A stretch of DNA of 64,000 nt from Calothrix brevissima NIES-22. GTDB lineage: Bacteria > Cyanobacteriota > Cyanobacteriia > Cyanobacteriales > Nostocaceae. Shown one piece after another: positions 1 to 64,000 of the stretch. The stretch lies in contig NZ_AP018207.1 in NCBI RefSeq assembly GCF_002367995.1, forward strand, positions 4,711,083 to 4,775,082, read 5' to 3'. Under the pieces are notes generated by a model. The model saw only the letters and a program-made list of their open reading frames with translations. It had not been told where the DNA came from and searched no databases. The position numbers were made by a program, and so were the translations under genes. Within the stretch, counting starts at the first letter, position 1. Every line of letters starts with the position of its first letter.

Positions 1-1
1 C

Positions 2-3000
2 GACTTTGATGAAGAGTTTGGTGAAGAATCAGAGCAGCAAAATACTAAAATAAAAGCAGGATTGCATTACTTAGAAAAATTTGGTTTATTAGAACGAGCC
101 GAAAACTTTTCAAGCTTTATCGAATTTGAACTAAGCCATAATACCTTTACTGAGTCTATAGAGCAGTTTGAGGAATACAGCCGGATGAAGGATTTATCCC
201 GGTTTGAAGCAGACAACTTTGAGCGGCTGATTCAAGCAATGCATATTGCGAAAGCTTATTGTAATAGCAACGATCAACCGTTTCCCCTCGACCGTCTCAG
301 TGATGAAGCTGGAATTAGCTTACATGACCTGACTGCCAGAATCCGTGAACTGCAAAAGGCTGAAGTCTGTTCTTTTGAAATACCAATTACACTTGTGATT
401 ACCAAGGGTGTAAGAGGAGATGCCCGTAATAATCATGAACGCATTCGCCAGTTAGAAGACCAATTACTCAAAGTGCTTAATGAGTTGTTTGGTAATGAAA
501 ATGAAATACAAATAAATCTGCGTGGACTTGCTTCTCGACTTGACCTAGACAATAGTAAAAAAATCAGAGCATCCAACATCATAGATATTTTGGAAGGTTG
601 GGTTGCTCAAAAATGGCTAAAGTTAAGTAGAATTTCTATTGATGTAGTTCGCTTAGGAGAAATGGAAGTTGTAGAGCATTTACCTGGGCATAAAATTCTA
701 ACAACTACAGTATTGGAAGTTTTGTATCAAGCATTGAGAGATACAACAGGGGCGAGATTACCTCTGAAGTACGAATTAGGTAAACTTGCTAAAGAAATTA
801 CCCAAAAAACTCAACTTGACTGGAATAATGAAGAGTTAGAAGTTATTCTTTTGTGGCTGCACCAGAGAAAAATAATTCGATTAAGTGATGGGCTGAATCT
901 CTTTCAACAGTCGCTGAAAGTCCGTGTAATAAAAAACGCAAGTGTTTCCACAGTAAAACGCCGTTACCCGGAAGTTGAAGCTCACTATAATGAACAAACT
1001 CGTCGCACTCATTACATGGTGCAATATGGTCAGTTAAAGTTAACAGAACAGCGTCAGCAATTCGTTAGTGATTACTTTGGCACAAATCAAGAAGAGTTCC
1101 TTTCAAAGTACCAATTTTTGGCACAAGAGATTACCAGACCGATTCTTCCAGAAGACTACAACCGTATTCTAGAATCGCTTAACCCTGCTCAAAAAGAAAT
1201 CGTTCTTGCTTCAGACCCAGCAATAGCAGTAATAGCAGGCCCTGGTTCTGGTAAAACAAGAACTATTGTTCACCGGATTGCTTATCTTGTAAAAGTTAAG
1301 CAAGTTGAGCCGAAGCGTATTCTCGTTTTAGCTTACAACCGTAATGCAGTTAGAGAATTACGGCTACGGTTGCAAAAACTGATTGGCGAACAAGCGTCAC
1401 GAATTCGGGTTTTTACTTTCCACCGTTTAGCCTTATCACTTTTAGGACGGACAGTAGGTGAATATACTAAGAATCGAACAATGGACTTTGATCGGCTTTT
1501 GGTTGAAGCTTGCGAACTAATTGAAAAGGGTGAGGAATTTGAATATGCAGATGAAGATACTCAGGCACGACGAATTCAACTGTTAGGGAAATGAGAATAT
1601 ATCTTCGTTGATGAATATCAAGATGTCACCGAGAAAGAATATCGTTTGATTAAGTCAATTTCTGGCTTAAATGAATCTGAGGATAAAACACGATCAGTAC
1701 AAATTAATCTCTGTGTTATTGGAGATGATGATCAAAATGTTTTTACATTTAAAGGTGCTGATACTAAATATATTCTTCAATTTCAAGAAGAGTATAAAGC
1801 AAGACGACTACTACTTACCGAAAATTACCGCTCTACAAAAAACATTATTGAAACTGCTAATTGTCTTATACAAAATAACCCAATACGCTGTAAACAATCT
1901 CTAGAAGAGCAAGTCCGTATTAACTCCGAACGCCAAAATCTAAGAGGAGATCCAGTTTTGGCTTTAATATTCAATAATTTATCACAACAAGCAGGATGGA
2001 TTAAAGACAAAGTTAAATCCTGGATTCAAGCAGGGATTGCTCCTCATGAAATCGCTATTCTAGCTAGTCGTTGGGATGATTTGAGTCCTATTCGCTTGCT
2101 TTTAGAAAGAGAAAGTATTTCTACTTATGCACTTAAGAGTAATACTATCCCTTTAGTAAAAAACCGTTGTACTCGTCTACTAATTAATGCTTTACAGAAA
2201 GACTATAGTCTAGTTTTAAATCCTGAAGAATTAGTTCAGGAAAGATTTGAGGCATTTTTTGAGCGTACTGGTCGTAGCTTAACAGAACCTACTGTTAAAA
2301 CTTTAATAAATATTGCTAAAGATTTAGATAAAGAACGGGGCTATGGGTCTGAAGATGTTGTACTACCTATTAGTGGTGATGAAATATTGACTGCTATATT
2401 TGAATTTAACGAAAATGGTGAATCCTTCCTAGAAAATAACTCAGTTTTAGTTACTAGTTGTCATGGTTCAAAAGGTCTGGAGTTTCGTAAAGTCATACTT
2501 TTAACTGATGGATTTAAAACTAATGGTAATGAGCTTGAATCAGAAAGACGACTCTTTTATGTCGCTATGACTCGCGCCGAAGAAGAATTAGTTATTTGTT
2601 TTACTAAGCAGAGTACCTTTATACAGCAAGCTGCTTTAACTTCACAGGTCACTGCTTATACTGAAAATCAACTTCCTCAGTTAATGTGTTACTTTGATTT
2701 AACTCCAAGTGATGTTTATTTAGGATATGAAATCACTAAAAATAAACAAAATATTATTAAAAATTTATGTGAGCATGATCTTATTGAAATAAGAGCGAAT
2801 AATCATAATAATACTTGGAGTATATTTACAAGAAATAATGATGAAATTGGTTGTCTATCAAAGAGGGGGAGACGATTTCTTCAGCAGAAAGGTATGTCCC
2901 CTAGTCAATTTAAATTTCAGACCAATGAGATCACAGTTAAATATATCTATCATCATCTTAAAAGAGATGATATAAGTGGAGAAATTTTAGAGGATTGGTT

Positions 3001-3034
3001 TGTTGTCATTCCTCAAATTCGAGTATGCAGATAA
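2..3034 (+). pseudogene. Large UvrD-type superfamily 1 helicase, 5'-truncated by the window and split by an in-frame TGA
   Basis: The reading frame is open from the window edge, so the true start lies outside. The first part reaches helicase motif I (AGPGSGKT, about base 1238) and motif Ia. A TGA at 1592-1594 then falls just before motif II (VDEYQD, about 1609). The same frame continues with motif III (GDDDQNVFTFKGAD), motif IV (ENYRS), motif V (CHGSKGLEF) and motif VI (YVAMTRAEEE) and ends at 3034. The ATPase core is therefore UvrD/PcrA-like. The region before it is not clearly recognised and may follow a RecQ-like part, as in RecQ-UvrD fusions. Because both halves are otherwise well preserved, the stop looks recent: TGG to TGA would be one change. 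Without readthrough the first product lacks Walker B and is dead. A sequencing error is possible. Confidence 0.75.
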
Positions 3035-3695
3035 ATAATAACAACTATTGTACAGAACTTACATTAACGCTTCCAAAATCATGTTCATATTGTTGCAATC
3101 CAACTTGCACACTACTGAAGTTTGCTTCTGTAAAGACTACTTCTTCACCGAGTATTTCCGGGTGAATGATACCTCACCGCTTAATCGTAGCATTCTGGCA
3201 ACAATCACGGAAAACTACCTATACCCCACAAATAGGTGTTTAATAGCTGCACAGTTCATTGTCAATAAGCTCCAATTTTTTGAGAGGGTCTTTTGCTTCA
3301 AGCCCTTGACCCGTAAGGCTTTGACAATTATTGTCGCCCTTTGAACATGATACGGCAAGATAAATGGGTAAAAGTTCATTGAACTTGTCACAGACTATTA
3401 AGGCGCACATCACGTTATATATTTCTGTTAGAGCAGTTTCTTACCTAAAGAGTTATTTTTCTATTTTTTTTACTCATATATACAAACATGCTTGCATTAT
3501 CAACAGGCAGTATGTAACTTGGCTAGTGTGCAGTTTATTTGGAGATAGGTTGAACTATAGATGTATTTGAGTTGAGCTATACCTGTACTAAACTGGCATA
3601 TTTGGTAAATTATTTTCTAATTTATAAACAGTTTAGTAATGTGTTAGTTCAATTCGCTTCTCATTAATGTTGTCTTTTACTTGGAATTGAGTTTG
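3035..3695. other. Non-coding stretch, no feature recognised
   Basis: About 660 bases between the helicase remnant and the first gene of the element-like cluster. The short open frames here (98 and 68 codons) have no recognisable sequence and no good ribosome site, so I do not call them. The stretch is AT-rich and probably carries the promoter for the following operon. Confidence 0.4.
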
Positions 3696-4094
3696 ATGAT
3701 ATGTGAAAACGTTATCTACACCCAAAAAACACTTGCCGAAAGATACGGGATTTCAATCTCTGCTTTACAAAAGTGGTATCCCTATGCCGGTATAGTAAAA
3801 CCGCGAAAGCGGGGAGGATATTTTGATGCAGCAACAGTTGAGATTGCTGATGTTTTCTATGTTGCTACCAAAATTCGGCGGTTGACATATAAGGAATATT
3901 TACAGCAAGTAATTCCTGCTGGTGGCTTAGATGCTTATTTACAAAAAGTTAATGGTCTAACCCTTTATAACTTTTTGACCAAGCATATATCTGATGAAGA
4001 AAAAAACAACCCAATTGTGCAATCAGTAATTAGGAGAATTGAGCGCAATGAAGCATATCAACAAAGTGGCAGAGACTTTGCAGGTGTCGCCTGA
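3696..4094 (+). CDS. Hypothetical protein with an N-terminal helix-turn-helix-like segment
   Basis: About 132 residues from ATG 3696; a TTG at 3681 is an in-frame alternative. The N-terminus (TQKTLAERYGISISALQKWYP) reads like a MerR- or Xre-type helix-turn-helix, and the remainder is helical and charged. It is the first gene of a long same-strand cluster and overlaps the next gene by 47 bases, which suggests translational coupling. A DNA-binding or regulatory role for the element is an inference; the family is not recognised. Confidence 0.6.
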   Translation: MICENVIYTQKTLAERYGISISALQKWYPYAGIVKPRKRGGYFDAATVEIADVFYVATKIRRLTYKEYLQQVIPAGGLDAYLQKVNGLTLYNFLTKHISDEEKNNPIVQSVIRRIERNEAYQQSGRDFAGVA

Positions 4095-4668
4095 TGTAGT
4101 ACGCACCTGCTGTCGGTTGCTAGATTTAGCTTTACAGGCAAATGATACGCTTGACGAAACAATCGAACAGCAGTTAGTTCAACTTAAAGAAATAGCTTCT
4201 CGTGAAGGTATGTCCTTGGAAGAAGCTGCCCAGCACTTGATTGCAATGCGCGATCGCAAATCAGAAGTAGGCGAACATAAGTTCGACAAGCGCGAGTATA
4301 TTAAACAGCGATTTGGCGTAGATCCAGAACAAGCTTCCCCCGATAGTTTTGTAGGAATACTGTACCGGGATGCAGACAGGGGTATTCAGTTAGGAGAATT
4401 ACGCCATAAAGTGGTGCTTGAATCTTCCACACTTGCTCTAGAAGAATTTGTTTTTCATGGCAGTAGTTCGCTGGCTGAAGGTAATACTTCCGTTCCATCT
4501 GGTTACGACCAGGCGCAAGAGCGAATCAATTCGCGCATCGATAACGATTTTTTCGGCAAAGTGAATTGGGCAGAAGAGACTCATCCACTCTTGGTCGGTA
4601 CATCGACACCGCAGCCGAGACAGTTGAAGTCCTCGCAGCCGAAAACCGGGCAATCTCCGAAGAAATAG
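4048..4668 (+). CDS. Hypothetical protein, helical N-terminus and Pro/Gln/Ser-rich tail
   Basis: 206 residues from ATG 4048, inside the end of the previous gene. The N-terminal 60 residues look like a helix-turn-helix (VAETLQVSPDVVRTCCRLLD) followed by a helical segment. The middle (KREYIKQRFGVDPEQASPDSF) is charged, and the C-terminus (TSTPQPRQLKSSQPKTGQSPKK) is probably disordered. No membrane segment or signal peptide. Part of the overlapping cluster of element genes. Family not recognised. Confidence 0.6.
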   Translation: MKHINKVAETLQVSPDVVRTCCRLLDLALQANDTLDETIEQQLVQLKEIASREGMSLEEAAQHLIAMRDRKSEVGEHKFDKREYIKQRFGVDPEQASPDSFVGILYRDADRGIQLGELRHKVVLESSTLALEEFVFHGSSSLAEGNTSVPSGYDQAQERINSRIDNDFFGKVNWAEETHPLLVGTSTPQPRQLKSSQPKTGQSPKK

Positions 4669-4676
4669 TAGCTCAG

Positions 4677-4925
4677 ATGCTACCCATCTGCTATCGAATA
4701 CGGGATGAGAGTTTACTTAATTTGAGAAAAACATCTACCCAAGCAGTTGGTATAAATTTACTTTCGGTAGTAGCTGGTACTGTGGTTGGGACATGGGTAG
4801 CGATTCCCCCAACGCAGGATAAACAGGAGATTTACAGCATCCAGCCAATTTTGATTGGTGTAGGCATAGGTGAATTAGTTGGTTTAATTCTGGCATTAGT
4901 AGTTATTTGGTTTACCAGGGAGTAA
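4677..4925 (+). CDS. Small membrane protein with two predicted transmembrane segments
   Basis: 82 residues from ATG 4677, eight bases after the previous stop. An upstream TTG at 4566 would give 119 residues but overlaps the previous gene by about 100 bases, so I prefer the ATG. A short soluble N-terminus (LPICYRIRDESLL) precedes two hydrophobic helices (NLLSVVAGTVVGTWVAIPP and ILIGVGIGELVGLILALVVIWF). It lies directly upstream of another tiny membrane protein. A structural role in an envelope complex is plausible but unproven. Confidence 0.5.
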   Translation: MLPICYRIRDESLLNLRKTSTQAVGINLLSVVAGTVVGTWVAIPPTQDKQEIYSIQPILIGVGIGELVGLILALVVIWFTRE

Positions 4926-4927
4926 GT

Positions 4928-5146
4928 ATGAGTGCAGCATTTGACTTTTTGGTTAACACTGCGGGTGGTTTGTTGATGAACTTGGGTGTTTCTGGGATGA
5001 TAGGACAGCTATTGGGAGTGGGAGCCACGCTTGCCTTGCACCCTCTGTTGCTACTTACCGGGATAGTTGTGGGTGGTGCAGGAATTGCGATCGCCCGCGA
5101 GTTAAACAAGCGCCCTCAGTTGCAGTTGGTTGTTGATAATACGTGA
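4928..5146 (+). CDS. Small hydrophobic membrane protein
   Basis: 72 residues from ATG 4928, preceded by AGGGAG as ribosome site; the previous stop is two bases upstream. Almost the whole protein is hydrophobic (LLMNLGVSGMIGQLLGVGATLALHPLLLLTGIVVGGAGIAIA), with two helices and a short charged tail. Its size and shape recall the small pilin- or VirB2/VirB3-like subunits of transfer systems, but no sequence relationship can be claimed. It lies within the membrane-protein run upstream of the lytic enzymes and FtsK. Confidence 0.55.
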   Translation: MSAAFDFLVNTAGGLLMNLGVSGMIGQLLGVGATLALHPLLLLTGIVVGGAGIAIARELNKRPQLQLVVDNT

Positions 5147-5156
5147 GGGGTAAATT

Positions 5157-5999
5157 ATGTTTACTCCTACACCTGTACGAAATAAACAACCAAGTCGAAG
5201 AAGACAAAAGGTAAATGTTACCCTGTGGACGGTTTGTTCGACTGTTAGTGCGCTGTCTGTTATTGGGGCGGTTGCATTAATGGTTGGATGGAAGCAACAA
5301 ATTCCAAGTAATCAGATATCGGAGGTACAGCAAGTAAAGGCGCAAGTTGCCCAAATTCGAGAAGTGTACTTAGAAAAGCTGTCCCGTACTGACTACAATA
5401 TAGACCATCTGTCCAGTTACTCCTCTGTAGAGGGTGCGCCTACTCTTACAGGCTGGCGACAGTTGGCGGCGGCATTGTGGGGACAGCAATTGCGGGGTGA
5501 AATATCCAGAATGCAGGCTAATGAGAAATCTGGATTTTACCGCCTTCACTATATGCCAGCACTGGAGATAGTTAAGTTCAACTCGCTGGATGTTTTACTA
5601 GAAGCGGCTTCTGGAAATAATAGTTTTTATTGGGGATACCGCAAAACCGATGGTACGAAAGTTGAGGAGAAGATACCAACCGGGGCTGCTGCTGTTTTGA
5701 TCTTGGGTAAATTAGAGGCGATTGATTACGCCCAGAATTTGGAATCTCAACCATCGGTCGATCTCAATCAAATGCTAATTCAGATTAAGAATGCTCAAGA
5801 ACCATACTCGCTTGCACAGGCGCAGTTATTACGGGCGCGGGGGTATTTAGATCCAGTAGAGCAGATGGCACAGGTGGCAGATATCCGCGAGAAAATACGC
5901 CAGAAGGAGGAGGAAAGGCGAATATATCTCCAACAAATGAACAAGCAATTACCTCAGCCGATTCCTAATAGAAAGCCTGTTAATAAATCAGGGGAGTGA
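5157..5999 (+). CDS. Hypothetical bitopic membrane protein, 280 residues
   Basis: Start ATG 5157 with GAGGGG nine bases upstream. A basic N-terminus (NKQPSRRRQK) is followed by one membrane helix (VCSTVSALSVIGAVALMVGW, about residues 25-45) and a long hydrophilic, probably periplasmic or extracytoplasmic domain with helical charged stretches (IREKIRQKEEERRIYLQQMNKQ). The topology resembles VirB8- or VirB10-like scaffold subunits, but no family motif is visible. It ends five bases before the next start, so the genes are one transcription unit. Confidence 0.65.
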   Translation: MFTPTPVRNKQPSRRRQKVNVTLWTVCSTVSALSVIGAVALMVGWKQQIPSNQISEVQQVKAQVAQIREVYLEKLSRTDYNIDHLSSYSSVEGAPTLTGWRQLAAALWGQQLRGEISRMQANEKSGFYRLHYMPALEIVKFNSLDVLLEAASGNNSFYWGYRKTDGTKVEEKIPTGAAAVLILGKLEAIDYAQNLESQPSVDLNQMLIQIKNAQEPYSLAQAQLLRARGYLDPVEQMAQVADIREKIRQKEEERRIYLQQMNKQLPQPIPNRKPVNKSGE

Positions 6000-6003
6000 T
6001 GTC

Positions 6004-6570
6004 ATGTATGTTAAGTTTGCTGCTGCGATAATTTGCATAGCTTTGTGTTCGCTCAATGTTGTAGCGGCAGTCAAACGTACCCCTATTCGTACTACCCTGG
6101 AAGGTTCAACTCGGACAACGGTTGAAATGATGCCATCTCCCAATTCAGAAGTGCATTGGATGAGTGCAGTTATATTTCTGGCTGGGTTTGCTTGTTTCTT
6201 GAGTTGGGGCATTTCTGACTATAACAATGCAGTTGAAGAAGCTGATGCAGTGTCTGAGAATTTGGGAAATTCTGGCAATCAACAACTTCATGTTGGTGTT
6301 TCTAATACTGATATTCAGCCTTCTTTAATCCCCCCAGTTTCGCCTCTTGGGATGAGATTTAATAACGAGTTTTCTGCTAAAAATGTCGTTCAATTTTCTC
6401 CTCGTTCTACTGTTTCTGGATTAGGGCGAGTAGATAGTAGTCAGTTTGTTGAAGATGGAGTACAAAATCAACCTGGAATGTTATCTCCAGAAGAGTTTTA
6501 CGCCCAACTTCAAGATGAAGATTTTTGGGAAGATACTAACTCCCAAATAAATAATAAACCCGCCAGCTAG
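6004..6570 (+). CDS. Hypothetical membrane protein with two hydrophobic segments
   Basis: 188 residues from ATG 6004. The N-terminal hydrophobic stretch (FAAAIICIALCSLNVVAAV) could be a signal peptide or anchor. A second helix (AVIFLAGFACFLSWGI, about residues 58-73) is followed by a polar, Ser/Asn-rich tail of over 100 residues. Family not recognised. It lies in the compact membrane cluster, with GGGGAG and the previous stop immediately upstream. Confidence 0.6.
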   Translation: MYVKFAAAIICIALCSLNVVAAVKRTPIRTTLEGSTRTTVEMMPSPNSEVHWMSAVIFLAGFACFLSWGISDYNNAVEEADAVSENLGNSGNQQLHVGVSNTDIQPSLIPPVSPLGMRFNNEFSAKNVVQFSPRSTVSGLGRVDSSQFVEDGVQNQPGMLSPEEFYAQLQDEDFWEDTNSQINNKPAS

Positions 6571-6592
6571 TTAGTTAATTTGAGGTCATATT

Positions 6593-7081
6593 ATGAGTAG
6601 AAATCAACGCCGTAATTTTGATGTTGATTATTCTGAAGGTGGAGCAATTGTGCCTGCCAATCGATTGCAAAATATGTTGCAGCAGGTACAGCAAGGAGGA
6701 ATAATAAATCAGCAACCTAACATTTCTCCTATGACCACTTATGATACTCAACCAGTAGAGGTGAGGTATATTAATGCACCTACTGCTTATAAGCCGAGAG
6801 TTCCTCAGATAGAAATTCCCTACATTGAGACGTGGAAAGCACATCGGCTACACCCGCAGAATCCCTGGAGATTTGGCTGGTATCCAGTATATTTTTTATC
6901 TGATGTAATTAAATCTCCTGTGGGTGTCGCTGCTGTAGGAGTGTGGTTGTTAATAATGCTGTTGAATTTTCTCCTTAATGGCAGTTACACCGGGCCAGGA
7001 TATGCAGCTGGGAAAAAGATTGAAGTTGTACCCAAGGAAGTTCCTTCTTTTGCCCTGCCTGTGGTTAAGCAGTTGGATTAA
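6593..7081 (+). CDS. Hypothetical membrane protein, polar N-terminal domain and one C-terminal helix
   Basis: 162 residues from ATG 6593, with TTTGAGG upstream. The first 110 residues are polar and Gln/Pro-rich. One membrane helix follows (VGVAAVGVWLLIMLLNFLL, about residues 115-133) and then a short tail. Its stop codon overlaps the next ATG (TAATG), a sign of coupling. The family is not recognised. Most of the mass is on the N-terminal side, presumably cytoplasmic. Confidence 0.6.
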   Translation: MSRNQRRNFDVDYSEGGAIVPANRLQNMLQQVQQGGIINQQPNISPMTTYDTQPVEVRYINAPTAYKPRVPQIEIPYIETWKAHRLHPQNPWRFGWYPVYFLSDVIKSPVGVAAVGVWLLIMLLNFLLNGSYTGPGYAAGKKIEVVPKEVPSFALPVVKQLD

Positions 7082-7422
7082 TGTGGGTAAAGGCAATTTT
7101 TTGGTTCGTACTGCTGGTGTGGATTGCAGATATCTTGCAACCAGGATATTTGCAGTTTTATAACTGGCGTAATGTTGTGGCGTTAGCACAAAAGCTTCAA
7201 TTTTTATCGCCGGCTGCTGTTTCTACTGCTGCACCTAGCGTGAATATATCTTCTAATCCTGTCTCTACGCACTATTCCCCTAAAGTTAAGGAATCTGCAA
7301 CATCCGAAGATGGCCTAAATTCTCCTGATTGTCGTGTAGCTCAGAATGATTTTGAGGAAGTATTGAGTACTGCAAAAATTGGTTGTTGGCAGGTTTCTCC
7401 TGCTAATGCAAAAAGGCGTTGA
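7081..7422 (+). CDS. Small signal-anchor protein, unknown
   Basis: 113 residues from ATG 7081, overlapping the previous stop by one base. An N-terminal hydrophobic segment (AIFWFVLLVWIADIL) is followed by a Ser/Pro-rich, probably extracytoplasmic region with two cysteines near the end (SPDCRV and KIGCWQV). They could form a disulfide. The next gene starts five bases after its stop. No family recognised; its position immediately before two peptidoglycan enzymes suggests an envelope role. Confidence 0.5.
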   Translation: MWVKAIFWFVLLVWIADILQPGYLQFYNWRNVVALAQKLQFLSPAAVSTAAPSVNISSNPVSTHYSPKVKESATSEDGLNSPDCRVAQNDFEEVLSTAKIGCWQVSPANAKRR

Positions 7423-7426
7423 GGCA

Positions 7427-8077
7427 ATGCGAATAATCTTTGAAACTGACGGTAAAAAGGAGGTTAGTAATTCGACTGTAACTAGTTTGGATGAGACAGC
7501 CGATACTAATTCGAGTGAAAGTTGGAGATATGCGATCGCAACCTCAGTTGTCATTGCAGCTATGGTCATTCCCCAGGTTTCTGGATGGATTGAATCTCAA
7601 TTGTTAGTTAAATCTTTCCAGAATCTAATACTACCTAGAACTGTTGTTAGTAATAAGGTTTTAAATAACGGTCGAATTGCCTTTCCAACTGCGGCTGGTA
7701 CTCCTGTAACTAGTGAATTTGGTTGGCGGACACACCCCATTACAGGCGATCGCAAGTTTCACAGAGGAATTGATTTTGGCGCAGCCAAGGGTACTCCAAT
7801 TTATGCGGTTGATGCTGGTCGAGTAATTTTTGCGGGTGACAGGGATGGTTACGGCAAAGCAGTTGTTATTCAGCATCAGGGAAGTTTATCTACTCTCTAC
7901 GGTCATGCCAGTCAGCTGTATGTACAGCAGGGACAACAAGTTGTCCGTGGGCAGATGATTGCAGCAGTAGGTAGTACGGGCTTTTCGACGGGGCCGCATT
8001 TACATTTTGAGGTTCACGTTAATGGTGTAGCGCAGAACCCCCGCCCTTATTTACACGAATATTTAGCAAACCGTTGA
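7427..8077 (+). CDS. M23-family (LytM) peptidoglycan endopeptidase, membrane anchored
   Basis: 216 residues from ATG 7427; ATG 7406 is an alternative. A membrane anchor (AIATSVVIAAMVIPQVSGW) is followed by a complete M23 domain. Visible are the zinc ligands HRGID (about residue 113), the YGH motif and the HLHFEV motif (about residue 191), with the usual strands (GTPIYAVDAGRVIFAG, VVIQHQG). These enzymes are zinc endopeptidases that cut cell-wall peptide cross-bridges outside the membrane. All metal ligands are present, so it should be active. The setting next to a GH104-type enzyme and an FtsK translocase suggests local wall opening for a DNA-transfer apparatus, which is inference. Confidence 0.85.
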   Translation: MRIIFETDGKKEVSNSTVTSLDETADTNSSESWRYAIATSVVIAAMVIPQVSGWIESQLLVKSFQNLILPRTVVSNKVLNNGRIAFPTAAGTPVTSEFGWRTHPITGDRKFHRGIDFGAAKGTPIYAVDAGRVIFAGDRDGYGKAVVIQHQGSLSTLYGHASQLYVQQGQQVVRGQMIAAVGSTGFSTGPHLHFEVHVNGVAQNPRPYLHEYLANR

Positions 8078-8103
8078 AAGTTATTTAGCTATTGGCAAGA
8101 GCA

Positions 8104-8931
8104 ATGCAAATTGTACCGATTTTTATATCAGGTGTGGTTGGTGCAGCCTGCTCTGTTGCATTTTCTTTCGGAGTAGCTTCACTGCCATGTGGATTGGTAT
8201 CCAAGGGTGCAGATACTGTTTGCCAAGTGCGTAGTTTCGGTAAGGCAGTTGATAGTTGGAAATTTGGGTTTATTGTTGGTGGTTTAGCAGGATTGATTTT
8301 CAGTCCTCGTCATCAATTTATATCCCGTTTTCAACCAATTCATTTGTCAACTGCTTCCTTAATTACTTTAGGCATTTATTTTTCAATTTCTCAAGGTAAG
8401 AGTGTTTCTTCATTGTCGTCAAATAGTTTAAGAATCAGAGTTAATACAAGTTCTTACTCACCACATCTTTATTCACCACGTTTGAGTGCTTTTTTAGCAA
8501 CAATTCGTTGGGCAGAAACAGGAACCAGTGAGTCAGAAAGTTATCGCAAGTTAGTATTTAACGGAACTTTTAATAATTTTTCTACACACCCGTTAAAGAA
8601 ACAGTGCGCTCCTATTAATGGTAAAAATATTTGTTCGACTGCGGCTGGTGCTTATCAAATGTTGGATATAAGTTGGTATGACCTTCAGCCAAAGTTAAAC
8701 TTAAAAGATTTTAGTCCAGCTTCTCAGGACAAAATGGCAATTGAATATATTCGTCGTAATAATGCTTTCAGTGACATTGAAGCAGGAAGGTTTGATACTG
8801 CTGTATGCAAAGTAGGCAGAATTTGGGCTTCGTTTCCTTGTAATAATTACAATCAAAATGCTAAAACAATTGCTCAATTAAGAACTTACTATCAGCAGCA
8901 ATTACAAAAGTTTGAAATTTCTAGAAAGTGA
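8104..8931 (+). CDS. GH104 / lambda-R-type lytic transglycosylase with N-terminal membrane segments
   Basis: 275 residues from ATG 8104, with AAGAG just upstream. Two or three hydrophobic segments occupy the first 100 residues. The C-terminal domain carries the pattern of lambda endolysin-like enzymes: FLATIRWAETGT with the presumed catalytic Glu (about residue 138), then HP, STAAGAYQML and DFSPASQDKMAIEYI. Such enzymes cleave the glycan backbone of peptidoglycan. A membrane-anchored form fits a VirB1-like wall-opening subunit rather than a phage endolysin, since no holin or phage structural gene is nearby. A pair of cysteines (KKQCAPINGKNIC) may form a disulfide. Confidence 0.75.
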   Translation: MQIVPIFISGVVGAACSVAFSFGVASLPCGLVSKGADTVCQVRSFGKAVDSWKFGFIVGGLAGLIFSPRHQFISRFQPIHLSTASLITLGIYFSISQGKSVSSLSSNSLRIRVNTSSYSPHLYSPRLSAFLATIRWAETGTSESESYRKLVFNGTFNNFSTHPLKKQCAPINGKNICSTAAGAYQMLDISWYDLQPKLNLKDFSPASQDKMAIEYIRRNNAFSDIEAGRFDTAVCKVGRIWASFPCNNYNQNAKTIAQLRTYYQQQLQKFEISRK

Positions 8932-8940
8932 AACTTAGTA

Positions 8941-11121
8941 ATGTTACTACCATACAATAACACTAATGGTAATACTGAAATTCAAAAACAACAGCTTTGG
9001 ACTGCAATTGTACAGGCCAAACAAGATGGTTTGAGCAATGAAGAGATTGTAGAGAATGTACAGGAAGCTTTACCGGACGCAATGGTTTCTTATGCTGAAA
9101 CTGTTTTAAAGCAGATTGACTTTAGAGCAAAATTATCACGTCCAGTTGTTGAATTTAACTTAGAATTTTTATTTCAGGTAATATACGAATCAGTAATTGC
9201 AGGTACAAACGATGATGAAATATTATCAATATGTGCAGAACACTGTACTTTAAACCAATATGAATTTGTACGTTACGCGCTTGAGTATATTCATCTCAAT
9301 CGGATACCATCGCAGTGGGAGCAAAATAACGTATATCAAAAAATGATTGAGATAGTTAGCATCTCGCCAATAGAATCTTTATTTGAATATATAGAATCAA
9401 TCAAAAATATTTATCTTAAGCAGATTGGTTATAAAGTAGTTCAGGAGAATCTTTATAATTTATTTTTAGATAATAAATCAATTAGTTACTTTACTGATTT
9501 AGCCAACAAATCTAAAGATAAGTTTATTAAAAATTATTGCTGCCGAACGGCAGTGCTTGTTGCGCGTGCCACAGATAAACCAATAGATTTAAAACTTGTA
9601 GGAGATAGCTCAATTGTTTTAAGAGAACCTAAATATTTAGATAGTGAAATTGCTAATAATGAGATTGCTAGCTCAAATATTTTAACTATGGGGCAAGCAG
9701 GAAAACTATTAGTTGATACTTTAGAAGATTTTAATATTAATGCTAAGTATGTTGATGCCAAAAATGGCCCTACTTTTAACCGTATTAGGGTAAAACTGGG
9801 ACGGGGTGTTAGTTATAAGAAAGTAGAAGATATCGGTAATGACTTAGTACAGCAGCTTGGTGAAGAGTTAGGCTTAAAAGTTGCGCCAATGGTGAGTGTA
9901 GTACCTGGGGGAGTTGTATTTGACATACCCAGGTTAGACAGACAATTTGCTTATTTCCGTGATTACTTGACTTTTGACGGCGAACCTGACATTTATTCGG
10001 TGTCTATCCCTGGTGGCGTTGATGTTGATGGCACTTATGTCGAAATCCCCCTTTATAGCGATAACGTGACCCATATCCTGGGTGGTGGGCGGACGCGCGG
10101 TGGAAAATCGCAGTTTGAGAAAGCTGCAATCTTATACTTAGTGCGACGATATCCCCCTTCTGTTGTTCGATTGGCACTTTCAGATGTTAAACGTGTGACC
10201 TTTGGTAAATTTGATGGGCTTCCCCATCTTGTTGCCCCAGTTGCGCGTGATGCAGCGTCTACCGCTAACTTACTCGATTACTTGGTCGAAGAAATGGAAT
10301 TGCGCTACCAAGAATTTGAGCGCCACAGCAGTATTGAAACGATCGCACAGTACAACTCACGGTTCGCACCTGATTGCATCATGCCACGAGTAATTTGTCT
10401 AATTGACGAGTGTTTTGACCTGCTTTCCGATGATAACTACTGCGATCGCATTGAGACTGCGCTGATGAAGTTGCTTGCAAAAGCGGGTGGTGCGGGGATT
10501 CATGTATTGTTATATACCCAGCGACCTGACAAAAACGTGATAGACCCGTTGATTCGCTCAAACTTTCCAGCGAAGACAGCCTTTGTTACAACCCGTCCTG
10601 AAGATAGTTGTATTATCCTGGGGGACGATAAAGATAAGCGTGCAGTTTATTTGCTAGGATACGGTGATTTTTTGTACAAGACGACTGAAGTTTTACGACT
10701 CCAAGCTTTATATGTTGCTGACGATGAAGACCCTGAATACTTCCAGCAATTACTCTTGGAAGCAAAAAACCAGAACGATCCTTATACAGCATGGAAATCT
10801 GGGTTAGATTTTGATGAATTTGTCGCTAGTCTGTATGGCGAGAGTAGTAGTAATGATAATGGTAAATCTAAAGCCACTACTGCTACTAAAACTAAGCAAT
10901 CTAAGACTGATTTTGAGGGCAGTTTTAGTTTTAAGGTACAGCTTGACGAAGAAGCAAGAAATTCTATTTTGAATTTGTATCAAAAGGGCTATCAACTTGA
11001 TGAAATTGTCAAAGCAGTATTCAATTTATCCCGTCAAGATGGTAGGTCATACAAGAAATTTAGAAACGTTGTCGAAGAATTTTTAAATAACTTGAAAGGT
11101 GGCGGTGAAGATGATATTTGA
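8941..11121 (+). CDS. FtsK/SpoIIIE-family DNA translocase
   Basis: 726 residues from ATG 8941. The first 240 residues are unique and helical, with no FtsK-type 4-TM membrane domain. An FtsK alpha-like segment (GPTFNRIRVKLGRGVSYKKV, about 277-296) precedes the motor. The motor has Walker A (GGGRTRGGKS, about 380), the SDVKR segment and Walker B (VICLIDECFDLL, about 482). The C-terminal 60 residues form a small helical domain after a Ser/Thr/Lys linker. FtsK-type motors pump double-stranded DNA. Lacking its own membrane anchor, this one may dock on the upstream membrane proteins. The next gene overlaps its end by 11 bases. Function as a conjugation or segregation motor is inferred from context. 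Confidence 0.85.
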   Translation: MLLPYNNTNGNTEIQKQQLWTAIVQAKQDGLSNEEIVENVQEALPDAMVSYAETVLKQIDFRAKLSRPVVEFNLEFLFQVIYESVIAGTNDDEILSICAEHCTLNQYEFVRYALEYIHLNRIPSQWEQNNVYQKMIEIVSISPIESLFEYIESIKNIYLKQIGYKVVQENLYNLFLDNKSISYFTDLANKSKDKFIKNYCCRTAVLVARATDKPIDLKLVGDSSIVLREPKYLDSEIANNEIASSNILTMGQAGKLLVDTLEDFNINAKYVDAKNGPTFNRIRVKLGRGVSYKKVEDIGNDLVQQLGEELGLKVAPMVSVVPGGVVFDIPRLDRQFAYFRDYLTFDGEPDIYSVSIPGGVDVDGTYVEIPLYSDNVTHILGGGRTRGGKSQFEKAAILYLVRRYPPSVVRLALSDVKRVTFGKFDGLPHLVAPVARDAASTANLLDYLVEEMELRYQEFERHSSIETIAQYNSRFAPDCIMPRVICLIDECFDLLSDDNYCDRIETALMKLLAKAGGAGIHVLLYTQRPDKNVIDPLIRSNFPAKTAFVTTRPEDSCIILGDDKDKRAVYLLGYGDFLYKTTEVLRLQALYVADDEDPEYFQQLLLEAKNQNDPYTAWKSGLDFDEFVASLYGESSSNDNGKSKATTATKTKQSKTDFEGSFSFKVQLDEEARNSILNLYQKGYQLDEIVKAVFNLSRQDGRSYKKFRNVVEEFLNNLKGGGEDDI

Positions 11122-11575
11122 ACTAACCATGCCTTTACCCCCTTGTATGAACGAAATTATTAACCAGGCACGGTCGAGTTGGCAAGCAAGTGCTGAACTT
11201 AAGAAGTACTGGACAAACTTAATTGGTGAATTTGTTAGAGAATGTGAATTTTATTTAGATAGTACAGTGTGGATTGAGTTTCATTGGTATCTCAAAAATT
11301 TTGCACGAGATAGTGATAATGTAGCTGCTGCCGCTAAATTTATTATGGATGGGCTAGTTACAGGGCGAGCAATTCGTAACGATAACCTGACAGTTATCCA
11401 ATCACCTGTTGTACATTACTATCATCGCAGTAGTGGTGATGATGGTGTGCTGTTAAGACTTTCACAATCACCTGATTTTTTATTAGATAATTTTATTGTA
11501 TCTAACCAATTTTCTAGAAAAAGTTTAGAAAGACACAATCAAAAAATCACACATTTAATCTCAAATCAATTGTAG
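11111..11575 (+). CDS. RusA-like Holliday junction resolvase
   Basis: 154 residues from ATG 11111, inside the end of the ftsK-like gene. The family hallmark is visible as RDSDNVAAAAKFIMDGL (about 67-83) followed by IRNDNLTVI, matching the RusA pattern of conserved aspartates that bind the metal and cleave four-way junctions. The usual second-position DD of RusA is ND here. Typical length is about 120-150. Such enzymes are common on phages and plasmids and would resolve recombination or replication intermediates of the element. Confidence 0.75.
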   Translation: MIFELTMPLPPCMNEIINQARSSWQASAELKKYWTNLIGEFVRECEFYLDSTVWIEFHWYLKNFARDSDNVAAAAKFIMDGLVTGRAIRNDNLTVIQSPVVHYYHRSSGDDGVLLRLSQSPDFLLDNFIVSNQFSRKSLERHNQKITHLISNQL

Positions 11576-11596
11576 TTTATCTAAAGGGTACTAGTA

Positions 11597-12076
11597 ATGT
11601 TACGTTATAAAGAATATACTTGGTTGATTGGTGAACTAAATGCAGGCAAGAATGTTAATTTATGGGGTAAACAGGATACTGGTAAGACTTTTACTGTTAA
11701 AAACTGTTTACTTAAAGATATTACTTTAAAGTCTGTTTATCTTAATCTTGAATATCCTTTTAGTGTGGCTCATCTCTTTGATGTTATTCCTATGAGTTTT
11801 GATTTGTACTACCAGCAGGATTGGCAAAATATAGTAACCGAATTATCTGAAGGATTCAATAGACTACTTGTGATTGATAATTTTGATAGATTGCACTTTG
11901 TTAGCGATAGTTTTAGCGACGATTTATTGAGATTACAACAGTTGGCTAAACTAGAAAATTTTTCTTTACTATTAATATCTCGGCTGCCGCTAAGATGTTT
12001 TCATTTTACGGGTTTTGCTAACTGTTTTGAAGAATTGGAATTAAACGAAACTAATACTTGGACTTTTGGAAAGTAG
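11597..12076 (+). CDS. Small P-loop ATPase
   Basis: 159 residues from ATG 11597. Walker A is GKQDTGKT (about residue 24) and Walker B is LLVIDNFD (about 93). It has about the size of a bare ATPase core and no obvious partner domain. The layout recalls DnaC/IstB-like or AAA+ loaders, but the similarity is not enough to name a family. It is the last gene of the compact run begun at 3.7 kb, with an AAGGG site before the ATG. A role in DNA metabolism of the element is inferred. Confidence 0.65.
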   Translation: MLRYKEYTWLIGELNAGKNVNLWGKQDTGKTFTVKNCLLKDITLKSVYLNLEYPFSVAHLFDVIPMSFDLYYQQDWQNIVTELSEGFNRLLVIDNFDRLHFVSDSFSDDLLRLQQLAKLENFSLLLISRLPLRCFHFTGFANCFEELELNETNTWTFGK

Positions 12077-12103
12077 ATATGTTATTTCTATATATTGTGA
12101 TTT

Positions 12104-12171
12104 GGTGATATTTCAGTTCGGGTAGATTGTTGTTTTAAGCAACAAAGCAAGTTCGACTCTTGCTATCACCA
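12104..12171 (+). tRNA. Compact tRNA-like gene with anticodon UUA (ochre-suppressor type), atypical
   Basis: Acceptor stem 12104-12110 pairs perfectly with 12164-12170 (7 bp), with A12171 as discriminator and no encoded CCA. The anticodon stem TGTTG/CAACA (5 bp) encloses loop TTTTAAG, giving anticodon TTA, which would read UAA stop codons. The T arm GCAAG/CTTGC has the standard 7-base loop TTCGACT. The D region (12111-12127) keeps the loop motif AGTTCGGGTA but has at most two stem pairs, and the variable region is only two bases. At 68 bases it is shorter than normal. It could be a degenerate tRNA, a functional reduced one, or a decoy or attachment-site remnant. Confidence 0.5.
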
Positions 12172-12347
12172 TTGGGAATGAAACTACTACTGAGACTGAA
12201 AATTAACGAGTACATATCTATTAAATAGTTGTGGAATTGTTAATAGAGTAAGGGGTAGGTTAGTGGTGTAGTTCTCAGCAAATCCCAATTTGTGCCGGGG
12301 CGAGAGTAATTAAAAATCTTGTGACCTGCATTTTGGAGGGATGAATT

Positions 12348-13610
12348 ATGTTGAAGAAGTTTGCGTTTAATGGCTTGAGAAACCTTAATGCTGCTTTTGG
12401 AATGGTATCTTTGACTGCTATTGCTTTAGGCACTATAGCAACTTTTTCTGGTTTGGGCTTATTGTACTTAGCTAGGGGCGGATTCCCAATAGTTGAGAAA
12501 GAACGCTCTGGACAAATTGCCTATATTGGCACTGGTGCTATTGTATTGGGCTTTACCGGAACTATTCTTGCTTCCTTGGGCGGTGCTTTCTTAAGCATTG
12601 TTGAAGAATCGGAGGAAACTAATTCGAGTAGAAAAACTGCAAAAATAGCTGACATAAAACCGCTTGTATTAACAAAAACTGAGAACTCTGAAAAATCTGA
12701 TTGTCTGCCTTTAATTTACACTTACAAGGTGATGAATTTTGAAAGACATCCTGATTCAAAGTGCTTGGTTATTTGTAGGTTTGAGGAAGAACCATATCGG
12801 AAATTCGTACTTTACGAAGAACTACGTTCTCACCAAATTGACGACTTGGCAGTAATCTATGATGAAACCGATCCAGACAGATTAATTGGACAAACATTCT
12901 CCTCATATCAGCCTTTACTTTATGAAGCTTTAGAGGAGCATTTAGATATACACCGACGCTATATTAATGCAGTTAATAGCGAAGAATTTAGTTCTTGCTA
13001 TTTACAAGTATGTGCTGGGTGTAAGTTACTGCATGGTGCCAATAATATTGTTTGTGGGATTCATCCATATGGATGTTTAGAACATAGTTGCTGTCCAGAT
13101 AAACAATGGGATGAACGTAAGGCGTTGTTTCCATTTGAAGATGATGCTGTTGTCGAAAATTTAAATAGAGAAATATCGTCCAATCAAGCGAATATTTACA
13201 AATTTTACGGCAATCTTATCTTGTGGGATGAATACGCTAACCGTAGGTTTTCTTTTTCCTATTCCGGTATCTTGCTTAAACATTCTGACAGACTGCTTGA
13301 GCTTGGTATGGAAGCAACACTTCTTGCTTACATCCAGTATTTCCGTACTCGAAATGTAGCGGTCTTTGACTACGTAGCATCAGGACGAGTTTTAGAGTTT
13401 GCAAAGGAACTCAAGGGCATAGCTCAAATCGAAGTTGATGATGATGAAATATCTATCTTTTTTGATATATATGCGCCCTGTCATCGCTTTCGTCGTGATG
13501 GTGTATCGCTGCATCCCTACTCAACTTTCGTTCCTCAAAAACTTAGATATAACTACAACTTGGTTAGCTACGTTAACTACCTTAAGAGTAAAAAATCTGG
13601 AAGTTTCTAA
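12348..13610 (+). CDS. Hypothetical membrane-anchored protein with a Cys-rich centre, 420 residues
   Basis: Start ATG 12348 with GGAGGG nine bases upstream. Two N-terminal membrane helices (about 18-40 and 58-82) are followed by a large soluble region. In the middle a cysteine/histidine cluster (VCAGCKLLHG, VCGIHPYGC, EHSCCPD; about residues 222-252) may bind zinc or an iron-sulfur cluster. The later part is helical with an acidic patch (EVDDDEISIFFD). No known family is recognised. It follows the tRNA-like gene by about 175 bases and probably has its own promoter. Confidence 0.65.
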   Translation: MLKKFAFNGLRNLNAAFGMVSLTAIALGTIATFSGLGLLYLARGGFPIVEKERSGQIAYIGTGAIVLGFTGTILASLGGAFLSIVEESEETNSSRKTAKIADIKPLVLTKTENSEKSDCLPLIYTYKVMNFERHPDSKCLVICRFEEEPYRKFVLYEELRSHQIDDLAVIYDETDPDRLIGQTFSSYQPLLYEALEEHLDIHRRYINAVNSEEFSSCYLQVCAGCKLLHGANNIVCGIHPYGCLEHSCCPDKQWDERKALFPFEDDAVVENLNREISSNQANIYKFYGNLILWDEYANRRFSFSYSGILLKHSDRLLELGMEATLLAYIQYFRTRNVAVFDYVASGRVLEFAKELKGIAQIEVDDDEISIFFDIYAPCHRFRRDGVSLHPYSTFVPQKLRYNYNLVSYVNYLKSKKSGSF

Positions 13611-13786
13611 AAGCTGCGAGTACAAGCCAGAAAAATCACATTTTGCAATTTCTGTATCTTGAACTTGTAATTTCTCCAATTTAACAACTGCAAATTTTGG
13701 AAAACTTAGTTCATCTAATTGCTTAAAAAGGCAATTTACCCTCCTTCCTCCTGCTATCGGTTGGGATACGTATAAAAGCTTTCACT

Positions 13787-13845
13787 CAGTACGGGGGTTT
13801 CCCCCGCTACTGGGTGGTAAGTCGCTATAACGCCGCCCATCAGTA
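13787..13845 (+). promoter_or_regulatory. Two competing hairpins in the leader of the next gene
   Basis: Hairpin 1 pairs CAGTACGGGGG (13787-13797) with CCCCCGCTACTG (13801-13812), loop TTT, with one bulged C. Hairpin 2 pairs TGGGTGG (13811-13817) with CCGCCCA (13833-13839). A second CAGTA at 13841-13845 could instead pair with TACTG 13808-13812. The two folds therefore share bases and exclude each other. The ribosome site GGAGG (13852-13856) is seven bases further on. This architecture suits attenuation or a protein-binding leader; function is inferred. Confidence 0.5.
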
Positions 13846-13865
13846 ATTCATGGAGGAACCACATT

Positions 13866-14372
13866 ATGTCTGCTTTTGCAATATCGCCTTTTGTGCAATC
13901 TATTAACGATGTTTTGTTTCCAATCGAGTTGTTTTTGATGGTCTTCCCAATCTTCTATGTGATATTTGTCCCTGCTCAATCACTATCACTTCAAGTTAGT
14001 AATAGCGTTGGGGTGATTTCTGAAGAGTTGCCAGTTTTGGAAACTCTTGGTGATTTGACTGGTGTTGGTGCTGTTTCTGTTCGGGAAGAATTTTCTAAAC
14101 CAGAATCTTCCATTATTGAAACTGCGCCGCCAGTTGTTGAAACTGGGGTTGCGGATGAAGCTAGACAGCTTGTGCTGGTAGACGTTAAGGAAGAAAGGAA
14201 GAAGCTTTTGGATTTAGGTGTGCGGAAGCTGCGACAGTTCTGCAAAGAACGCCGAATTCAAGGCTATTCTACTGTATATAACCGTAAAAAACTCAATGGA
14301 CTCGTTGACTTTCTGATCGCGCAACAAGTGACCTCTGCTCAAGTGGTCGAGTGTGTGGAAATGCTTGCTTAG
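13866..14372 (+). CDS. Hypothetical protein with N-terminal anchor and C-terminal SAP-like domain
   Basis: 168 residues from ATG 13866, with a strong GGAGG ribosome site. A hydrophobic N-terminus (VLFPIELFLMVFPIFYVIFV) suggests a membrane anchor. An acidic/Pro-rich linker leads to a C-terminal helical region (LLDLGVRKLRQFCKERRI then YNRKKLNGLVDFLIAQ, about 118-158). That region reads like a SAP or Rho-N type helix-extended-loop-helix fold, which usually binds nucleic acid. A membrane-tethered DNA-binding protein would fit element partition or transfer, but this is inference. Its leader carries competing hairpins. Confidence 0.6.
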   Translation: MSAFAISPFVQSINDVLFPIELFLMVFPIFYVIFVPAQSLSLQVSNSVGVISEELPVLETLGDLTGVGAVSVREEFSKPESSIIETAPPVVETGVADEARQLVLVDVKEERKKLLDLGVRKLRQFCKERRIQGYSTVYNRKKLNGLVDFLIAQQVTSAQVVECVEMLA

Positions 14373-14463
14373 AATTAAAATTTGGTGAAAAGCCTCGGTA
14401 AAAACTGGGATTGCAAAACTATTCCCTTGGGATAGGATAATACTTGCTTGATGACTCTTTCTA

Positions 14464-14916
14464 TTAAGGTTGAGCTTCTAAAATGCGTCCTATACTTCTT
14501 GGCGATAGTGTTGGTAAACCTCTCCTAGCGGCTTCTTCTGCTACCTGCATATGGTAGTGGTGCTTTGAGCGACTAGGTTTTCGGTTCTTGCTCCATTCGC
14601 TGATTTCGACAATTTTGCTTGCCTCTGTACTTTTGCACTTCTTAGGTCTGCCTACGTTGACACCTAATACTTCATTAGCTTTTGCGATCGCTGAGTCCTG
14701 GGTTTCTGACAAGATGGTACTTGATGTCCATCTTTTTTTCCACTTTGCTATTGAGTTTTCGGTTACACCAATCTCTTGGGCTAAAGCTACATATTTCTTG
14801 CCTTCGTTTAGCCCTAGCAGAATTTTAGCTCTTTTGCTAACTTCATCGCTGCTAGTTGCCGCTATGTGTTCTAGTGCTTGTTTTTCAAGAGAATTTAATA
14901 TCTGAAGATGAGGCAT
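14464..14916 (-). CDS. IS630-like transposase N-terminal helix-turn-helix protein, stand-alone
   Basis: 150 residues starting at 14916. The sequence (LLGLNEGKKYVALAQEIGVTENSIAKWKKRW) is the helix-turn-helix of IS630/Tc1-type transposases, followed by a GRPKK-like linker and a second DNA-binding part ending at SPRSIGRILEAQP. The catalytic DDE half is absent in any frame downstream, so this is either a remnant or a separately encoded OrfA. It is on the opposite strand to its neighbours, consistent with a mobile insertion. Not expected to transpose on its own. Confidence 0.65.
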   Translation of the reverse strand: MPHLQILNSLEKQALEHIAATSSDEVSKRAKILLGLNEGKKYVALAQEIGVTENSIAKWKKRWTSSTILSETQDSAIAKANEVLGVNVGRPKKCKSTEASKIVEISEWSKNRKPSRSKHHYHMQVAEEAARRGLPTLSPRSIGRILEAQP

Positions 14917-15011
14917 CTAAAAATTTACCCCTCTTTACTGTACAATTTTGCCAAATGGAATGAAGCCTGATATACTTTTTTTGTAGCGTTCATTTTTTCT
15001 AAAAACCCACC

Positions 15012-15038
15012 CAAAGCCCTGGTGCAAACAGGGCTTTG
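15012..15038. terminator. Strong hairpin, possible terminator or regulatory stem
   Basis: CAAAGCCCTG (15012-15021) pairs perfectly with CAGGGCTTTG (15029-15038), ten base pairs with a 7-base loop. No long T run follows on the + strand, but on the - strand it is followed by a T-rich stretch (15001 leftwards). It separates the transposase fragment from the downstream ParB-type gene and could be read from either side. Confidence 0.4.
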
Positions 15039-15117
15039 AGGAGAAAACAAGCCCACTTGTTAGTAAAACAAGGCGGAACATTGTTTTGTCAATTTAATTA
15101 ACTAGAGACATCATATC

Positions 15118-15360
15118 ATGAGTTTAACCAGTTTTACAAATCTTTCTTTCGGTAGATGTATTTTTCCCAAAAATAATACCAAAAAATATCTCTTCAATGA
15201 AATTGGTTTTAAATGGGTTAATAATAATAGTTTTCTACTGCGAAAATTCTCTTCGGGAGATTGTTTGATAATTAATTGTTCATTATTTACAAAAATTAAT
15301 TATTTTCTAATAATAGCACTTTCATCCACTGGAGAAAGTGCCATCAGTCCTGCTGCTTGA
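15118..15360 (+). CDS. Doubtful small open frame, 80 codons
   Basis: ATG 15118 opens an 80-residue frame with no recognisable motif, rich in Asn, Phe and Ser. The upstream sequence (CTAGAGACATCATATC) gives only a weak ribosome site. A strong hairpin (15316-15341) lies inside its 3' end, which argues that the region is a leader rather than a gene. Recorded for completeness only. Confidence 0.2.
   Translation: MSLTSFTNLSFGRCIFPKNNTKKYLFNEIGFKWVNNNSFLLRKFSSGDCLIINCSLFTKINYFLIIALSSTGESAISPAA
15316..15341 (+). promoter_or_regulatory. Hairpin upstream of the ParB-domain gene
   Basis: GCACTTTC (15316-15323) pairs with GAAAGTGC (15334-15341), extended inside by TCC/GGA with one bulged A. A T run (TTGATTTTT) begins about 15 bases after the stem, too far for a classic intrinsic terminator. 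About 95 bases before the parB start; an attenuator or a ParB-related site is possible. Confidence 0.35.
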
Positions 15361-15436
15361 TTTTTCCTGCTTTCTGCTTAAGCTTTTCAAAATTGAACTT
15401 ATCTTTTTTAGGCAATTTGTAACCCGGAGTATCAAT

Positions 15437-16621
15437 ATGTCTGAGGTGCATAATCCGGCAATTGTATATATTTCTCCTGCGGAGTTGGTAGTTCATCCAA
15501 AGCTGATAGAAATATACGGTGAAAATGAGGATCGTCCAGCTTTGGAAAAAAGTATTTTGGAAAAAGGGATTCTGGAATCTTTGAAGGTAACTGCACGCAC
15601 TGGTGTAAATGTCGTTTTAGCTGGTAAGTGTCGTTTACAGATAGCCCGCCAGTTGGGAATCTCTGCTGTGAAAGTAGAATTTGTCGAGTCTAGTTCGCCT
15701 GAAGAAGATTTGAAATTAGTGCTTGACTTTAATCTCCACCGCGAAGGCGGAAAGACTCATTATCAGAAATTTCACGAGGGGCAGTACTGGGAGAGCGTAC
15801 TTCGTCCCCAAGCGAAAGAAAGACAACGCCAAAGCGCCCGTCGTTTGAATGAATCGAAGTATTCAAATTTGAACACTTCGATAGATGAGAATAAAATTCA
15901 ATTAAATAAGGGTAAACCTGTGATTCAGGAGGTGTCGGAGAATCTAAGGATAAGTGTTGGCAGTTATCACAAGGGTAAGAAAGTATTTGAATATATTTCT
16001 CAATTAAGGGAACTGCAAAAATTTAAGGCAGTTGTCGCACTGGAGGCGGAATTTAACCGGAGTATCGATGCAGCTTATAAGTTTGTTTGCAATCAAGATA
16101 TCTGTGACCAGGTTATAGACCTGATTGAAGCAGACGAGATAGGTAGTATAAGTGATGGTATCGCTTGGATGCGGAATGGCGAACGCAATCCGTTTCGGCG
16201 TTTCCAACTTGGTCAAGTATATCAATTTAAGAAAAGACTGCGGACAGAGTTGGAAATTGTGGGGCGTGTTATAGGTATAACTAATGAATTTGTTGTGTTT
16301 GGATTGAGGAATTTAGTAAATATGAACCTAGAAATCGTGAATCTACGTCCGCGACAGATTGATGCAGAGTTGCAAGATGAACCATCTGCTGAACAGAGAG
16401 CAAGAATACTTCACTTAATGGAAAAGTTTAGGGATGTTTTTCCAGTTCAGGTATCTTTAGCTGAGTTGTTAAAACTCCCAAATTTAACTGATAAAGAGGA
16501 GGTTTTATTGCGGATGTATGAATCTGACGTATTTGAAAAAACTTGGGAGGACTATAAGAGCCAAATGCAAGCAATGGAAGTTTCTACAAATAGAAAAAAG
16601 GATAATATTCGTGCTGCATAG
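15437..16621 (+). CDS. ParB/Srx-fold domain protein (plasmid partition type)
   Basis: 394 residues from ATG 15437 with CCGGAG upstream. The N-terminal domain has the ParB pattern: YISPAELVVHPK, then LEKSILEKGILESLKVTAR, then VVLAGKCRLQIARQLGISAVKVEFVE (about 8-90), equivalent to the box region with GxRR-like GKCR. A helix-turn-helix (QEVSENLRISVGSYHKGKKV) follows at about 160. The C-terminal part is unrecognised. ParB proteins bind centromere-like sites and work with ParA ATPases; two ParA-like genes lie 5.5 kb downstream, not adjacent. Many plasmid proteins of this class are regulators, so partition is likely but not certain. Confidence 0.75.
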   Translation: MSEVHNPAIVYISPAELVVHPKLIEIYGENEDRPALEKSILEKGILESLKVTARTGVNVVLAGKCRLQIARQLGISAVKVEFVESSSPEEDLKLVLDFNLHREGGKTHYQKFHEGQYWESVLRPQAKERQRQSARRLNESKYSNLNTSIDENKIQLNKGKPVIQEVSENLRISVGSYHKGKKVFEYISQLRELQKFKAVVALEAEFNRSIDAAYKFVCNQDICDQVIDLIEADEIGSISDGIAWMRNGERNPFRRFQLGQVYQFKKRLRTELEIVGRVIGITNEFVVFGLRNLVNMNLEIVNLRPRQIDAELQDEPSAEQRARILHLMEKFRDVFPVQVSLAELLKLPNLTDKEEVLLRMYESDVFEKTWEDYKSQMQAMEVSTNRKKDNIRAA

Positions 16622-17182
16622 GTAGCTGTGAGCAGTTAATCTAGCAGAGAATTTATCCCACAATTTAACGTTACCTAATAGATTAGCATCTCAATACTGA
16701 TTGCAGTACGAGTTCATATTTTGGGTGCTGAACTCGTATGGATATATTTGACTGTTTTTTGTTTTTAAATTCGTTGGTGGAGTGTAATTTCATTTTCACC
16801 TATTGTACTAACCTCTGCCAGTTTTTGGTGACACTTTTAGGTGTTACTAGCTTTGCATTCTTATTCCAAAACTATTTTCTAGATTTAGTCACAACTTCGC
16901 TAGAACTGACCTATTTAAATAGCTCTCAAAAAAAAGTTGGGTAGCCGCATTGTTGTTGGTGAAGCGTGTTGGACTAAATCTTAGCCTAAGCCTACGTATG
17001 TCTAAGCCTAAACAAGTATAACCTCTGTTTGCTTTCAACCATGAGACGATTACCAGTCGCCTCCAACAAGCGGATAACCAACCGCTTCTTCTTAATCAAA
17101 ATAAAAATTTCAAATTTAGGCTAACACATTTTGACCAACAGCGAGGCTACCTGATGTACTAAAACCATCAGGACAGTCACTC
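16622..17182. other. Non-coding region before the replication gene, with short repeats; candidate origin
   Basis: About 560 bases. It holds direct repeats CTAAGCCTA at 16986-16994 and 17002-17010 (16-base spacing, close to 1.5 turns). TAGCCTAA (16982) recurs inverted as TTAGGCTA (17116-17123). A 7-bp hairpin CCTGATG/CATCAGG (17150-17172) lies just before the start of the primase-like gene. Iteron-like repeats next to a replication gene are typical of plasmid origins. A 68-codon frame at 16738 has no support and is not called. Confidence 0.4.
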
Positions 17183-19384
17183 ATGTTCCAAGAAGATTTC
17201 GGGGCAGATGTTGATAACAGGCCCCAATTAAGTCTTTCACAGCCTGCAAAAAAGAAAATCAAACCCCACCTACCCGCAGAATCTTTGGGTAAACGCTATG
17301 TAGAGCGTTTTTGGCATCCATTTGGAGCGATAGTTGCCCCTTCTTTAGTAGAAGGTGCAAAACCAGCATGGCGTACCATCGACCATTACCTGCAACCTTC
17401 CCAACTGTGGAAGCTGCACCAAGATAAGTCAAAATTAGTCGGTCTGCGTTTTGACAACACAACCCGTTACGGCACTATCGATTTAGACTTCTTTGGCGAC
17501 TACCATAACATTGAATCTATAAATCGCATCAAAGCCGCACTAGAGGAAATTGGCATAGTCGATATCGTCATTCTCCAGTCCAGCTTTAGTGGTGGTTATC
17601 ACTTGATTTTAAACTTTGCATCTCCCCTGCCTACCTTTGCTTTAGCCTGCGCCTTAGAAATTACCTTGAAAAATGCAGGCTTTATCCTGCGTCAAGGACA
17701 CCTAGAAATCTTCCCCAACACTAAACCATATAGTGCCAAACAAATAACCAACTACAAAGCCATCCGTTGTCCTATGCAACCGGGTAGTGGGTCATTTTTA
17801 CTTGATGATGACCTACAACCAATTAGCGATTCCGTTTCTATCTTCCTCGATTATTGCGATCGCGCGGCCAGTCGGCAAGATTTAACCAAATTAAAACGGG
17901 TAGCGAACAAAGCCAAAAAACAAATTGCACAGGAGAGATATCGTAAGCAAGAGTCTGCTGATGCTGCACAGTGGCGTGCCAACTGGGAAGAAATAATTGC
18001 GATCGGTTGGACGGGACAAGGACAAACAAACACCCTCCTCCAAATTTTTGCAGGCTACGGAATTGTCTTTCTAGACTTAAGAGGCAATAAATTAGTCGAA
18101 TTTTGCGTCTCCACCGCAATCAACGCCCCTGGCTATAAGCAATATTGCCGACACCAACATGAAATCGAAGCTAGAGTACGGCATTGGGTAGAATGCACAA
18201 TTCGTAACAAATGGTATAGTGCCTACGTTAGTTATCCCGAACGGCTGTTGGGTACATTCGCCAACACATTTGCAGAAGCCATAGCAGGTGTTAGCAGCAT
18301 TAATCAACGTAAAGATAACGTAATTCCATTTGACCGTCGCCACCAACAGAACTGGGAACGCAGCCAACAAGCCCAAAGACGCATCCAGATAGTAGTAACA
18401 GCAATAGAGTGGGGTAGTGGGTTACCAGCAGGGGCTACTGAACGGGCAAAAGCTATACGTGCTGAGTATAAACGCCGCTTTAACAAAACTATTTCCCAAG
18501 AGACACTACAAAAGCACTTGCATTTGTGGCATCCCACACGCTACATTTTAGACCCTTGGGCAGAAAATAGCTTAAACCCTTATCAATCAAGTGAGAACGG
18601 GCAATTTTACGAATTTCAAAGCTCATTTGTAAAACACGATACTCAAAATCCTTGTGGAATAAGTAATTACGTTCATTCTTTCTATATGAAGGTTTTTTGT
18701 AGGTGTTTACCTCCTGCTGCTACAGCCCCCCAAGGGCTGGAGTCAGCAGAGGTAGTTGAACAACCCGATGTTTCTCAGGAACACTCAGCTGTCATCCAGC
18801 CTGCGGAAAATCTTGAATTTATAAATTCTTTTAATACTGCTGAAATTGATTCAAATAAAAGCAGTATTAAATTAGAGAATTCAGTTCATACAAATATTTT
18901 ACAATCAAATGAATTCAGTTATCATCAGGATTTTATATACCTGTGTAGCTCCGGCACGTCGTCAAAAATTGATAATCAAAACTTATCTAACACGGAGGAT
19001 AAAGGGCTGGGTGTAGTTTCGATACCTGCTGCGGTTCCACTAGAACAACCACTCCAAAACCCCAACAACGGCTTGCACGGTGCATCTGTTTGTGACGAGA
19101 CTGCTGATGTTTCCTACCGTATTGAGGAACTCAAGCGAGTGACAAAACTACGGCTAATGGCTTTAACCCAAGCTAAGGCTAAGGTGCGCCAATACTGCGT
19201 AATCACGGGACATATTCTCAGTAGTCAAGAACGCGATCGCTTAGAGCAACGTGCCAAAATGCAATTCTACCTTGATTCGGGTAACGAAACTCTAATTGCA
19301 GAAGCTAAGGAGTGGGCGACTGCCAATCCTGGGTGTCTACCGTTTTCCTTGGAGTTGGAGAGCGAAAAATTTTGGGAAAGATGA
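17183..19384 (+). CDS. Primase-like (AEP-type) plasmid replication protein
   Basis: 733 residues from ATG 17183. The N-terminal domain shows the archaeo-eukaryotic primase signature: GTIDLDFFGDYH with the catalytic DxD (about residue 97), SSFSGGYHLIL with the SxH-type motif (about 134-142) and GHLEIFPN with the third acidic residue (about 175). The middle is helical and basic (RVANKAKKQIAQERYRKQ). The region around 510-620 is low-complexity, and the C-terminus has a basic helical block. AEP proteins prime or copy DNA and are frequent replication initiators of cyanobacterial plasmids. No helicase motif is visible. Repeats and a hairpin directly upstream support an origin here. Confidence 0.7.
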   Translation: MFQEDFGADVDNRPQLSLSQPAKKKIKPHLPAESLGKRYVERFWHPFGAIVAPSLVEGAKPAWRTIDHYLQPSQLWKLHQDKSKLVGLRFDNTTRYGTIDLDFFGDYHNIESINRIKAALEEIGIVDIVILQSSFSGGYHLILNFASPLPTFALACALEITLKNAGFILRQGHLEIFPNTKPYSAKQITNYKAIRCPMQPGSGSFLLDDDLQPISDSVSIFLDYCDRAASRQDLTKLKRVANKAKKQIAQERYRKQESADAAQWRANWEEIIAIGWTGQGQTNTLLQIFAGYGIVFLDLRGNKLVEFCVSTAINAPGYKQYCRHQHEIEARVRHWVECTIRNKWYSAYVSYPERLLGTFANTFAEAIAGVSSINQRKDNVIPFDRRHQQNWERSQQAQRRIQIVVTAIEWGSGLPAGATERAKAIRAEYKRRFNKTISQETLQKHLHLWHPTRYILDPWAENSLNPYQSSENGQFYEFQSSFVKHDTQNPCGISNYVHSFYMKVFCRCLPPAATAPQGLESAEVVEQPDVSQEHSAVIQPAENLEFINSFNTAEIDSNKSSIKLENSVHTNILQSNEFSYHQDFIYLCSSGTSSKIDNQNLSNTEDKGLGVVSIPAAVPLEQPLQNPNNGLHGASVCDETADVSYRIEELKRVTKLRLMALTQAKAKVRQYCVITGHILSSQERDRLEQRAKMQFYLDSGNETLIAEAKEWATANPGCLPFSLELESEKFWER

Positions 19385-19506
19385 GGGACATCAGGCGGTA
19401 AGATGTTCGTTATTTTGGATTTTAACTGCACAAAAAGAGGTGATTCAGCTTTACAGAAGTTATTATACTTGTGAGTAAAATTTGGTACAAAAATATAGAA
19501 GAAAAT

Positions 19507-19788
19507 ATGAAAGATATCTTAATGGAAAAACTGTTTAATCAAGCAGTTGAACCAATCTTCCAAGCCAACAATTTAACTAAATATTCAGCACTCAAACAAA
19601 GAGAGGATGAATTTAAATCGTTGTTTAATATTGAATTAGCAGAATATGTGGACTCGAAAAGAGGATTTAATTTTTCTCTATTTATCCGCGACTTTTTAAG
19701 TGAAGATTGCTTGCCTTACAGGGACGCTATTCAACAAAAATATGGAGAACGAGCAGCGGATTTGATTGGAGAATTAATTTGTATTTGA
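19507..19788 (+). CDS. Small hypothetical protein
   Basis: 93 residues from ATG 19507; a GTG at 19471 would add 12 residues. It is helical and charged (KYSALKQREDEFKSLFNIELAEYV), with no membrane segment and no recognised motif. It follows the replication gene by about 120 bases on the same strand and may be cotranscribed. Function unknown. Confidence 0.45.
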   Translation: MKDILMEKLFNQAVEPIFQANNLTKYSALKQREDEFKSLFNIELAEYVDSKRGFNFSLFIRDFLSEDCLPYRDAIQQKYGERAADLIGELICI

Positions 19789-19856
19789 AAGCAAACAAAG
19801 TTAGCTGGTAGTTAGAATTTATGAATATACGGCCAGCGTTCCGTGTAACTTTAAAA

Positions 19857-20798
19857 CTATGCATTTGTATTTTCTTGACTTAATTGTTGCCCAAACTCAG
19901 ATATTGAACCTGTAGTTACGGCTTTTTCTAACAATTGATTCAATAACTCAATGTCATATAATTCATTTAGTTTTTCTACTAATTCAGTAGGAACATCTTT
20001 AAATCGAATTGTTAGGATTTGAGCAATATATTTCTGGGTAGCTTTTGCTATACCTATGCGTTCTATGCTTGTCATGTATGTCATTTGCTGTTCAGCCTCA
20101 AAACGCTCTAATTCGGCTTGAAAATTTAAGTCTAACTCCGGTGGTAGAGTCATTAATCTATCTAGCAACCGGAAGATTTGCTGGATTTTATCTCTACTAT
20201 AGCCTAACTCATACATTCGTTTAATTAAGCTCAACTTCCACTGCAAACGACCAGTTAAATCTTGAGTTGTCGCTTGTGTTCGCAGGTGCGCCATCACCAG
20301 AACGGCAAAAGGACTATCACTTTGTTCTAATTCTGACCAACGAGATTCATAGTCCAGTAGCTTTACAATGGGAAACTGAAGACTCAAACGACATCCCCAA
20401 CGACCATAACTATATTCTTGTGGTCGCCAATTGGCTTGATTATCCCCCAGAATTGCCAAGCTAACAACTTCTTGGTTATAACGGTCAAAGATTCTGTAGT
20501 GATATGAAAACATCCGTTTAGGGAAGTTGGTATCTACTTGGCTTTGGATTTCCAGGTGAATAAGCAACCAAGTTTCCTTTCCATCTTTTAGCCAAACTTT
20601 AATTAGCTTATCGACAAATTGTTTACCAATTTCAGATTCTCTCATCAACTGCTGCAATTCTTGATCGAGAAAATCATAGCCTCGTTCCCAATCAATTTCT
20701 GCTTGAATTTCAGGAAAAAAGAATGCAAGAAACGCTTCAAAATATTGTTCTACCCCTTCCTTCCAAGCACCATCATAATCTGCTCTTACTTCACTCAT
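19857..20798 (-). CDS. Rpn-family recombination-promoting nuclease / transposase-like protein
   Basis: 313 residues on the minus strand. The N-terminal domain carries the PD-(D/E)XK-like arrangement of the Rpn/YhgA group, with ETWLLIHLEIQSQVDTNFPKRMFSYHYRI (about 77-105) giving the conserved acidic residues and the E-x-Q that substitutes for ExK. The C-terminal part (TELVEKLNELYDIELLNQLLEKAVTTGSISEF) matches the small helical domain often found in this cyanobacterial family. Members promote RecA-independent recombination or behave as defence-related genes, and are multicopy in Nostocales. It stands alone, opposite to its neighbours. Confidence 0.7.
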   Translation of the reverse strand: MSEVRADYDGAWKEGVEQYFEAFLAFFFPEIQAEIDWERGYDFLDQELQQLMRESEIGKQFVDKLIKVWLKDGKETWLLIHLEIQSQVDTNFPKRMFSYHYRIFDRYNQEVVSLAILGDNQANWRPQEYSYGRWGCRLSLQFPIVKLLDYESRWSELEQSDSPFAVLVMAHLRTQATTQDLTGRLQWKLSLIKRMYELGYSRDKIQQIFRLLDRLMTLPPELDLNFQAELERFEAEQQMTYMTSIERIGIAKATQKYIAQILTIRFKDVPTELVEKLNELYDIELLNQLLEKAVTTGSISEFGQQLSQENTNA

Positions 20799-21090
20799 AG
20801 ATTATTTCCAATCAAAATATAATAATGCCTTTTTTGAAAGTCAAGTTACTTTAAACGACATAAAATTTATGACTAATTTACATATCAACAAATGTTGGTT
20901 TAATGTGGAATTTTGTTGCTTGGCTTTTTGAGCGAAAGGTTACATACTCAAAGTAGTTTACTCAAAATAAATTAGGCAAATTTTATTGAGTCATATATTT
21001 GATAATTTCTTTATTTCATTAATTTAATTTCTAAATTTAGATTTACATTAACCTAATACAATAAAGTTTAGTTACTTTGTAAATAATATT
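20799..21090. other. AT-rich intergenic region
   Basis: About 290 AT-rich bases between divergent genes; it must hold promoters for both the Rpn-type gene and the ParA-like pair. No clear repeat or binding site was seen. Confidence 0.35.
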
Positions 21091-21999
21091 ATGACCAGAA
21101 AGAATAAAGAACAACCAGCCATGTCAAACAATACTTCCTCCAATACTAATGGTAAGCCTCAAAAGCGACTGATAATTATAACAGGTGATAAAGGTGGCGT
21201 GGGTAAAAGTACCTTTGCACGAGCAATATTTCAACTTTATATTAATAAACATTTACCCTGTGTTGCTTATGAAGCTGACTTAAGGAATCCTCAGATAGAA
21301 AGATATTTTCAAAAAGATTACCGCCCTATAATACGTTATATTGATATTTTTCATAGAGGTGGTGCTGACGATTTATTAATTAATTTAGATGAGAGCGATT
21401 GTCCTATTACATTATTAGACTTACCTGCACAATCTGGAGGTTTCTTTGAAAGTTATGTCAAAGAGCTTGCATTTTTTGAAGTTTTAAAAACTGAAATTAA
21501 TTGTCGAGTGACAATGGTTTCAGTCATTAGTAGAGTTCTTGACTCTATAAATGTTTTAGAAAAACTTCGTGAACTTTGTAAAGACCAAGTAGATTATATT
21601 GTTGTCAAAAATCTCTTTCATGGTGAAGAAGAAAAGTTTGAGCGATATAATGACTCTTCCCTACGTCAAAATATGCTTGCAGAAGGTCTGATAGAACTTG
21701 TGATGCCAGATTTATTCTACAAGTCTTACGACTTTATTGACCGCCATGCTTTAACCTTTAATGAAGGACAGACTCATAAAGAAACAAATATTGTAATTAA
21801 GTCAAGAATTAAATCTTGGCTTGCTGAGTTTGAAGCGCAAATTAAGCCAGCATTTAATTTATTAGGTTTTGATATACAACCAGATGACTGTTACTACCCA
21901 GCAGTTGTAGAAAAATCTAAAGAGCTTAGAGAAAACGAAGAAAAAGAAAAAGCTAAAAACCAAGATGCAAATTTACCATCTGAAGATATAGCTGCTTAA
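21091..21999 (+). CDS. ParA-like deviant Walker A ATPase (first of two)
   Basis: 302 residues from ATG 21091; ATG 21121 is an in-frame alternative. The deviant Walker A motif GDKGGVGKST lies at about residue 33-42, with the ParA/MinD signature lysine, and the switch region ITLLDLPAQSGG (about 107-118) stands for Walker A' / switch II. The rest is divergent from classic ParA. The C-terminus is rich in Glu/Lys (KSKELRENEEKEKAKN). ParA proteins use ATP-driven DNA binding to segregate plasmids. A closely related second copy follows 22 bases downstream, an arrangement seen on cyanobacterial plasmids. Confidence 0.75.
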   Translation: MTRKNKEQPAMSNNTSSNTNGKPQKRLIIITGDKGGVGKSTFARAIFQLYINKHLPCVAYEADLRNPQIERYFQKDYRPIIRYIDIFHRGGADDLLINLDESDCPITLLDLPAQSGGFFESYVKELAFFEVLKTEINCRVTMVSVISRVLDSINVLEKLRELCKDQVDYIVVKNLFHGEEEKFERYNDSSLRQNMLAEGLIELVMPDLFYKSYDFIDRHALTFNEGQTHKETNIVIKSRIKSWLAEFEAQIKPAFNLLGFDIQPDDCYYPAVVEKSKELRENEEKEKAKNQDANLPSEDIAA

Positions 22000-22021
22000 T
22001 TGAATAGGTTGCTTGGTTTTT

Positions 22022-22828
22022 ATGTTTGGAAAGCGTTTTGTAATTACATCGGGTGATGCTCGTGTGGGTAAGTCCACAGTTTCTCGGCTCTTGCTAGAGT
22101 TGTACTTGAAAAGTAAATGCAATGCGCGTATTTTCTACCACGGTTATCGTAACAAGCTATCGATGTATAAAACAAAAGGTTTTGAAATAAACCATTTAGG
22201 ATTGTCTAGGGGTGATTCAGATAGATTATTACTAGACTTAGAAATGTTTCCAAATATTGATGTAGTTTTGACAGATATGCCAGGTCAAAACCATCAAGAA
22301 TTCAAGTTTTTTGATAAAGATGTTTCACTGATAGAAAATCTTAACCATCTCGGATATCGTGTTACTTTCTTGCACCCGATATCACATCGTAAAGACTGTG
22401 TTGAAGATTATCTTGAGGATTTATACAACCATTTTGGTAGTCAAGTTGACTATGTTGTTATCAAAAATTATTACTTTGGCAAGCAATTTCGATACTATGA
22501 AGGTAGTAGATTCCAAGCTGATATTAAAAAATTAAATGGCTTGGAGCTAGTTTTGGGGGGGTTGCATAACGACTTTTACCAGTTGCTTGAGGATACTGGT
22601 TTACCCTATGCTCAACTTATTGAAACTGACTCCCCTCTTAATACTATTCAGCGTTCGATAGTATTCAACTGGACGGAGAATTTTAAAAATTCTGTTGTTT
22701 CTAGTGTGATTGCTTCTAATTATTTAGGGCTAAGTAAAAACTGTACAGAATTAGCTTCTGTAAGTGCAAATCAACAAAATCGGAAGGATTTTGATGTTAA
22801 TGAAGATATTGAATCTGAAGAATGGTAA
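22022..22828 (+). CDS. ParA-like ATPase (second copy)
   Basis: 268 residues from ATG 22022; a TTG at 22013 is possible. It is clearly related to the previous protein: Walker A GDARVGKST (about 10-18), switch VVLTDMPGQNHQEF (about 76-89), and the shared VDYVVIKNYYFG segment matching VDYIVVKNLFHG of the partner. Here the signature lysine of the deviant Walker A is replaced (KGG to ARV), so it may bind nucleotide differently or dimerise with its partner. Probably one operon with the gene upstream. The pair may act as a heteromeric partition or positioning ATPase, which is inferred. Confidence 0.65.
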   Translation: MFGKRFVITSGDARVGKSTVSRLLLELYLKSKCNARIFYHGYRNKLSMYKTKGFEINHLGLSRGDSDRLLLDLEMFPNIDVVLTDMPGQNHQEFKFFDKDVSLIENLNHLGYRVTFLHPISHRKDCVEDYLEDLYNHFGSQVDYVVIKNYYFGKQFRYYEGSRFQADIKKLNGLELVLGGLHNDFYQLLEDTGLPYAQLIETDSPLNTIQRSIVFNWTENFKNSVVSSVIASNYLGLSKNCTELASVSANQQNRKDFDVNEDIESEEW

Positions 22829-22883
22829 GTATGAGCTTTATCAAATTGACAGTGAGGTTTTAAATTAATTATTTAAACAACCT

Positions 22884-23069
22884 ATGACCAATATTGCAAA
22901 AGTTGTTGAAAAAGTTATTGCAGAATATTCTGAAGAAAAGAAAGCAGAGGTCACTGATTGGATACTTAAATTAGGTGTTCGACCTGATGACCCCTTGTTT
23001 AACCTATACGCGGAACTAGGTCAATACCGTTGCCAAAATAAGAGCATGAAGAGGGAGGGCGTTTCGTAG
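22884..23069 (+). pseudogene. Small protein truncated at its 3' end by an insertion sequence
   Basis: The 61-codon frame (MTNIAKVVEKVIAEY, then WILKLGVRPDDPLFNLYAELGQ) resembles the N-terminus of a small protein often following ParA pairs on cyanobacterial plasmids. After LGQYRCQNKS the frame runs into transposase-flanking DNA and stops. The missing 3' part is not found on the other side of the insertion sequence. It is therefore a remnant. Confidence 0.5.
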
Positions 23070-23117
23070 TAGAGTTATTGTCTCTCACAACGACAACTCA
23101 AAAACCACTGGCCGCCC

Positions 23118-24458
23118 ATGCCCGATATCTTATCATTGTTACAATGCTTGCTACCGCAGATAAACGCGACAACGATGCGGCAATTGAACCAAGTCATCCT
23201 GGCAATGTTAGCTATGAGTGGTCGAGTCACGATGTTGGGAATTGCGCGTTGGACAGGCGCAGGCGGTAGCTATCGGACGATGGGAAGATTTTTCTCGACA
23301 GTCATACCTTGGGCAACATTGTTTTGGCTGTTTTTTCGTAAACATTTGTGGCGAGAAAATGATGTGTACTTGCTGGCAGGAGATGAAGTTGTAGTTAGTA
23401 AATCGGGTAAGCAAACATACGGGGTAGATAGATTTTTTTCTAGCTTGGCCAGTAAACCAATGAATGGGTTATCGTTCTTCGTATTGTCATTAGTAAGCGT
23501 AGAAGAAAGGCAATCATTTCCGATTGGAATAGAACAGGTAATTAAAAGTGATGCCCAAATAAATAGCACCTTGCCAATCAAAAAAGTAAAAGCTAAAGAG
23601 AAACGTGGACGGGGAAGACCGAAAGGCAGTAAGAATAAAAACAAAACAGAAGTGATATTAACATCTGAACTCTTGTTAATTAAAAAGATGATTAACTCAC
23701 TATTTGAGCTAGTAGCTAACTTTATCCCCTTGACATACTTGGTAGTAGATGGTCATTTTGGTAACAACAATGCCTTGCAGATGGCACGACAAGTTAACTT
23801 GCACATAATTTCCAAGCTGCGCCATGATTCAGCATTATACATCCCTTATGAAAATCCTGACTCGAATAAACGTTCTCGTCGTAAATACGGGGAAAAACTA
23901 GACTACCGTAATCTACCTGAGAAATATTTGTGTAAAAGTGATATTGAAGATGGAATTCTTTCCTGTATTTATCAAGCTACTCTTCTTCACAAAGAATTTT
24001 CCCAGGCTATCAATGTAGTAATTTTGGTAAAAACCAATCTTAAAACTCAAGCTCGTAGCCATGTAATTTTATTTTCTAGTGACCTAGATTTGAAGGCTGA
24101 TAAGATTATTGACTACTACAAGCTACGTTTTCAAATCGAGTTTAACTTTCGTGATGCCAAGCAGTTTTGGGGTTTAGAGGATTTTATGAATTTGAGCCAA
24201 ACTGCTGTGACTAATGCGGCTAATCTTGCATTCTTCATGGTTAATTTATCCCATCATCTTCTGGCTGATTTCCGTAAACATAATCCTGGTTCTGGCATTA
24301 TTGACCTGAAAGCTTATTACCGTGGTTTTCGATATGTTCATGAAATGTTAAAAATACTTCCTCAAAAGCCTGAGCCTATTTTATTAGCCCAAATTTTTGC
24401 CAAGCTTACTTCTCTAGGACGTATTCATCCCATTTCCACAGGCGTCGAACCCTCGTAA
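23118..24458 (+). mobile_element. IS4-superfamily DDE transposase
   Basis: 446-residue intact transposase from ATG 23118. First catalytic Asp in AGDEVVVSKSGK (about residue 88), second in LVVDGHFGNN (about 211), and Glu in the YREK signature YKLRFQIEFNFRDAK (about 333-347), the hallmark of IS4-superfamily enzymes. A Lys/Arg/Gly-rich insert (KRGRGRPKGSKNKN) lies between. The terminal repeats could not be fixed by eye: sequence near 23050 (GAGGGAGGGCGTTTCG) and near 24445 (CGAACCCTCG) is only weakly inverted. The element marks the change from plasmid-like to chromosomal gene content, with a truncated gene on its left. Confidence 0.8.
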
Positions 24459-24488
24459 ATTGGCTAAGGTATTGATATAAATGTAACA

Positions 24489-24610
24489 GTTATCGTCAAT
24501 GGTCAATGGTCAATAGTCATTTGTCATTTGTCATTTGTCATTGGTCATTTGTCTTCCTTGTCTTCCTTGTCCCCTTTGTCCTCCTTGTCCTTTTTCCCTA
24601 GCCCCTAATC
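24489..24610. repeat. Short tandem repeats (GTCAATG / GTCATTT / CCTTGTC types)
   Basis: Tandem heptamer-like units GTCAATG, GTCATTT and then TCCTTGTC/CCCCTAA units fill the gap downstream of prfB. These are the short tandemly repeated sequences characteristic of heterocystous cyanobacteria. Confidence 0.8.
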
Positions 24611-24618
24611 CCTATCCC

Positions 24619-25741
24619 CTAAGCTGGCGTACTCTCAACAAGTTGATTTTCTTGTCGCAGATAGGCTTGGATAAAGGCGTCAAGGTCGCCGTTCATGACA
24701 TCGGTAATGGCTGTGGTTTCTGTGTTGGTACGCAAATCCTTGACCATTTGGTAGGGGTGAAATACATAGTTACGGATTTGGTTACCCCAGGAAGCTTCGA
24801 CCATATCGCCGCGAATTTGGGCGATTTCTTGGGCGCGTTGTTCTCGGGCGATGACTAACAGCTTGGCTTTGAGACGGGTGAGGGCTTTCTCTTTATTTTG
24901 CAGCTGCGATCGCTCTTCTGTACAACGCACGGCTAAACCAGTGGGAAGATGCACAATCCGCACGGCTGTTTCGACTTTGTTGACGTTCTGTCCGCCTTTA
25001 CCACCAGAACGGGATGTAGTTATCTCTAAATCCTTTTCGGGAATGTCTAGCTGCACAGAACTATCTATTTGGGGCATCACTTCCACCCCCGCAAAACTGG
25101 TTTGGCGTTTACCGTTGGCGTTAAATGGGGAAATTCGCACTAAACGATGGGTACCAGTTTCCGATCGCAAATAACCATAAGCATAACGACCGGTAATTTC
25201 TAAAGTCGCCGATTTAATCCCGGCTTCATCCCCTTCTGACTCTTCTGCTAAAGTCACTTTATATCCGTGAGCTTCCGCCCAACGGGTATACATTCGCATC
25301 AGCATAAACGCCCAGTCTTGAGCATCCGTACCACCCGCACCGGCGTTAATTGTCAGTACTGCCCCTTTATCATCGTAGGGGCCGGAAAGTAATTGTTGTA
25401 ACTCCCACTGATCGAGTTCGTGGTTGAGTTTAGTAATAGTAGATTCCGCTTCAGTTAGCAGACTTTCATCAGTTTCTAACTCTAATAACTCAACCACAGC
25501 TTTCGTATCTTCTAGACTAGATTGCCATTGATGATACTGCTGGAGATGGGCTTTCAGGTCGTTGAGTTCTTGTAATGTTTCTTGGGCTGTCGTTTGGTCG
25601 TTCCAAAATTCCGGCTGGGCGGATATTTGTTCTAAATCTTGAATTTTGGCTGTCAGTGCAGGTACGTCAAAGATAGTCCTGGGTTTTACCCAGGCGATAA
25701 GCTAACGTTTCGATTTCGCGTTTGAGTTCTAAAACATCCAT
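24619..25741 (-). CDS. prfB: Peptide chain release factor 2, expressed through a +1 programmed frameshift
   Basis: The first 24 codons run from ATG 25741 ([19 protein letters not shown]) to an in-frame TGA at 25669-25667. A +1 shift there opens the main frame, giving 373 residues in total, close to E. coli RF2 (365). The body has the stop-codon recognition tripeptide SPF (RISPFNANG) and the catalytic GGQ ([12 protein letters not shown]). RF2 releases the peptide at UGA and UAA codons on the ribosome. The slip sequence CTTTGAC preceded by AGGA makes RF2 level self-regulating: when RF2 is scarce, the UGA is read slowly and the shift is favoured. A related gene lies immediately upstream. Confidence 0.95.
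25666..25682 (-). promoter_or_regulatory. prfB: prfB programmed frameshift site
   Basis: On the minus strand CTTTGAC (CUU slip codon, UGA stop, C) is preceded by an internal AGGA four bases upstream of CTT. This is the standard bacterial RF2 arrangement; +1 slippage at CUU replaces termination. Reading the +1 frame from GAC gives an uninterrupted RF2. Confidence 0.92.
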
Positions 25742-25895
25742 ATTGCTTACTTCACGATAGAGCGTTTCTAATTATTAAGAACTTGCTCTCAATTCTATTT
25801 GCTTTATTGATTTTAGCTGTTGTTGAGCAAATTCTATCGTCTTGCTTGTCTAAGTTATATATAGCAATCCTATCTGAGTTATGAAAATATTTTTT

Positions 25896-25930
25896 TAATG
25901 AACCGCCAAGTACGCCAAGTACGCCAAGGA
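25896..25930. repeat. AATGAACCGCCAAGTACGCCAAG dispersed repeat, copy 1
   Basis: AATGAACCGCCAAG followed by TACGCCAAG, twice in tandem. The same sequence recurs at about 53660-53684. It lies between the two RF2-type genes. Confidence 0.6.
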
Positions 25931-26059
25931 TAAGAGAAAACAACTGAGAGTTTGTAAATTTCACAAATAATTTAGGATGGCTATAGGTAACAGTAAATAG
26001 GGAAGAAATAATAAAATGGGACTTACGCACAATCCAAAAATTCTTGGCGTAATTGGCGT

Positions 26060-26106
26060 CTTCTCTGCGAGACGCTACGCGTTGGCGGAAGCCTCTCGCA
26101 GAGAAG
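26060..26106. repeat. Palindromic intergenic repeat
   Basis: CTTCTCTGCGAGA (26060-26072) pairs perfectly with TCTCGCAGAGAAG (26094-26106), 13 base pairs, with a 21-base loop. This type of dispersed palindrome is common in Nostoc genomes. It could also stop transcription of the RF2-like gene before prfB. Confidence 0.7.
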
Positions 26107-26180
26107 GCAGTTCATTAAATTAAGGTTTTCGGTAATTTTTGCCTAAGTTTTGTAAAAGTGTCCAGAGTGATATTCACAAA

Positions 26181-27288
26181 TTAACTATGAGTCATATATT
26201 GCTGTTGTAAATAAGCTGCAATCAAAAAATTAATCTCACCATTTAACACCTCTTTCACTGATGTAGTTTCTACATTAGTATATAAATCTTTCACCCGCTC
26301 GTAGGGATGCAAAATATATTCACGAATTAGCTTTGCAGATTGAGATTTTATGCCGCTAGGTTTAATTTGGGCAACATTATTAACACTTTGGGATTGCATT
26401 AAAAACCATAGTTTACTTTTAATAATCTCTAAGGCTTTTGCTTGGTTTTGTATTTGACTGCGTTCTTGGTCACAAAAGACAGTAATTCCTGTAGGAATAT
26501 GACATACTTTTACCCAAGTTTGTGAGCGGTTAATATTTTGACCATGCCAACGCCATTTAGTTATTTCTAAATCATTTTCGGGAATTTCCCAATTAATCGC
26601 TGTATCGCATATAGGTATGACTTCTACCCTAGCTAAACTTGTCTGTAAATTGCCGTTAGTCTGAAAGGGCGATATACGTTGTAATTGATGTATACCTGTT
26701 TCTGATTTAAGAAACCCGTATGTATAACGCCCGATAATTTCTAAGGTAGCGGAGCTAATTCCCACATCATCCCCATCAATTATCTCTACTAAATTAACTT
26801 GGTAATTGTGATTTCTGCCCCAATTCCAGTACAACCTCATTAATAAATATGCCCAATCTTGAGCATCTGCACCAGCAATTTCAGCAGTGATAGTAACTAA
26901 TGCACCCATTTGGTCGTTAGGGTGAGATAGTAACTTTTGTATTTGGACTATTTCTAGTTCTTGTTGAAGATGCTTCAAGTTAGATTGAGTTTCTTGCCAT
27001 AATTGCTCATCAGTTGAGGCTTGCAAAAGTTCTACAGCCGCTTTGATATCTTCGATAATGGCACACCAATTGCGATATTTTTCCTGTCTGGAAAATATCA
27101 AGTATTCTATGTCTTGAAGGATTTGATAAGCTGGTGCTGGATTTAGCCAAAAATTAGACTGAGCAATTATTGTTTCTAAATCTTGAATTCTGGCAGTTAG
27201 TTCTGTTTGGTCAAAGACAATCCTCTGCTTTGCCCAAGATATTTGCTAACCTTTCTACTTCCTGTTTAATTCCGGCAAGTTCCAGCAT
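26181..27288 (-). CDS. RF2-like paralog lacking the GGQ catalytic motif, with its own frameshift site
   Basis: Starts at ATG 27288 (MLELAGIKQEVERLANILG); in-frame TGA at 27213-27211 and a +1 shift lead into the long frame, 368 residues in all. It aligns with prfB over its length, including the decoding tripeptide SPF (RISPFQTNG) and DAQDWAYLLMRLYWNW. The catalytic loop differs: GGKGGQNVN of RF2 is WHGQNIN here, three residues shorter, with His replacing the first Gly of GGQ. The protein should bind stop codons but be poor or dead in peptide release. The frame is otherwise intact and the slip site preserved, which argues for selection rather than decay. Adjacent to and upstream of true prfB. 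Confidence 0.88.
27210..27228 (-). promoter_or_regulatory. Programmed frameshift site of the RF2 paralog
   Basis: CTTTGAC on the minus strand, with AGAGGA upstream, occupies the same place as in prfB. Sequence around it has diverged (GATTGTCTT against GACTATCTT), yet the slip heptamer is identical. Confidence 0.85.
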
Positions 27289-27426
27289 AGTTTTGCTTGT
27301 GAGCGATCGCTAACTAATATTGTATGCCATAATTTCATCTACTCATCCCATGAAAAACCGTGGCTGCTGAGGCTAGACCACGGTAATTTTTACAAAACTT
27401 TACTTTTATCTCGTGCCTACGGATAT

Positions 27427-28155
27427 TTAATCGCGGCTATTGAGGGCAATTAACAGCCGCAAAATAAAAATGAACAGGTTGATGTAGGTGAGGTACATAG
27501 ATAAAGCTGCTGGTAAGTACTGATCGTTGCGATAAGTACGTGGCAAGATATAGAAATCAACCACAGATGCGCCAGCAAATAGAAATACTCCCAAGCCGGA
27601 AATGGCGATTTCTAACCAAGTTGGTGTGTAGACACCAAATAAGGCAAAGACAAATTGAGTCAAACAGACCACTACTAAGGCAATAAGGCCGAGAGAGATA
27701 GTTTTTGTCAAAGCCATCCCGTCTTGTTCCGAGAGATTGGAACCAATTTGACGGGCAACAATAAAGGTAACACCACAACCAAGGGCGGCTATGCCAATAC
27801 CTTGAATACCAACACCTTGGGTTCTCAAAGCGACAAAGACTAAGCCACTGAGAGTGTAACCAGATAAAAGGCTGTAGGTAGCCAGTAAAGGAAGTGCTAG
27901 ACCTTTATTGCCTTTTTCGGCAACATTTTGGGCGACAAAGAACAGAATTAACTCAACAATGACTGCACCAATAAAGGTGGGGAAAAACAGTCCGGGATGA
28001 TTGCGGATCACTCCTAAACCGCCGTAGGTACCTAGTGCGGTCAGTACAAGACCGCCACCTACATAGGGTAGGGCATTAGCTATGACATTAGGTCCTACGA
28101 GGGCTTGAGTTCTAGCCTCGCGGATAGCGTCGCGAAAATTGCTGGTGTTGCTCAT
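27427..28155 (-). CDS. Bax inhibitor-1 (TMBIM/YccA) family membrane protein
   Basis: 242 residues from ATG 28155. About seven membrane helices fill the protein (for example FFPTFIGAVIVELILFFVA and AISGLGVFLFAGASVVDFYIL). The C-terminal half keeps the family pattern: FAGASVVDFYI, then ALSMYLTYINLFIFILRLL. The acidic residues proposed to control a calcium-leak pore are represented by the Asp of VVDFY and the final Asp. Members are pH-sensitive calcium-leak channels in characterised bacteria; the cyanobacterial role is not known. Transcribed alone; a long spacer separates it from sigF. Confidence 0.85.
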   Translation of the reverse strand: MSNTSNFRDAIREARTQALVGPNVIANALPYVGGGLVLTALGTYGGLGVIRNHPGLFFPTFIGAVIVELILFFVAQNVAEKGNKGLALPLLATYSLLSGYTLSGLVFVALRTQGVGIQGIGIAALGCGVTFIVARQIGSNLSEQDGMALTKTISLGLIALVVVCLTQFVFALFGVYTPTWLEIAISGLGVFLFAGASVVDFYILPRTYRNDQYLPAALSMYLTYINLFIFILRLLIALNSRD

Positions 28156-28732
28156 GTGGAAAACTTGTTTTACTGAGAAACGTCCTGTATACTTCCATTT
28201 TTACCAATATTCTGAACTAATCACCACTCAGGCAACTGGGATAAATTATGTTTGTGAATGTGCCTGTCCCATAAATCAAGGGTTTTGTTCTGAAAATTTC
28301 TCATTTATAAAACCCAAAGATTCTACAGTCTTGTTTCTACTGACAGCATATTCTTGGTTATTGCTGACACAGAAAAAGCATAACTCTAGGGGAAATTGAG
28401 CTTTTGGTGATTGTGACAGATGTCTGTAGTGGAATTACTATATTTTTCTGTACCAATAGATAATTTCTCTGCCAGCAGATAAAAGACAATGAATAATGCG
28501 AATCCTGGTTTATCAAACAGAAGTAAGCTGCACTAAATGATGATAAAAAATCAGGGTAAGTCATAAAAAATCATGCGTAGAAATACTGAATAATCCCTGC
28601 GAGACCCTGATAAGTTCAGTATAACGACGATGGTTTATTCAACGGTGACTAAGGAAAATAATGACAGCTTTGATAACAATATACGCAACTCCATTTTTTT
28701 AGAAAAAGGAGTTACAACAAAGGAATTTTTAT
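28156..28732. other. Divergent intergenic region before sigF, with a hairpin at 28687-28713
   Basis: About 575 bases of promoter space for the BI-1 gene and sigF. AACTCC (28687-28692) pairs with GGAGTT (28708-28713), helped by inner T/A pairs, about 20 bases before the sigF start. Its GGAG lies within the stem while the nearer GGAA remains free, so it might influence translation. Confidence 0.4.
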
Positions 28733-29518
28733 ATGGCAGCAAGTGAGTCCTCTGTGCGAATAGATGGTATAGAGTTATTACACTTATACCACCAGAATCC
28801 CTCTATTAAACTGCGTAATCAACTTGTGCAGCTACATACTGGTTTAGTGCGGAAGATGGCTCATAAATTTAGCCATCAATGTAATGAACCTTATGAAGAT
28901 TTAGAACAGATCGGTTATTTTGGTTTAATCAGAGCTATTGAACGTTTTGATCCCAGTCAAGGATATGCGTTTAGTTCTTTCGCTGTACCATATATTCGTG
29001 GAGAGATGCTGCACTTTTTACGCGATCGCAGTACTCTATTAAAAATTCCCCGGCGTTGGCAAGAACTATATAATGAAGGGCAAAAGGTACGCAAGGATTT
29101 GGCTATTGCTTTGGGACGCCCGCCCAAGGATATAGAAATTGCGCGAGAATTGCGCGTATCTGTGCAAGAATGGCAAGAAACTAAATTAGCCGCCCAAAAC
29201 CGGATGCCTTTAAGTTTAGATGCTACGGCTGTTCACTATGTTGATTGCCAAATTACTTTAGGTGAGGCTTTACCTTGTCCTCGTTCTAACGCACTTCAGC
29301 AACAAGAAGAAGAACGTCAACAACTCCAAGGTGCAATCAATTTATTAGAAGAAAAGCCCCGGATGGCTGTTGAGTTAGTCTTTTTGAAAGAACTTTCCCG
29401 TAAAGATGCGGCAAAAAACATCGGTACAAGTCCGATGACTGTAACGCGATATCTGCAAAAAGGTATTCAAGATTTGATTAGCTATTTGCAACCTCAAGCT
29501 GTAGCTAGTGGATCGTAG
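28733..29518 (+). CDS. sigF: Group 3 RNA polymerase sigma factor, SigF type
   Basis: 261 residues from ATG 28733 with AAAGGA upstream. Region 2 is clear (DLEQIGYFGLIRAIERFDPSQGYAFSSFAVPYIRGEMLHFLRD, about 60-105), region 3 lies at about 115-160, and region 4 with a helix-turn-helix (LSRKDAAKNIGTSPMTVTRYLQKGI) is at the end. The length and lack of a region 1 place it with the SigF/SigB-like group 3 factors. In cyanobacteria SigF directs pilus, motility and envelope genes. The exact paralog is inferred from overall resemblance. Confidence 0.85.
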   Translation: MAASESSVRIDGIELLHLYHQNPSIKLRNQLVQLHTGLVRKMAHKFSHQCNEPYEDLEQIGYFGLIRAIERFDPSQGYAFSSFAVPYIRGEMLHFLRDRSTLLKIPRRWQELYNEGQKVRKDLAIALGRPPKDIEIARELRVSVQEWQETKLAAQNRMPLSLDATAVHYVDCQITLGEALPCPRSNALQQQEEERQQLQGAINLLEEKPRMAVELVFLKELSRKDAAKNIGTSPMTVTRYLQKGIQDLISYLQPQAVASGS

Positions 29519-29600
29519 TCAATAGTCCAAAGTCAATAGTCCAAAGTCCCAAGTTCATCAACCCTTGACCATTGACCGTTGACCATTGACCCTTGACTTT
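29519..29600. repeat. Short tandem repeats (GTCAATAGTCCAAA / TTGACCATTGACC)
   Basis: Imperfect tandem copies of AGTCAATAGTCCAAAG followed by TGACCATTGACC units, filling the convergent gap between sigF and chlD. Confidence 0.75.
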
Positions 29601-29614
29601 TACCCCTAAATTTA

Positions 29615-31648
29615 TTACCTAGATTTTAAATCAGCGATCGCTCCTTTGGTCATAGCCGCAATAGCTTTATCGGTCGCCTTAGGCAGATGATAATATTTAC
29701 CTCCGGCTGTTTGCGCTAATTCTTTGGCAAAGCCTGTAGAGACAAATTTACTCTCCGTATCAATTACTAACAGCTGTATTCCCAAAGCGCGAATTCTCGC
29801 CGCAATTTCTAATAATTCGCTTTTGATATCTGGCTTTTCTCCTGGTTCCTGCGGTTCGCCTAAGGAACGGGCTAAGGGGATATTACCCCGGCCATCGGTG
29901 ATGGCTACAACCACAACTTGACCAATATCGCCACTCATTTGAGCATTTAACCCAATGCGTACAGCTTGGGTTAAACCATGCGCTAAGGGGGAACCGCCAC
30001 CACAAGGTAATCTTTCCAAACGGTTGCGTGCTAAGGCAATAGAACGAGTGGGAGGGAGTAAAACCTCTGCTTGTTCGCCCCGGAAAGGAATTAAGGCGAT
30101 TTGGTCGCGGTTTTGATATGCTTCGGTTAACAGTTGCATGACTGCACCTTTAGCTGACTGCATCCGGTTAAGTGCCATTGAGCCAGAAGCATCTACCACA
30201 AACACTACCAACGCCCCAGCTTTGCGGACTAAACGCTTGGCGCGAATGTCTCCTTGTTCAACGATGACTTTGCGTCCTGGGTGTCTTTCTCTACGTGCTT
30301 TTTGATACGGGGCAGCCGCTCTTAATGTGGCATCTACGGCTATGCGTCTCACCTTACCTTTTGGCAACATCGGCTTAATGTAGCGCCCTCTATCTTCTGA
30401 GAAGATAATGCTGCGGCTACCAGATTTACCTTGCCTTTTTGCCATCTGTGTAAAATAAAGCACACTATCATCGAGAATCACCCCTTCCGGATCGAAGACA
30501 AATTCTTCGGGGATGCTGGGTGGTTCTTGTTGTTCTTGTTCCTCTGGTTCCTGTTCTTCTTCTTCCTGTTCTTCTTGTTCGGATTCGTCTTGGCTTTCTG
30601 GTGGTGGGGGTGGTGGAGGTGGTGGCGGCGGTGCTTGTTCTGGTGGCGGTGTCTGCACGACTGTAGCGCGGGGAACAATTACCAATTCCACAGCGCGGCG
30701 CAAGTCATCGGCGTTGACGGTGTTGCGTCCGTCTAAGGCGGCGGCAGCTTTAGCTACGCGCACAGCAAATAACTCGGCGCGGTGTCCTTGAACGCCGCCA
30801 CGAAGTGCCTCATTGACTAAATATGCAATTTGATCGTGGGTAATGATGACATCTTTCAGCCATTCCCGCGCCAGGATAATTTGAGTTTTTAGCCCATCTA
30901 AGTCTTCGTTATATTGGGCGAGGAATTCTTGGGGAGATACGGAATAAGCGATCGCTTGTTCAACTGCTTGTACTCTTTGATCTAAGCCGAGGACTCCGTC
31001 TGCTGATAATGCGATCGCAATTCTATCGAGTAAATGTTCTCTTAACGCTCCTTCTTCTGGGTTGTAGGTAGCAATAAACAACGGTTTACACTGATGTTGA
31101 AAGCTAATTCCTTCCCGCTCAATTTGGTTGCGTCCTTCTGATAAAACAGAAAGCAGTTGATTGCTGATTTGGTCATCAAGTAAGTTGATTTCATCCACAT
31201 ACAGCACCCCTCGGTTGGCGCTGGCGAGTAATCCCGGCTGAAATACTGTATCTCCTTGCTTGACTGACTGTTCCACATCCACAGAACCGAGAAGCCTATC
31301 TTCTGTAACCCCTAAGGGAATTTGCACAAACGGCGCAGGGATGATGGCAGTAGGGACATCTTGAATATTTTTATCTGCGTATTCTGCTAAAAGTAAATCA
31401 TCCCATTCTTGGGGTTGATTAGGATCGCAGTTGCTAATCGAGTCCTTGACAACTTCAATAGGTGGTAGCAAAGCGTGAATAGCCCGCGCCATCACAGATT
31501 TTGCCGTACCGCGACGACCTGCGATCGCTACTCCACCTAATCCCGGATCGACAGCAGCTAATAGCAAAGCTAATTTAATCGCTTCTTGTCCGACTACGGC
31601 TGTCAGTGGAAAGGAAGTGATTTGAGGATTGATAGTAGGCGCAGGCAT
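29615..31648 (-). CDS. chlD: Magnesium chelatase subunit D
   Basis: 677 residues from ATG 31648. An N-terminal AAA+ domain has Walker A-like [20 protein letters not shown] (about 43-62) and Walker B-like [13 protein letters not shown] (about 147). A proline run and a long Glu/Gln-rich acidic linker follow (about 335-385). The C-terminal von Willebrand A domain has the MIDAS motif DASGSM (about 490). ChlD works with ChlI and ChlH to insert magnesium into protoporphyrin IX, the first step committed to chlorophyll, in the cytoplasm. Length is as usual for the family. It is a single gene with short repeats on both sides. Confidence 0.95.
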
Positions 31649-31763
31649 GGTTTGGCAATATAGCTAGTCTCGGCTTTTAGCATATCAAGCTTCTGGCACA
31701 TTTAAAATATAGTCATTTGTCATTGGTCATTGGTCATTTGTCAACATCTACTAAATTGCCAGT

Positions 31764-31966
31764 TGGTGAGGTACAGATTATCGTTGATTGTAGGGGCACT
31801 GGCACTGCCATGCCCCGAAGCGCGTACCTCATTTAGGGACTTCCAAATAAAAAATATTCCAATCATTAACTTACCAAACCCGCAACTCGTAGGGGCGGGG
31901 TTACCCCGCCCCTACAATTTGGCATAATTTATTTTTTGGAGTTCCCTTACCTGAAATATGCTGTAA
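31764..31966. repeat. Dispersed inverted-repeat element, copy 1, interrupted by a smaller element
   Basis: TGGTGAGGTAC...GTACCTCATTTACCTGAAATATGCTGTAA is the same sequence as the uninterrupted copy at 53700-53796. The inside folds into a hairpin (GGGGCA...TGCCCC). This copy is split at CATTTA by a 111-bp element (31836-31946). Confidence 0.75.
31836..31946. mobile_element. 111-bp MITE with GGGACTTCC-type inverted ends and TTA duplication
   Basis: Left end GGGACTTCCAAATAAAAAAT and right end ATTTATTTTTTGGAGTTCCC are imperfect inverted repeats. TTA flanks both sides (31833-31835 and 31947-31949) where the uninterrupted copy at 53.7 kb has a single TTA, so the target duplication is 3 bp. Inside is a 12-bp GC-rich hairpin GTAGGGGCGGGG/CCCCGCCCCTAC (31889-31915). 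No coding capacity; T(N)A duplications resemble those of IS5-family groups. Confidence 0.8.
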
Positions 31967-32053
31967 TTACTGATTCGTCAGCGACCTTTAGGCGAGAACA
32001 ATGTAAACTAGAATGTCAGTAAAGTAACATTTATTTACATAAAATCTTCAGCC

Positions 32054-32731
32054 ATGCTAGCTGCTATTCTCTTTGACCTAGACGGTACGATTGTCAATAC
32101 TGACCCGATACACTACCTAGCTTGGCAGCAAAAGCTGGCTAGTTATGGCATAGAAATTGATGAAGCATTTTATAAATCTCGCATTAGCGGACGACTGAAC
32201 CCAGAAATTGTCAAAGACATATTACCGCAATTATCATCTGCAGAAGGGCAAATATTTGCAGATGAGAAAGAAGCGCTATTCCGGGAAATGGCGGCAAATC
32301 TCCAACCTTTGAATGGATTTGCAGAGTTAATCGCCTGGACAGAAGCACATCAGTTAAAACGTGCTTTAGTTACCAATGCTCCGAGATTGAATGCTGAATT
32401 TATGCTTGAGGTTTTGGGCATTAAAGAAGCATTTCAGACAGTTGTTTTAGCTGAAGACTGTATAGCAGGTAAACCAGACCCCACACCTTACCAGGTTGCC
32501 TTAAATCAGTTGGGGATTCAAGCGCAAGATGCGATCGCCCTAGAAGATTCCCCCTCTGGAATTCGTTCAGCTGTAGCTGCTGGTATCCGCACCATTGGTA
32601 TAGCTTCTACTCACGATCCCAAAGTTTTGCTAGAAGTCGGTGCTTTTATCGCCATCCCCGATTTTACAAATCTGCAACTCTGGACATTACTCAACTCAAT
32701 GAGCGAACAAGATTTGAGTACTATTTCATAA
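32054..32731 (+). CDS. HAD-superfamily phosphatase, beta-phosphoglucomutase-like
   Basis: 225 residues from ATG 32054. Motif I FDLDGTIVNTDPIH gives the nucleophile and acid/base aspartates (about 8-21), motif II is VTNAP (about 106), and the Lys of GKPDPTPY plus LEDSPSGIRSAVAAG supply motifs III and IV. The small alpha-helical cap sits between motifs I and II. The family hydrolyses or isomerises sugar phosphates or phosphoglycolate; the substrate cannot be read from sequence. Sequence ahead of the start (GTAACATTTATTTACATA, 32023) is close to an HLR1 box with one mismatch. Confidence 0.85.
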   Translation: MLAAILFDLDGTIVNTDPIHYLAWQQKLASYGIEIDEAFYKSRISGRLNPEIVKDILPQLSSAEGQIFADEKEALFREMAANLQPLNGFAELIAWTEAHQLKRALVTNAPRLNAEFMLEVLGIKEAFQTVVLAEDCIAGKPDPTPYQVALNQLGIQAQDAIALEDSPSGIRSAVAAGIRTIGIASTHDPKVLLEVGAFIAIPDFTNLQLWTLLNSMSEQDLSTIS

Positions 32732-32872
32732 TATGGGGCATGGGGCATTGGGCATTGGAAACAATTTTGAATTTTGAATTGTTTGTCCCCCTTGTCCTCC
32801 TTGTCCCCCTTGTCCCCCTTGTCCTCCTTGTCCCCCTTGTCCCCCTGCTCCCTGCTCCCTGCTCCCCTAGCC
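32732..32872. repeat. Low-complexity tandem repeats (CCTTGTCCCC, CTCCCTG)
   Basis: Many copies of TTGTCCTCC / TTGTCCCCC followed by TGCTCCC units in the convergent gap. Typical Nostocales short repeats; slippage-prone. Confidence 0.8.
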
Positions 32873-33919
32873 CTAATTCTCCTTCTTGTCCTTCTGTTGG
32901 CTGAATACAGACTTTCCTTTAGCTAATAAACCAATCCCAATCAAAGAACCTAGCACTGTTGAGGGTTCAGGTACGTCTGTTGCGGGCCCTCTGCCTTGTG
33001 GCTTGGGTAACTCTGGAATAAAGGCTTCCTTTTTGACGTTATTCACAATTGAATTGTTAGGAAGATTGCTGGTGCCACCGCCAATACCACCACTACCGCC
33101 ACTACCACCACCACCAAGCAGTGATAAAAGTCCGGCGAAGGGAAGGACACCTAAGATACCCCCGGCACCGCCACCAGCGCCACCGGCTGCTGCGACTGGT
33201 AATATACGCGATTTTTTTAACTTGCGGACAGACCAAGACTCTACTCCAGTGCCAGCATTATTAAATTTGGAGAATAAATAAACATATTGCTGATCCTTTT
33301 CACTTTTTTGATTGTTTACAAAAAAGCTGTTGTTGATGTAGACAAAGTAATCATGGCTACCAATCTCTTTATCCGCGTTGATATCTTCTAGCTCAACTGT
33401 ATTTGGCTCGAGGTCGAACCTTTTGCTAGCACGACCTTTGAAGGTGGGATAATTGGTCAGATCGGGAGAATTTCCTAAAAAAACTTGCAACTTTTCTAAG
33501 ACAATCTTTGCTGTCTCTTGATTGGTATTAGTTTTAACTGTCTGGTTTGTTTCGTTAATAGTTAAGATAAATTCCCGATAGTCTGTACCGCCTATGCTGA
33601 CGATGGGTACATCACTTAACTTTAATGAACGGGATACTTGGGATTTTTTACGTGTATCTAATTTAACTACAAAAGAATCTGTGTTATAGCCTTGTTTTGT
33701 AGCAGAGTTGCTTGAAGGTTCAATTTGCAAAAATGTATTGACTTCATCTAAGTTTTTGAGGGTGTCACTGCCAATTTTCTTGATGCAAGCATCCTGACCT
33801 TTGACACAAATAGATTCACTGGGATTAATCAGACTGATTCTGGTTGCAGAAGCGCGATCGCTTGCAATAGTACTGAAGAAAATTACATCAGATAGAGCTA
33901 TTAAACCTATTTTTCCCAT
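32873..33919 (-). CDS. PEP-CTERM sorting-domain protein
   Basis: 348 residues from ATG 33919, chosen because AGGA lies six bases upstream; a longer frame from 34000 lacks this. The N-terminus has a hydrophobic signal-like segment (GLIALSDVIFFSTIASDRASA). The centre has no known domain. A Gly-rich stretch (about 240-285) is followed by the C-terminal tripartite PEP-CTERM signal: VPEPSTVLGSLIGIGLLA then a basic tail. Such proteins are exported and processed by an exosortase, and are common in exopolysaccharide-producing cyanobacteria. The individual role is unknown. Confidence 0.75.
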   Translation of the reverse strand: MGKIGLIALSDVIFFSTIASDRASATRISLINPSESICVKGQDACIKKIGSDTLKNLDEVNTFLQIEPSSNSATKQGYNTDSFVVKLDTRKKSQVSRSLKLSDVPIVSIGGTDYREFILTINETNQTVKTNTNQETAKIVLEKLQVFLGNSPDLTNYPTFKGRASKRFDLEPNTVELEDINADKEIGSHDYFVYINNSFFVNNQKSEKDQQYVYLFSKFNNAGTGVESWSVRKLKKSRILPVAAAGGAGGGAGGILGVLPFAGLLSLLGGGGSGGSGGIGGGTSNLPNNSIVNNVKKEAFIPELPKPQGRGPATDVPEPSTVLGSLIGIGLLAKGKSVFSQQKDKKEN

Positions 33920-34345
33920 AATTATTCCTAATTTTGGTAATCGTAGGTTTTTTTTGCAGCTTACATCCCACACTTTATGTAAAAAAAATAACCCCAACAT
34001 TTCTAGTAATTACTCCGACAGTATAATTTAAAATCTTTATATAGCCTTGCTCTTGGGAATTACCAATGTATTCTACAAGTTATCATTACTAAGATAAATT
34101 GATACGTTTTTTATACAATCTTTATATAGCTTACTTAAGTGCTAACTTTTAATGAAGCCCTTGCAATTCGGAGGAAGCGATCGCCAAATCAACTCAGTAA
34201 AAATTACGAAGAAACACTGAGAAATAAATCTACTTTTGAAAATCCTTATAAATTACCGATCCCCAAATCTACCCACCACCTGCTTTTTCTTGCGATAATT
34301 CCCAAGGGGCATGAGCTTCTAAACTGGTTAATCAAGGGAAGGTAG
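33920..34345. other. Intergenic region, no gene recognised
   Basis: About 425 bases between divergent genes. A GTG-initiated 68-codon frame (34139-34345) runs up to the next start, but it has no recognised sequence and no ribosome site, so it is not called. Promoters for both neighbours must lie here. Confidence 0.35.
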
Positions 34346-35920
34346 ATGAGCATCAAACGGTTGGGTTTAATTGGGCTGACGCTGATCTCGTTAGTCTTGT
34401 CCGGCTTGTCTTTATTCAGCAGTTGGCAAGAACCTCAATTTCAAAGTCGCCTAGAACTTTATCAAACAAATCTGGCGCTACAAGCCCAAGCTTGGGAACC
34501 AGAGGATAGTTCAGAGGAAAATTTTTCGGGGGTGAGGGATGCCATACTGGGCGATAAACCCCTAGAAAATGCTGCCCAGCAATATCAACAAGCGCAGAAA
34601 TCGGTGCAAACCAATTTGGATCAAGCCAAAAATCAACTAGCAAAACTGCGTTCTTCCGCAAATACTGCACCTGCACCGGCTAAACCCTTACCCGCCACTC
34701 GTCCTGGAGAAAGTCCCTCTAATCAACAGGAACAGCAGTTACAGCAGTCTATTAACCAGCTACAAAAATTATTGGCTGAATTAGATTTACGTTTGGGAAT
34801 TTTACAAGCTGCGCCAGGTAAGATAGAAGCAGCAATCTCAACTTGGACTGATTTGCAGCAACGTTCACAAAATAGTCCAGAATTTTCACAAACATCGGCG
34901 GCGTTGATTGGTTTGTGGAGCAATCCCCCACGCCTGTTACCGAATGCGCAGGAACTGATACAAAAAAATTTAGATGGTTGGTTTCGTTCGCAGGCGTTAG
35001 TGCAACTGTATGAACTTCAACAACGAACAGAAGCAATATCAACAGTAAAAGCTGCACAACAACAAGCGGCTACTCAAGCTGTAGTTAAGTTAGCGGTGAT
35101 TGGCATTGTTCCTACCTTAACAGCTTTGGTTGGTCTGGTACTGCTAATTACTGTATTGGCGCAGCGCTTGGTAAAAGGAAAGTCTGCCTTACTAGCGCAA
35201 AATGCCGATTTACCTTGGTCAACACCTTGGGGTGGTGAAGTCATTTTACAGGTGTTTGTCATCGGCTTTTTCTTAATGGGACAGGTGTTTATTCCCCTGT
35301 TATTTTCTCTACTTCCCATCCAATTTGCCGGCGGTAACGTCCGCTTTCAAGCTTTCTCGGTTTTGGTACGTTATGTATTGGTAGCCTTGGGAGCGCTATT
35401 AGTACTGTACGTATCGATCAAGCGCTTTTTCCCATTACCAGAATTTTGGTTTAACTTTAATTTCCGAGGTAATTGGTTTTTGTGGGGATTGGGTGGTTAT
35501 TGCGCAGCTTTACCAATAGTTGTGGTAGTGTCCTTGATTAATCAACAACTATGGCAAGGACAAGGTGGTAGTAATCCCTTATTACAACTAGCGTTGGAAA
35601 GCCAAGATTCAGTGGCGCTAGGCTTATTTTTTGTTACAGCTGCGATCGCCGCCCCATTTTTTGAAGAAATTCTCTTTCGCGGCTTTTTATTACCTTCCCT
35701 GACTCGTTTCTTACCTGTATGGTCAGCTATTCTCATTAGTAGCCTGTTATTTGCTGCTGCTCATTTGAGCTTGTCAGAAATTTTACCACTGACAGCCTTG
35801 GGGATCGTCTTGGGAGTAGTCTATACGCGATCGCGTAACTTACTGGCTCCCATGCTATTACACAGTCTTTGGAATAGCGGCACATTACTGAGTTTATTTA
35901 TTTTAGGTAGCGGTAATTAA
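34346..35920 (+). CDS. CPBP-family (CAAX/Abi) intramembrane metalloprotease with large N-terminal extension
   Basis: 524 residues from ATG 34346 with GGGAAGG upstream. The N-terminus has one membrane helix, then a long helical, Gln-rich coiled-coil-like region (about 60-230). About seven further membrane segments follow. Active-site motifs are EEILFRGFLLP (motif 1, about 440), the His of AAAHLSLSE (motif 2, about 472) and the final HSLWN (motif 3). CPBP proteases cleave within membranes; bacterial members act in bacteriocin self-immunity or processing, but substrates are usually unknown. The soluble extension may recruit the substrate, which is inference. Confidence 0.85.
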   Translation: MSIKRLGLIGLTLISLVLSGLSLFSSWQEPQFQSRLELYQTNLALQAQAWEPEDSSEENFSGVRDAILGDKPLENAAQQYQQAQKSVQTNLDQAKNQLAKLRSSANTAPAPAKPLPATRPGESPSNQQEQQLQQSINQLQKLLAELDLRLGILQAAPGKIEAAISTWTDLQQRSQNSPEFSQTSAALIGLWSNPPRLLPNAQELIQKNLDGWFRSQALVQLYELQQRTEAISTVKAAQQQAATQAVVKLAVIGIVPTLTALVGLVLLITVLAQRLVKGKSALLAQNADLPWSTPWGGEVILQVFVIGFFLMGQVFIPLLFSLLPIQFAGGNVRFQAFSVLVRYVLVALGALLVLYVSIKRFFPLPEFWFNFNFRGNWFLWGLGGYCAALPIVVVVSLINQQLWQGQGGSNPLLQLALESQDSVALGLFFVTAAIAAPFFEEILFRGFLLPSLTRFLPVWSAILISSLLFAAAHLSLSEILPLTALGIVLGVVYTRSRNLLAPMLLHSLWNSGTLLSLFILGSGN

Positions 35921-36014
35921 TTTTACGTATTATTACGGTTGCCATATACTGATAAAATTTGATTCTATCTGCATATATGGCAACAATTTACTGATTAAAC
36001 ATAGAAATAAGCTT

Positions 36015-36312
36015 CACCAACCTCACCCTTGAAGGGTGAGGATTGTCTAAACCAATTTAGGCAACACAAGAGGTGAATACCGCATTGAGACACAGGTTGG
36101 CACGCACTTCCAGATACTTCCCTAGTCTGGACTATCTGCAAGCCTAATTGGTTAGGTGCTGTTAGACAGGACATCTTATCTGTGTTGCGGGAAGGGACTT
36201 AAACGGGTTTTGCTGGTTTCCTGGGCTTATCGCCATTTAAAAACCAGTCCCCGTAAGGGGCTTGTAAATCGGTACTCAAGGACGGGGTTTCTACCCATTT
36301 TTCTGATGAGTA
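36015..36312 (-). mobile_element. Putative non-autonomous IS200/IS605-like element with structured interior
   Basis: A perfect hairpin CCTCACCC/GGGTGAGG (36023-36043) followed by ATTGTC resembles the end hairpin of the TnpB element at 39015-39041 (CTTCGCCC/GGGCGGAG then AGTGTC). At the far side AGGACGGGGTTTCTACCC (36278) resembles AGGACGGCTTT near the left end of that element (37761). Between are about 230 bases without an open frame but with strong stems such as CCCC GTAA GGGG (36249-36260). Palindromic ends without a transposase suggest a decayed or deleted derivative. Orientation is tentative. Confidence 0.4.
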
Positions 36313-36992
36313 ACTACTGTCTGCAAATTTAATGCGGGTGGTAAAACTCGCTCATAAATACTGAGAATATAAATAGCTAAACCTTAGCTTTTGATTTAGC
36401 CTAAGTAATCTGCGCTGATATCAAAAGGTAGGTTAGTTTACCCAGTTTTTCTGAACAGAAATACTGAGAAAATTAGAGAGCTACAGTTGATGGAATTGAT
36501 GAAAGTGCTAGTATTTTGAGCTTTAGCAGTGGTAATCTGTTTCTATCCTGTTGAACAATGCCTGTATTGGTACTGTTCAAAACAGATGTCATTATCATCG
36601 TAGCTATCTCTAAAACAGTCCGGACATCAAACTCATAGCCTTGTAGAAAGGGTTATTCCAGCATAAGAGTATTTGCTGATTATCAACAGTGAATTCTCCT
36701 CAAGAGAAAAGTTTCACTGAGTAATTGACAAATCTACTATGTTGCAATGACTAACGATTATTGCGGACATCGAGCGTCGCCATCTATAGTTACAGGCGAT
36801 ATTAAATCATCTCATTTGTGTAATTTTTCCGGCGTTTACTAGGGTAATCGTAGGTTTTTGGTTGTCGCTATTTCTCAAAGAATTACTTTTTCTTTGAGAA
36901 AGTAAAAATATATTGAGTACGTAAATATATTTACTGTTTTCTGAAATAATCAGGAAAAATTACACTTAATTTATCAAGGAACAAGAATTAAT
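36313..36992. other. Non-coding stretch, with an 11-bp hairpin at 36872-36900
   Basis: About 680 bases without a supported gene. The only clear structure is TTCTCAAAGAA/TTCTTTGAGAA (36872-36882 with 36890-36900), about 90 bases before the TM2 gene, possibly part of its leader. Confidence 0.4.
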
Positions 36993-37268
36993 ATGGCAAA
37001 TCTCAACTCCAGTCAAAAAAATCGGCAACTCATGGCTGCTTATTGTGGCATTATTTTTGGCGGTTTTGGATTGCATAAATTTACCTTAGGATATTATTCT
37101 GAAGGTTTTATCATGCTAGTAATTTCTATAGTAGGTGGAACTTTTACCTACGGATTTACATTTTTAATTATGCAACTCGTGGGTTTAATTGAAGGCATGA
37201 TTTATTTAAACAAATCACCAAAACAATTTGTTGATACTTACTGTATTAATAAGCAAGGTTGGTTTTGA
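36993..37268 (+). CDS. TM2-domain membrane protein
   Basis: 91 residues from ATG 36993 with AAGGAA upstream. The TM2 pattern is plain: GIIFGGFGLHKFTLGYYSEGFIML, a second helix (ISIVGGTFTYGFTFLI), then LVGLIEGMIYL. TM2 domains are two-helix hairpins of unknown biochemical role, sometimes interacting with other membrane proteins. Length is that of a bare TM2 domain. It is isolated by long spacers and repeats. Confidence 0.85.
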   Translation: MANLNSSQKNRQLMAAYCGIIFGGFGLHKFTLGYYSEGFIMLVISIVGGTFTYGFTFLIMQLVGLIEGMIYLNKSPKQFVDTYCINKQGWF

Positions 37269-37269
37269 A

Positions 37270-37480
37270 TTGTCATTGGTCAAACAATTTTGGATTTTTA
37301 GATTTTAGATTTTAGATTGACCCCATGCATCAAGTCAGGGGCTTGTCATAAATTTTAGATTTTAGATTTATTATCCGAATAAATTCGGAGGCTAGTCACC
37401 TTGTTAAATTTTAAATTTTGAATCTTCAATCCAAAATCCAAAATTTAAAATCTAAAATTCGGTCATTGGTCATTGGTGAT
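37270..37480. repeat. AT-rich short tandem repeats (TTTTAGATT, CAAAATCCAAAATT, GGTCATTGGT)
   Basis: Repeated TTTTAGATTTTAGATTTTAGATT, then units of AAATTTTAAATTTTGAATC and GGTCATTGGT. Same class of intergenic short repeats as elsewhere in the window. Confidence 0.7.
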
Positions 37481-37511
37481 TTTTTATAATCAGGACTTAC
37501 GAATTACTGAT

Positions 37512-37691
37512 ATGTTAACTCTCAAACGTCACAAGTTGACCTTGGTTTTATTTTTATTACTGGGTATAGGATATTTCTCAGCTATGTCTAGTTTAGAAAT
37601 TAATTATTTCTTAAAAAGCTTTATAGCTCTTCTCCCCATTCAACTAGCAGTGCTGGTGTATGTTTCTCAGCCGCACTGGAGTCGTCGTTAA
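37512..37691 (+). CDS. Small membrane protein, about 59 residues
   Basis: ATG 37512 opens a basic N-terminus (MLTLKRHKL) and two membrane helices (LVLFLLLGIGYFSAM and SFIALLPIQLAVLVYVS) with a short tail HWSRR. The positive-inside layout makes it believable although no family is recognised. It lies between repeats and the TnpB element, and may be cut off from its promoter by either. Confidence 0.45.
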   Translation: MLTLKRHKLTLVLFLLLGIGYFSAMSSLEINYFLKSFIALLPIQLAVLVYVSQPHWSRR

Positions 37692-37783
37692 ATCTGTTTT
37701 ACCAAAAAGCTGAGTCCTAAAGCCACGTCCACTTCGGGTGAACTCCAGTGCGCCGCTTCTAGGACGGCTTTAATTAATTGTGC

Positions 37784-37789
37784 TATAAT
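37784..37789 (+). promoter_or_regulatory. TATAAT -10 box before tnpB
   Basis: TGCTATAATATT carries a perfect TATAAT 28 bases before the tnpB ATG; a weak -35 (TTTAAT) lies about 17 bases before it. Confidence 0.45.
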
Positions 37790-37816
37790 ATTTTGCGTAG
37801 GATTTTTCTACGTAAA

Positions 37817-39028
37817 ATGATTGTTTTAGAATTTAAAGCCAAGGGGAAAACAACTCAATACACTGCTATTGATGAGGCGATTAGAACTTCTCAATTTGTC
37901 CGCAATAAAGCTATCCGTTTTTGGATGGATAACCGATCTGTGGGACAAAAGGACTTGTATCGTCTGAGCAAGGTACTCAGAAGTGAGTTCCCCTTTGTTA
38001 AAACTTTGAATTCTAGTGCTTGCCAAGCTTCTATTGAACGGGCTTATAGTTCTATAGCTCGGTTTTATGAAAATTGTAAAAAGTCTGTTCCAGGTAAAAA
38101 GGGATATCCAAAGTTTAAGAAAAATTCTCACTCAGTGGAATATAAAACATCTGGGTGGGCACTTTCCGAGACGAGGAAACAAATAACCTTCACTGACAAA
38201 AAAGGTATTGGTAAGCTCAAACTTAAAGGAACGTGGGATTTAAACTTCTACCAATTAGACCAGATAAAACGAGTTAGATTAGTCCGTCGTGCTGATGGTT
38301 ATTATGTTCAATTCTTGATTAGCACAGATAACAAAGTAGAATTTCAACCGACGGGTAAAACTATAGGTTTGGACGTTGGATTAAAAGAATTCTACACAGA
38401 CAGCAATGGACACAGTGAGCCTAACCCACGATTTTATCGCACAGGAGAAAAGCGTCTCAAGTTTAGACAAAGACGTGTTCAAAGTAAAAAAAGGGCTTCT
38501 ATCAACCGCAAGAAAGCCATTAATAAATTAGGTCGAGTACACCTCAAAATAAGTAGGCAACGTGAAGAACACGCTAAGAGAATAGCGCGTTGCGTCATCC
38601 AATCTCACGATTTGGTCGCCTATGAAGACTTGAGGATTAAAAATTTAGTTAAAAATCATTGTCTCGCCAAATCGATTAATGATGCTGGTTGGTATCAATT
38701 CAGGAAATGGTTAGAGTATTTTGGGGTGAAGTTTGGACGAATAACTGTTGCGGTTAACCCTGCCTACACATCCCTTGAATGCTCTAACTGTGGTGCAATA
38801 GTCAAAAAATCTTTATCCACAAGAACTCATATTTGTGAATGTGGCTTTGTGATAGATAGGGATTGGAACGCTGCCATCAATATTCTGAAATTAGCCTTGA
38901 GTACCGTAGGGCATACGGGAACTTGGGTCATAGACCCGAACGCTTCAGGAGATTCGACCTCTACTCATGCTGGAGAAATCTTGTATGAGCAAGTTGGGTC
39001 AAAGATTGAAGAATCTTCGCCCTTATAG
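37817..39028 (+). CDS. tnpB: TnpB, RNA-guided RuvC-type nuclease of IS200/IS605 elements
   Basis: 403 residues from ATG 37817. RuvC motifs are complete: GLDVGLKEF (first Asp, about 187), VAYEDLRIKN (Glu, about 272) and DRDWNAAINI (last Asp, about 350). The zinc ribbon CSNCG...CECG lies between (about 319-340). The N-terminal WED/REC-like part is normal in length. TnpB uses an omega RNA from the 3' end of its own element to cut target DNA and preserve the transposon. The hairpin overlapping its stop is consistent with that RNA. All catalytic residues are present, so activity is possible. Confidence 0.9.
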   Translation: MIVLEFKAKGKTTQYTAIDEAIRTSQFVRNKAIRFWMDNRSVGQKDLYRLSKVLRSEFPFVKTLNSSACQASIERAYSSIARFYENCKKSVPGKKGYPKFKKNSHSVEYKTSGWALSETRKQITFTDKKGIGKLKLKGTWDLNFYQLDQIKRVRLVRRADGYYVQFLISTDNKVEFQPTGKTIGLDVGLKEFYTDSNGHSEPNPRFYRTGEKRLKFRQRRVQSKKRASINRKKAINKLGRVHLKISRQREEHAKRIARCVIQSHDLVAYEDLRIKNLVKNHCLAKSINDAGWYQFRKWLEYFGVKFGRITVAVNPAYTSLECSNCGAIVKKSLSTRTHICECGFVIDRDWNAAINILKLALSTVGHTGTWVIDPNASGDSTSTHAGEILYEQVGSKIEESSPL

Positions 39029-39035
39029 GGCGGAG
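39015..39035 (+). ncRNA. Predicted 3' hairpin of the TnpB guide (omega) RNA / right end
   Basis: CTTCGCCC (39015-39022) pairs with GGGCGGAG (39028-39035) with one T-G pair, across the tnpB stop codon. In this family the guide RNA scaffold ends at the right end of the element, and the guide is the flanking sequence that starts near 39042. The exact RNA ends are not determined. Confidence 0.5.
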
Positions 39036-39134
39036 AGTGTCAAATGCAGTCTTAGTTGCAGATTTCGCCTACCCTAAAAATAGGGCGCTTTGATTATGGC
39101 GTCTAATTTGAAGCGAATCTAACTAAACCTTGCC

Positions 39135-41537
39135 ATGCAACTTGTTCCAGAAACTCAACTCCAGCTAGAACCAATCCCCACAACTGAGAAAATTATTCTG
39201 GATGTTGGGGGTATGAAGTGTGCTGGATGTGTGAAAGCAGTAGAATCACAACTCACTCAACAGCCAGGAGTTAAGAGTGCTTGTGTGAACTTGGCGACAG
39301 AGGTAGCAGTTGTAGAAGCAGAAGCTGGCACAATTAATGCAGAACAATTGGCAACGCATTTAACTGTCAATGGCTTCCCCTCTCAACCGCGCACAGCCGC
39401 AGGATCTATATCTACCAGAGAAGATTTACAAGCAAGACAGCGCCGCGAAATACAATCTTCTGTGCAGCAATTGCTAGTTGCAGGAATACTGCTAATTTTG
39501 TCGGGAATTGGACATATTAGTAGTATGGCAGGCTTGACATTGCCATTACTAAATGACATCTGGTTACATTGTGGACTGGCAACTTTAACCATACTATTTC
39601 CTGGTCGCCCGATTTTAGTTGATGGTTGGCTAGGTTGGCGACGCAATGCGCCAAATATGAATACCCTGGTGGGGTTGGGAACTTTAACAGCCTATACGGC
39701 TAGTTTAGTGGCGCTACTGTTCCCGCAAATGGGTTGGGAATGCTTCTTTGATGAACCTGTAATGATGCTGGGGTTTATTCTGTTGGGAAGAACTCTAGAA
39801 CAACAAGCTAGAGGTAAAGCCGCCGCCGCATTTCGGCAATTATTAGCACTACAGCCGCAAGTTGCCCGGTTAATTGCCAATCCAGAGAAAATTGGGCAAG
39901 AATCAGATCAGGTAATTGTGTCGCCTAGCGTGGAGATTCCCGCCGAACAGGTGCGCGTGGGCGAATGGTTACAAATCCTACCTGGTGATAAAATCCCCGT
40001 TGATGGTGAAGTGCGCTGCGGACAAACCACGGTGGATGAGTCGATGCTGACAGGGGAAGCTGTACCCGTAATTAAGCAACCAGGGGATATGGTAACAGCA
40101 GGGACGCTAAATCAAACAGGCGCGATCGCTATCCAAGCAACTCGTACTGGTAGCGATACCACTTTAGCCCATATTGTCGCCCTGGTAGAAGATGCTCAAA
40201 CCCGTAAAGCCCCGGTACAAAAATTAGCGGATACTGTTGCTGGTTACTTTACCTACGGGGTATTAACAGCCGCTTTATTAACTTTTATCTTTTGGTTCTT
40301 CTGGGGTACCCATATCTGGCCAGAGATTACCATGTCTAGCAGCATGGAAATGACTCACCTGCCAACTACCCATCACGCTACAGTACCAATTCACTATCCG
40401 CCATTGTTGATTAGTTTAAAATTAGCGATCGCGGTTATGGTAGTTGCTTGTCCTTGTGCTTTGGGGTTAGCCACGCCTACAGCGATTCTGGTGGGTACTG
40501 GCTTAGGTGCAGAACGGGGTTTATTAATTAAAGGCGGTGATGTTTTAGAACGGGTACATCAGTTAAATACAGTGGTTTTTGATAAAACTGGTACTTTAAC
40601 TACTGGTAATCCTACTGTCACAGATTGTCTGCCAATTGAGATAGAGTCAGGCGCATCTTTGTTACAGTTAGCAGCAGCAGTAGAAAGCGGCACATACCAC
40701 CCCCTCGCCAAAGCAATTCAGCAAGCAGCCCAGAATCAACAATTAGCAATCCCGGAAGCCAAAGATTTTCATACCGAACCAGGGCTAGGGGTATCGGCTG
40801 TAGTTGCAGGTAAAACAGTCCTCCTGGGTAATTGGGAATGGTTAAGTTGGCACGGAATTGCTATTAGCGAGGCTGCACAACAGTTAAGTCAGCAGTTAGC
40901 TACAGCAGGGAAAACAGTTGTCTGTGTAGCGGTGGGCGGAACTTTAGCGGGAATTATTGCCGTTAGCGATACCCTGAGACCAGATGCAAAAGCTACAGTA
41001 GATAAATTGCGACAGATGGGTTTGCGAGTCATGTTGCTGAGTGGCGATCGCCTAGAAGCTGCCAGCGCGATCGGTAAACAGTTAGGATTAGATAGCGCTG
41101 ATATTCTGGCTGGCGTTCCCCCCAGTAAAAAAGCCGCCGCCATTCAAGAATTACAAACCCAGTCTGCATCAATTGTCGCAATGGTTGGCGATGGAATTAA
41201 TGATGCACCAGCTTTATCTCAAGCCGATGTGGGAATTGCTTTATACTCCGGTACAGATGTGGCTATGGAAACCGCCGCCATTGTCTTGATGCGCGATCGC
41301 TTGAGCGATGTTGTAGAATCTATTTACCTCAGTCGTGCTACATTCAACAAAATTCGCCAGAATTTATTCTGGGCTTTTGCATATAATACAATTGGTATTC
41401 CCTTAGCAGCAGGTGTGTTGTTACCTAGTTTGGGTTTCATACTTAGCCCATCTGGTGCCGCCGCATTAATGGCCTTTAGCTCAGTTAGTGTTGTCAGTAA
41501 CTCAGTTTTATTACGGCGTTTAGCTCATCGACCGTAA
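39135..41537 (+). CDS. ctaA: Copper-type P1B ATPase (CtaA/PacS family)
   Basis: 800 residues from ATG 39135. An N-terminal heavy-metal domain with GGMKCAGC (about 25-32), eight expected membrane helices, the ion-binding CPC (VVACPCALGLATPTA, about 436), DKTGTLTTGNP (phosphorylated Asp, about 484), an HP motif (TYHPLAKAI) and GDGINDAPAL. It pumps copper across the plasma or thylakoid membrane. The CAGC motif favours CtaA (copper import for plastocyanin) over PacS (usually CAAC), but this is not decisive. A His/Met-rich loop (SSSMEMTHLPTTHHAT, about 398-413) precedes the CPC helix and may bind metal. Confidence 0.88.
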   Translation: MQLVPETQLQLEPIPTTEKIILDVGGMKCAGCVKAVESQLTQQPGVKSACVNLATEVAVVEAEAGTINAEQLATHLTVNGFPSQPRTAAGSISTREDLQARQRREIQSSVQQLLVAGILLILSGIGHISSMAGLTLPLLNDIWLHCGLATLTILFPGRPILVDGWLGWRRNAPNMNTLVGLGTLTAYTASLVALLFPQMGWECFFDEPVMMLGFILLGRTLEQQARGKAAAAFRQLLALQPQVARLIANPEKIGQESDQVIVSPSVEIPAEQVRVGEWLQILPGDKIPVDGEVRCGQTTVDESMLTGEAVPVIKQPGDMVTAGTLNQTGAIAIQATRTGSDTTLAHIVALVEDAQTRKAPVQKLADTVAGYFTYGVLTAALLTFIFWFFWGTHIWPEITMSSSMEMTHLPTTHHATVPIHYPPLLISLKLAIAVMVVACPCALGLATPTAILVGTGLGAERGLLIKGGDVLERVHQLNTVVFDKTGTLTTGNPTVTDCLPIEIESGASLLQLAAAVESGTYHPLAKAIQQAAQNQQLAIPEAKDFHTEPGLGVSAVVAGKTVLLGNWEWLSWHGIAISEAAQQLSQQLATAGKTVVCVAVGGTLAGIIAVSDTLRPDAKATVDKLRQMGLRVMLLSGDRLEAASAIGKQLGLDSADILAGVPPSKKAAAIQELQTQSASIVAMVGDGINDAPALSQADVGIALYSGTDVAMETAAIVLMRDRLSDVVESIYLSRATFNKIRQNLFWAFAYNTIGIPLAAGVLLPSLGFILSPSGAAALMAFSSVSVVSNSVLLRRLAHRP

Positions 41538-41752
41538 AAACCTCTTTTGAGGTAACATTCTCAACTTAATTTCGCTTCTATACTGATTGGACAAATTAAA
41601 ATCAGAATCAGGAGTTATGCATCTACTGAAGCTAGTTGAGAATTTGACTAAAGTTAAACTAACAAAAGTAGAACCGTCCAATTCTACTTTTTAACAGACA
41701 GCATCCAATTTAATGCTGATTAAAGCAGTACCATAAGCTGTAATAAGTGAGA

Positions 41753-42256
41753 ATGGCAGGAAACTATATTCAACAATTCTTGGTAAGTCACAGTTCAACC
41801 AATGTTAGCAGCGATGCATCAATGGCAGCAGAAACCAATGAAAGTCATCTTCTAATTATTGAAGACGATCAAGGTCGAAAGGAATTTACTCTAGAAAACC
41901 CAGTCTACTCTATTGGTAGAGACCGTGATTGCAATATCCGCTTGGTCTCCCAGTTCGTCTCTCGTCGCCATGCAACATTGGTAAGATTGCCAAGAGAACA
42001 CAATAGTCACAGCTTTTATTACCGAATAGTAGATGGTGATGCTAAAGGCAAGCTCAGTTCTAACGGTCTAATGATTAACGGCCGCAAAATTCCATCTCAC
42101 GATTTGAGAAATGAAGATGAAATTATCTTCGGGCCTCAGGTACGTGCTATTTATTACTTGCTACGTAACTCTCAGCGATCCGGGCAAACAGATGCTAGCG
42201 AGTATGATATTACACTCATCAATCCTGGGATGACTGAGGATATGGAAGAAATCTGA
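41753..42256 (+). CDS. FHA-domain protein
   Basis: 167 residues from ATG 41753; a GTG at 41747 is an alternative. After a 35-residue polar N-terminus comes an FHA domain: YSIGRDRDCNIRL (GR and conserved Arg), VSRRHATL (SxxH motif) and SSNGLMINGRKI (NG), about residues 60-120. FHA domains bind phosphothreonine, linking the protein to Ser/Thr kinase signalling. A short acidic tail follows. It is a single gene; no kinase is adjacent. Confidence 0.85.
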   Translation: MAGNYIQQFLVSHSSTNVSSDASMAAETNESHLLIIEDDQGRKEFTLENPVYSIGRDRDCNIRLVSQFVSRRHATLVRLPREHNSHSFYYRIVDGDAKGKLSSNGLMINGRKIPSHDLRNEDEIIFGPQVRAIYYLLRNSQRSGQTDASEYDITLINPGMTEDMEEI

Positions 42257-42422
42257 ACTACCACAATATTATTAACTTCCACTTTCTTGCTTAAGCAATA
42301 TCAAAATCTCAAGTAAGTGTTCCTCAATTCTTGCTGATTTCTCAGGTGTTTTGACATGTTGCTTAAGCTAGCTTTGTCATGAAGCTAGCAGCAACGGACG
42401 CCGAAACGAAAAACACTAAAAG

Positions 42423-42770
42423 TTAGCCGGCCAGACTTTCAATGAGATGCCAATGGCGACTGTGTTCAATCGCCTGTTTCACATATTCAAATACTTGTCG
42501 GCAGTGATTATCTAGTTGGAGTGGCAATTCCTCATTTTTAACCACAATACTCAACCTGGTTTCTGTTTCTGTGGCTGTTGATTTATCAATCAGTACTTCC
42601 ACCTTCACAAACTTGGTATAAGGGACAATACCAGGAATTTCACGCGCCATAATGTAATCGGCATTGTAGTACTGAACATCTAATTCTAAGTCTCGTAGCA
42701 GATCTACAAGCAAAGGTTGAAGATGCTCAATCGGAACAGAAACAATAAATGAACAGGTATAGCGAGCCAT
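42423..42770 (-). CDS. Conserved-looking hypothetical protein, 115 residues
   Basis: From ATG 42770. It looks like a compact alpha/beta protein (YTCSFIVSVPIEHLQPLLVDLLRDLELDVQYYNADYIMARE), without signal or membrane segment, alternating strands and helices. No known family is recognised. The surrounding genes give no functional hint. Confidence 0.6.
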   Translation of the reverse strand: MARYTCSFIVSVPIEHLQPLLVDLLRDLELDVQYYNADYIMAREIPGIVPYTKFVKVEVLIDKSTATETETRLSIVVKNEELPLQLDNHCRQVFEYVKQAIEHSRHWHLIESLAG

Positions 42771-42962
42771 AATAGCCCCACGCCTTGCAACACTCCGTCC
42801 ATCCTATAATACCGAACTATGTAAACTCCAAGTCTTTATAAATTCATTAAAGAAATCTAGGGGAAATTCTCTAGCCAAATCTCTTTTATCCAAAAAGCCG
42901 GGGGTGCAGTCAGAAAATTTGATAAAAAACTTTAAAATAAGACTTTGGCAGTGGAGTGCAGA

Positions 42963-43883
42963 ATGAAAGTCGCAATTGCTGGAGCAACAGGATTTGTCGG
43001 AAGTCGTTTAGTACAACGACTGCATCGGGAAGGTCATACAGTGTTGGTGTTAACACGTAATGCTAGTTTTGCCCAAAAGCTTTTTCCCGCCACAGCTTTT
43101 CCTAATCTAGAAATAGCTGTTTATCAACCTACTGCATCAGGTTCTTGGCAAGAGGCCATTGCAGGATGTGATGGTGTTGTTAACCTTGCTGGCGAACCGA
43201 TTGCGGAAGAACGCTGGACAGCAGAACAAAAACAGAAAATTCTTAATAGCCGTAAACTAGGTACAGAAAAAATTGTGGAAGCAATAGTCAAGGCTAACCC
43301 TCAACCAAAGGTGTTAGTCAACGCTTCAGCTATTGGTTTCTACGGTACTAGTGAAACTGCTACCTTTGACGAAACCAGCCAGTCAGGAAACGATTTTTTG
43401 GCTGAAGTCTGTCAAGCTTGGGAAGCAGAAGCAAATAAAGTTAAAGATGCTAATGTCCGCTTGGTAATTTTGCGTTTAGGTATTGTTTTGGGAATGGGCG
43501 GCGCTTTGGCAAAAATGATTACCCCCTTCAAACTATTTGCCGGAGGCCCCATTGGTAGCGGGCGGCAGTGGTTCTCGTGGATTCACTTAGATGATGTAGT
43601 TAATTTAATTATCCAAGCTCTAACAAATCCAGCGTTAGAAGGTGTATATAATGCTACTGCACCAAATCCAGTACGGATGACAGATTTAACCCAAACTATG
43701 GGGCAAATCATGCATCGCCCTTCTTGGTTGCCGGTTCCTGCGTTTGCTTTGGAAGCACTCTTAGGAGATGGGGCAACAGTAGTGTTAGAAGGGCAAGAAG
43801 TTCTTCCCAAGCGCACCATAGCATCTGGCTTTGAATATCAATATCCCAATTTGCGGGCTGCGTTATCACAGATTTTGGAATAG
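42963..43883 (+). CDS. TIGR01777-type NAD-dependent epimerase (YfcH/SulA-homolog family)
   Basis: 306 residues from ATG 42963, preceded by GGAG; the longer TTG start at 42945 is less likely. An extended short-chain dehydrogenase fold starts with GATGFVGSRL (nucleotide-binding loop, about 7-16). VNASAIGFYG (about 119-128) and RLGIVLGMGGALAKM (about 172-186) are the family signature, and WFSWIHLDDVV and GVYNATAPNPV follow. In plastids and cyanobacteria the SulA-like member is implicated in cell division. Substrate and reaction are unknown. Confidence 0.85.
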   Translation: MKVAIAGATGFVGSRLVQRLHREGHTVLVLTRNASFAQKLFPATAFPNLEIAVYQPTASGSWQEAIAGCDGVVNLAGEPIAEERWTAEQKQKILNSRKLGTEKIVEAIVKANPQPKVLVNASAIGFYGTSETATFDETSQSGNDFLAEVCQAWEAEANKVKDANVRLVILRLGIVLGMGGALAKMITPFKLFAGGPIGSGRQWFSWIHLDDVVNLIIQALTNPALEGVYNATAPNPVRMTDLTQTMGQIMHRPSWLPVPAFALEALLGDGATVVLEGQEVLPKRTIASGFEYQYPNLRAALSQILE

Positions 43884-43952
43884 GGCATTGGGCATTGGCT
43901 TTTTGAGCCAGATGCATTCCCATGAGTTGATTTTAAATTTTCTGTAGGGGAA

Positions 43953-44195
43953 TTAATTTGCGGGGAATTTGCGGGAAATCCAACTGATAATACCGCTAAG
44001 AATTGCGCCACCCATGAGAATACCAATGGCTGGGTTAAATAAAGGCTGCCAGAGTTGATGCCACAAATCTAATCCGAGATTGATCCCAGAGGCATCACCA
44101 ACAACTGCGATCGCAAACCACCCAAAGCCAAAGAAAACCAGAAATACATCTGCGACTAAAATCAGGTTTAGCCAGTTTAATAATTTCTCTTTCAT
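43953..44195 (-). CDS. Small membrane protein with two helices
   Basis: 80 residues from ATG 44195. The two hydrophobic segments (LILVADVFLVFFGFGWFAIAVVG and FNPAIGILMGGAILSGIISWI) are separated by a short polar loop. A basic C-terminus (SRKFPAN) is cytoplasmic by the positive-inside rule. Family not recognised; this looks like one of the many conserved small cyanobacterial membrane proteins. Confidence 0.65.
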   Translation of the reverse strand: MKEKLLNWLNLILVADVFLVFFGFGWFAIAVVGDASGINLGLDLWHQLWQPLFNPAIGILMGGAILSGIISWISRKFPAN

Positions 44196-44212
44196 AGCTG
44201 AATAGGGGATAG

Positions 44213-44366
44213 AGGCTAGAGGCTAGGGGCTAGGGGCTAGGGGCTAGGGATTAGGGAGACAAAATCAATTCAAAAGTCAAAATTCAGAAATATTTTTGAC
44301 TTTTGACTTTTGACTTTTGACTTTTGACTTTTCACGCCCAATGCCCAATGCCCAATGCCCCATGCC
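44213..44366. repeat. Short tandem repeats (GGCTAGGGGCTAG, TTTTGACTTTTGAC, CCCAATGCC)
   Basis: Three different tandem units succeed each other: GGGCTAG about five times, TTTTGACT about five times and GCCCAATG about four times. Intergenic and non-coding. Confidence 0.85.
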
Positions 44367-44789
44367 CTAATTATCAAACAGCCAGCCTTTAACTTTTGTC
44401 AAACTTTGCCAATCTGGTTTCCTCGATAAACCATCTTCAATGCTGTGTTTGACTTCTTCTTCCCATTCTTTGTTAACAAAGATTAACTGTTGGGCAAAAT
44501 CAACATGCTCCCGTAGGCCTTTTTGCTTAGTTTCTAGCATGGCTATAGCCAGGTTAATTCTAGCTTGTGGGTCTTGGGGATTGAGCTTGACTGCTTTTAA
44601 AGCGGCTTTGTAGGCGAGGTTACCTTTGTTTTCCAGCAGATACAACCAAGCTAAACAAGTCCAAGCAGAACTGCTTTTAGGAGCGCGATCGCAAATTTCT
44701 TTAAATACGGGAATTAAAGTAGCAGCGCTTTCTCCAGCTTTATAGCGTTCTAAACCTGTATCAAATAGGGATTCAACGGAGTTAGTCAT
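44367..44789 (-). CDS. TPR-like helical repeat protein
   Basis: 140 residues from ATG 44789. At least two tetratricopeptide-like units are visible: SSAWTCLAWLYLLENKGNLAYKAALKAVKLNPQ and PQARINLAIAMLETKQKGL. No signal peptide. TPR proteins are scaffolds; in cyanobacteria small ones help photosystem or thylakoid complexes, but nothing here points to a partner. Short repeats lie on both sides. Confidence 0.75.
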   Translation of the reverse strand: MTNSVESLFDTGLERYKAGESAATLIPVFKEICDRAPKSSSAWTCLAWLYLLENKGNLAYKAALKAVKLNPQDPQARINLAIAMLETKQKGLREHVDFAQQLIFVNKEWEEEVKHSIEDGLSRKPDWQSLTKVKGWLFDN

Positions 44790-44916
44790 TGGTCAGTTGT
44801 CAATGGTCAACAGTCAAGGGTCAATAGTCAATAGTCAATGGTCAATGACCAAGAGTCAAGAGTGCAGGCTGACTAAATTTTGGCCTGTGAACTTAGGACT
44901 ATTGACTTTAGACTAT
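44790..44916. repeat. Short tandem repeats (GGTCAATAGTCAATAGTC)
   Basis: Units GGTCAATAGTCAATAG, AGTCAATGGTCAATG and GACTATTGACTTTAGACTATT, directly upstream of the TPR gene and downstream of the A-type Fe-S gene. Confidence 0.8.
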
Positions 44917-44919
44917 TAA

Positions 44920-45276
44920 CTAAACGCCAAATGACTTGCCACAACCACAGGTTTGGTTGGCGTTGGGGTTAGTAAATTGGAAGCCGCCACCAATCATGGC
45001 ATCGCTGTAATCTAGCATTAAGCCATAGAGGTATAATAGGCTTTTGCGATCGCAAACAATTTTAAAGCCGTCGTAATCAAAAATATCGTCGTGCTCGGTA
45101 ATCTTGCTGCTGTCTTCAAAATCCATCATGTAAGACATCCCAGAGCAGCCGCCTTGTCTAACGCCGACGCGCAAGCATAAATCTTGACTTTGCTTGTCAC
45201 GGAGGGCTTTTACCTGGCGTAATGCGGATTCGCTTAACTGAATTCCGCGTTGTTGTGGCTGAGTTGCTTGTGTCAT
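44920..45276 (-). CDS. A-type iron-sulfur carrier protein (IscA/SufA/HesB family)
   Basis: 118 residues from ATG 45276, chosen over TTG 45288 because the GGAG ribosome site would touch the TTG directly. The three family cysteines are present: GGCSGMSY (about residue 44) and CGCGKSF at the C-terminus (about 110-112). The family receives an iron-sulfur cluster from a scaffold such as SufBCD or NifU and hands it to target proteins. Length is normal. It is not next to other suf or isc genes, nor to nif genes. Confidence 0.9.
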
Positions 45277-45584
45277 CTGCTGTTTCAACTCCTTAAGAGG
45301 TTTAACCAGTACCCTGGGGTTATATTGTGTGTTTTTGTATCCATTCTAGCGACATTGATGTCTCTGATTGGCAAATTGTAAAGACTCCGCTAAAAGCGGC
45401 TAGATATTTTTATTCTAGAATTGAGGGATTCGGTGCGTTTAGAGATGCGCTATTTTGGGAGATTCAGCCTTGTGGGTAGAAAAATCGCAACCAATCTTCT
45501 TTGTTTAGCTCTCGAAAAGTTGATCCGAGGCTAGCCGTTCCCAAAAATTGATGAGGTTATTGCTTCTTTTAATTAATTTACTCT

Positions 45585-47222
45585 ATGACAAGTTTTAATC
45601 GCTCTACCAGTCGTCGGTTGAAGAAATTATCCCAAATTCCTTCTGTGTGGGAGGGCGATCGCCGTCCGTTGTCATCATCGCAAACCCAGCCCATAGACGC
45701 GGAGTCCAAGGGGGACTGCATTCTGTGGGTGGATGGCTCTCAAGGTATTGTCAGAGGTATGGACGTAGTTGCACCGGATACTGGCCCGGAAGCCGTGGTA
45801 CGCACTCTCATGCGCGCAATGGAACATCCTCATAGTCCGGCTAAACCCGCTCGACCGCAAAGAATTGTTGTGCGCGATCGCGAAATCCAATTTTATCTGC
45901 GTGGTGTATTGCAAGACTTGGATATTGCGATTGACTACGTACCCGAATTACCTTTGATTGACGAGCTATTCCGCTCTTTTGGCGAAATCCTCGATAGTCA
46001 GATCCCTGATTTACCTCCCCAATTCGCCCAAGCCTTGCAAGAAAAGGCTTTCGCCATTTGGCAAGCCTCTCCTTGGGAGTTTTTAGAAGAACAACAAATT
46101 TTATCTATAGAGATTAATAAATGGGATGTTGGTAAACTCTACGCTTCAATTATGGGAATGTTGGGAATGGAGTATGGTATTTTACTGTACCGTTCAGAAG
46201 AATCCCTGAAGCAGTTTCGCGCTGCGGTGTTACAAGATGAAAATTCTCAAGGACGTTTAGAAGAAGCATTCCTCAAACAAGATTGTCTATTTCTTACCTT
46301 TGAACGGACTGATGATACAGAGGAATTTGAGGATGAAGACGACGATTTAGCGGATTTACCATTATCGGAAATTGACCCGACTTTTGGCAATATCCATCCT
46401 CTAGAAGGATTGCGATCGGTTTTATATGACGAAGAAGCATTAGTCATGTTTGTGGCGTTAGAAAGCCTGAACCGCTTTATTCGGGATCACCGTCGCCAAC
46501 TGTATGCAGACTCCTTCCCCAGCCTTAACCATCGCTATCGCATTACCCTTCCCCAGTCTCAGGAAGCTACTAAAACTGTATCTGTGACTGTTTCTACCAT
46601 GCCAGAGTTAGCTGCAGAATTAGAGGAAATGGCTAGCTTTGATGAAGATGAAGACATAGGTGAAGCTTCCTCGATGTTCCGTTCTTTGCGGGATGATTTG
46701 ATCCCCGATGATTCTTTCCTGAGTTTGGGAGTAGTTTCTTGGGAAATGCTGGAATATTTGCGTCAAGGTGTTAGCTATCATCCTGTAGGAGAAATTCCTC
46801 AAGTAGGGGATGGTTTGCCTGTGATTTTAATTCAAACTTCCCGACCTAGAGCTAAAACAGTCATTGAAAATTTAGAAGCAGCTGGAGGATTAAAAGCAAT
46901 TTGCTTTAACCCAGGAGCCGATCCCTTTGATGGTAATAACTACGACTTAGGTTTATTACAGACTCACAATGATGAGTTGTTCTTGTTTGGGGAATTTTCA
47001 GATGACGATCCCGTCCATGTAGAAGCGAGAAAAAAATGGAATCAGCGCTGTAAGAATACCAAAGGCTACTGTGGTTTAATTATTGCCAAAGGCTTAACAG
47101 GTGCTTCTCGCGGTAATCCTCAATTACGAGATATGATGGCTTTATTTGAAGCGCGATCGCTTTCTCCCAAAGATTTAGGTATAGGGACTTTGCAACTCGT
47201 CCCTCAACTGCAATTTGAATAG
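45585..47222 (+). CDS. Large hypothetical protein, 545 residues
   Basis: From ATG 45585. The protein is soluble, without signal or membrane segment. An acidic stretch (DDTEEFEDEDDDLADLP, about 244-260) sits mid-way; another acidic patch lies at about 350. The early part (ILWVDGSQGIVRGMDVVAPDTGPEAVVRTLMRAMEHP) reads like a conserved alpha/beta domain found in cyanobacterial proteins of unknown function. No catalytic motif is recognised. It is transcribed alone from its own promoter. Confidence 0.8.
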   Translation: MTSFNRSTSRRLKKLSQIPSVWEGDRRPLSSSQTQPIDAESKGDCILWVDGSQGIVRGMDVVAPDTGPEAVVRTLMRAMEHPHSPAKPARPQRIVVRDREIQFYLRGVLQDLDIAIDYVPELPLIDELFRSFGEILDSQIPDLPPQFAQALQEKAFAIWQASPWEFLEEQQILSIEINKWDVGKLYASIMGMLGMEYGILLYRSEESLKQFRAAVLQDENSQGRLEEAFLKQDCLFLTFERTDDTEEFEDEDDDLADLPLSEIDPTFGNIHPLEGLRSVLYDEEALVMFVALESLNRFIRDHRRQLYADSFPSLNHRYRITLPQSQEATKTVSVTVSTMPELAAELEEMASFDEDEDIGEASSMFRSLRDDLIPDDSFLSLGVVSWEMLEYLRQGVSYHPVGEIPQVGDGLPVILIQTSRPRAKTVIENLEAAGGLKAICFNPGADPFDGNNYDLGLLQTHNDELFLFGEFSDDDPVHVEARKKWNQRCKNTKGYCGLIIAKGLTGASRGNPQLRDMMALFEARSLSPKDLGIGTLQLVPQLQFE

Positions 47223-47356
47223 TGCTTATCCATAAATGAAGGCTGTAACACACCCACCTCTTGTTTGAGGTGGGATAGAGATGATACCAAGTTGCGCGAT
47301 CGCTTTTTAATTCCAAGATTTCAGACAAATTTTCCTAGATATAGAGCCAAGAGCAT

Positions 47357-48211
47357 CTAGTCACCAATGGTTCTTCTGACCAAAATTGCTACTAGTAAAC
47401 TCAACATCAAATAGCCCAGGAAAGCTTCGGTAGATGCAAGAATCTTACCCATAGTAGACAATGCTTGAATCTCACTCCCAGCAGAAGTAAACGTCATCAC
47501 TGAAAAGTACAGCCCGTTCCATAAACCAGGCTTATTTAAAGCTTCAGGAAAACTTGCATACAGCATTCCAAAAACAGCGACTATTGTTAAGCAGCAAATG
47601 AAGAATCGGGAAAATGAGCGTCCATAATCACAAGTAATTTCTAAAGCTTTTGCTATCCAAGGATGATTAGTTTTGAGGTTGTCAATTTTTTGCTGATTAG
47701 TTGCATATTCTTGCAACATAGCAGACAAGTTAAAATCTATAACTTTTAAGCTAACTCCAGTAAAACTAGTTTTTTTATTAAACTCAACTTTGTCAATTAA
47801 CACATCATTCATCCTGGCATAGTCAAAACAAGTACCTTTAATGTTTGACTCAGAAAGCCACGAATCTGTTAAATTAGCACTTTTGAGGTTGACATTTTCT
47901 AAATTTGAGCTAAAGAAATCAATTTTGCTCAGATCTACTCTGGACAAATCTTCCCCAACTAACGGTATTCCTCGAATATCTGTATGACCGTAATATCTAC
48001 CAACCATTTCATCGAGTATGTGTCTTTTATATCCGTTAGCCCTCCATCTAGTCAAAATATGCTGTCCTGCTGAGGTCAACCATCTGTTCTTAAGTTGCTC
48101 TTTTGTTAAATTTACAATTGTTAGTAATTCATCGTCACCTGTATCCAAGTCAACATTTGGATGAATAAAAAACTCTGGGGTAATTTTGAAGTTTTGACTC
48201 TGGGACTGCAT
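47357..48211 (-). CDS. Pentapeptide-repeat protein fused to a two-helix ion-channel domain with unusual filter
   Basis: 284 residues from ATG 48211. The N-terminal 80 residues are soluble. Pentapeptide repeats follow (LSRVDLSKIDFFSSNLENVNLKSANLTDSWL, about 90-135). The C-terminus is a channel-like pair of helices (FFICCLTIVAVFGMLYASF and LVAILVRR) around a pore loop. The loop reads MTFTSAGSEIQ where potassium channels have TVGYGD, so ion selectivity should differ. The pentapeptide helix may bind a regulator or DNA-like surface, which is inference. Transcribed alone. Confidence 0.75.
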   Translation of the reverse strand: MQSQSQNFKITPEFFIHPNVDLDTGDDELLTIVNLTKEQLKNRWLTSAGQHILTRWRANGYKRHILDEMVGRYYGHTDIRGIPLVGEDLSRVDLSKIDFFSSNLENVNLKSANLTDSWLSESNIKGTCFDYARMNDVLIDKVEFNKKTSFTGVSLKVIDFNLSAMLQEYATNQQKIDNLKTNHPWIAKALEITCDYGRSFSRFFICCLTIVAVFGMLYASFPEALNKPGLWNGLYFSVMTFTSAGSEIQALSTMGKILASTEAFLGYLMLSLLVAILVRRTIGD

Positions 48212-48311
48212 AAGCTAACTCGACCATCACAACCTGTTTACTTTTAACCGTGTCAGCATATCAAATGCAACTGACTAGATTAACCTGTCTGACAGCAAAC
48301 TTAACTTTTGC

Positions 48312-48506
48312 CTATATTCGGATTCTAGGCTCAGGCAAATCAGCGATCGCCTCCATTACAGTCACATAGTATCCTGCAAATTTCTTCGATATCGCCTCAT
48401 TAAACCCCGTCCATTTTGAAACCTGGAGTTTTTCAAGAGAGGATATTATCCGCTCTTGGCTTGAGTTTTGAGCTTTACCATCATTACAAAAAACTACGGT
48501 TTTCAA
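48312..48506 (-). CDS. Small hypothetical protein, 64 residues
   Basis: From ATG 48506. Soluble, charged and mixed in composition (MKTVVFCNDGKAQNSS), with a plausible helix (SLEKLQVSKWTGFNEAISKKF). No ribosome site of note and no family recognised. It could be a remnant of a longer gene. Confidence 0.35.
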   Translation of the reverse strand: MKTVVFCNDGKAQNSSQERIISSLEKLQVSKWTGFNEAISKKFAGYYVTVMEAIADLPEPRIRI

Positions 48507-48596
48507 GGTAGACGCTGTTTAATTAAAATTTGTTGATTCATGAGCATATTTCCTAAAGCAAATTCATAAGTGCAAATGTAAATTGTTCTTATTAGC

Positions 48597-48614
48597 GTTA
48601 CATTTATTTACAAT
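48597..48614 (+). promoter_or_regulatory. HLR1 box, predicted RpaB binding site
   Basis: GTTACATT, TA, TTTACAAT matches the HLR1 consensus (G/T)TTACA(T/A)(T/A)NN(G/T)TTACA(T/A)(T/A) at every position. In cyanobacteria RpaB binds HLR1 and controls high-light genes, with hli genes among the best-known targets. It lies about 160 bases upstream of the first hli start; another half site (GTTACATT) is at 48732. Confidence 0.8.
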
Positions 48615-48777
48615 CACTTTTTTATCACCATCATTAGGTAGATATATTCAGCACTTAACGACTTAATCTTCATCCACAAGAAGTGGCTATTCTTTGTATC
48701 TACAGACAGAAAGCAATCCATTTATAAATCGTTACATTAAAAGCATAAACAACAGAAAACAAATTTTTAGGGGAAAC

Positions 48778-48981
48778 ATGGAAACTCGCTCCTCCAGTGA
48801 TTTACCACCAGTTGCTACAGAATATAACGGCGTAGATAGAAATGCTTTTCTGTTTGGTTGGACACCACAAGCAGAAATCTGGAATGGTCGCCTTGCAGCT
48901 ATTGGTTTTCTTGCATATTTATTGTGGGATTTAGCAGGCTATAGCGTACTGCGCGATGTACTGCATCTAATTGGTTATTAA
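48778..48981 (+). CDS. High-light-inducible protein (Hlip/SCP), copy 1
   Basis: 67 residues from ATG 48778 with AGGGG upstream. The chlorophyll-binding helix is intact: WTPQAEIWNGRLAAIGFLAYLLWDLAG has the ExxNxR motif. Hlips bind chlorophyll and carotenoid in the thylakoid and protect photosystem II and chlorophyll synthesis under excess light. A second, nearly identical gene follows 55 bases downstream, so this is a tandem duplication. The HLR1 box upstream implies RpaB regulation. Confidence 0.93.
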   Translation: METRSSSDLPPVATEYNGVDRNAFLFGWTPQAEIWNGRLAAIGFLAYLLWDLAGYSVLRDVLHLIGY

Positions 48982-49036
48982 CAATAAAATAGTCAAAAAC
49001 CTGGGCAATTACTACTCGAAATATAGGAGATAAAAA

Positions 49037-49240
49037 ATGGAAACTCGTTCTTCTTCTAATGTTCCACCCGTAGCTACAGAATATAACGGTGTAGATAGAA
49101 ATGCTTTTCTGTTTGGCTGGACACCACAAGCAGAAATCTGGAATGGTCGCCTTGCAGCGATTGGCTTCTTAGCTTATTTATTGTGGGATTTAGCAGGCTA
49201 TAGCGTCCTGCGCGATGTACTGCATCTAATGAGTTATTAA
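49037..49240 (+). CDS. High-light-inducible protein (Hlip/SCP), copy 2
   Basis: 67 residues from ATG 49037 with TAGGAGA upstream. It differs from copy 1 at only a few positions, in the N-terminus (SSNVPPV against SSDLPPV) and near the end (LMSY against LIGY). The helix and ExxNxR motif are identical. Probably cotranscribed with copy 1. The duplication at amino-acid and DNA level is recent or maintained by gene conversion. Confidence 0.93.
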   Translation: METRSSSNVPPVATEYNGVDRNAFLFGWTPQAEIWNGRLAAIGFLAYLLWDLAGYSVLRDVLHLMSY

Positions 49241-49355
49241 GTCTATTTCCAGTTAATTAATCTATAGATTTCGCCAAATAGGGTGCAATATTTTGTACCC
49301 TATTATTTTGCTAAATACTGTTAATTAAAACTGTAAATTAAAATCTATAACTTAA

Positions 49356-49459
49356 GGGACTTCCAAGTAAAAAATATTCCATTGGAATTTTTCACTGTGA
49401 ACCGTCAACAGTCAACAGTCAACAATATAAAGCAGAATAATTTATTTTTTGAAATTCCC
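49356..49459. mobile_element. 104-bp MITE, same family as at 31836, abutting the histidine kinase stop
   Basis: Ends GGGACTTCCAAGTAAAAAAT and TTTATTTTTTGAAATTCCC match those of the 31.8 kb copy. TAA flanks both sides (49353-49355 and 49460-49462). The interior differs completely and contains a GTCAACA tandem repeat instead of the GC hairpin. The right-hand duplication overlaps the TAG stop codon of the kinase gene. Confidence 0.75.
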
Positions 49460-50574
49460 TAATTTTCAGGTCTTAATAAACGGAACCAGAACCGCGAACC
49501 ACCATCAGGACGGGGTAAATAACCTATCTTACCGCCCCAACGTTCAACGGTAATGCGACAGAAGTAAAGTCCTAATCCAGATCTACCTGATTTTTGCCCA
49601 CCTTGGGTAAATTTTTGAAATAAATTGTTAGCTATTTCTGGTGGTACTCCTGTACCGCGATCGTCAATTGTTACGAGGATAGATGTTTCATCTAGCTGTA
49701 AACCAATTTCTACTGTAGAGTCTGGCGGACTGTGGCGCAATGCATTTTCTACTAAATTTGACATTACCCGATCTAAACGAGAGCGATCGCCTACTACTCT
49801 CCAGTCTGCTGTCACATCAATATTGCTAGCTAGTTGTAATTTAACGTTATTTAGCGCAAAACTTGGACTCAGCAGCTTGATTACCTCTTGTACAGAAGCC
49901 AAAATACTCGGTGCTTGTTCTGGATCGAGGGTAAAGGCTTCAAGCGATCGCATTTCCTCAGAGAATGCATTTAATATTTCCCGAATCAGCGTTTCTTGCT
50001 TAATTGTCTGGTGTCTGCCAATTTCTAGCCTTTCTTGTCCTTTTGGTGTTAAATTTTCAAATTCCAACAAAGCTAGACAACAATTAATACTGCTTAATTG
50101 TCCAGCTATATCATGAATTATACAATGAATTAAAACTTCTTTTTTTTGCTTATCTTTAACTAATTGTTGATACTTTAATTGATTTTCTCTAGCTTTTTGA
50201 ATAATATCTTGTTTTTCTATATAAACATCATTTAATAATTCAATTAATAAAAATTTTCTTTTATTTAAGAAAATAGCTGATGCTTCAAAGTGATATTCTC
50301 TACCAGCTAAATCATTGTCAGTCCAGAAGCCAGAACTGAGTTTATTTGGGCTATGATTTTGCCAAAATTCTTCAGCATCAATCAAAAAGTTTTCTAAAAA
50401 AGGAAACTGTTGTTCGGGAATTAATACCTCTGTACCTGATGTCACCCTGGGATGACAAAAATGTTTTAACCAATTTGGGACTGTACCAGTAATTTTAAAA
50501 GTTCCCAGGTGCAGTCGCTCTAACACTAGAATATTCAAAGCTGCGAATAAGTCGTCTGTGATAGAGTCAGTCAT
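49459..50574 (-). CDS. Sensor histidine kinase, last gene of the GTPase operon
   Basis: 371 residues from ATG 50574. N-terminal 150 residues without a known domain, then a HisKA-like dimerisation region with IIHDIAGQLSSI (phospho-accepting His, about residue 152) and a HATPase domain: NLVENALRHSP (N box), TIDDRGTGVPP (G1) and KSGRSGLGLYF (G2). No membrane segment, so it is cytoplasmic. No response regulator is adjacent. It is in line with a PAS-like protein, a small GTPase and an OmpA-type protein, which suggests GTPase-regulated kinase signalling. Confidence 0.85.
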   Translation of the reverse strand: MTDSITDDLFAALNILVLERLHLGTFKITGTVPNWLKHFCHPRVTSGTEVLIPEQQFPFLENFLIDAEEFWQNHSPNKLSSGFWTDNDLAGREYHFEASAIFLNKRKFLLIELLNDVYIEKQDIIQKARENQLKYQQLVKDKQKKEVLIHCIIHDIAGQLSSINCCLALLEFENLTPKGQERLEIGRHQTIKQETLIREILNAFSEEMRSLEAFTLDPEQAPSILASVQEVIKLLSPSFALNNVKLQLASNIDVTADWRVVGDRSRLDRVMSNLVENALRHSPPDSTVEIGLQLDETSILVTIDDRGTGVPPEIANNLFQKFTQGGQKSGRSGLGLYFCRITVERWGGKIGYLPRPDGGSRFWFRLLRPEN

Positions 50575-50609
50575 TAGTTTACGCCATTATAAATTAATTT
50601 TTATCTCAA

Positions 50610-51011
50610 TTACTGCTGAAAAAGTTTGGCTAATTTCTCTTGCAATAAACTAAATTCATTAGCATTCTGTTGAATAAATGCATAATCTCTCTCATCCCTG
50701 GTTGCATCTAACATTAAGATCCAATCTCCTTCTATTGAAGGAAATAGATGAACATCGGCACAAATGCCATATTCGGTTTTTAATCTGGGTAAAAATAACG
50801 GAAAATCATCTAATGGCAACATACCTTCTAAAAAGAAGACTCTTTCTTTAATTTTTTCTCCTACTTTGAGGTTACTAACTCCGTAAGCAGCTAATTTTCC
50901 TCCCCAAGCAGATAAACAGCCGTCTTTATTGACTAGAAGATAGGCTAAAGACAGTTCTTCTAAAATAAATGTTAATAGATAAGCAATCACAGGAGTGGGA
51001 ACATCTAGCAT
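50610..51011 (-). CDS. PAS-like small protein
   Basis: 133 residues from ATG 51011, starting at the base after the GTPase stop, so coupled. The sequence (YLLVNKDGCLSAWGGKLAAYGVSNLKVG, FLEGMLPLDD, DWILMLDATRDERDY) has the strands and loops of a PAS fold as seen in cyanobacterial kinase and cyclase sensors. It is a bare sensor domain without output. It probably couples the GTPase to the kinase; this is inferred from gene order. Confidence 0.65.
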   Translation of the reverse strand: MLDVPTPVIAYLLTFILEELSLAYLLVNKDGCLSAWGGKLAAYGVSNLKVGEKIKERVFFLEGMLPLDDFPLFLPRLKTEYGICADVHLFPSIEGDWILMLDATRDERDYAFIQQNANEFSLLQEKLAKLFQQ

Positions 51012-51509
51012 TTATTCATCCATTATTTTCTCAGCAATAGTTTGAAAAACTTCTGCTACACCCTGACCAGTTTTTGCACTGGTTTTCATCACAATCCAGT
51101 TTTTTTGTTTAATTGCGTCAATTTCTACCGCGTCAATCTCCCATTCATCAGTCAAGTCGCATTTATTCAGCATCATAATAAAAGGAACTTGACCGATAGT
51201 TTCTTCAACTCTACTCTGGAGGTTTAAAGCCTTTTCTAGAGTATTTTTTCTCGTGCCATCTACAACTAATAAATAAGCAGATGAACCCCGTAAATAAGAC
51301 ATGCGGACTTTTTGAAATTCATCTTCTCCATAGAGATCCCAAAGAATGAGATTGATGATTTTATCTTGAATATTGACCGTTTTTTTATCTATTTTTACGC
51401 CCACAGTGGTATGGTAGTTTTCTGAAAAAATACTACTCACAAATCTGGACACCAAACTAGTTTTACCTGTGGCAAATGCACCTACCATACAGATTTTTTT
51501 CTGGAGCAT
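51012..51509 (-). CDS. Ras/Rab-like small GTPase
   Basis: 165 residues from ATG 51509. The five G motifs are present: G1 GAFATGKTS (about 9-17), G2 YHTTVGV, G3 WDLYGED, G4 NKCD and G5 TSAKTG. In Ras the G3 region is DTAGQE; here the catalytic Gln is Glu (DLYGED), so intrinsic hydrolysis may be altered. No C-terminal lipidation signal, so it is cytoplasmic. Bacterial Ras-like proteins (for example MglA) control polarity and envelope processes. Partner proteins are probably the adjacent OmpA and PAS-like products. Confidence 0.88.
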   Translation of the reverse strand: MLQKKICMVGAFATGKTSLVSRFVSSIFSENYHTTVGVKIDKKTVNIQDKIINLILWDLYGEDEFQKVRMSYLRGSSAYLLVVDGTRKNTLEKALNLQSRVEETIGQVPFIMMLNKCDLTDEWEIDAVEIDAIKQKNWIVMKTSAKTGQGVAEVFQTIAEKIMDE

Positions 51510-51524
51510 AAACTGATAATTACT

Positions 51525-53369
51525 TCAGCGAGAAGTATCGGTTACGAATACTTTAAAAGATACTTTGCGGTTAGCCGCTTGTGTTGCTTCTGAGTTTAAA
51601 GATAGGTTGGAGCCTACACCCACAGCTTTAAATTTGTTGGTGTTGATTCCTTGGGAATTTAGATAAGATAATATCGTTTTAGCGCGGGCTTGACTGAGCA
51701 AATTATTGATTGGTTCGGTTCCAGTAGCACTAGTGTGTCCTGTAATTTGTAGGCTAATATCTTTATTGAGATATTTACCAGTAGCTAATAGCTGATTAAT
51801 TGTGGTTGCTAATTTAGCGAGTTTATCAGCTTCACCTGGAATTAATTCGGTTTTTGCCTCTACAAATAATAGTGTTTCTTGTTCAATTTGCTGTTTATAT
51901 AACTCTAATTGCTTCAGTGCAATATCCTGAAGATTTGTGTCGTTAAATTGATTGACACCGGGAATAAAGTGCCATAATTTTCGCGATTCTAAAATCCATT
52001 GACGCGGGGCATAACCAGTAGCATGGAGAATGCCATTGCCATCAACTTTTAATGATACTGTTTTTGGTGGTAACAGTAATTTCTCAGATCTTATAGTAAC
52101 TAATTTTGGATCTAACGATAGGTAAGGTTGCCATTGACCGATTACTGTTTCTGGGTTGAGATTCGCTGACTTGATGAGGGTTTGGGGGTCTATAGCTAAA
52201 GGATCGCGCATTCCCGAAATTACATATTTACCTTGGTGTTGCTTGGTATCCATAACAACAATTCCCGGTTGCGCTGACAGTTTTTGCATATAGGAATGCC
52301 AACGCAATTGTTCTCTGAGGGTGAAAAAACCCCACATTCCAGCAGCGATCGCTATTGTACCTAAAAAAGTCCACGCATAAGTATAATTTTTCTTGTATGT
52401 ATACTTAATAGTATCGACTAAACAAGCCTCTAAATAGGGCTTGCTGGCTTTCATTGTTTCTGTATCGCCGTTAAATGTGTTAATTTCGCTACTTAATCTT
52501 AAATGAATTTTAGCGATCGCATCTTGCAGAGTTACCCGAAATTCTTGCGGTGCTGTCCCCCTAATAATTGCGGCTATGACAGCTTGTGGCGCTTCTTCCA
52601 CCCAAATCGTCAATTCGCCAAACTGCAAACTGTGTAATCCTTCAGCTTTGTCTACAGTAAAAGAATCTTTGACAAAATCCTGAATCGCCGTCAGCATCGC
52701 TGATACTAAATCTGGATCTTGACTAGTAACTCTTGGTGCTACTAAATGTTGCAGTAATAATCCAGTTTGTTTATGAATTAAAAATACTTGTTCTACACGA
52801 TAAACCAGCGTTCGCAGCAGGATAATTTCTGCAAATGATTTACCTGTTCTTCTTGCTTCTAAACGCCAACGCAAACTTTGAGGTGATAAGCTATGTTCTA
52901 AAGTTTGATTGAGAGATTGCATCATCTCTTCTAGCGCCGTGGAAATTGCTTTGCGCGTCGCTGGCCCCACAATAGGAAAAAAGGCTTCTGAAAGTATATT
53001 ATGGTCTTGCGTGACTGAAGAATGAATAGCTGTTTCCACAGTAGATACTATCGCTTCACCCAATTGTTTATCTTGCTTTGCTCGCAAAATCACTGCTTCT
53101 GGAAGCAAGCGACTAATATCTTCTGCTTGAATTTGGGGGTTATTTAATCTTTCGTAGAGTTTATTAAGTTGAGTTGGTTCAACTCCCAGTAATAAACTGC
53201 GCAGTATATTTAATTCATCGTTGATTTTTTGTTGATCGTTATTTGTTAATATCGGTGATTTATCTAATTGTTGATTGTCTTCTGTATTTGCAGGACTGAC
53301 AGTAATTTTGCTACCATTACTTTGTGTGAGGGATTGTTTACTTATGCCATTGGTGGATTTTTTATTCAT
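51525..53369 (-). CDS. Membrane protein with C-terminal OmpA/MotB domain, partner of the GTPase
   Basis: 614 residues from ATG 53369. A polar N-terminal tail is followed by a large helical cytoplasmic domain. A single membrane helix (FLGTIAIAAGMWGFFTL, about 335-351) comes next. The C-terminus is OmpA-like (ISLQITGHTSATGTEPINNLLSQARAKTILSYLNSQGI), binding peptidoglycan. This gives an inner-membrane protein anchored to the cell wall, with a cytoplasmic part that could sense or be moved by the GTPase. Fifteen bases separate it from the GTPase gene. No signal peptide, as expected for this topology. Confidence 0.75.
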   Translation of the reverse strand: MNKKSTNGISKQSLTQSNGSKITVSPANTEDNQQLDKSPILTNNDQQKINDELNILRSLLLGVEPTQLNKLYERLNNPQIQAEDISRLLPEAVILRAKQDKQLGEAIVSTVETAIHSSVTQDHNILSEAFFPIVGPATRKAISTALEEMMQSLNQTLEHSLSPQSLRWRLEARRTGKSFAEIILLRTLVYRVEQVFLIHKQTGLLLQHLVAPRVTSQDPDLVSAMLTAIQDFVKDSFTVDKAEGLHSLQFGELTIWVEEAPQAVIAAIIRGTAPQEFRVTLQDAIAKIHLRLSSEINTFNGDTETMKASKPYLEACLVDTIKYTYKKNYTYAWTFLGTIAIAAGMWGFFTLREQLRWHSYMQKLSAQPGIVVMDTKQHQGKYVISGMRDPLAIDPQTLIKSANLNPETVIGQWQPYLSLDPKLVTIRSEKLLLPPKTVSLKVDGNGILHATGYAPRQWILESRKLWHFIPGVNQFNDTNLQDIALKQLELYKQQIEQETLLFVEAKTELIPGEADKLAKLATTINQLLATGKYLNKDISLQITGHTSATGTEPINNLLSQARAKTILSYLNSQGINTNKFKAVGVGSNLSLNSEATQAANRKVSFKVFVTDTSR

Positions 53370-53699
53370 AGTTAAAATCCCCTATATACCTGTTATGATT
53401 TTCAATATTTTTGATTTTAAACATTTAACAACTATAATATTTGCCATAAATTAATAAGATTGAGTAAAGTTTAAAACTTTGTTATCAATGTCTTTTTATA
53501 AACCGCTGAGACGCAGAGAACGCAGAGAGAATCAGGGAATATTAAGTAAACTGTGTTTTTTTGTAAATGATTTTTAATTTTTAAAGTGATAATTTCAAGA
53601 TATTTTTTTTATAAAAATGCAATTTATACTAATTCGTTATGATGCACTTAATATTTATTTAATGAACCGCCAAGTACGCCAAGAGCAAAGAAGCAATTA
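53370..53699. repeat. Intergenic region with dispersed AATGAACCGCCAAGTACGCCAAG repeat, copy 2
   Basis: About 330 bases. It contains AATGAACCGCCAAGTACGCCAAG at 53660-53682, the same unit as at 25896. ACCGCTGAGACGCAGAGAACGCAGAGAG at 53503 is another dispersed-type repeat. Presumably also the promoter of the OmpA-GTPase operon. Confidence 0.55.
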
Positions 53700-53796
53700 T
53701 TACAGCATGGTGAGGTACAGATGATCGTTAATTGTAGGGGCACTGGCACTGCCATGCCCCGAAGTGCGTACCTCATTTACCTGAAATATACTGTAA
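53700..53796. repeat. Dispersed inverted-repeat element, copy 2 (uninterrupted)
   Basis: 97 bases from TTACAG to CTGTAA. TGAGGTAC and GTACCTCA are perfect inner inverted repeats, and GGGGCA/TGCCCC form the central hairpin. It is the intact reference for the copy at 31764-31966, showing the CATTTACC site where the small MITE inserted. Confidence 0.75.
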
Positions 53797-53860
53797 GTGC
53801 AGTTTACAGAGAATTGGTATTAGAAAGGAGAGGCGGAAAAATCCTCTCTCCTTACTTTTA

Positions 53861-54469
53861 TCATGATTTCACATCATTATTCAGCCTAATCGCTAGTTCG
53901 CTAAATAGAGAAGCTAGCTGAGAACGGTCGGTTTTTTCTCGCCGCAGTTCTTGAGATTCCCGTTCTAGTAACGCTATAATCTCTTCATATTTTTGCCTAA
54001 TATCATCTTGGAGACTATTAGATTGATTTAGGAGATGCTCGCGGAGTTCTCTTTGGCTATTAGTCGTATGTTCATCTAATTGAGTAATCTTTTTTTCTAG
54101 AGAAATAGTCAAATTTTTATGTTCTTCAGCTAGTGCTTTTACACCTGCATCTCTTTCTAATTGCTCATTTTTTAAGCGTTCTGTTAAGGAATCTATTTCT
54201 TTTTTAATATAAGTTTCTAAATAATCTAAGCGTTTTTTTGTTTCATCGCGCAGGTTAGTTAATTCCTTAGTTAGGCGTTCTTCTAACCGTGCAAACCTTT
54301 TGTCAACCTCCCTAACTTGATTACCAAAAAGAATATCTCTGACTTTATCTAAACTATTAATTTCGCTAAGATTTGTACCATTGAATTGCGACTTGTGAAT
54401 ATCAGATGCCGAAACCCCTTGACCTGGCTCTTTCAAATTATTATTGATGTATTCTTCAGGCGGATTCAT
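53861..54469 (-). CDS. Coiled-coil protein upstream of the GTPase operon
   Basis: 202 residues from ATG 54469, chosen for AAAGGA eight bases upstream; the longer frame to 54535 lacks it. After a polar N-terminus it is a continuous heptad-like coiled coil (RFARLEERLTKELTNLRDETKKRLDYLETYIKKEIDSLTERLKNEQ and on to about 195). No membrane segment. It lies 490 bases before the OmpA-GTPase operon on the same strand and could be an accessory component. Family not recognised. Confidence 0.7.
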   Translation of the reverse strand: MNPPEEYINNNLKEPGQGVSASDIHKSQFNGTNLSEINSLDKVRDILFGNQVREVDKRFARLEERLTKELTNLRDETKKRLDYLETYIKKEIDSLTERLKNEQLERDAGVKALAEEHKNLTISLEKKITQLDEHTTNSQRELREHLLNQSNSLQDDIRQKYEEIIALLERESQELRREKTDRSQLASLFSELAIRLNNDVKS

Positions 54470-54693
54470 GGGTTTAATCCTTTTCAGGGTGTAATTAGTT
54501 GTACTTATAGTTGTTTTACCAGATATAGAGAGCAAAAATCTCTCCGTAAGGTAGAATCATTGAATACAACAAATAGATGCATCTCCCTAAAGATAGAAAT
54601 GCATCTGTATACAGATTGACTTTTGTAAATATTAAGTAATAATTAAAAAATTCTTCGGGTAATTAGGTTGCGAGAATATTCACCGCCAAATAC

Positions 54694-56031
54694 TTACAGG
54701 AGAAAGCGAAACAACACATACAAAGCGGAAGTTACTAGTTGCAGTATCATTACTGGGATACCATAGTGAAGAAATGTGTTAAAAGATATGCGCCGTCCAT
54801 GCTGTTCAGAGACGCCGGCGGCGACAATGTTAGAAGATGCGCCTACTAATGTGCCATTACCGCCCAAGGTAGCGCCAAACATCATGGCGTAAAACAGTGG
54901 TAATACCTCTGGCGGAAATTGTCCTTGAAAATCGGATGCGAGAACTGCTGCTGGCGCTAATCCGACGTTAACAACATATTGTTTGAGTAAGGGAACCATC
55001 GCCACAACTAAGGGAATATTGGGGACAACGCTAGATAATATCCCGACAAAAAATATTAAAGTTAGGGAACCTAAAACAATATTTTTTCCCAATATTGCTG
55101 CTAATAAACCGGAGAGGCTATTAATTACTCCAGTTTTTTCTAATCCACCAATCAGCACAAAAATACTCATAAAAAATATTAAGGTGCTCCAGTCTACATC
55201 CCGCAAGATATTGTTAACTGAATCGATTTTGCTTTGGTGAGATAGGAGTAAAGCTAAACCAGCGCCTAATAAAGCAACCGCCGCAGGTGATATAGGGACT
55301 GGTAGAGATTCGCCAATGACAAAAAATAATAATACAAAAGCAATAATCAACCCGCCAATAAATAAAACACGGGGATGATTAATTTCTGGATGTGGAAGTT
55401 GTTCTAAATTTTCGAGTTTTGTTCGCCAAATTTTGCGGAATAAAAATGGTAATGTGGCTGTGACTGTAATAACAGCAATTACGCCACCTAAACTGAGGCG
55501 TAATAAATAATCTGTAAAGCTGATATTAATAGCATCACCGACAATAAACGTAGCCGGATCACCAACAAGTGTTAATAAGCCAGCACTATTAGCAACAAAT
55601 ACCATCAAAATTAATAAGGGGACAAAATTAACGCCGATTTCTTGCGCCATTGGCGGAATTAAAGGCGCTAATAACATAACTGTTGTGGCATTAGGTAATA
55701 CTGCACAAATCGGTGTGGTAATGGCAATAATACCTAGTAAGAGTCGCTTACCATCACCTTTAGCTAGTAATACCATTTGCGTAGCTAAGTAATCGAATAC
55801 TTTGGTAGGTTCAAATGCTCTTACTAGTACCATGACTCCAAAGAATAAACCGAGTGTGCCATGACTATTGCCGATATAACCCACGGCTTCTTTTAAAGTC
55901 ATGACGTTGGTAAAAACTAGTAATAATGCTCCTAAAAAAGCTGCAATGGTGAGATGTACCCATTCTGTCATGATGAAAACGATGACAGATATAAAAGTAA
56001 TGATGCTCAGGAGCGCTTGCCAATTTTCCAC
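54694..56031 (-). CDS. Ion transporter of the ArsB/NhaD (SLC13-like) superfamily
   Basis: 445 residues from ATG 56031. About eleven membrane helices in two halves. The repeated signatures are visible in each half (CAVLPNATTVMLLAPLIPPMA and GDPATFIVGDAINI; GILSSVVPNIPLVVAMVPLLKQ and GGNGTLVGASSNIVAAGVSE). These form the re-entrant ion-binding sites of the P-protein/NhaD group. It probably exchanges sodium and protons or carries an anion; arsenite is possible but no ars genes are nearby. Next to a c-di-AMP-controlled stress protein, which would suit ion homeostasis. Confidence 0.85.
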   Translation of the reverse strand: MENWQALLSIITFISVIVFIMTEWVHLTIAAFLGALLLVFTNVMTLKEAVGYIGNSHGTLGLFFGVMVLVRAFEPTKVFDYLATQMVLLAKGDGKRLLLGIIAITTPICAVLPNATTVMLLAPLIPPMAQEIGVNFVPLLILMVFVANSAGLLTLVGDPATFIVGDAINISFTDYLLRLSLGGVIAVITVTATLPFLFRKIWRTKLENLEQLPHPEINHPRVLFIGGLIIAFVLLFFVIGESLPVPISPAAVALLGAGLALLLSHQSKIDSVNNILRDVDWSTLIFFMSIFVLIGGLEKTGVINSLSGLLAAILGKNIVLGSLTLIFFVGILSSVVPNIPLVVAMVPLLKQYVVNVGLAPAAVLASDFQGQFPPEVLPLFYAMMFGATLGGNGTLVGASSNIVAAGVSEQHGRRISFNTFLHYGIPVMILQLVTSALYVLFRFLL

Positions 56032-56272
56032 CCTGTCTATCCTCTATTCTTATAACTGCATAATAATGAAAAAAGCCACCTAAGTATAGGTGACTTGTGG
56101 ATATAAAACTCCTATTTGATTTTTGAAATCACTCGAACAGACAGGGAACACAAACCAGGGAACAGGGAAAAGGCAAGTTAGATATATAAAGTTTTTCAGC
56201 AATCAAATAGGAATATTTGGGAACCTGAGTGAAATGAAGAGGAACTGAACTCAACAGCCTGAATTCTTCAGT

Positions 56273-56932
56273 TTATTCTTCAATACAACTAGGTATTCCT
56301 AACACTGCGGAAGGGAAATCAGAACCTAGTGCTTTGATAATAGGATGATGAACAGAATGACAACCGATAAATAAAATATCGGCACTTTCTAATTCTACAA
56401 CTTTTCTCAGTTCTGAACCAATTATACCAAAACGCAAATGAGATTTAAAAGAACCTTGCCATTCTTCTGCAAGACTACGTGCTTGCCAAAGAATTTGGTC
56501 TGCTTTTTGGATAACAGCTAAGGATTTTTCTTGTAAATGTGGCGCTACTGCTTGTAGTTTTGGTTGAGTTAAAACGGGGGTTACAGTTTTCGAGACGTTG
56601 CTGGCTGGACATTCTAAAGGAGTAATATGTCTAGTCAAACTAAAGATATCTGAATACTGGCTTTTTTGCTTATCTGCTACCACATAAACGGCTTGAACTG
56701 TGACTGATGTATTAGTAGCCAAGCGTGTTTGATGGGCAATCCAAAAAGCTATATCTAAAGCGGTATGGCTTTTGGGAGAAGCATCATAAGCGACAATTAA
56801 GTTGACTGGTTTTGCTGGATCGGCGTTTCTAGAAAGTGTTTTTCTTGGCTCTGGTAGCAATACCATTTGCTCAATTAAGTCATCTCGACCGATGGTGCTT
56901 TGTAGGCGCACTAGCATTGGCTTGATTTTCAC
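56273..56932 (-). CDS. Universal stress protein-like protein under a c-di-AMP riboswitch
   Basis: 219 residues from ATG 56932. A UspA fold is recognisable: VNLIVAYDASPKSHTALDIAFWIAHQT (about 43-69) and, at the end, FGIIGSELRKVVELESADILFIGCHSVHHPIIKALGSDFPSAVL. The canonical ATP-binding GxxGHxxxxS(T/S) is weak here (GCHSVHHPIIKALGSDFP). It has a long N-terminal extension and central insert. Many Usp proteins bind ATP or cyclic di-AMP. The riboswitch and terminator just upstream imply expression falls as c-di-AMP rises, if the aptamer behaves as usual. Confidence 0.75.
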   Translation of the reverse strand: MKIKPMLVRLQSTIGRDDLIEQMVLLPEPRKTLSRNADPAKPVNLIVAYDASPKSHTALDIAFWIAHQTRLATNTSVTVQAVYVVADKQKSQYSDIFSLTRHITPLECPASNVSKTVTPVLTQPKLQAVAPHLQEKSLAVIQKADQILWQARSLAEEWQGSFKSHLRFGIIGSELRKVVELESADILFIGCHSVHHPIIKALGSDFPSAVLGIPSCIEE

Positions 56933-56994
56933 AGCTTAACTTCTCTCCCATGAAACAAATGACTAAATGAGAAGCAGGGTAACCAACTTTGTCT

Positions 56995-57085
56995 TTTGTC
57001 AATTGTCAGTTGTCAGTTGTCAGTCGTCTAGATTTTTTACCAGTGACTAATGACTAATGACTAATGACCAATGACTAATAACTAA
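56995..57085. repeat. Short tandem repeats (GTCAGTTGTCAGTT, TGACTAATGACTAATGACC)
   Basis: TGTCAATTGTCAGTTGTCAGTTGTC followed by AATGACTAATGACTAATGACC units lie between the terminator of the riboswitch and the Usp start, so they form part of the Usp leader RNA. Confidence 0.75.
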
Positions 57086-57116
57086 AATCGGTAAAAGAAA
57101 CCCCAATAACAACTGG

Positions 57117-57137
57117 TATAAAAGCCAAAGTTTTTGG
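57117..57137 (-). terminator. Intrinsic terminator after the c-di-AMP aptamer
   Basis: On the minus strand GCCAAA, AAC, TTTGGC, TTTTAT: a 6-bp stem, 3-base loop and T run directly after the aptamer end. Its position is that of an expression platform for premature termination. The stem starts where the aptamer 3' part ends, so competition is possible. Confidence 0.7.
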
Positions 57138-57272
57138 CGGTTCCTTCCACTGCCGACGGAGTTAGCTGACGGGCTAAGACTGGAAGGTGTCTCTCATAAA
57201 GATTAGCCCCAAACATTGGTTCCTCCGTTTCAAATTCAGATTTTACCGAATTTGAATTAGGCTACCCACTAA
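57135..57272 (-). promoter_or_regulatory. c-di-AMP riboswitch (ydaO-yuaA class), upstream of the universal stress protein
   Basis: Reading the minus strand: CGGAGGAACCAAT (from 57226), TTGGGGCTAATC, and then AGCCCGTCAGCTAACTCCGT with CGGCAGTGGAAGG. This is the conserved core of the ydaO aptamer (GACAGCUAACYUCGUAGGC in the consensus). A hairpin TTCAAATTCGG/TCTGAATTTGAA precedes it. It is 203 bases upstream of the Usp gene start and begins 18 bases after the end of the ABC ATPase gene. These riboswitches turn expression off when c-di-AMP binds. Confidence 0.85.
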
Positions 57273-57289
57273 AAGCATCATAATCTAAT

Positions 57290-58129
57290 TTACTCATCTT
57301 GGGTAAAATAGCGATCCAGAAAATTCAAGGCATGATTGCGCAATTCAAAATATTCTTTGGAGTTACGCATGGCTGCGCGATCGCGTGGATGGGAAAAAGG
57401 TACTTCTAAGATTTCTCCGATGGTGGCGGCGGGGCCATTTGTCATTAAGACGATGCGATCTGACATATAAATGGCTTCGTCTACATCGTGAGTAATCATC
57501 ATCACTGCTTGGCGATGTTTTTCCCAGATATCTAATACTTGTCGCTGCAATTTACCTCTAGTTAACGCATCTAACGCCCCAAAAGGTTCATCCATCAGCA
57601 ACATTTTTGGACGAATTGCTAAAGCTCTAGCAATGCCCACACGCTGTTTCATACCCCCAGAAATTTCATCGGGATATTTGTCAGCAGCCGCCGTCAAGTT
57701 TACCATTGCCAAGTGTTCGTTCACAATGCTAATTTTTTCAGATCGATTAGCATTTTTTAGCACTTCATCTACAGCTAACCGGATATTTTCTCGCACTGTT
57801 AACCAAGGTAAAAGCGAGTAATTTTGAAATACCATCATCCTTTCTGCACCCGGCTGGCGAATTTCTTTACCGTCTAGCCGTACCGATCCAGAAGTGGCTG
57901 TTTCTAATCCGGCAACAATTTTTAACAAAGTTGATTTACCGCAACCAGAATGCCCAATTACTGATATATATTCATCTGCACCAATGGAAAGATTTACACC
58001 ATCGAGAACGACAAAATTACCTTTATCTGGTGTTGGATATGACTTGACTAAATTTTCAATTTCCAAAAATCCAGTAGCGGGCATAACCTGGTTATGGCGA
58101 TTAATAGGTAATGAGGTAGATTTCATCAT
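57290..58129 (-). CDS. ABC transporter ATPase (NrtD/CmpD/TauB family)
   Basis: 279 residues from ATG 58129, supported by GGAG six bases upstream; TTG 58144 is less likely. Walker A GHSGCGKSTLLK (about 57-68), Q loop FQNYSLLPWL, signature EISGGMKQRVGIARAL (about 152) and Walker B LLMDEPFGALD (about 174) are complete. It powers the import complex formed with the permease and the binding protein encoded upstream in the same operon. It is the last gene of that operon. Confidence 0.92.
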   Translation of the reverse strand: MMKSTSLPINRHNQVMPATGFLEIENLVKSYPTPDKGNFVVLDGVNLSIGADEYISVIGHSGCGKSTLLKIVAGLETATSGSVRLDGKEIRQPGAERMMVFQNYSLLPWLTVRENIRLAVDEVLKNANRSEKISIVNEHLAMVNLTAAADKYPDEISGGMKQRVGIARALAIRPKMLLMDEPFGALDALTRGKLQRQVLDIWEKHRQAVMMITHDVDEAIYMSDRIVLMTNGPAATIGEILEVPFSHPRDRAAMRNSKEYFELRNHALNFLDRYFTQDE

Positions 58130-58179
58130 CAAATGCTCCGGCAAATATTGAGTCGTCAGTTAATCTTGCTACTGTGAAA

Positions 58180-59622
58180 TTAAGACATATAGAAACGAAT
58201 AGGAGATTTAGCCCTAATTTCAAAACTATTTAAATAGCCCACAGGATCGCTAGGATCGAAACCTTTTTTATCGATAAATACTTCTTTTGGTTCAACTTTG
58301 TAATCATCTTTTGGACATTCAATGCCCATTTCTGCAGCTATTTCGCGATAAAGATCTGTGCGCCAACCGTTAGCGGCTAATTCTTCTGCATTTTTGGGAA
58401 ATTCTTTAATTTGTCCCCAACGTGCAGCTTGTGTCATTAACCAAATACTGCGCGATCGCCACAAAAATGTCGAGTGTTCTCCTGGCTGTTTAGGCAAGTT
58501 ATCGGGAATATCAAAGAAAATCGTATTGTCAGCAGCTGTAATGGTGCGGTCTTTACCATCAAATCCACCATAGTTATAATTGCCTAAAATTCCTGGCCCG
58601 GTAAATTTGGTAATTGGCGCTCCGGGCTTTTTCGGTTTTGCGCCAGTAAAGGATCTATCTGTAATTAATTCCGCAACTTCTTGGCGATTTTCTGGCTTAC
58701 TGCAATATTGACAAGCTTCAATCATCGCCTTGATGAGGGAACGATAGGTTTTGGGATATTGATTGATGAATGATTCCATCACTCCCAATAACCTATCGGG
58801 GTGTCCTAACCAAACTTCTTTACCTTGGGCAAAGGTAAAACCGATACCTTCGTTACCTGTAATTGCCCTGGTATTCCAAGGTTCGGCAACCATGTAAGCT
58901 TGCATTGCCCCAATCCGCACGTTGGTTACCATCTGCGGTGGTGGGACAATAATCACGCGAAACTCTTTTAAGGGATCGACGCCAGCCGCAGCAGAAATAT
59001 AACGCACAAAGTATTCGTAGATGGCAGAACTGAGGACTACCGCCCAAACTTTGCGTTCTGGAGGCTGGTTGTCAAAATAACCGCGAAAATCTCTACCGAA
59101 GGCTTCTAAAGCGCCATCGCCATATTTTTCTTGATATTCGTACCAAGGACGCAAGCCAAAATCCCACATGGCTTTGTTCATCGTCATGGCGTTACCGTGA
59201 CGGTGGATTGTCATACCGGCGCATAAGGGTGCATGGCGCGCGCCTTCAGCTCCAATTCTCGCATTGGTGACTGCACCGGAGACGACAGGGGAAGCATCTA
59301 AACGCCCAAAAATCAAGCCATCGCGGGAAGTCGCCCAACTGGCTTCGCGGTTGAGTCTGACGTTTAAGCCATATTTGCGGAAGAAGCCTTTTTTCCAGGC
59401 GATCGCAAATGGCGCACAATCATTTACAGGTACGTAGCCAACAGTAATATCTGGCTTTTCTAAGTCTTGGGATCTAACTACTGGTTCTATGGCTAAGGCT
59501 TCTTCGCTGAGTCCTGTAGCGCCAGTATTACCTTTAATAGCACAAGAAGAGAGCGCCATTGAGGCGGTTGTTGCTCCCATTCCTAAGATAAAATCGCGTC
59601 TAGTCCAGTGATAAGCAGCCAT
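58180..59622 (-). CDS. NrtA/CmpA-like ABC substrate-binding protein, Tat-type lipoprotein
   Basis: 480 residues from ATG 59622, preceded by TGGAG. The N-terminus has a twin-arginine motif (RRDFILGMG) and a lipobox ending LSSC, so it should be exported folded and lipidated at the membrane. The body matches the nitrate/bicarbonate-binding family (ITVGYVPVNDCAPFAIAWKKGFF; MTIHRHGNAMTMNKAMWDFGLRPW; QAYMVAEPWNTRAI). The ligand cannot be assigned: NrtA and CmpA residues could not be compared. The operon carries a c-di-AMP riboswitch, unlike classical nrt or cmp operons. Confidence 0.88.
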   Translation of the reverse strand: MAAYHWTRRDFILGMGATTASMALSSCAIKGNTGATGLSEEALAIEPVVRSQDLEKPDITVGYVPVNDCAPFAIAWKKGFFRKYGLNVRLNREASWATSRDGLIFGRLDASPVVSGAVTNARIGAEGARHAPLCAGMTIHRHGNAMTMNKAMWDFGLRPWYEYQEKYGDGALEAFGRDFRGYFDNQPPERKVWAVVLSSAIYEYFVRYISAAAGVDPLKEFRVIIVPPPQMVTNVRIGAMQAYMVAEPWNTRAITGNEGIGFTFAQGKEVWLGHPDRLLGVMESFINQYPKTYRSLIKAMIEACQYCSKPENRQEVAELITDRSFTGAKPKKPGAPITKFTGPGILGNYNYGGFDGKDRTITAADNTIFFDIPDNLPKQPGEHSTFLWRSRSIWLMTQAARWGQIKEFPKNAEELAANGWRTDLYREIAAEMGIECPKDDYKVEPKEVFIDKKGFDPSDPVGYLNSFEIRAKSPIRFYMS

Positions 59623-59729
59623 AGATTTGGCTCCAGCCGAGGTGATTAATAGGGGAAATAGGCTCACGCAAAGGCGCAGAGGCGCAAAGGTAAGAAGATT
59701 TTGAAAGTATTTGCGTGGAAGAAATTTGG

Positions 59730-60581
59730 TTATTTAGCAACTGTTGGGCGACGAGTTACTAATTGTTGAAGTTTGGCGACGGCGTAATCTAAAATTAAGC
59801 CAGTGATGCCAATTACGAATACGGCGAGAAATACTGAACTTAAATTTAAACGGCTCCATTCATCCCAAACAAAGAAGCCGATACCAATACCGCCGGTGAG
59901 CATTTCTACGGCAACAATTACTAGCCAAGCAATGCCTAAACTGATGCGCAATCCGGTAAAAATATAGGGTAGGCTGGCTGGCCAAATAATTTTGGTGATG
60001 CGTCGCCAACGCGGGATTTCTAAGACTCTGGCGACATCTAAATAATCTTTAGGAACGCTAGAAACGCCTAAAGCAGTGTTAATAATTGTCGGCCACAGGG
60101 AAGTAATGAAAATGACGAAAATAGCTGAAGGATCTGCTAGGTTGAAGATAGCTAAAGCTATCGGCAGCCAAGCTAAAGGTGATACTGGTTTAAAGATTTG
60201 AATGATGGGATTTAAGGCTAACATTGCCGGTTTGGACATGCCAATTAAAAATCCCAAGGGAATGGCTACTATGGCTCCTAATAGAAAACCTAGCAAGACT
60301 CTGCGCAAGCTGGCAATTAATAGCCAACCAATTCCTAAGTTACCCGGCCCTCTTTCATAAAAGGGGTTTAAAATATAGTCCAAATTCGCAACTAATGCTT
60401 CTGGTGGGGTGGGCATTAATTCATGGTTGAATAGTGCCACAATCCACCACAGTAAGATGATGCCTAAAAATCCTAATGCAGGGAGAATGACAACATCTTT
60501 GACTATGACAGGTTTAGCTTTTTTCCAAGCGGCTTGTCCAGCGATCGCCAAAATCGCCGCTATATTTAGTTGCAAGATCAT
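59730..60581 (-). CDS. ABC transporter permease (NrtB/CmpB/SsuC family)
   Basis: 283 residues from ATG 60581 with GAGG upstream. About six membrane helices and the EAA loop (YLDVARVLEIPRWRRITKIIWPASLPYIFTGL) that contacts the ATPase. It is the first gene of a three-gene operon, permease, binding protein and ATPase, in that unusual order. The N-terminal 30 residues form a hydrophobic segment. Its leader carries the c-di-AMP riboswitch. Confidence 0.9.
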   Translation of the reverse strand: MILQLNIAAILAIAGQAAWKKAKPVIVKDVVILPALGFLGIILLWWIVALFNHELMPTPPEALVANLDYILNPFYERGPGNLGIGWLLIASLRRVLLGFLLGAIVAIPLGFLIGMSKPAMLALNPIIQIFKPVSPLAWLPIALAIFNLADPSAIFVIFITSLWPTIINTALGVSSVPKDYLDVARVLEIPRWRRITKIIWPASLPYIFTGLRISLGIAWLVIVAVEMLTGGIGIGFFVWDEWSRLNLSSVFLAVFVIGITGLILDYAVAKLQQLVTRRPTVAK

Positions 60582-60659
60582 TTACAACCTCAACAGATAT
60601 CAGCACGGGTACAATAATCCGAGCAGTACCAGCCTTGGACACTGATGAGATTACAAAAA

Positions 60660-60838
60660 TGTTTTCTCTTCAGTCTCCTCTCAATGCCTACGAAGTTAGC
60701 TGACGGGCTAGGGCTGAGAGATGCCCCTCTTTTACAGGATGATTTCTCAAGAATGAGTCTCGATCCCGCAAGAGATACGCCCCACGATTTGGTTCCTCCG
60801 CTCTAGCGTTACCTACTGAAAGCCGCTAGATTAGGCTG
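60660..60838 (-). promoter_or_regulatory. c-di-AMP riboswitch (ydaO-yuaA class), upstream of the ABC operon
   Basis: Minus strand: GCGGAGGAACCAAATCGTGG (from 60801), GGGCGTATCTC, AGAGGGGCATCTCTCAGCC and CCCGTCAGCTAACTTCGTAG followed by GCATTGAGAGG. These match the ydaO aptamer core and the sister copy at 57.2 kb in order and spacing. It ends about 80 bases before the permease start. No T-rich terminator was found here, so control may act on ribosome access or use a weaker hairpin. Binding c-di-AMP normally lowers expression. Confidence 0.85.
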
Positions 60839-60844
60839 ACTTAC

Positions 60845-61233
60845 TCTAATTGGGCATAATATAACATGCTTTCTCCGTAAAAATATCTCTCCCTCGATAA
60901 AAGTTGTTGATTTAACTACTCGAAGTCCATAAATATTCTCGGTGTTGAGTAATTGTTAAGTTTTGTATACTGAATTAGTCACCGCACCAGCAAGACGAGC
61001 GTAGGCATAATTATCCATTGTCTCAAGCTCAAGGGTAAATATGATACATTACCCGATGATTTACCGAGCAAGCTATTAAGCAAACAGAGCATTTATTCAG
61101 ATAAAAGCCAAATAAAAATCTCTATCTTCAGGTAGTGGTCAGTTTTGCTAATTTTATCCATTAAATATTTATCTTGCTAAACTATTTCCATAGAGAATTT
61201 TCGTCATCTATTTTATTTACAAGATTTAAAATA
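60845..61233. other. Divergent promoter region, no gene recognised
   Basis: About 390 bases between the riboswitch and the histidine kinase start. Promoters for both sides must be here; no clear transcription-factor site was identified. Confidence 0.35.
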
Positions 61234-62424
61234 ATGGATTTTAGTCAAGTATTGGCTGATAAAACTGATACTATTGCCCAAAAATGGGTATTAGAGGTTC
61301 GTAAAGATAAATATATAGAAAGTGCTGATGATTTATCATACATAGCAATTCAAAATCATTTGCCCGATGTGCTAGAAGCAATGGTGACGGTACTTTCTAC
61401 ATCTGTGGGTAATGATGTGAAATCTATTGTAGTTGCTAGTTTGCAGCATGGCATTTTACGGGCAGAGCAAGGTTTCGATCCCGAAGAAATTGCACGAGAA
61501 TATCATTTATTACGTAGAGTGATATTTGACACTTTAGAGCCAGATTTATTACAGGGATCGCCAGTAGAAATTGTGCGGGTGATGCGTTTAATTGATACTG
61601 TAATTGATGAAGCGATCGCGCGATGTTTCAATAGTTATTTTGAAGAACGTTTGCGCGAATTACAACACCTGTATAATTCACTCACTCTCCATAATGAGGA
61701 ACTAAATCGCCTCGTTAATACTAATCAAGATTACCTTAATCAATTAGCACACGAACTCAAAAGTCCTCTGGCTTCCATTATTGGATACTCAGATTTATTT
61801 TTACGCCAACAACGACAGCACAATGGTAAAAATAACACCCCAGTAAATTTAGAGCATATAGAGCGAGTGCTACGCAATGGCAGACATTTACTGCGAATAA
61901 TTAATGATATTCTCGAAGTTTCCCGCTATGAAGCAGGTAAAATTCAGCCGGATCTAGAATTCACTAATGTGTGTGAATTAATTAATAATGTAGTGGAAAT
62001 GTTAGCACCGCTAGCGCAAGAAAAAAACTTAGCGCTGGTGCAAAACTGCGATATCAATCCTCGGCAAATACTCACAGATCCATTTAGATTACAACAAATT
62101 GTTACAAATCTTATTAGTAATGCCATTCGTTACACCAATTCGGGCAGCATTGAGATTAGCTCTCAGGTAGTGGATAATCAAAAATGGGCGATCGCAGTTA
62201 AGGATACAGGAATTGGCATTGCCCCAGAAAATCAAACTCAGATATTTGAGCCTTACTTTCGCTTAGGTTCTACTCATAAATCCTACGTTGCTGGAAGTAC
62301 TGGCTTAGGTTTAGCAATAGTGGCGCGACTAGTAAAACTATTGCAAGGGGAAATAAATTTAGTTTCAAATCTGGGTGTAGGTTCTACTTTTACCGTAACT
62401 TTCCCCTTAGAATTAAAAATATAA
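61234..62424 (+). CDS. Cytoplasmic sensor histidine kinase with RsbRD-like N-terminal domain
   Basis: 396 residues from ATG 61234. The N-terminal 150 residues (VLADKTDTIAQKWVLEVRKDKYIESADDL, then VVASLQHGILRAEQGFDPEEIAREYHLLRRVIF) look like the RsbRD all-helical sensor domain. A HisKA domain with LAHELKSPLASIIGYSDLF (phospho-His about 193) and a HATPase with NLISNAIRYTNSG, KDTGIGIAPE and STGLGLAIV follow. No membrane segment and no adjacent regulator. RsbRD-type domains in stress sensors respond to unknown small signals. Divergent from the c-di-AMP-controlled ABC operon. Confidence 0.85.
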   Translation: MDFSQVLADKTDTIAQKWVLEVRKDKYIESADDLSYIAIQNHLPDVLEAMVTVLSTSVGNDVKSIVVASLQHGILRAEQGFDPEEIAREYHLLRRVIFDTLEPDLLQGSPVEIVRVMRLIDTVIDEAIARCFNSYFEERLRELQHLYNSLTLHNEELNRLVNTNQDYLNQLAHELKSPLASIIGYSDLFLRQQRQHNGKNNTPVNLEHIERVLRNGRHLLRIINDILEVSRYEAGKIQPDLEFTNVCELINNVVEMLAPLAQEKNLALVQNCDINPRQILTDPFRLQQIVTNLISNAIRYTNSGSIEISSQVVDNQKWAIAVKDTGIGIAPENQTQIFEPYFRLGSTHKSYVAGSTGLGLAIVARLVKLLQGEINLVSNLGVGSTFTVTFPLELKI

Positions 62425-62510
62425 AATCAGCAATTATATCGGAGTTAGAGTTTTTTTGTAAAAAATATTCTCAACTTTTCCTAGTCAGATATATATGGAA
62501 GTTGTACCTT

Positions 62511-63173
62511 ATGAATCAAACCCAAACACAATCACAAACAGCATCAAAATTATATACTTTTGATGAATTTATTGCCTGGTATCCAGAAAATTCGCCAGTC
62601 CGTTATGAATTATATGATGGAGTAATTGTCGAGATGCCTAAACCCAGAGGAAAACATTCAAAGTTAACAGGTTCTCTGATAGAAAGATTATTGATAACTA
62701 TTAGAGAAATGGGTAAAGGCGACATTTGGACAATACCCAGAGAATCGATTGTCAAACCGTACCGCGATAAATCTGGATACGAACCTGACATAATTATTTT
62801 GAATGAAGAAACTATCGGTAGTGAGACAAGATGGGAAGCTGAATCAGTAATTCAAAATGCCAGTTCAGTTAAATTAATAGTAGAAGTTGTGAGTAATAAT
62901 TGGCAAGACGACTATTACGATAAACGTCGTGACTACGAAGGTATGGGTATTCCAGAATATTGGATAGTCGATTATGCGGCTTTAGGTGGACGCGAATATC
63001 TCGGTTATCCCAAACAACCGACTATTTTCGTATACGAGTTAGTTGATGGGGAATATGTAAAAACAACCTTTAGAGAAAATGACTTGATTAAATCCCCAAC
63101 CTTCCCACAATTTAACCTCACTGCACAACAAATTTTTGATTTGGCGTTGAAAATAGGAAACGCCGAAGCGTAA
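62511..63173 (+). CDS. Uma2-family (DUF820) PD-(D/E)XK nuclease-like protein
   Basis: 220 residues from ATG 62511. The fold is recognisable from FDEFIAWYPENSPVRYELYDGVIVEMPKPRGKHSK, the acidic SGYEPDIIIL (catalytic Asp, about 90) and KLIVEVVSNNWQDDYYDKRRDYEGMGIPEYWIVD (E-x-V in place of ExK, about 121). Uma2 proteins are strongly expanded in filamentous cyanobacteria; their function is unknown, with transposon or restriction-like roles proposed. Single gene on the plus strand. Confidence 0.88.
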   Translation: MNQTQTQSQTASKLYTFDEFIAWYPENSPVRYELYDGVIVEMPKPRGKHSKLTGSLIERLLITIREMGKGDIWTIPRESIVKPYRDKSGYEPDIIILNEETIGSETRWEAESVIQNASSVKLIVEVVSNNWQDDYYDKRRDYEGMGIPEYWIVDYAALGGREYLGYPKQPTIFVYELVDGEYVKTTFRENDLIKSPTFPQFNLTAQQIFDLALKIGNAEA

Positions 63174-63263
63174 AGGATGAAATCGTAAAACAAAGAAGCT
63201 GAATATTTTCAATTTTGGGTTAATTTTATAACTCAATACCGTTCAGTTAGCGTCAAAAACCTT

Positions 63264-63310
63264 AAACCGCGTAGGTTGGGTTGAGGAACGAAACCCAACC
63301 TACGCGGTTT
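63264..63310. repeat. Palindromic repeat with GTAGGTTGGGTT core
   Basis: AAACCGCGTAGGTTGGGTT (63264-63282) pairs perfectly with its complement at 63292-63310, 19 base pairs around a 9-base loop. A further GTTGGGTT...AACCCAACCTAC unit follows at 63312-63341. This core is a well-known dispersed cyanobacterial repeat. Placed between convergent genes, it may end transcription from both sides. Confidence 0.85.
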
Positions 63311-63376
63311 GTTGGGTTTCACTTTGTTCAACCCAACCTACATTGATCCATTGATCCTTAACTGAAGCGTATTGTT

Positions 63377-64000
63377 TTATAACTTACCTTGTTGTTTTAA
63401 TTTAGCTAATGCATCTTCAGCCGCAGCTTTTTCGGCTTCTTTCTTATTACGTCCTTTACCTTCTCCATACTCTTCTTTATCCACAAAAACTTTAGCTAAA
63501 AACTCCGGCGCATGAGATAAACCCCCTATTTGCACCGTTTCATATACAGGAGGATTTTGGGTAACGTTGCGTTGTACCCATTCTTGAAAGCGATTTTTTG
63601 AATCTACGAGATTGTTAGATTCATCACCAGATTTATAAAGAACAAGAGATGTTTCAGCTATTGCTGAATCAAACAAAGGTTCCACAAAATCACGGACTGA
63701 CTCAACTCCAGAATCGAGAAAATATGCACCGATAATGGCTTCAAAAGTGTTACTCAATAACCTAGACTTTGTTCGTCCTCCATCTTTTTCCGCACCCTTA
63801 CCTAGCCGCATCCACTTACTTAAATCCAAGCGGACTGCAAATTTTGCTAACTGTGATTGATCTACTAATCGGGAACGTAAAGGTGTTAATTCACCCTCCC
63901 TTTTTTCTGGATAGCGACGATAAAGATATTCACCACTCAAAAAAGTAAGTAATGCATCACCTAGAAACTCTAATCGCTCATTATCTTCACCAGAGTTAGG
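63377..64000 (-). CDS. rnc: Ribonuclease III, 3' part (5' end outside the window)
   Basis: The frame is open to the window end. The signature NERLEFLGDALL lies at 63979-63944, giving the catalytic acidic residues. The second acidic cluster is NTFEAIIGAYFLDSGV. The C-terminal double-stranded RNA-binding domain (NRFQEWVQRNVTQNPPVYETVQIGG, then FVDKEEYGEGKGRNKKEAEKAAAEDALAKL) is complete. RNase III cuts double-stranded RNA in rRNA processing and regulation. Cyanobacteria often have more than one copy plus mini-III; which copy this is cannot be told. Confidence 0.95.
   Translation of the reverse strand, partial: PNSGEDNERLEFLGDALLTFLSGEYLYRRYPEKREGELTPLRSRLVDQSQLAKFAVRLDLSKWMRLGKGAEKDGGRTKSRLLSNTFEAIIGAYFLDSGVESVRDFVEPLFDSAIAETSLVLYKSGDESNNLVDSKNRFQEWVQRNVTQNPPVYETVQIGGLSHAPEFLAKVFVDKEEYGEGKGRNKKEAEKAAAEDALAKLKQQGKL

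Follow-up and report, generated by a model that had tools for sequence, protein, structure and literature searches.

The locus analyzed here raises the question of why a cyanobacterium should carry, directly beside prfB, the gene for release factor RF2, a second RF2-like gene that keeps the +1 frameshift site of prfB and has an altered catalytic motif. The gene lies in a 64,000-nucleotide stretch of DNA from Calothrix brevissima NIES-22, hereafter the window. The sequence-only reading of this DNA had described a 368-residue RF2 relative beside prfB with an intact SPF tripeptide, and the coordinates and motif reads bear this out for the window copy, as they do for the heptamer CTTTGAC after 25 codons (27216-27210, minus strand; Table 1). 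The prfB gene of the window has a normal leader, slip site and catalytic motif. In the paralog the corresponding loop reads TKWRW-HGQNIN, with a His in place of the first Gly of the GGQ present in prfB. The GGQ had been described as lacking; the loop is three residues shorter and does carry His for the first Gly, but the Gly-Gln pair survives (HGQ), and the catalytic motif of the window copy is therefore altered rather than absent.

Table 1 Features of the paralog locus, in window positions
Feature	Position	Strand	Remarks
RF2-like paralog, whole	26181-27288	-	25-codon leader, CTTTGAC, then 343 codons; 368 residues in total
Zero-frame leader of paralog, MLELAGIKQEVERLANILGKAEDCL	27214..27288	-	25 codons, the last being the slip codon CTT
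+1 slip heptamer CTTTGAC of paralog	27210..27216	-	UGA in frame 0
Post-shift frame of paralog	26181..27212	-	343 aa + TAA; Pfam PCRF and RF-1 on 306-aa portion
SPF tripeptide, RF2 stop-codon recognition motif, in paralog	26664..26672	-	intact
WRWHGQN at the GGKGGQN loop site of paralog	26535..26555	-	3 residues shorter; HGQ for GGQ
GFLKSE of paralog	26700..26717	-	Phe codon corresponds to UGA in 14 Nostoc copies and to TGG in one
prfB proper (RF2)	24619..25741	-	leader ATG at 25741; slip site 25672-25666; intact GGKGGQ at 24988-25005
BI-1-like membrane protein gene	27427..28155	-	directly upstream of the paralog

Domain searches with a 306-aa portion of the window paralog detected PF03462 (PCRF) with an E-value of 2.4e-36 and PF00472 (RF-1) with an E-value of 1.2e-20, and the same portion scored 293.8 against NCBIfam TIGR00020 (prfB), below the cut-off of 370. 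The paralog is 49% identical to the prfB product of its own genome (query residues 6-301 of 306), and a genome search returned three RF-like matches in the host, namely the paralog, prfB and one 32%-identical match taken as RF1. A leader-plus-slip pattern derived from the paralogs matched the window once and matched none of 100 shuffles. The upstream gene at 27427..28155 encodes a putative BI-1-like membrane protein. Candidate promoters and terminators between the genes were rejected, as their counts lie near the shuffled level (8 promoter-like sites versus 5.8 in shuffles and 1 terminator-like site versus 1.0).

To find further copies we used the 306-aa portion as the query. Presumed RF1 proteins matched it only at about 1e-37, so a paralog can be recognized as a second match with an E-value far below that. 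By this measure the paralog is present in 55 of 217 genomes of the family, the genome of the window included (second match at 1e-60 or better, all 55 inspected), in 11 of 317 genomes from other families of the order (order search of 388 genomes, 1e-45) and in one of 326 genomes outside the order (G557; class search of 388 genomes, 1e-48). The total is 67 copies in 66 genomes, with G557 standing outside the 67-copy counts. No copy was detected in most of the genomes searched at the family, order and class levels by this E-value search, which would miss more divergent or truncated copies. A scan of named genomes with the leader pattern yielded 36 stretches, in Nostoc, Komarekiella, Amazonocrinis, Desmonostoc and Tolypothrix. 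The window paralog is not a private duplicate; many filamentous cyanobacteria carry one, and the non-GGQ orthologs next to prfB that the sequence-only reading had proposed to look for occur in dozens of genomes, 64 of 65 copies being without GGQ.

The arrangement of the locus recurs along with the gene. The prfB gene lies downstream on the same strand for 63 of the 67 copies; of the exceptions, G014 and G018 have the paralog about 4.5 kb upstream of prfB, and G143 and G316 have the two matches on separate contigs. The distance from the paralog stop to the prfB slip site has a median of 194 bases across copies versus 508 bases in the window, where a G+C-rich, palindromic-looking repeat (26060-26115) separates the two genes. 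Short T-rich tandem repeats follow prfB in the window (24500-24620), and just beyond it, on the opposite strand, a 446-aa open reading frame resembles an IS transposase (candidate, 23118-24458). Of the 67 copies, 49 have a BI-1-like gene ahead of them on the same strand; in 15 none was found within the upstream DNA covered, and three more have too little upstream DNA to judge. In the other family that has eight copies, the BI-1-like gene is upstream in just two. The copy from another order (G557) shows the gene order of the window, BI-1, paralog, prfB, and in G015, a genome without a detected paralog, BI-1 stands directly before prfB. One genome (G184; L066/L071) has two tandem paralogs ahead of prfB, one with a UAG and one with a UGA slip site.

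In a 131-row tree, which leaves out G105 and G162, a single branch with an SH-aLRT support of 100 separates 65 paralogs from 66 prfB genes. When an RF1 outgroup and G557 were added in a 53-row tree covering 24 of the 66 genomes plus G557, the 25 prfB genes still formed one clade at 100 with the paralogs outside it; the paralogs themselves, several of which have long branches, were not resolved as a single clade. Long branches, those of G557 and G316 among them, and the brevity of the tree searches leave the position of the root unsure. The paralog appears to be old and mostly vertically inherited, its common descent being evident from sequence, and a single old duplication would be the simplest reading, although it is not proven.

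The catalytic loop distinguishes the two groups of proteins most clearly. GGQ is present in all 66 prfB rows versus one of 65 paralogs (G142), the motif counts covering 65 copies with G105 and G162 left out. Six of the 65 keep Gly-Gln in the loop, as HGQ (two copies), NGQ, DGQ, QGQ or GGQ, and in five of these, the window copy, G214, G204, G248 and G487, the residue before it is not Gly; GQ was not found in the loop region of the other 59. Twenty residues that are invariant in prfB are kept by fewer than 10% of paralogs, among them G222, K224, G225, G226, Q227, K231 and V232, which lie in or beside the catalytic loop, and 19 others are kept by 97% or more of paralogs, including W119, Y127, G165, E170, G172 and H174. 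A separate alignment (A1) comprised 38 of the 42 intact paralog copies and 10 prfB rows. An AlphaFold2 model of the paralog has a pLDDT of 87.2 and a pTM of 0.81, and pLDDT falls below 50 over three or more residues at 224-226 alone, at the loop. The best PDB match to this model is E. coli RF2 (1gqe), with a TM score of 0.78 by query length. From the loss of GGQ we infer that the paralogs have probably lost peptidyl-tRNA hydrolysis.

Stop-codon recognition had been proposed to be kept. The SPF of the window copy supports this, but SPF is not a trait of the family; it is kept in 35 of 65 paralogs and lost in 30, with SPV in 12, and one Nostoc clade combines SPV with an inserted residue. The loss of SPF in 30 of 65 copies implies that the paralog family as a whole does not share a stop-codon-specific role. 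Two further features of individual sequences were observed. The sole GGQ paralog, G142 (L041:2962-4053; loop SGRGGQN), and G149 have decoding regions of mosaic appearance, in which one segment seems to derive from another allele. Sixteen of the 67 paralogs, L006, L009, L010 and L011 among them, carry an in-frame insertion MPTxGYAYA that resembles a short dispersed repeat and leaves the reading frame unbroken; its DNA is ATGCCTACGGCTGGCTACGCCTACGC in the four copies shown.

If the catalytic loop has been lost, is the gene still maintained? The Nei-Gojobori dN/dS of the paralog is 0.327 (0.286-0.377) for nine non-UGA pairs, which is not near 1, and that of prfB is 0.044 (0.035-0.054) for 14 pairs from the same genomes, so that the paralog value is about seven times that of prfB. 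The pooled pairs were hand-picked from the tree as independent, nine of them non-UGA and five UGA, the latter covering 10 of the 14 copies that carry a shared in-frame UGA (see below). All-pairs medians, taken over 54 of the 67 copies and solely over pairs with dS between 0.05 and 1, are 0.307 for the paralog (784 pairs) and 0.051 for prfB (868 pairs). These ratios indicate that the paralog protein is under purifying selection, with far weaker constraint than prfB. The sequence-only reading considered decay unlikely, and for the family as a whole mere decay does fail as an explanation, given a dN/dS well below 1 and a slip site in 65 of 67 copies. Further frame breaks in relatives, which it had named as a sign of a decaying duplicate, are found in part; 42 of the 67 copies are intact, 12 carry only the shared UGA and 13 are broken otherwise. 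Ten of these 13 have extra or other stops (G136, G165, G152, G111, G087, G088, G208, G014, G018 and G413), and three, which were excluded from the intact-copy list, have a truncation, a frame change or a replaced 5' end (G105, G147 and G162). Some of the broken copies may be assembly errors. Among 26 internal stops 19 are UGA, 14 of them at one shared site, and the UGA excess is unusable as evidence. Since 13 of 67 copies are broken and the gene was undetected in most genomes, the role of the paralog would be conditional or dispensable.

The +1 slip site is preserved more faithfully than the identity of its stop codon. CTTT followed by a frame-0 stop and C after an open leader is found in 65 of 67 copies, the window copy included; the two without it, G147 and G162, whose 5' ends are replaced or truncated, have no in-frame CTTT, and no sense codon was seen at the place of the slip stop among the 67. 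The stop is UGA in 53 copies, UAG in eight and UAA in four. The expected conservation of CTTTGAC therefore holds for the slip site with its stop and only in these 53 for its UGA form. RF2 could read the stop (UGA or UAA) in 57 of the 65, including the window copy. At least eight changes in stop identity are needed on the tree (64 rows), four if only UAG versus not UAG is scored. All 66 prfB genes checked have CTTTGAC, and according to the available part of PMC12421855, in which the strings 'cyanobacteri' and 'paralog' do not occur, 98.6% of 8,164 prfB slip motifs have TGA, 1.4% TAA and none TAG. In prfB the ribosome can slip because the stop in frame 0 is read slowly (PMC12421855). Unless it loses one T, a functional gene has to retain the slip site, whose conservation therefore argues for expression through the slip and not for regulation. 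The proposed synthesis of the protein under RF2 limitation cannot apply throughout the family, as UAG, an RF1 codon, in eight copies and UAA in four argue against a strict RF2 sensor. The slip site of the paralog appears to be preserved as a recoding site whose tie to RF2 has been loosened in some lineages.

The earlier analysis did not anticipate that 14 copies would carry a second UGA. Among the 54 family copies, these 14, all in one genus (Nostoc), have TGA at one alignment column about 165 codons after the slip site, where prfB has the Tyr of YGYLRSE and other paralogs have Tyr, Phe, Cys or Leu, or TGG in G146. The context is GGC TGA CTN in 13 of the 14 and GGC TGA ATA in G111. The UGA state requires three changes on the tree, which is compatible with one gain and two reversals (G142 and G146). 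Eight of the 14 copies match records of several projects, which makes a shared sequence error unlikely. For the five UGA pairs dN/dS is 0.304 (0.233-0.396) downstream of the UGA and 0.539 (0.408-0.725) upstream of it; because kappa was set to 2 as well in a fixed-omega run, its likelihood gap of 60.0 downstream and 31.9 upstream does not test one parameter purely. When neutral evolution was simulated 300 times on a synonymous-distance tree, 11 to 14 of the 14 copies gained a downstream stop (mean 13.78), versus none of the 14 observed. Readthrough would explain the shared UGA most simply. The constraint beyond the UGA could in part also reflect occasional recombination with intact alleles, as G142 and G149 look mosaic. 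G146 is the only member of the UGA clade that lacks both UGAs (a UAG slip site and a TGG codon), a single case that is suggestive.

Other ways of passing this UGA were considered and rejected. Selenocysteine insertion was dismissed because none of the 14 UGA genomes has a tRNA-Sec over the Rfam cut-off; matches below the cut-off, which 14 control genomes also give, were not counted. Internal re-initiation was likewise discarded, since from -5 to +75 codons there is no in-frame start common to all 14 copies and none with a Shine-Dalgarno (SD) motif (six SD-like motifs, sought 5-16 bases upstream of in-frame starts). Synonymous identity of the UGA copies is 0.86-0.89 in the three 15-codon windows spanning the UGA versus a mean of 0.83 (sd 0.06), and reaches 0.94, the top of the table, in the window just after it; at the equivalent place non-UGA copies have 0.62-0.64 versus 0.68. 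This signal is too weak to claim a recoding element.

Taken together, we hold with moderate confidence that the gene encodes a non-releasing RF2 paralog that keeps the RF2 fold and is made through a +1 frameshift that depends on a stop codon and was inherited from prfB. Such a protein would enter the A site of the ribosome in the manner of a release factor, without release. When termination is slow, a state that would also raise its own synthesis, it could compete with RF2 or serve as a mark on ribosomes that are stalled or stop-bound. PDB titles record GGQ-mutant factors (GAQ, AAQ, GGD and GGS) in ribosome complexes, which makes binding without release physically plausible. In the UGA-clade Nostoc the second in-frame UGA would tie synthesis even more closely to slow termination at UGA, and in UAG-slip lineages RF1 would take the place of RF2 in this scheme. 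An extended form, which we offer tentatively and think unlikely, casts the paralog as a double sensor of termination capacity, in which a +1 slip at CUU-UGA-C would be followed by UGA readthrough, UAG-slip lineages would sense RF1, and the protein would sit on stop-bound or stalled ribosomes without releasing them. If so, the UGA clade would show a steep increase in output solely under RF2 shortage.

Competing explanations give these features different weight. It is possible, although on the unlikely side, that the RF2 fold has been reused to bind and protect particular transcripts, in which case codon reading and hydrolysis would be irrelevant and the frameshift merely inherited. The precedent is PrfB3 of vascular-plant chloroplasts, a binder of petB 3' RNA that the available part of PMC3555233 describes as an RF2 paralog that has lost GGQ and SPF; the loss of GGQ in 64 of 65 copies and of SPF in 30 of 65, the predicted retention of the RF2 fold and the roughly seven-fold higher dN/dS than in prfB are all compatible with such a change. 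However, SPF persists in the other 35 copies, and the same source reports PrfB3 to be missing from the sequenced cyanobacteria, which would make any likeness a case of convergence. We consider it less probable that the paralog is a redundant RF2 duplicate that lost its catalytic loop and is slowly decaying, disappearing lineage by lineage. Its patchy presence, the variable loop and SPF, the 13 copies with stops or truncations besides the shared UGA and the relaxed constraint relative to prfB would fit, but the pooled pairs give dN/dS values of 0.30-0.54 with all upper bounds below 0.73, the 14 UGA copies are free of the downstream stops expected under neutrality, 65 of 67 copies keep a slip site with a stop, and the gene is present in two orders.

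The constraint on both halves of the UGA copies could also mean that these are split genes, whose segment beyond the UGA would be translated on its own, from an internal start, into a C-terminal protein. The re-initiation scan, which found no start common to all 14 copies and no start preceded by an SD-like motif, speaks against this, and we regard it as quite improbable. It is more doubtful still that the paralog is a weak or slow release factor whose remodeled loop, HGQ in the window or SGRGGQ in G142, hydrolyzes in special stop contexts or on stalled ribosomes. Gly-Gln does survive in the six copies noted above, but not in the remaining 59 as far as the loop region reveals, and changes of the first Gly of GGQ cripple release, which counts against this reading.

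The preferred account, a non-releasing paralog made through an inherited frameshift, would make these proteins a naturally occurring family of bacterial release factors, apparently without release activity, that has long been kept beside an active one. No description of such a bacterial RF2 paralog was found in the available portions of the open-licence PMC literature. The family also presents an unusual set of recoding features, RF1-type UAG slip sites together with a shared in-frame UGA and a constrained frame beyond it. Both the use of a release factor without release and the rewiring of stop-codon recoding between release factors are now testable.

Among known systems the closest is RF2 itself. 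The paralog shares with prfB the PCRF and RF-1 domains, the RF2 fold, a leader of 24-25 codons, CTTTGAC and an adjacent locus. It differs in the loss of GGQ in 64 of 65 copies, in the sub-cut-off TIGR00020 score of its 306-aa portion, in a dN/dS about seven times higher, in its place outside the prfB clade (support 100) in both the 131-row and the 53-row trees, and in a UAG slip stop in 8 of 65 copies versus 0 of the 8,164 prfB motifs covered by the available part of PMC12421855. PrfH is, like the paralog, a bacterial member of the class-I RF superfamily, but the TIGR03072 score is 40.2 versus a cut-off of 166.65, with the match confined to residues 96-244 of the 306-aa portion. PrfB3, as far as the available part of PMC3555233 describes it, is likewise an RF2 paralog without release (here predicted), with GGQ lost and, as in part of our family, SPF lost as well; unlike it, the paralog is bacterial, stands beside prfB, keeps the +1 frameshift and retains SPF in 35 of 65 copies, including that of the window. 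Dom34 and MRPS35 belong to other lineages, Dom34 to a separate archaeo-eukaryotic superfamily, but according to the available part of PMC6514570 they too are inactive RF relatives that have lost the catalytic Gln and have a role at the ribosome.
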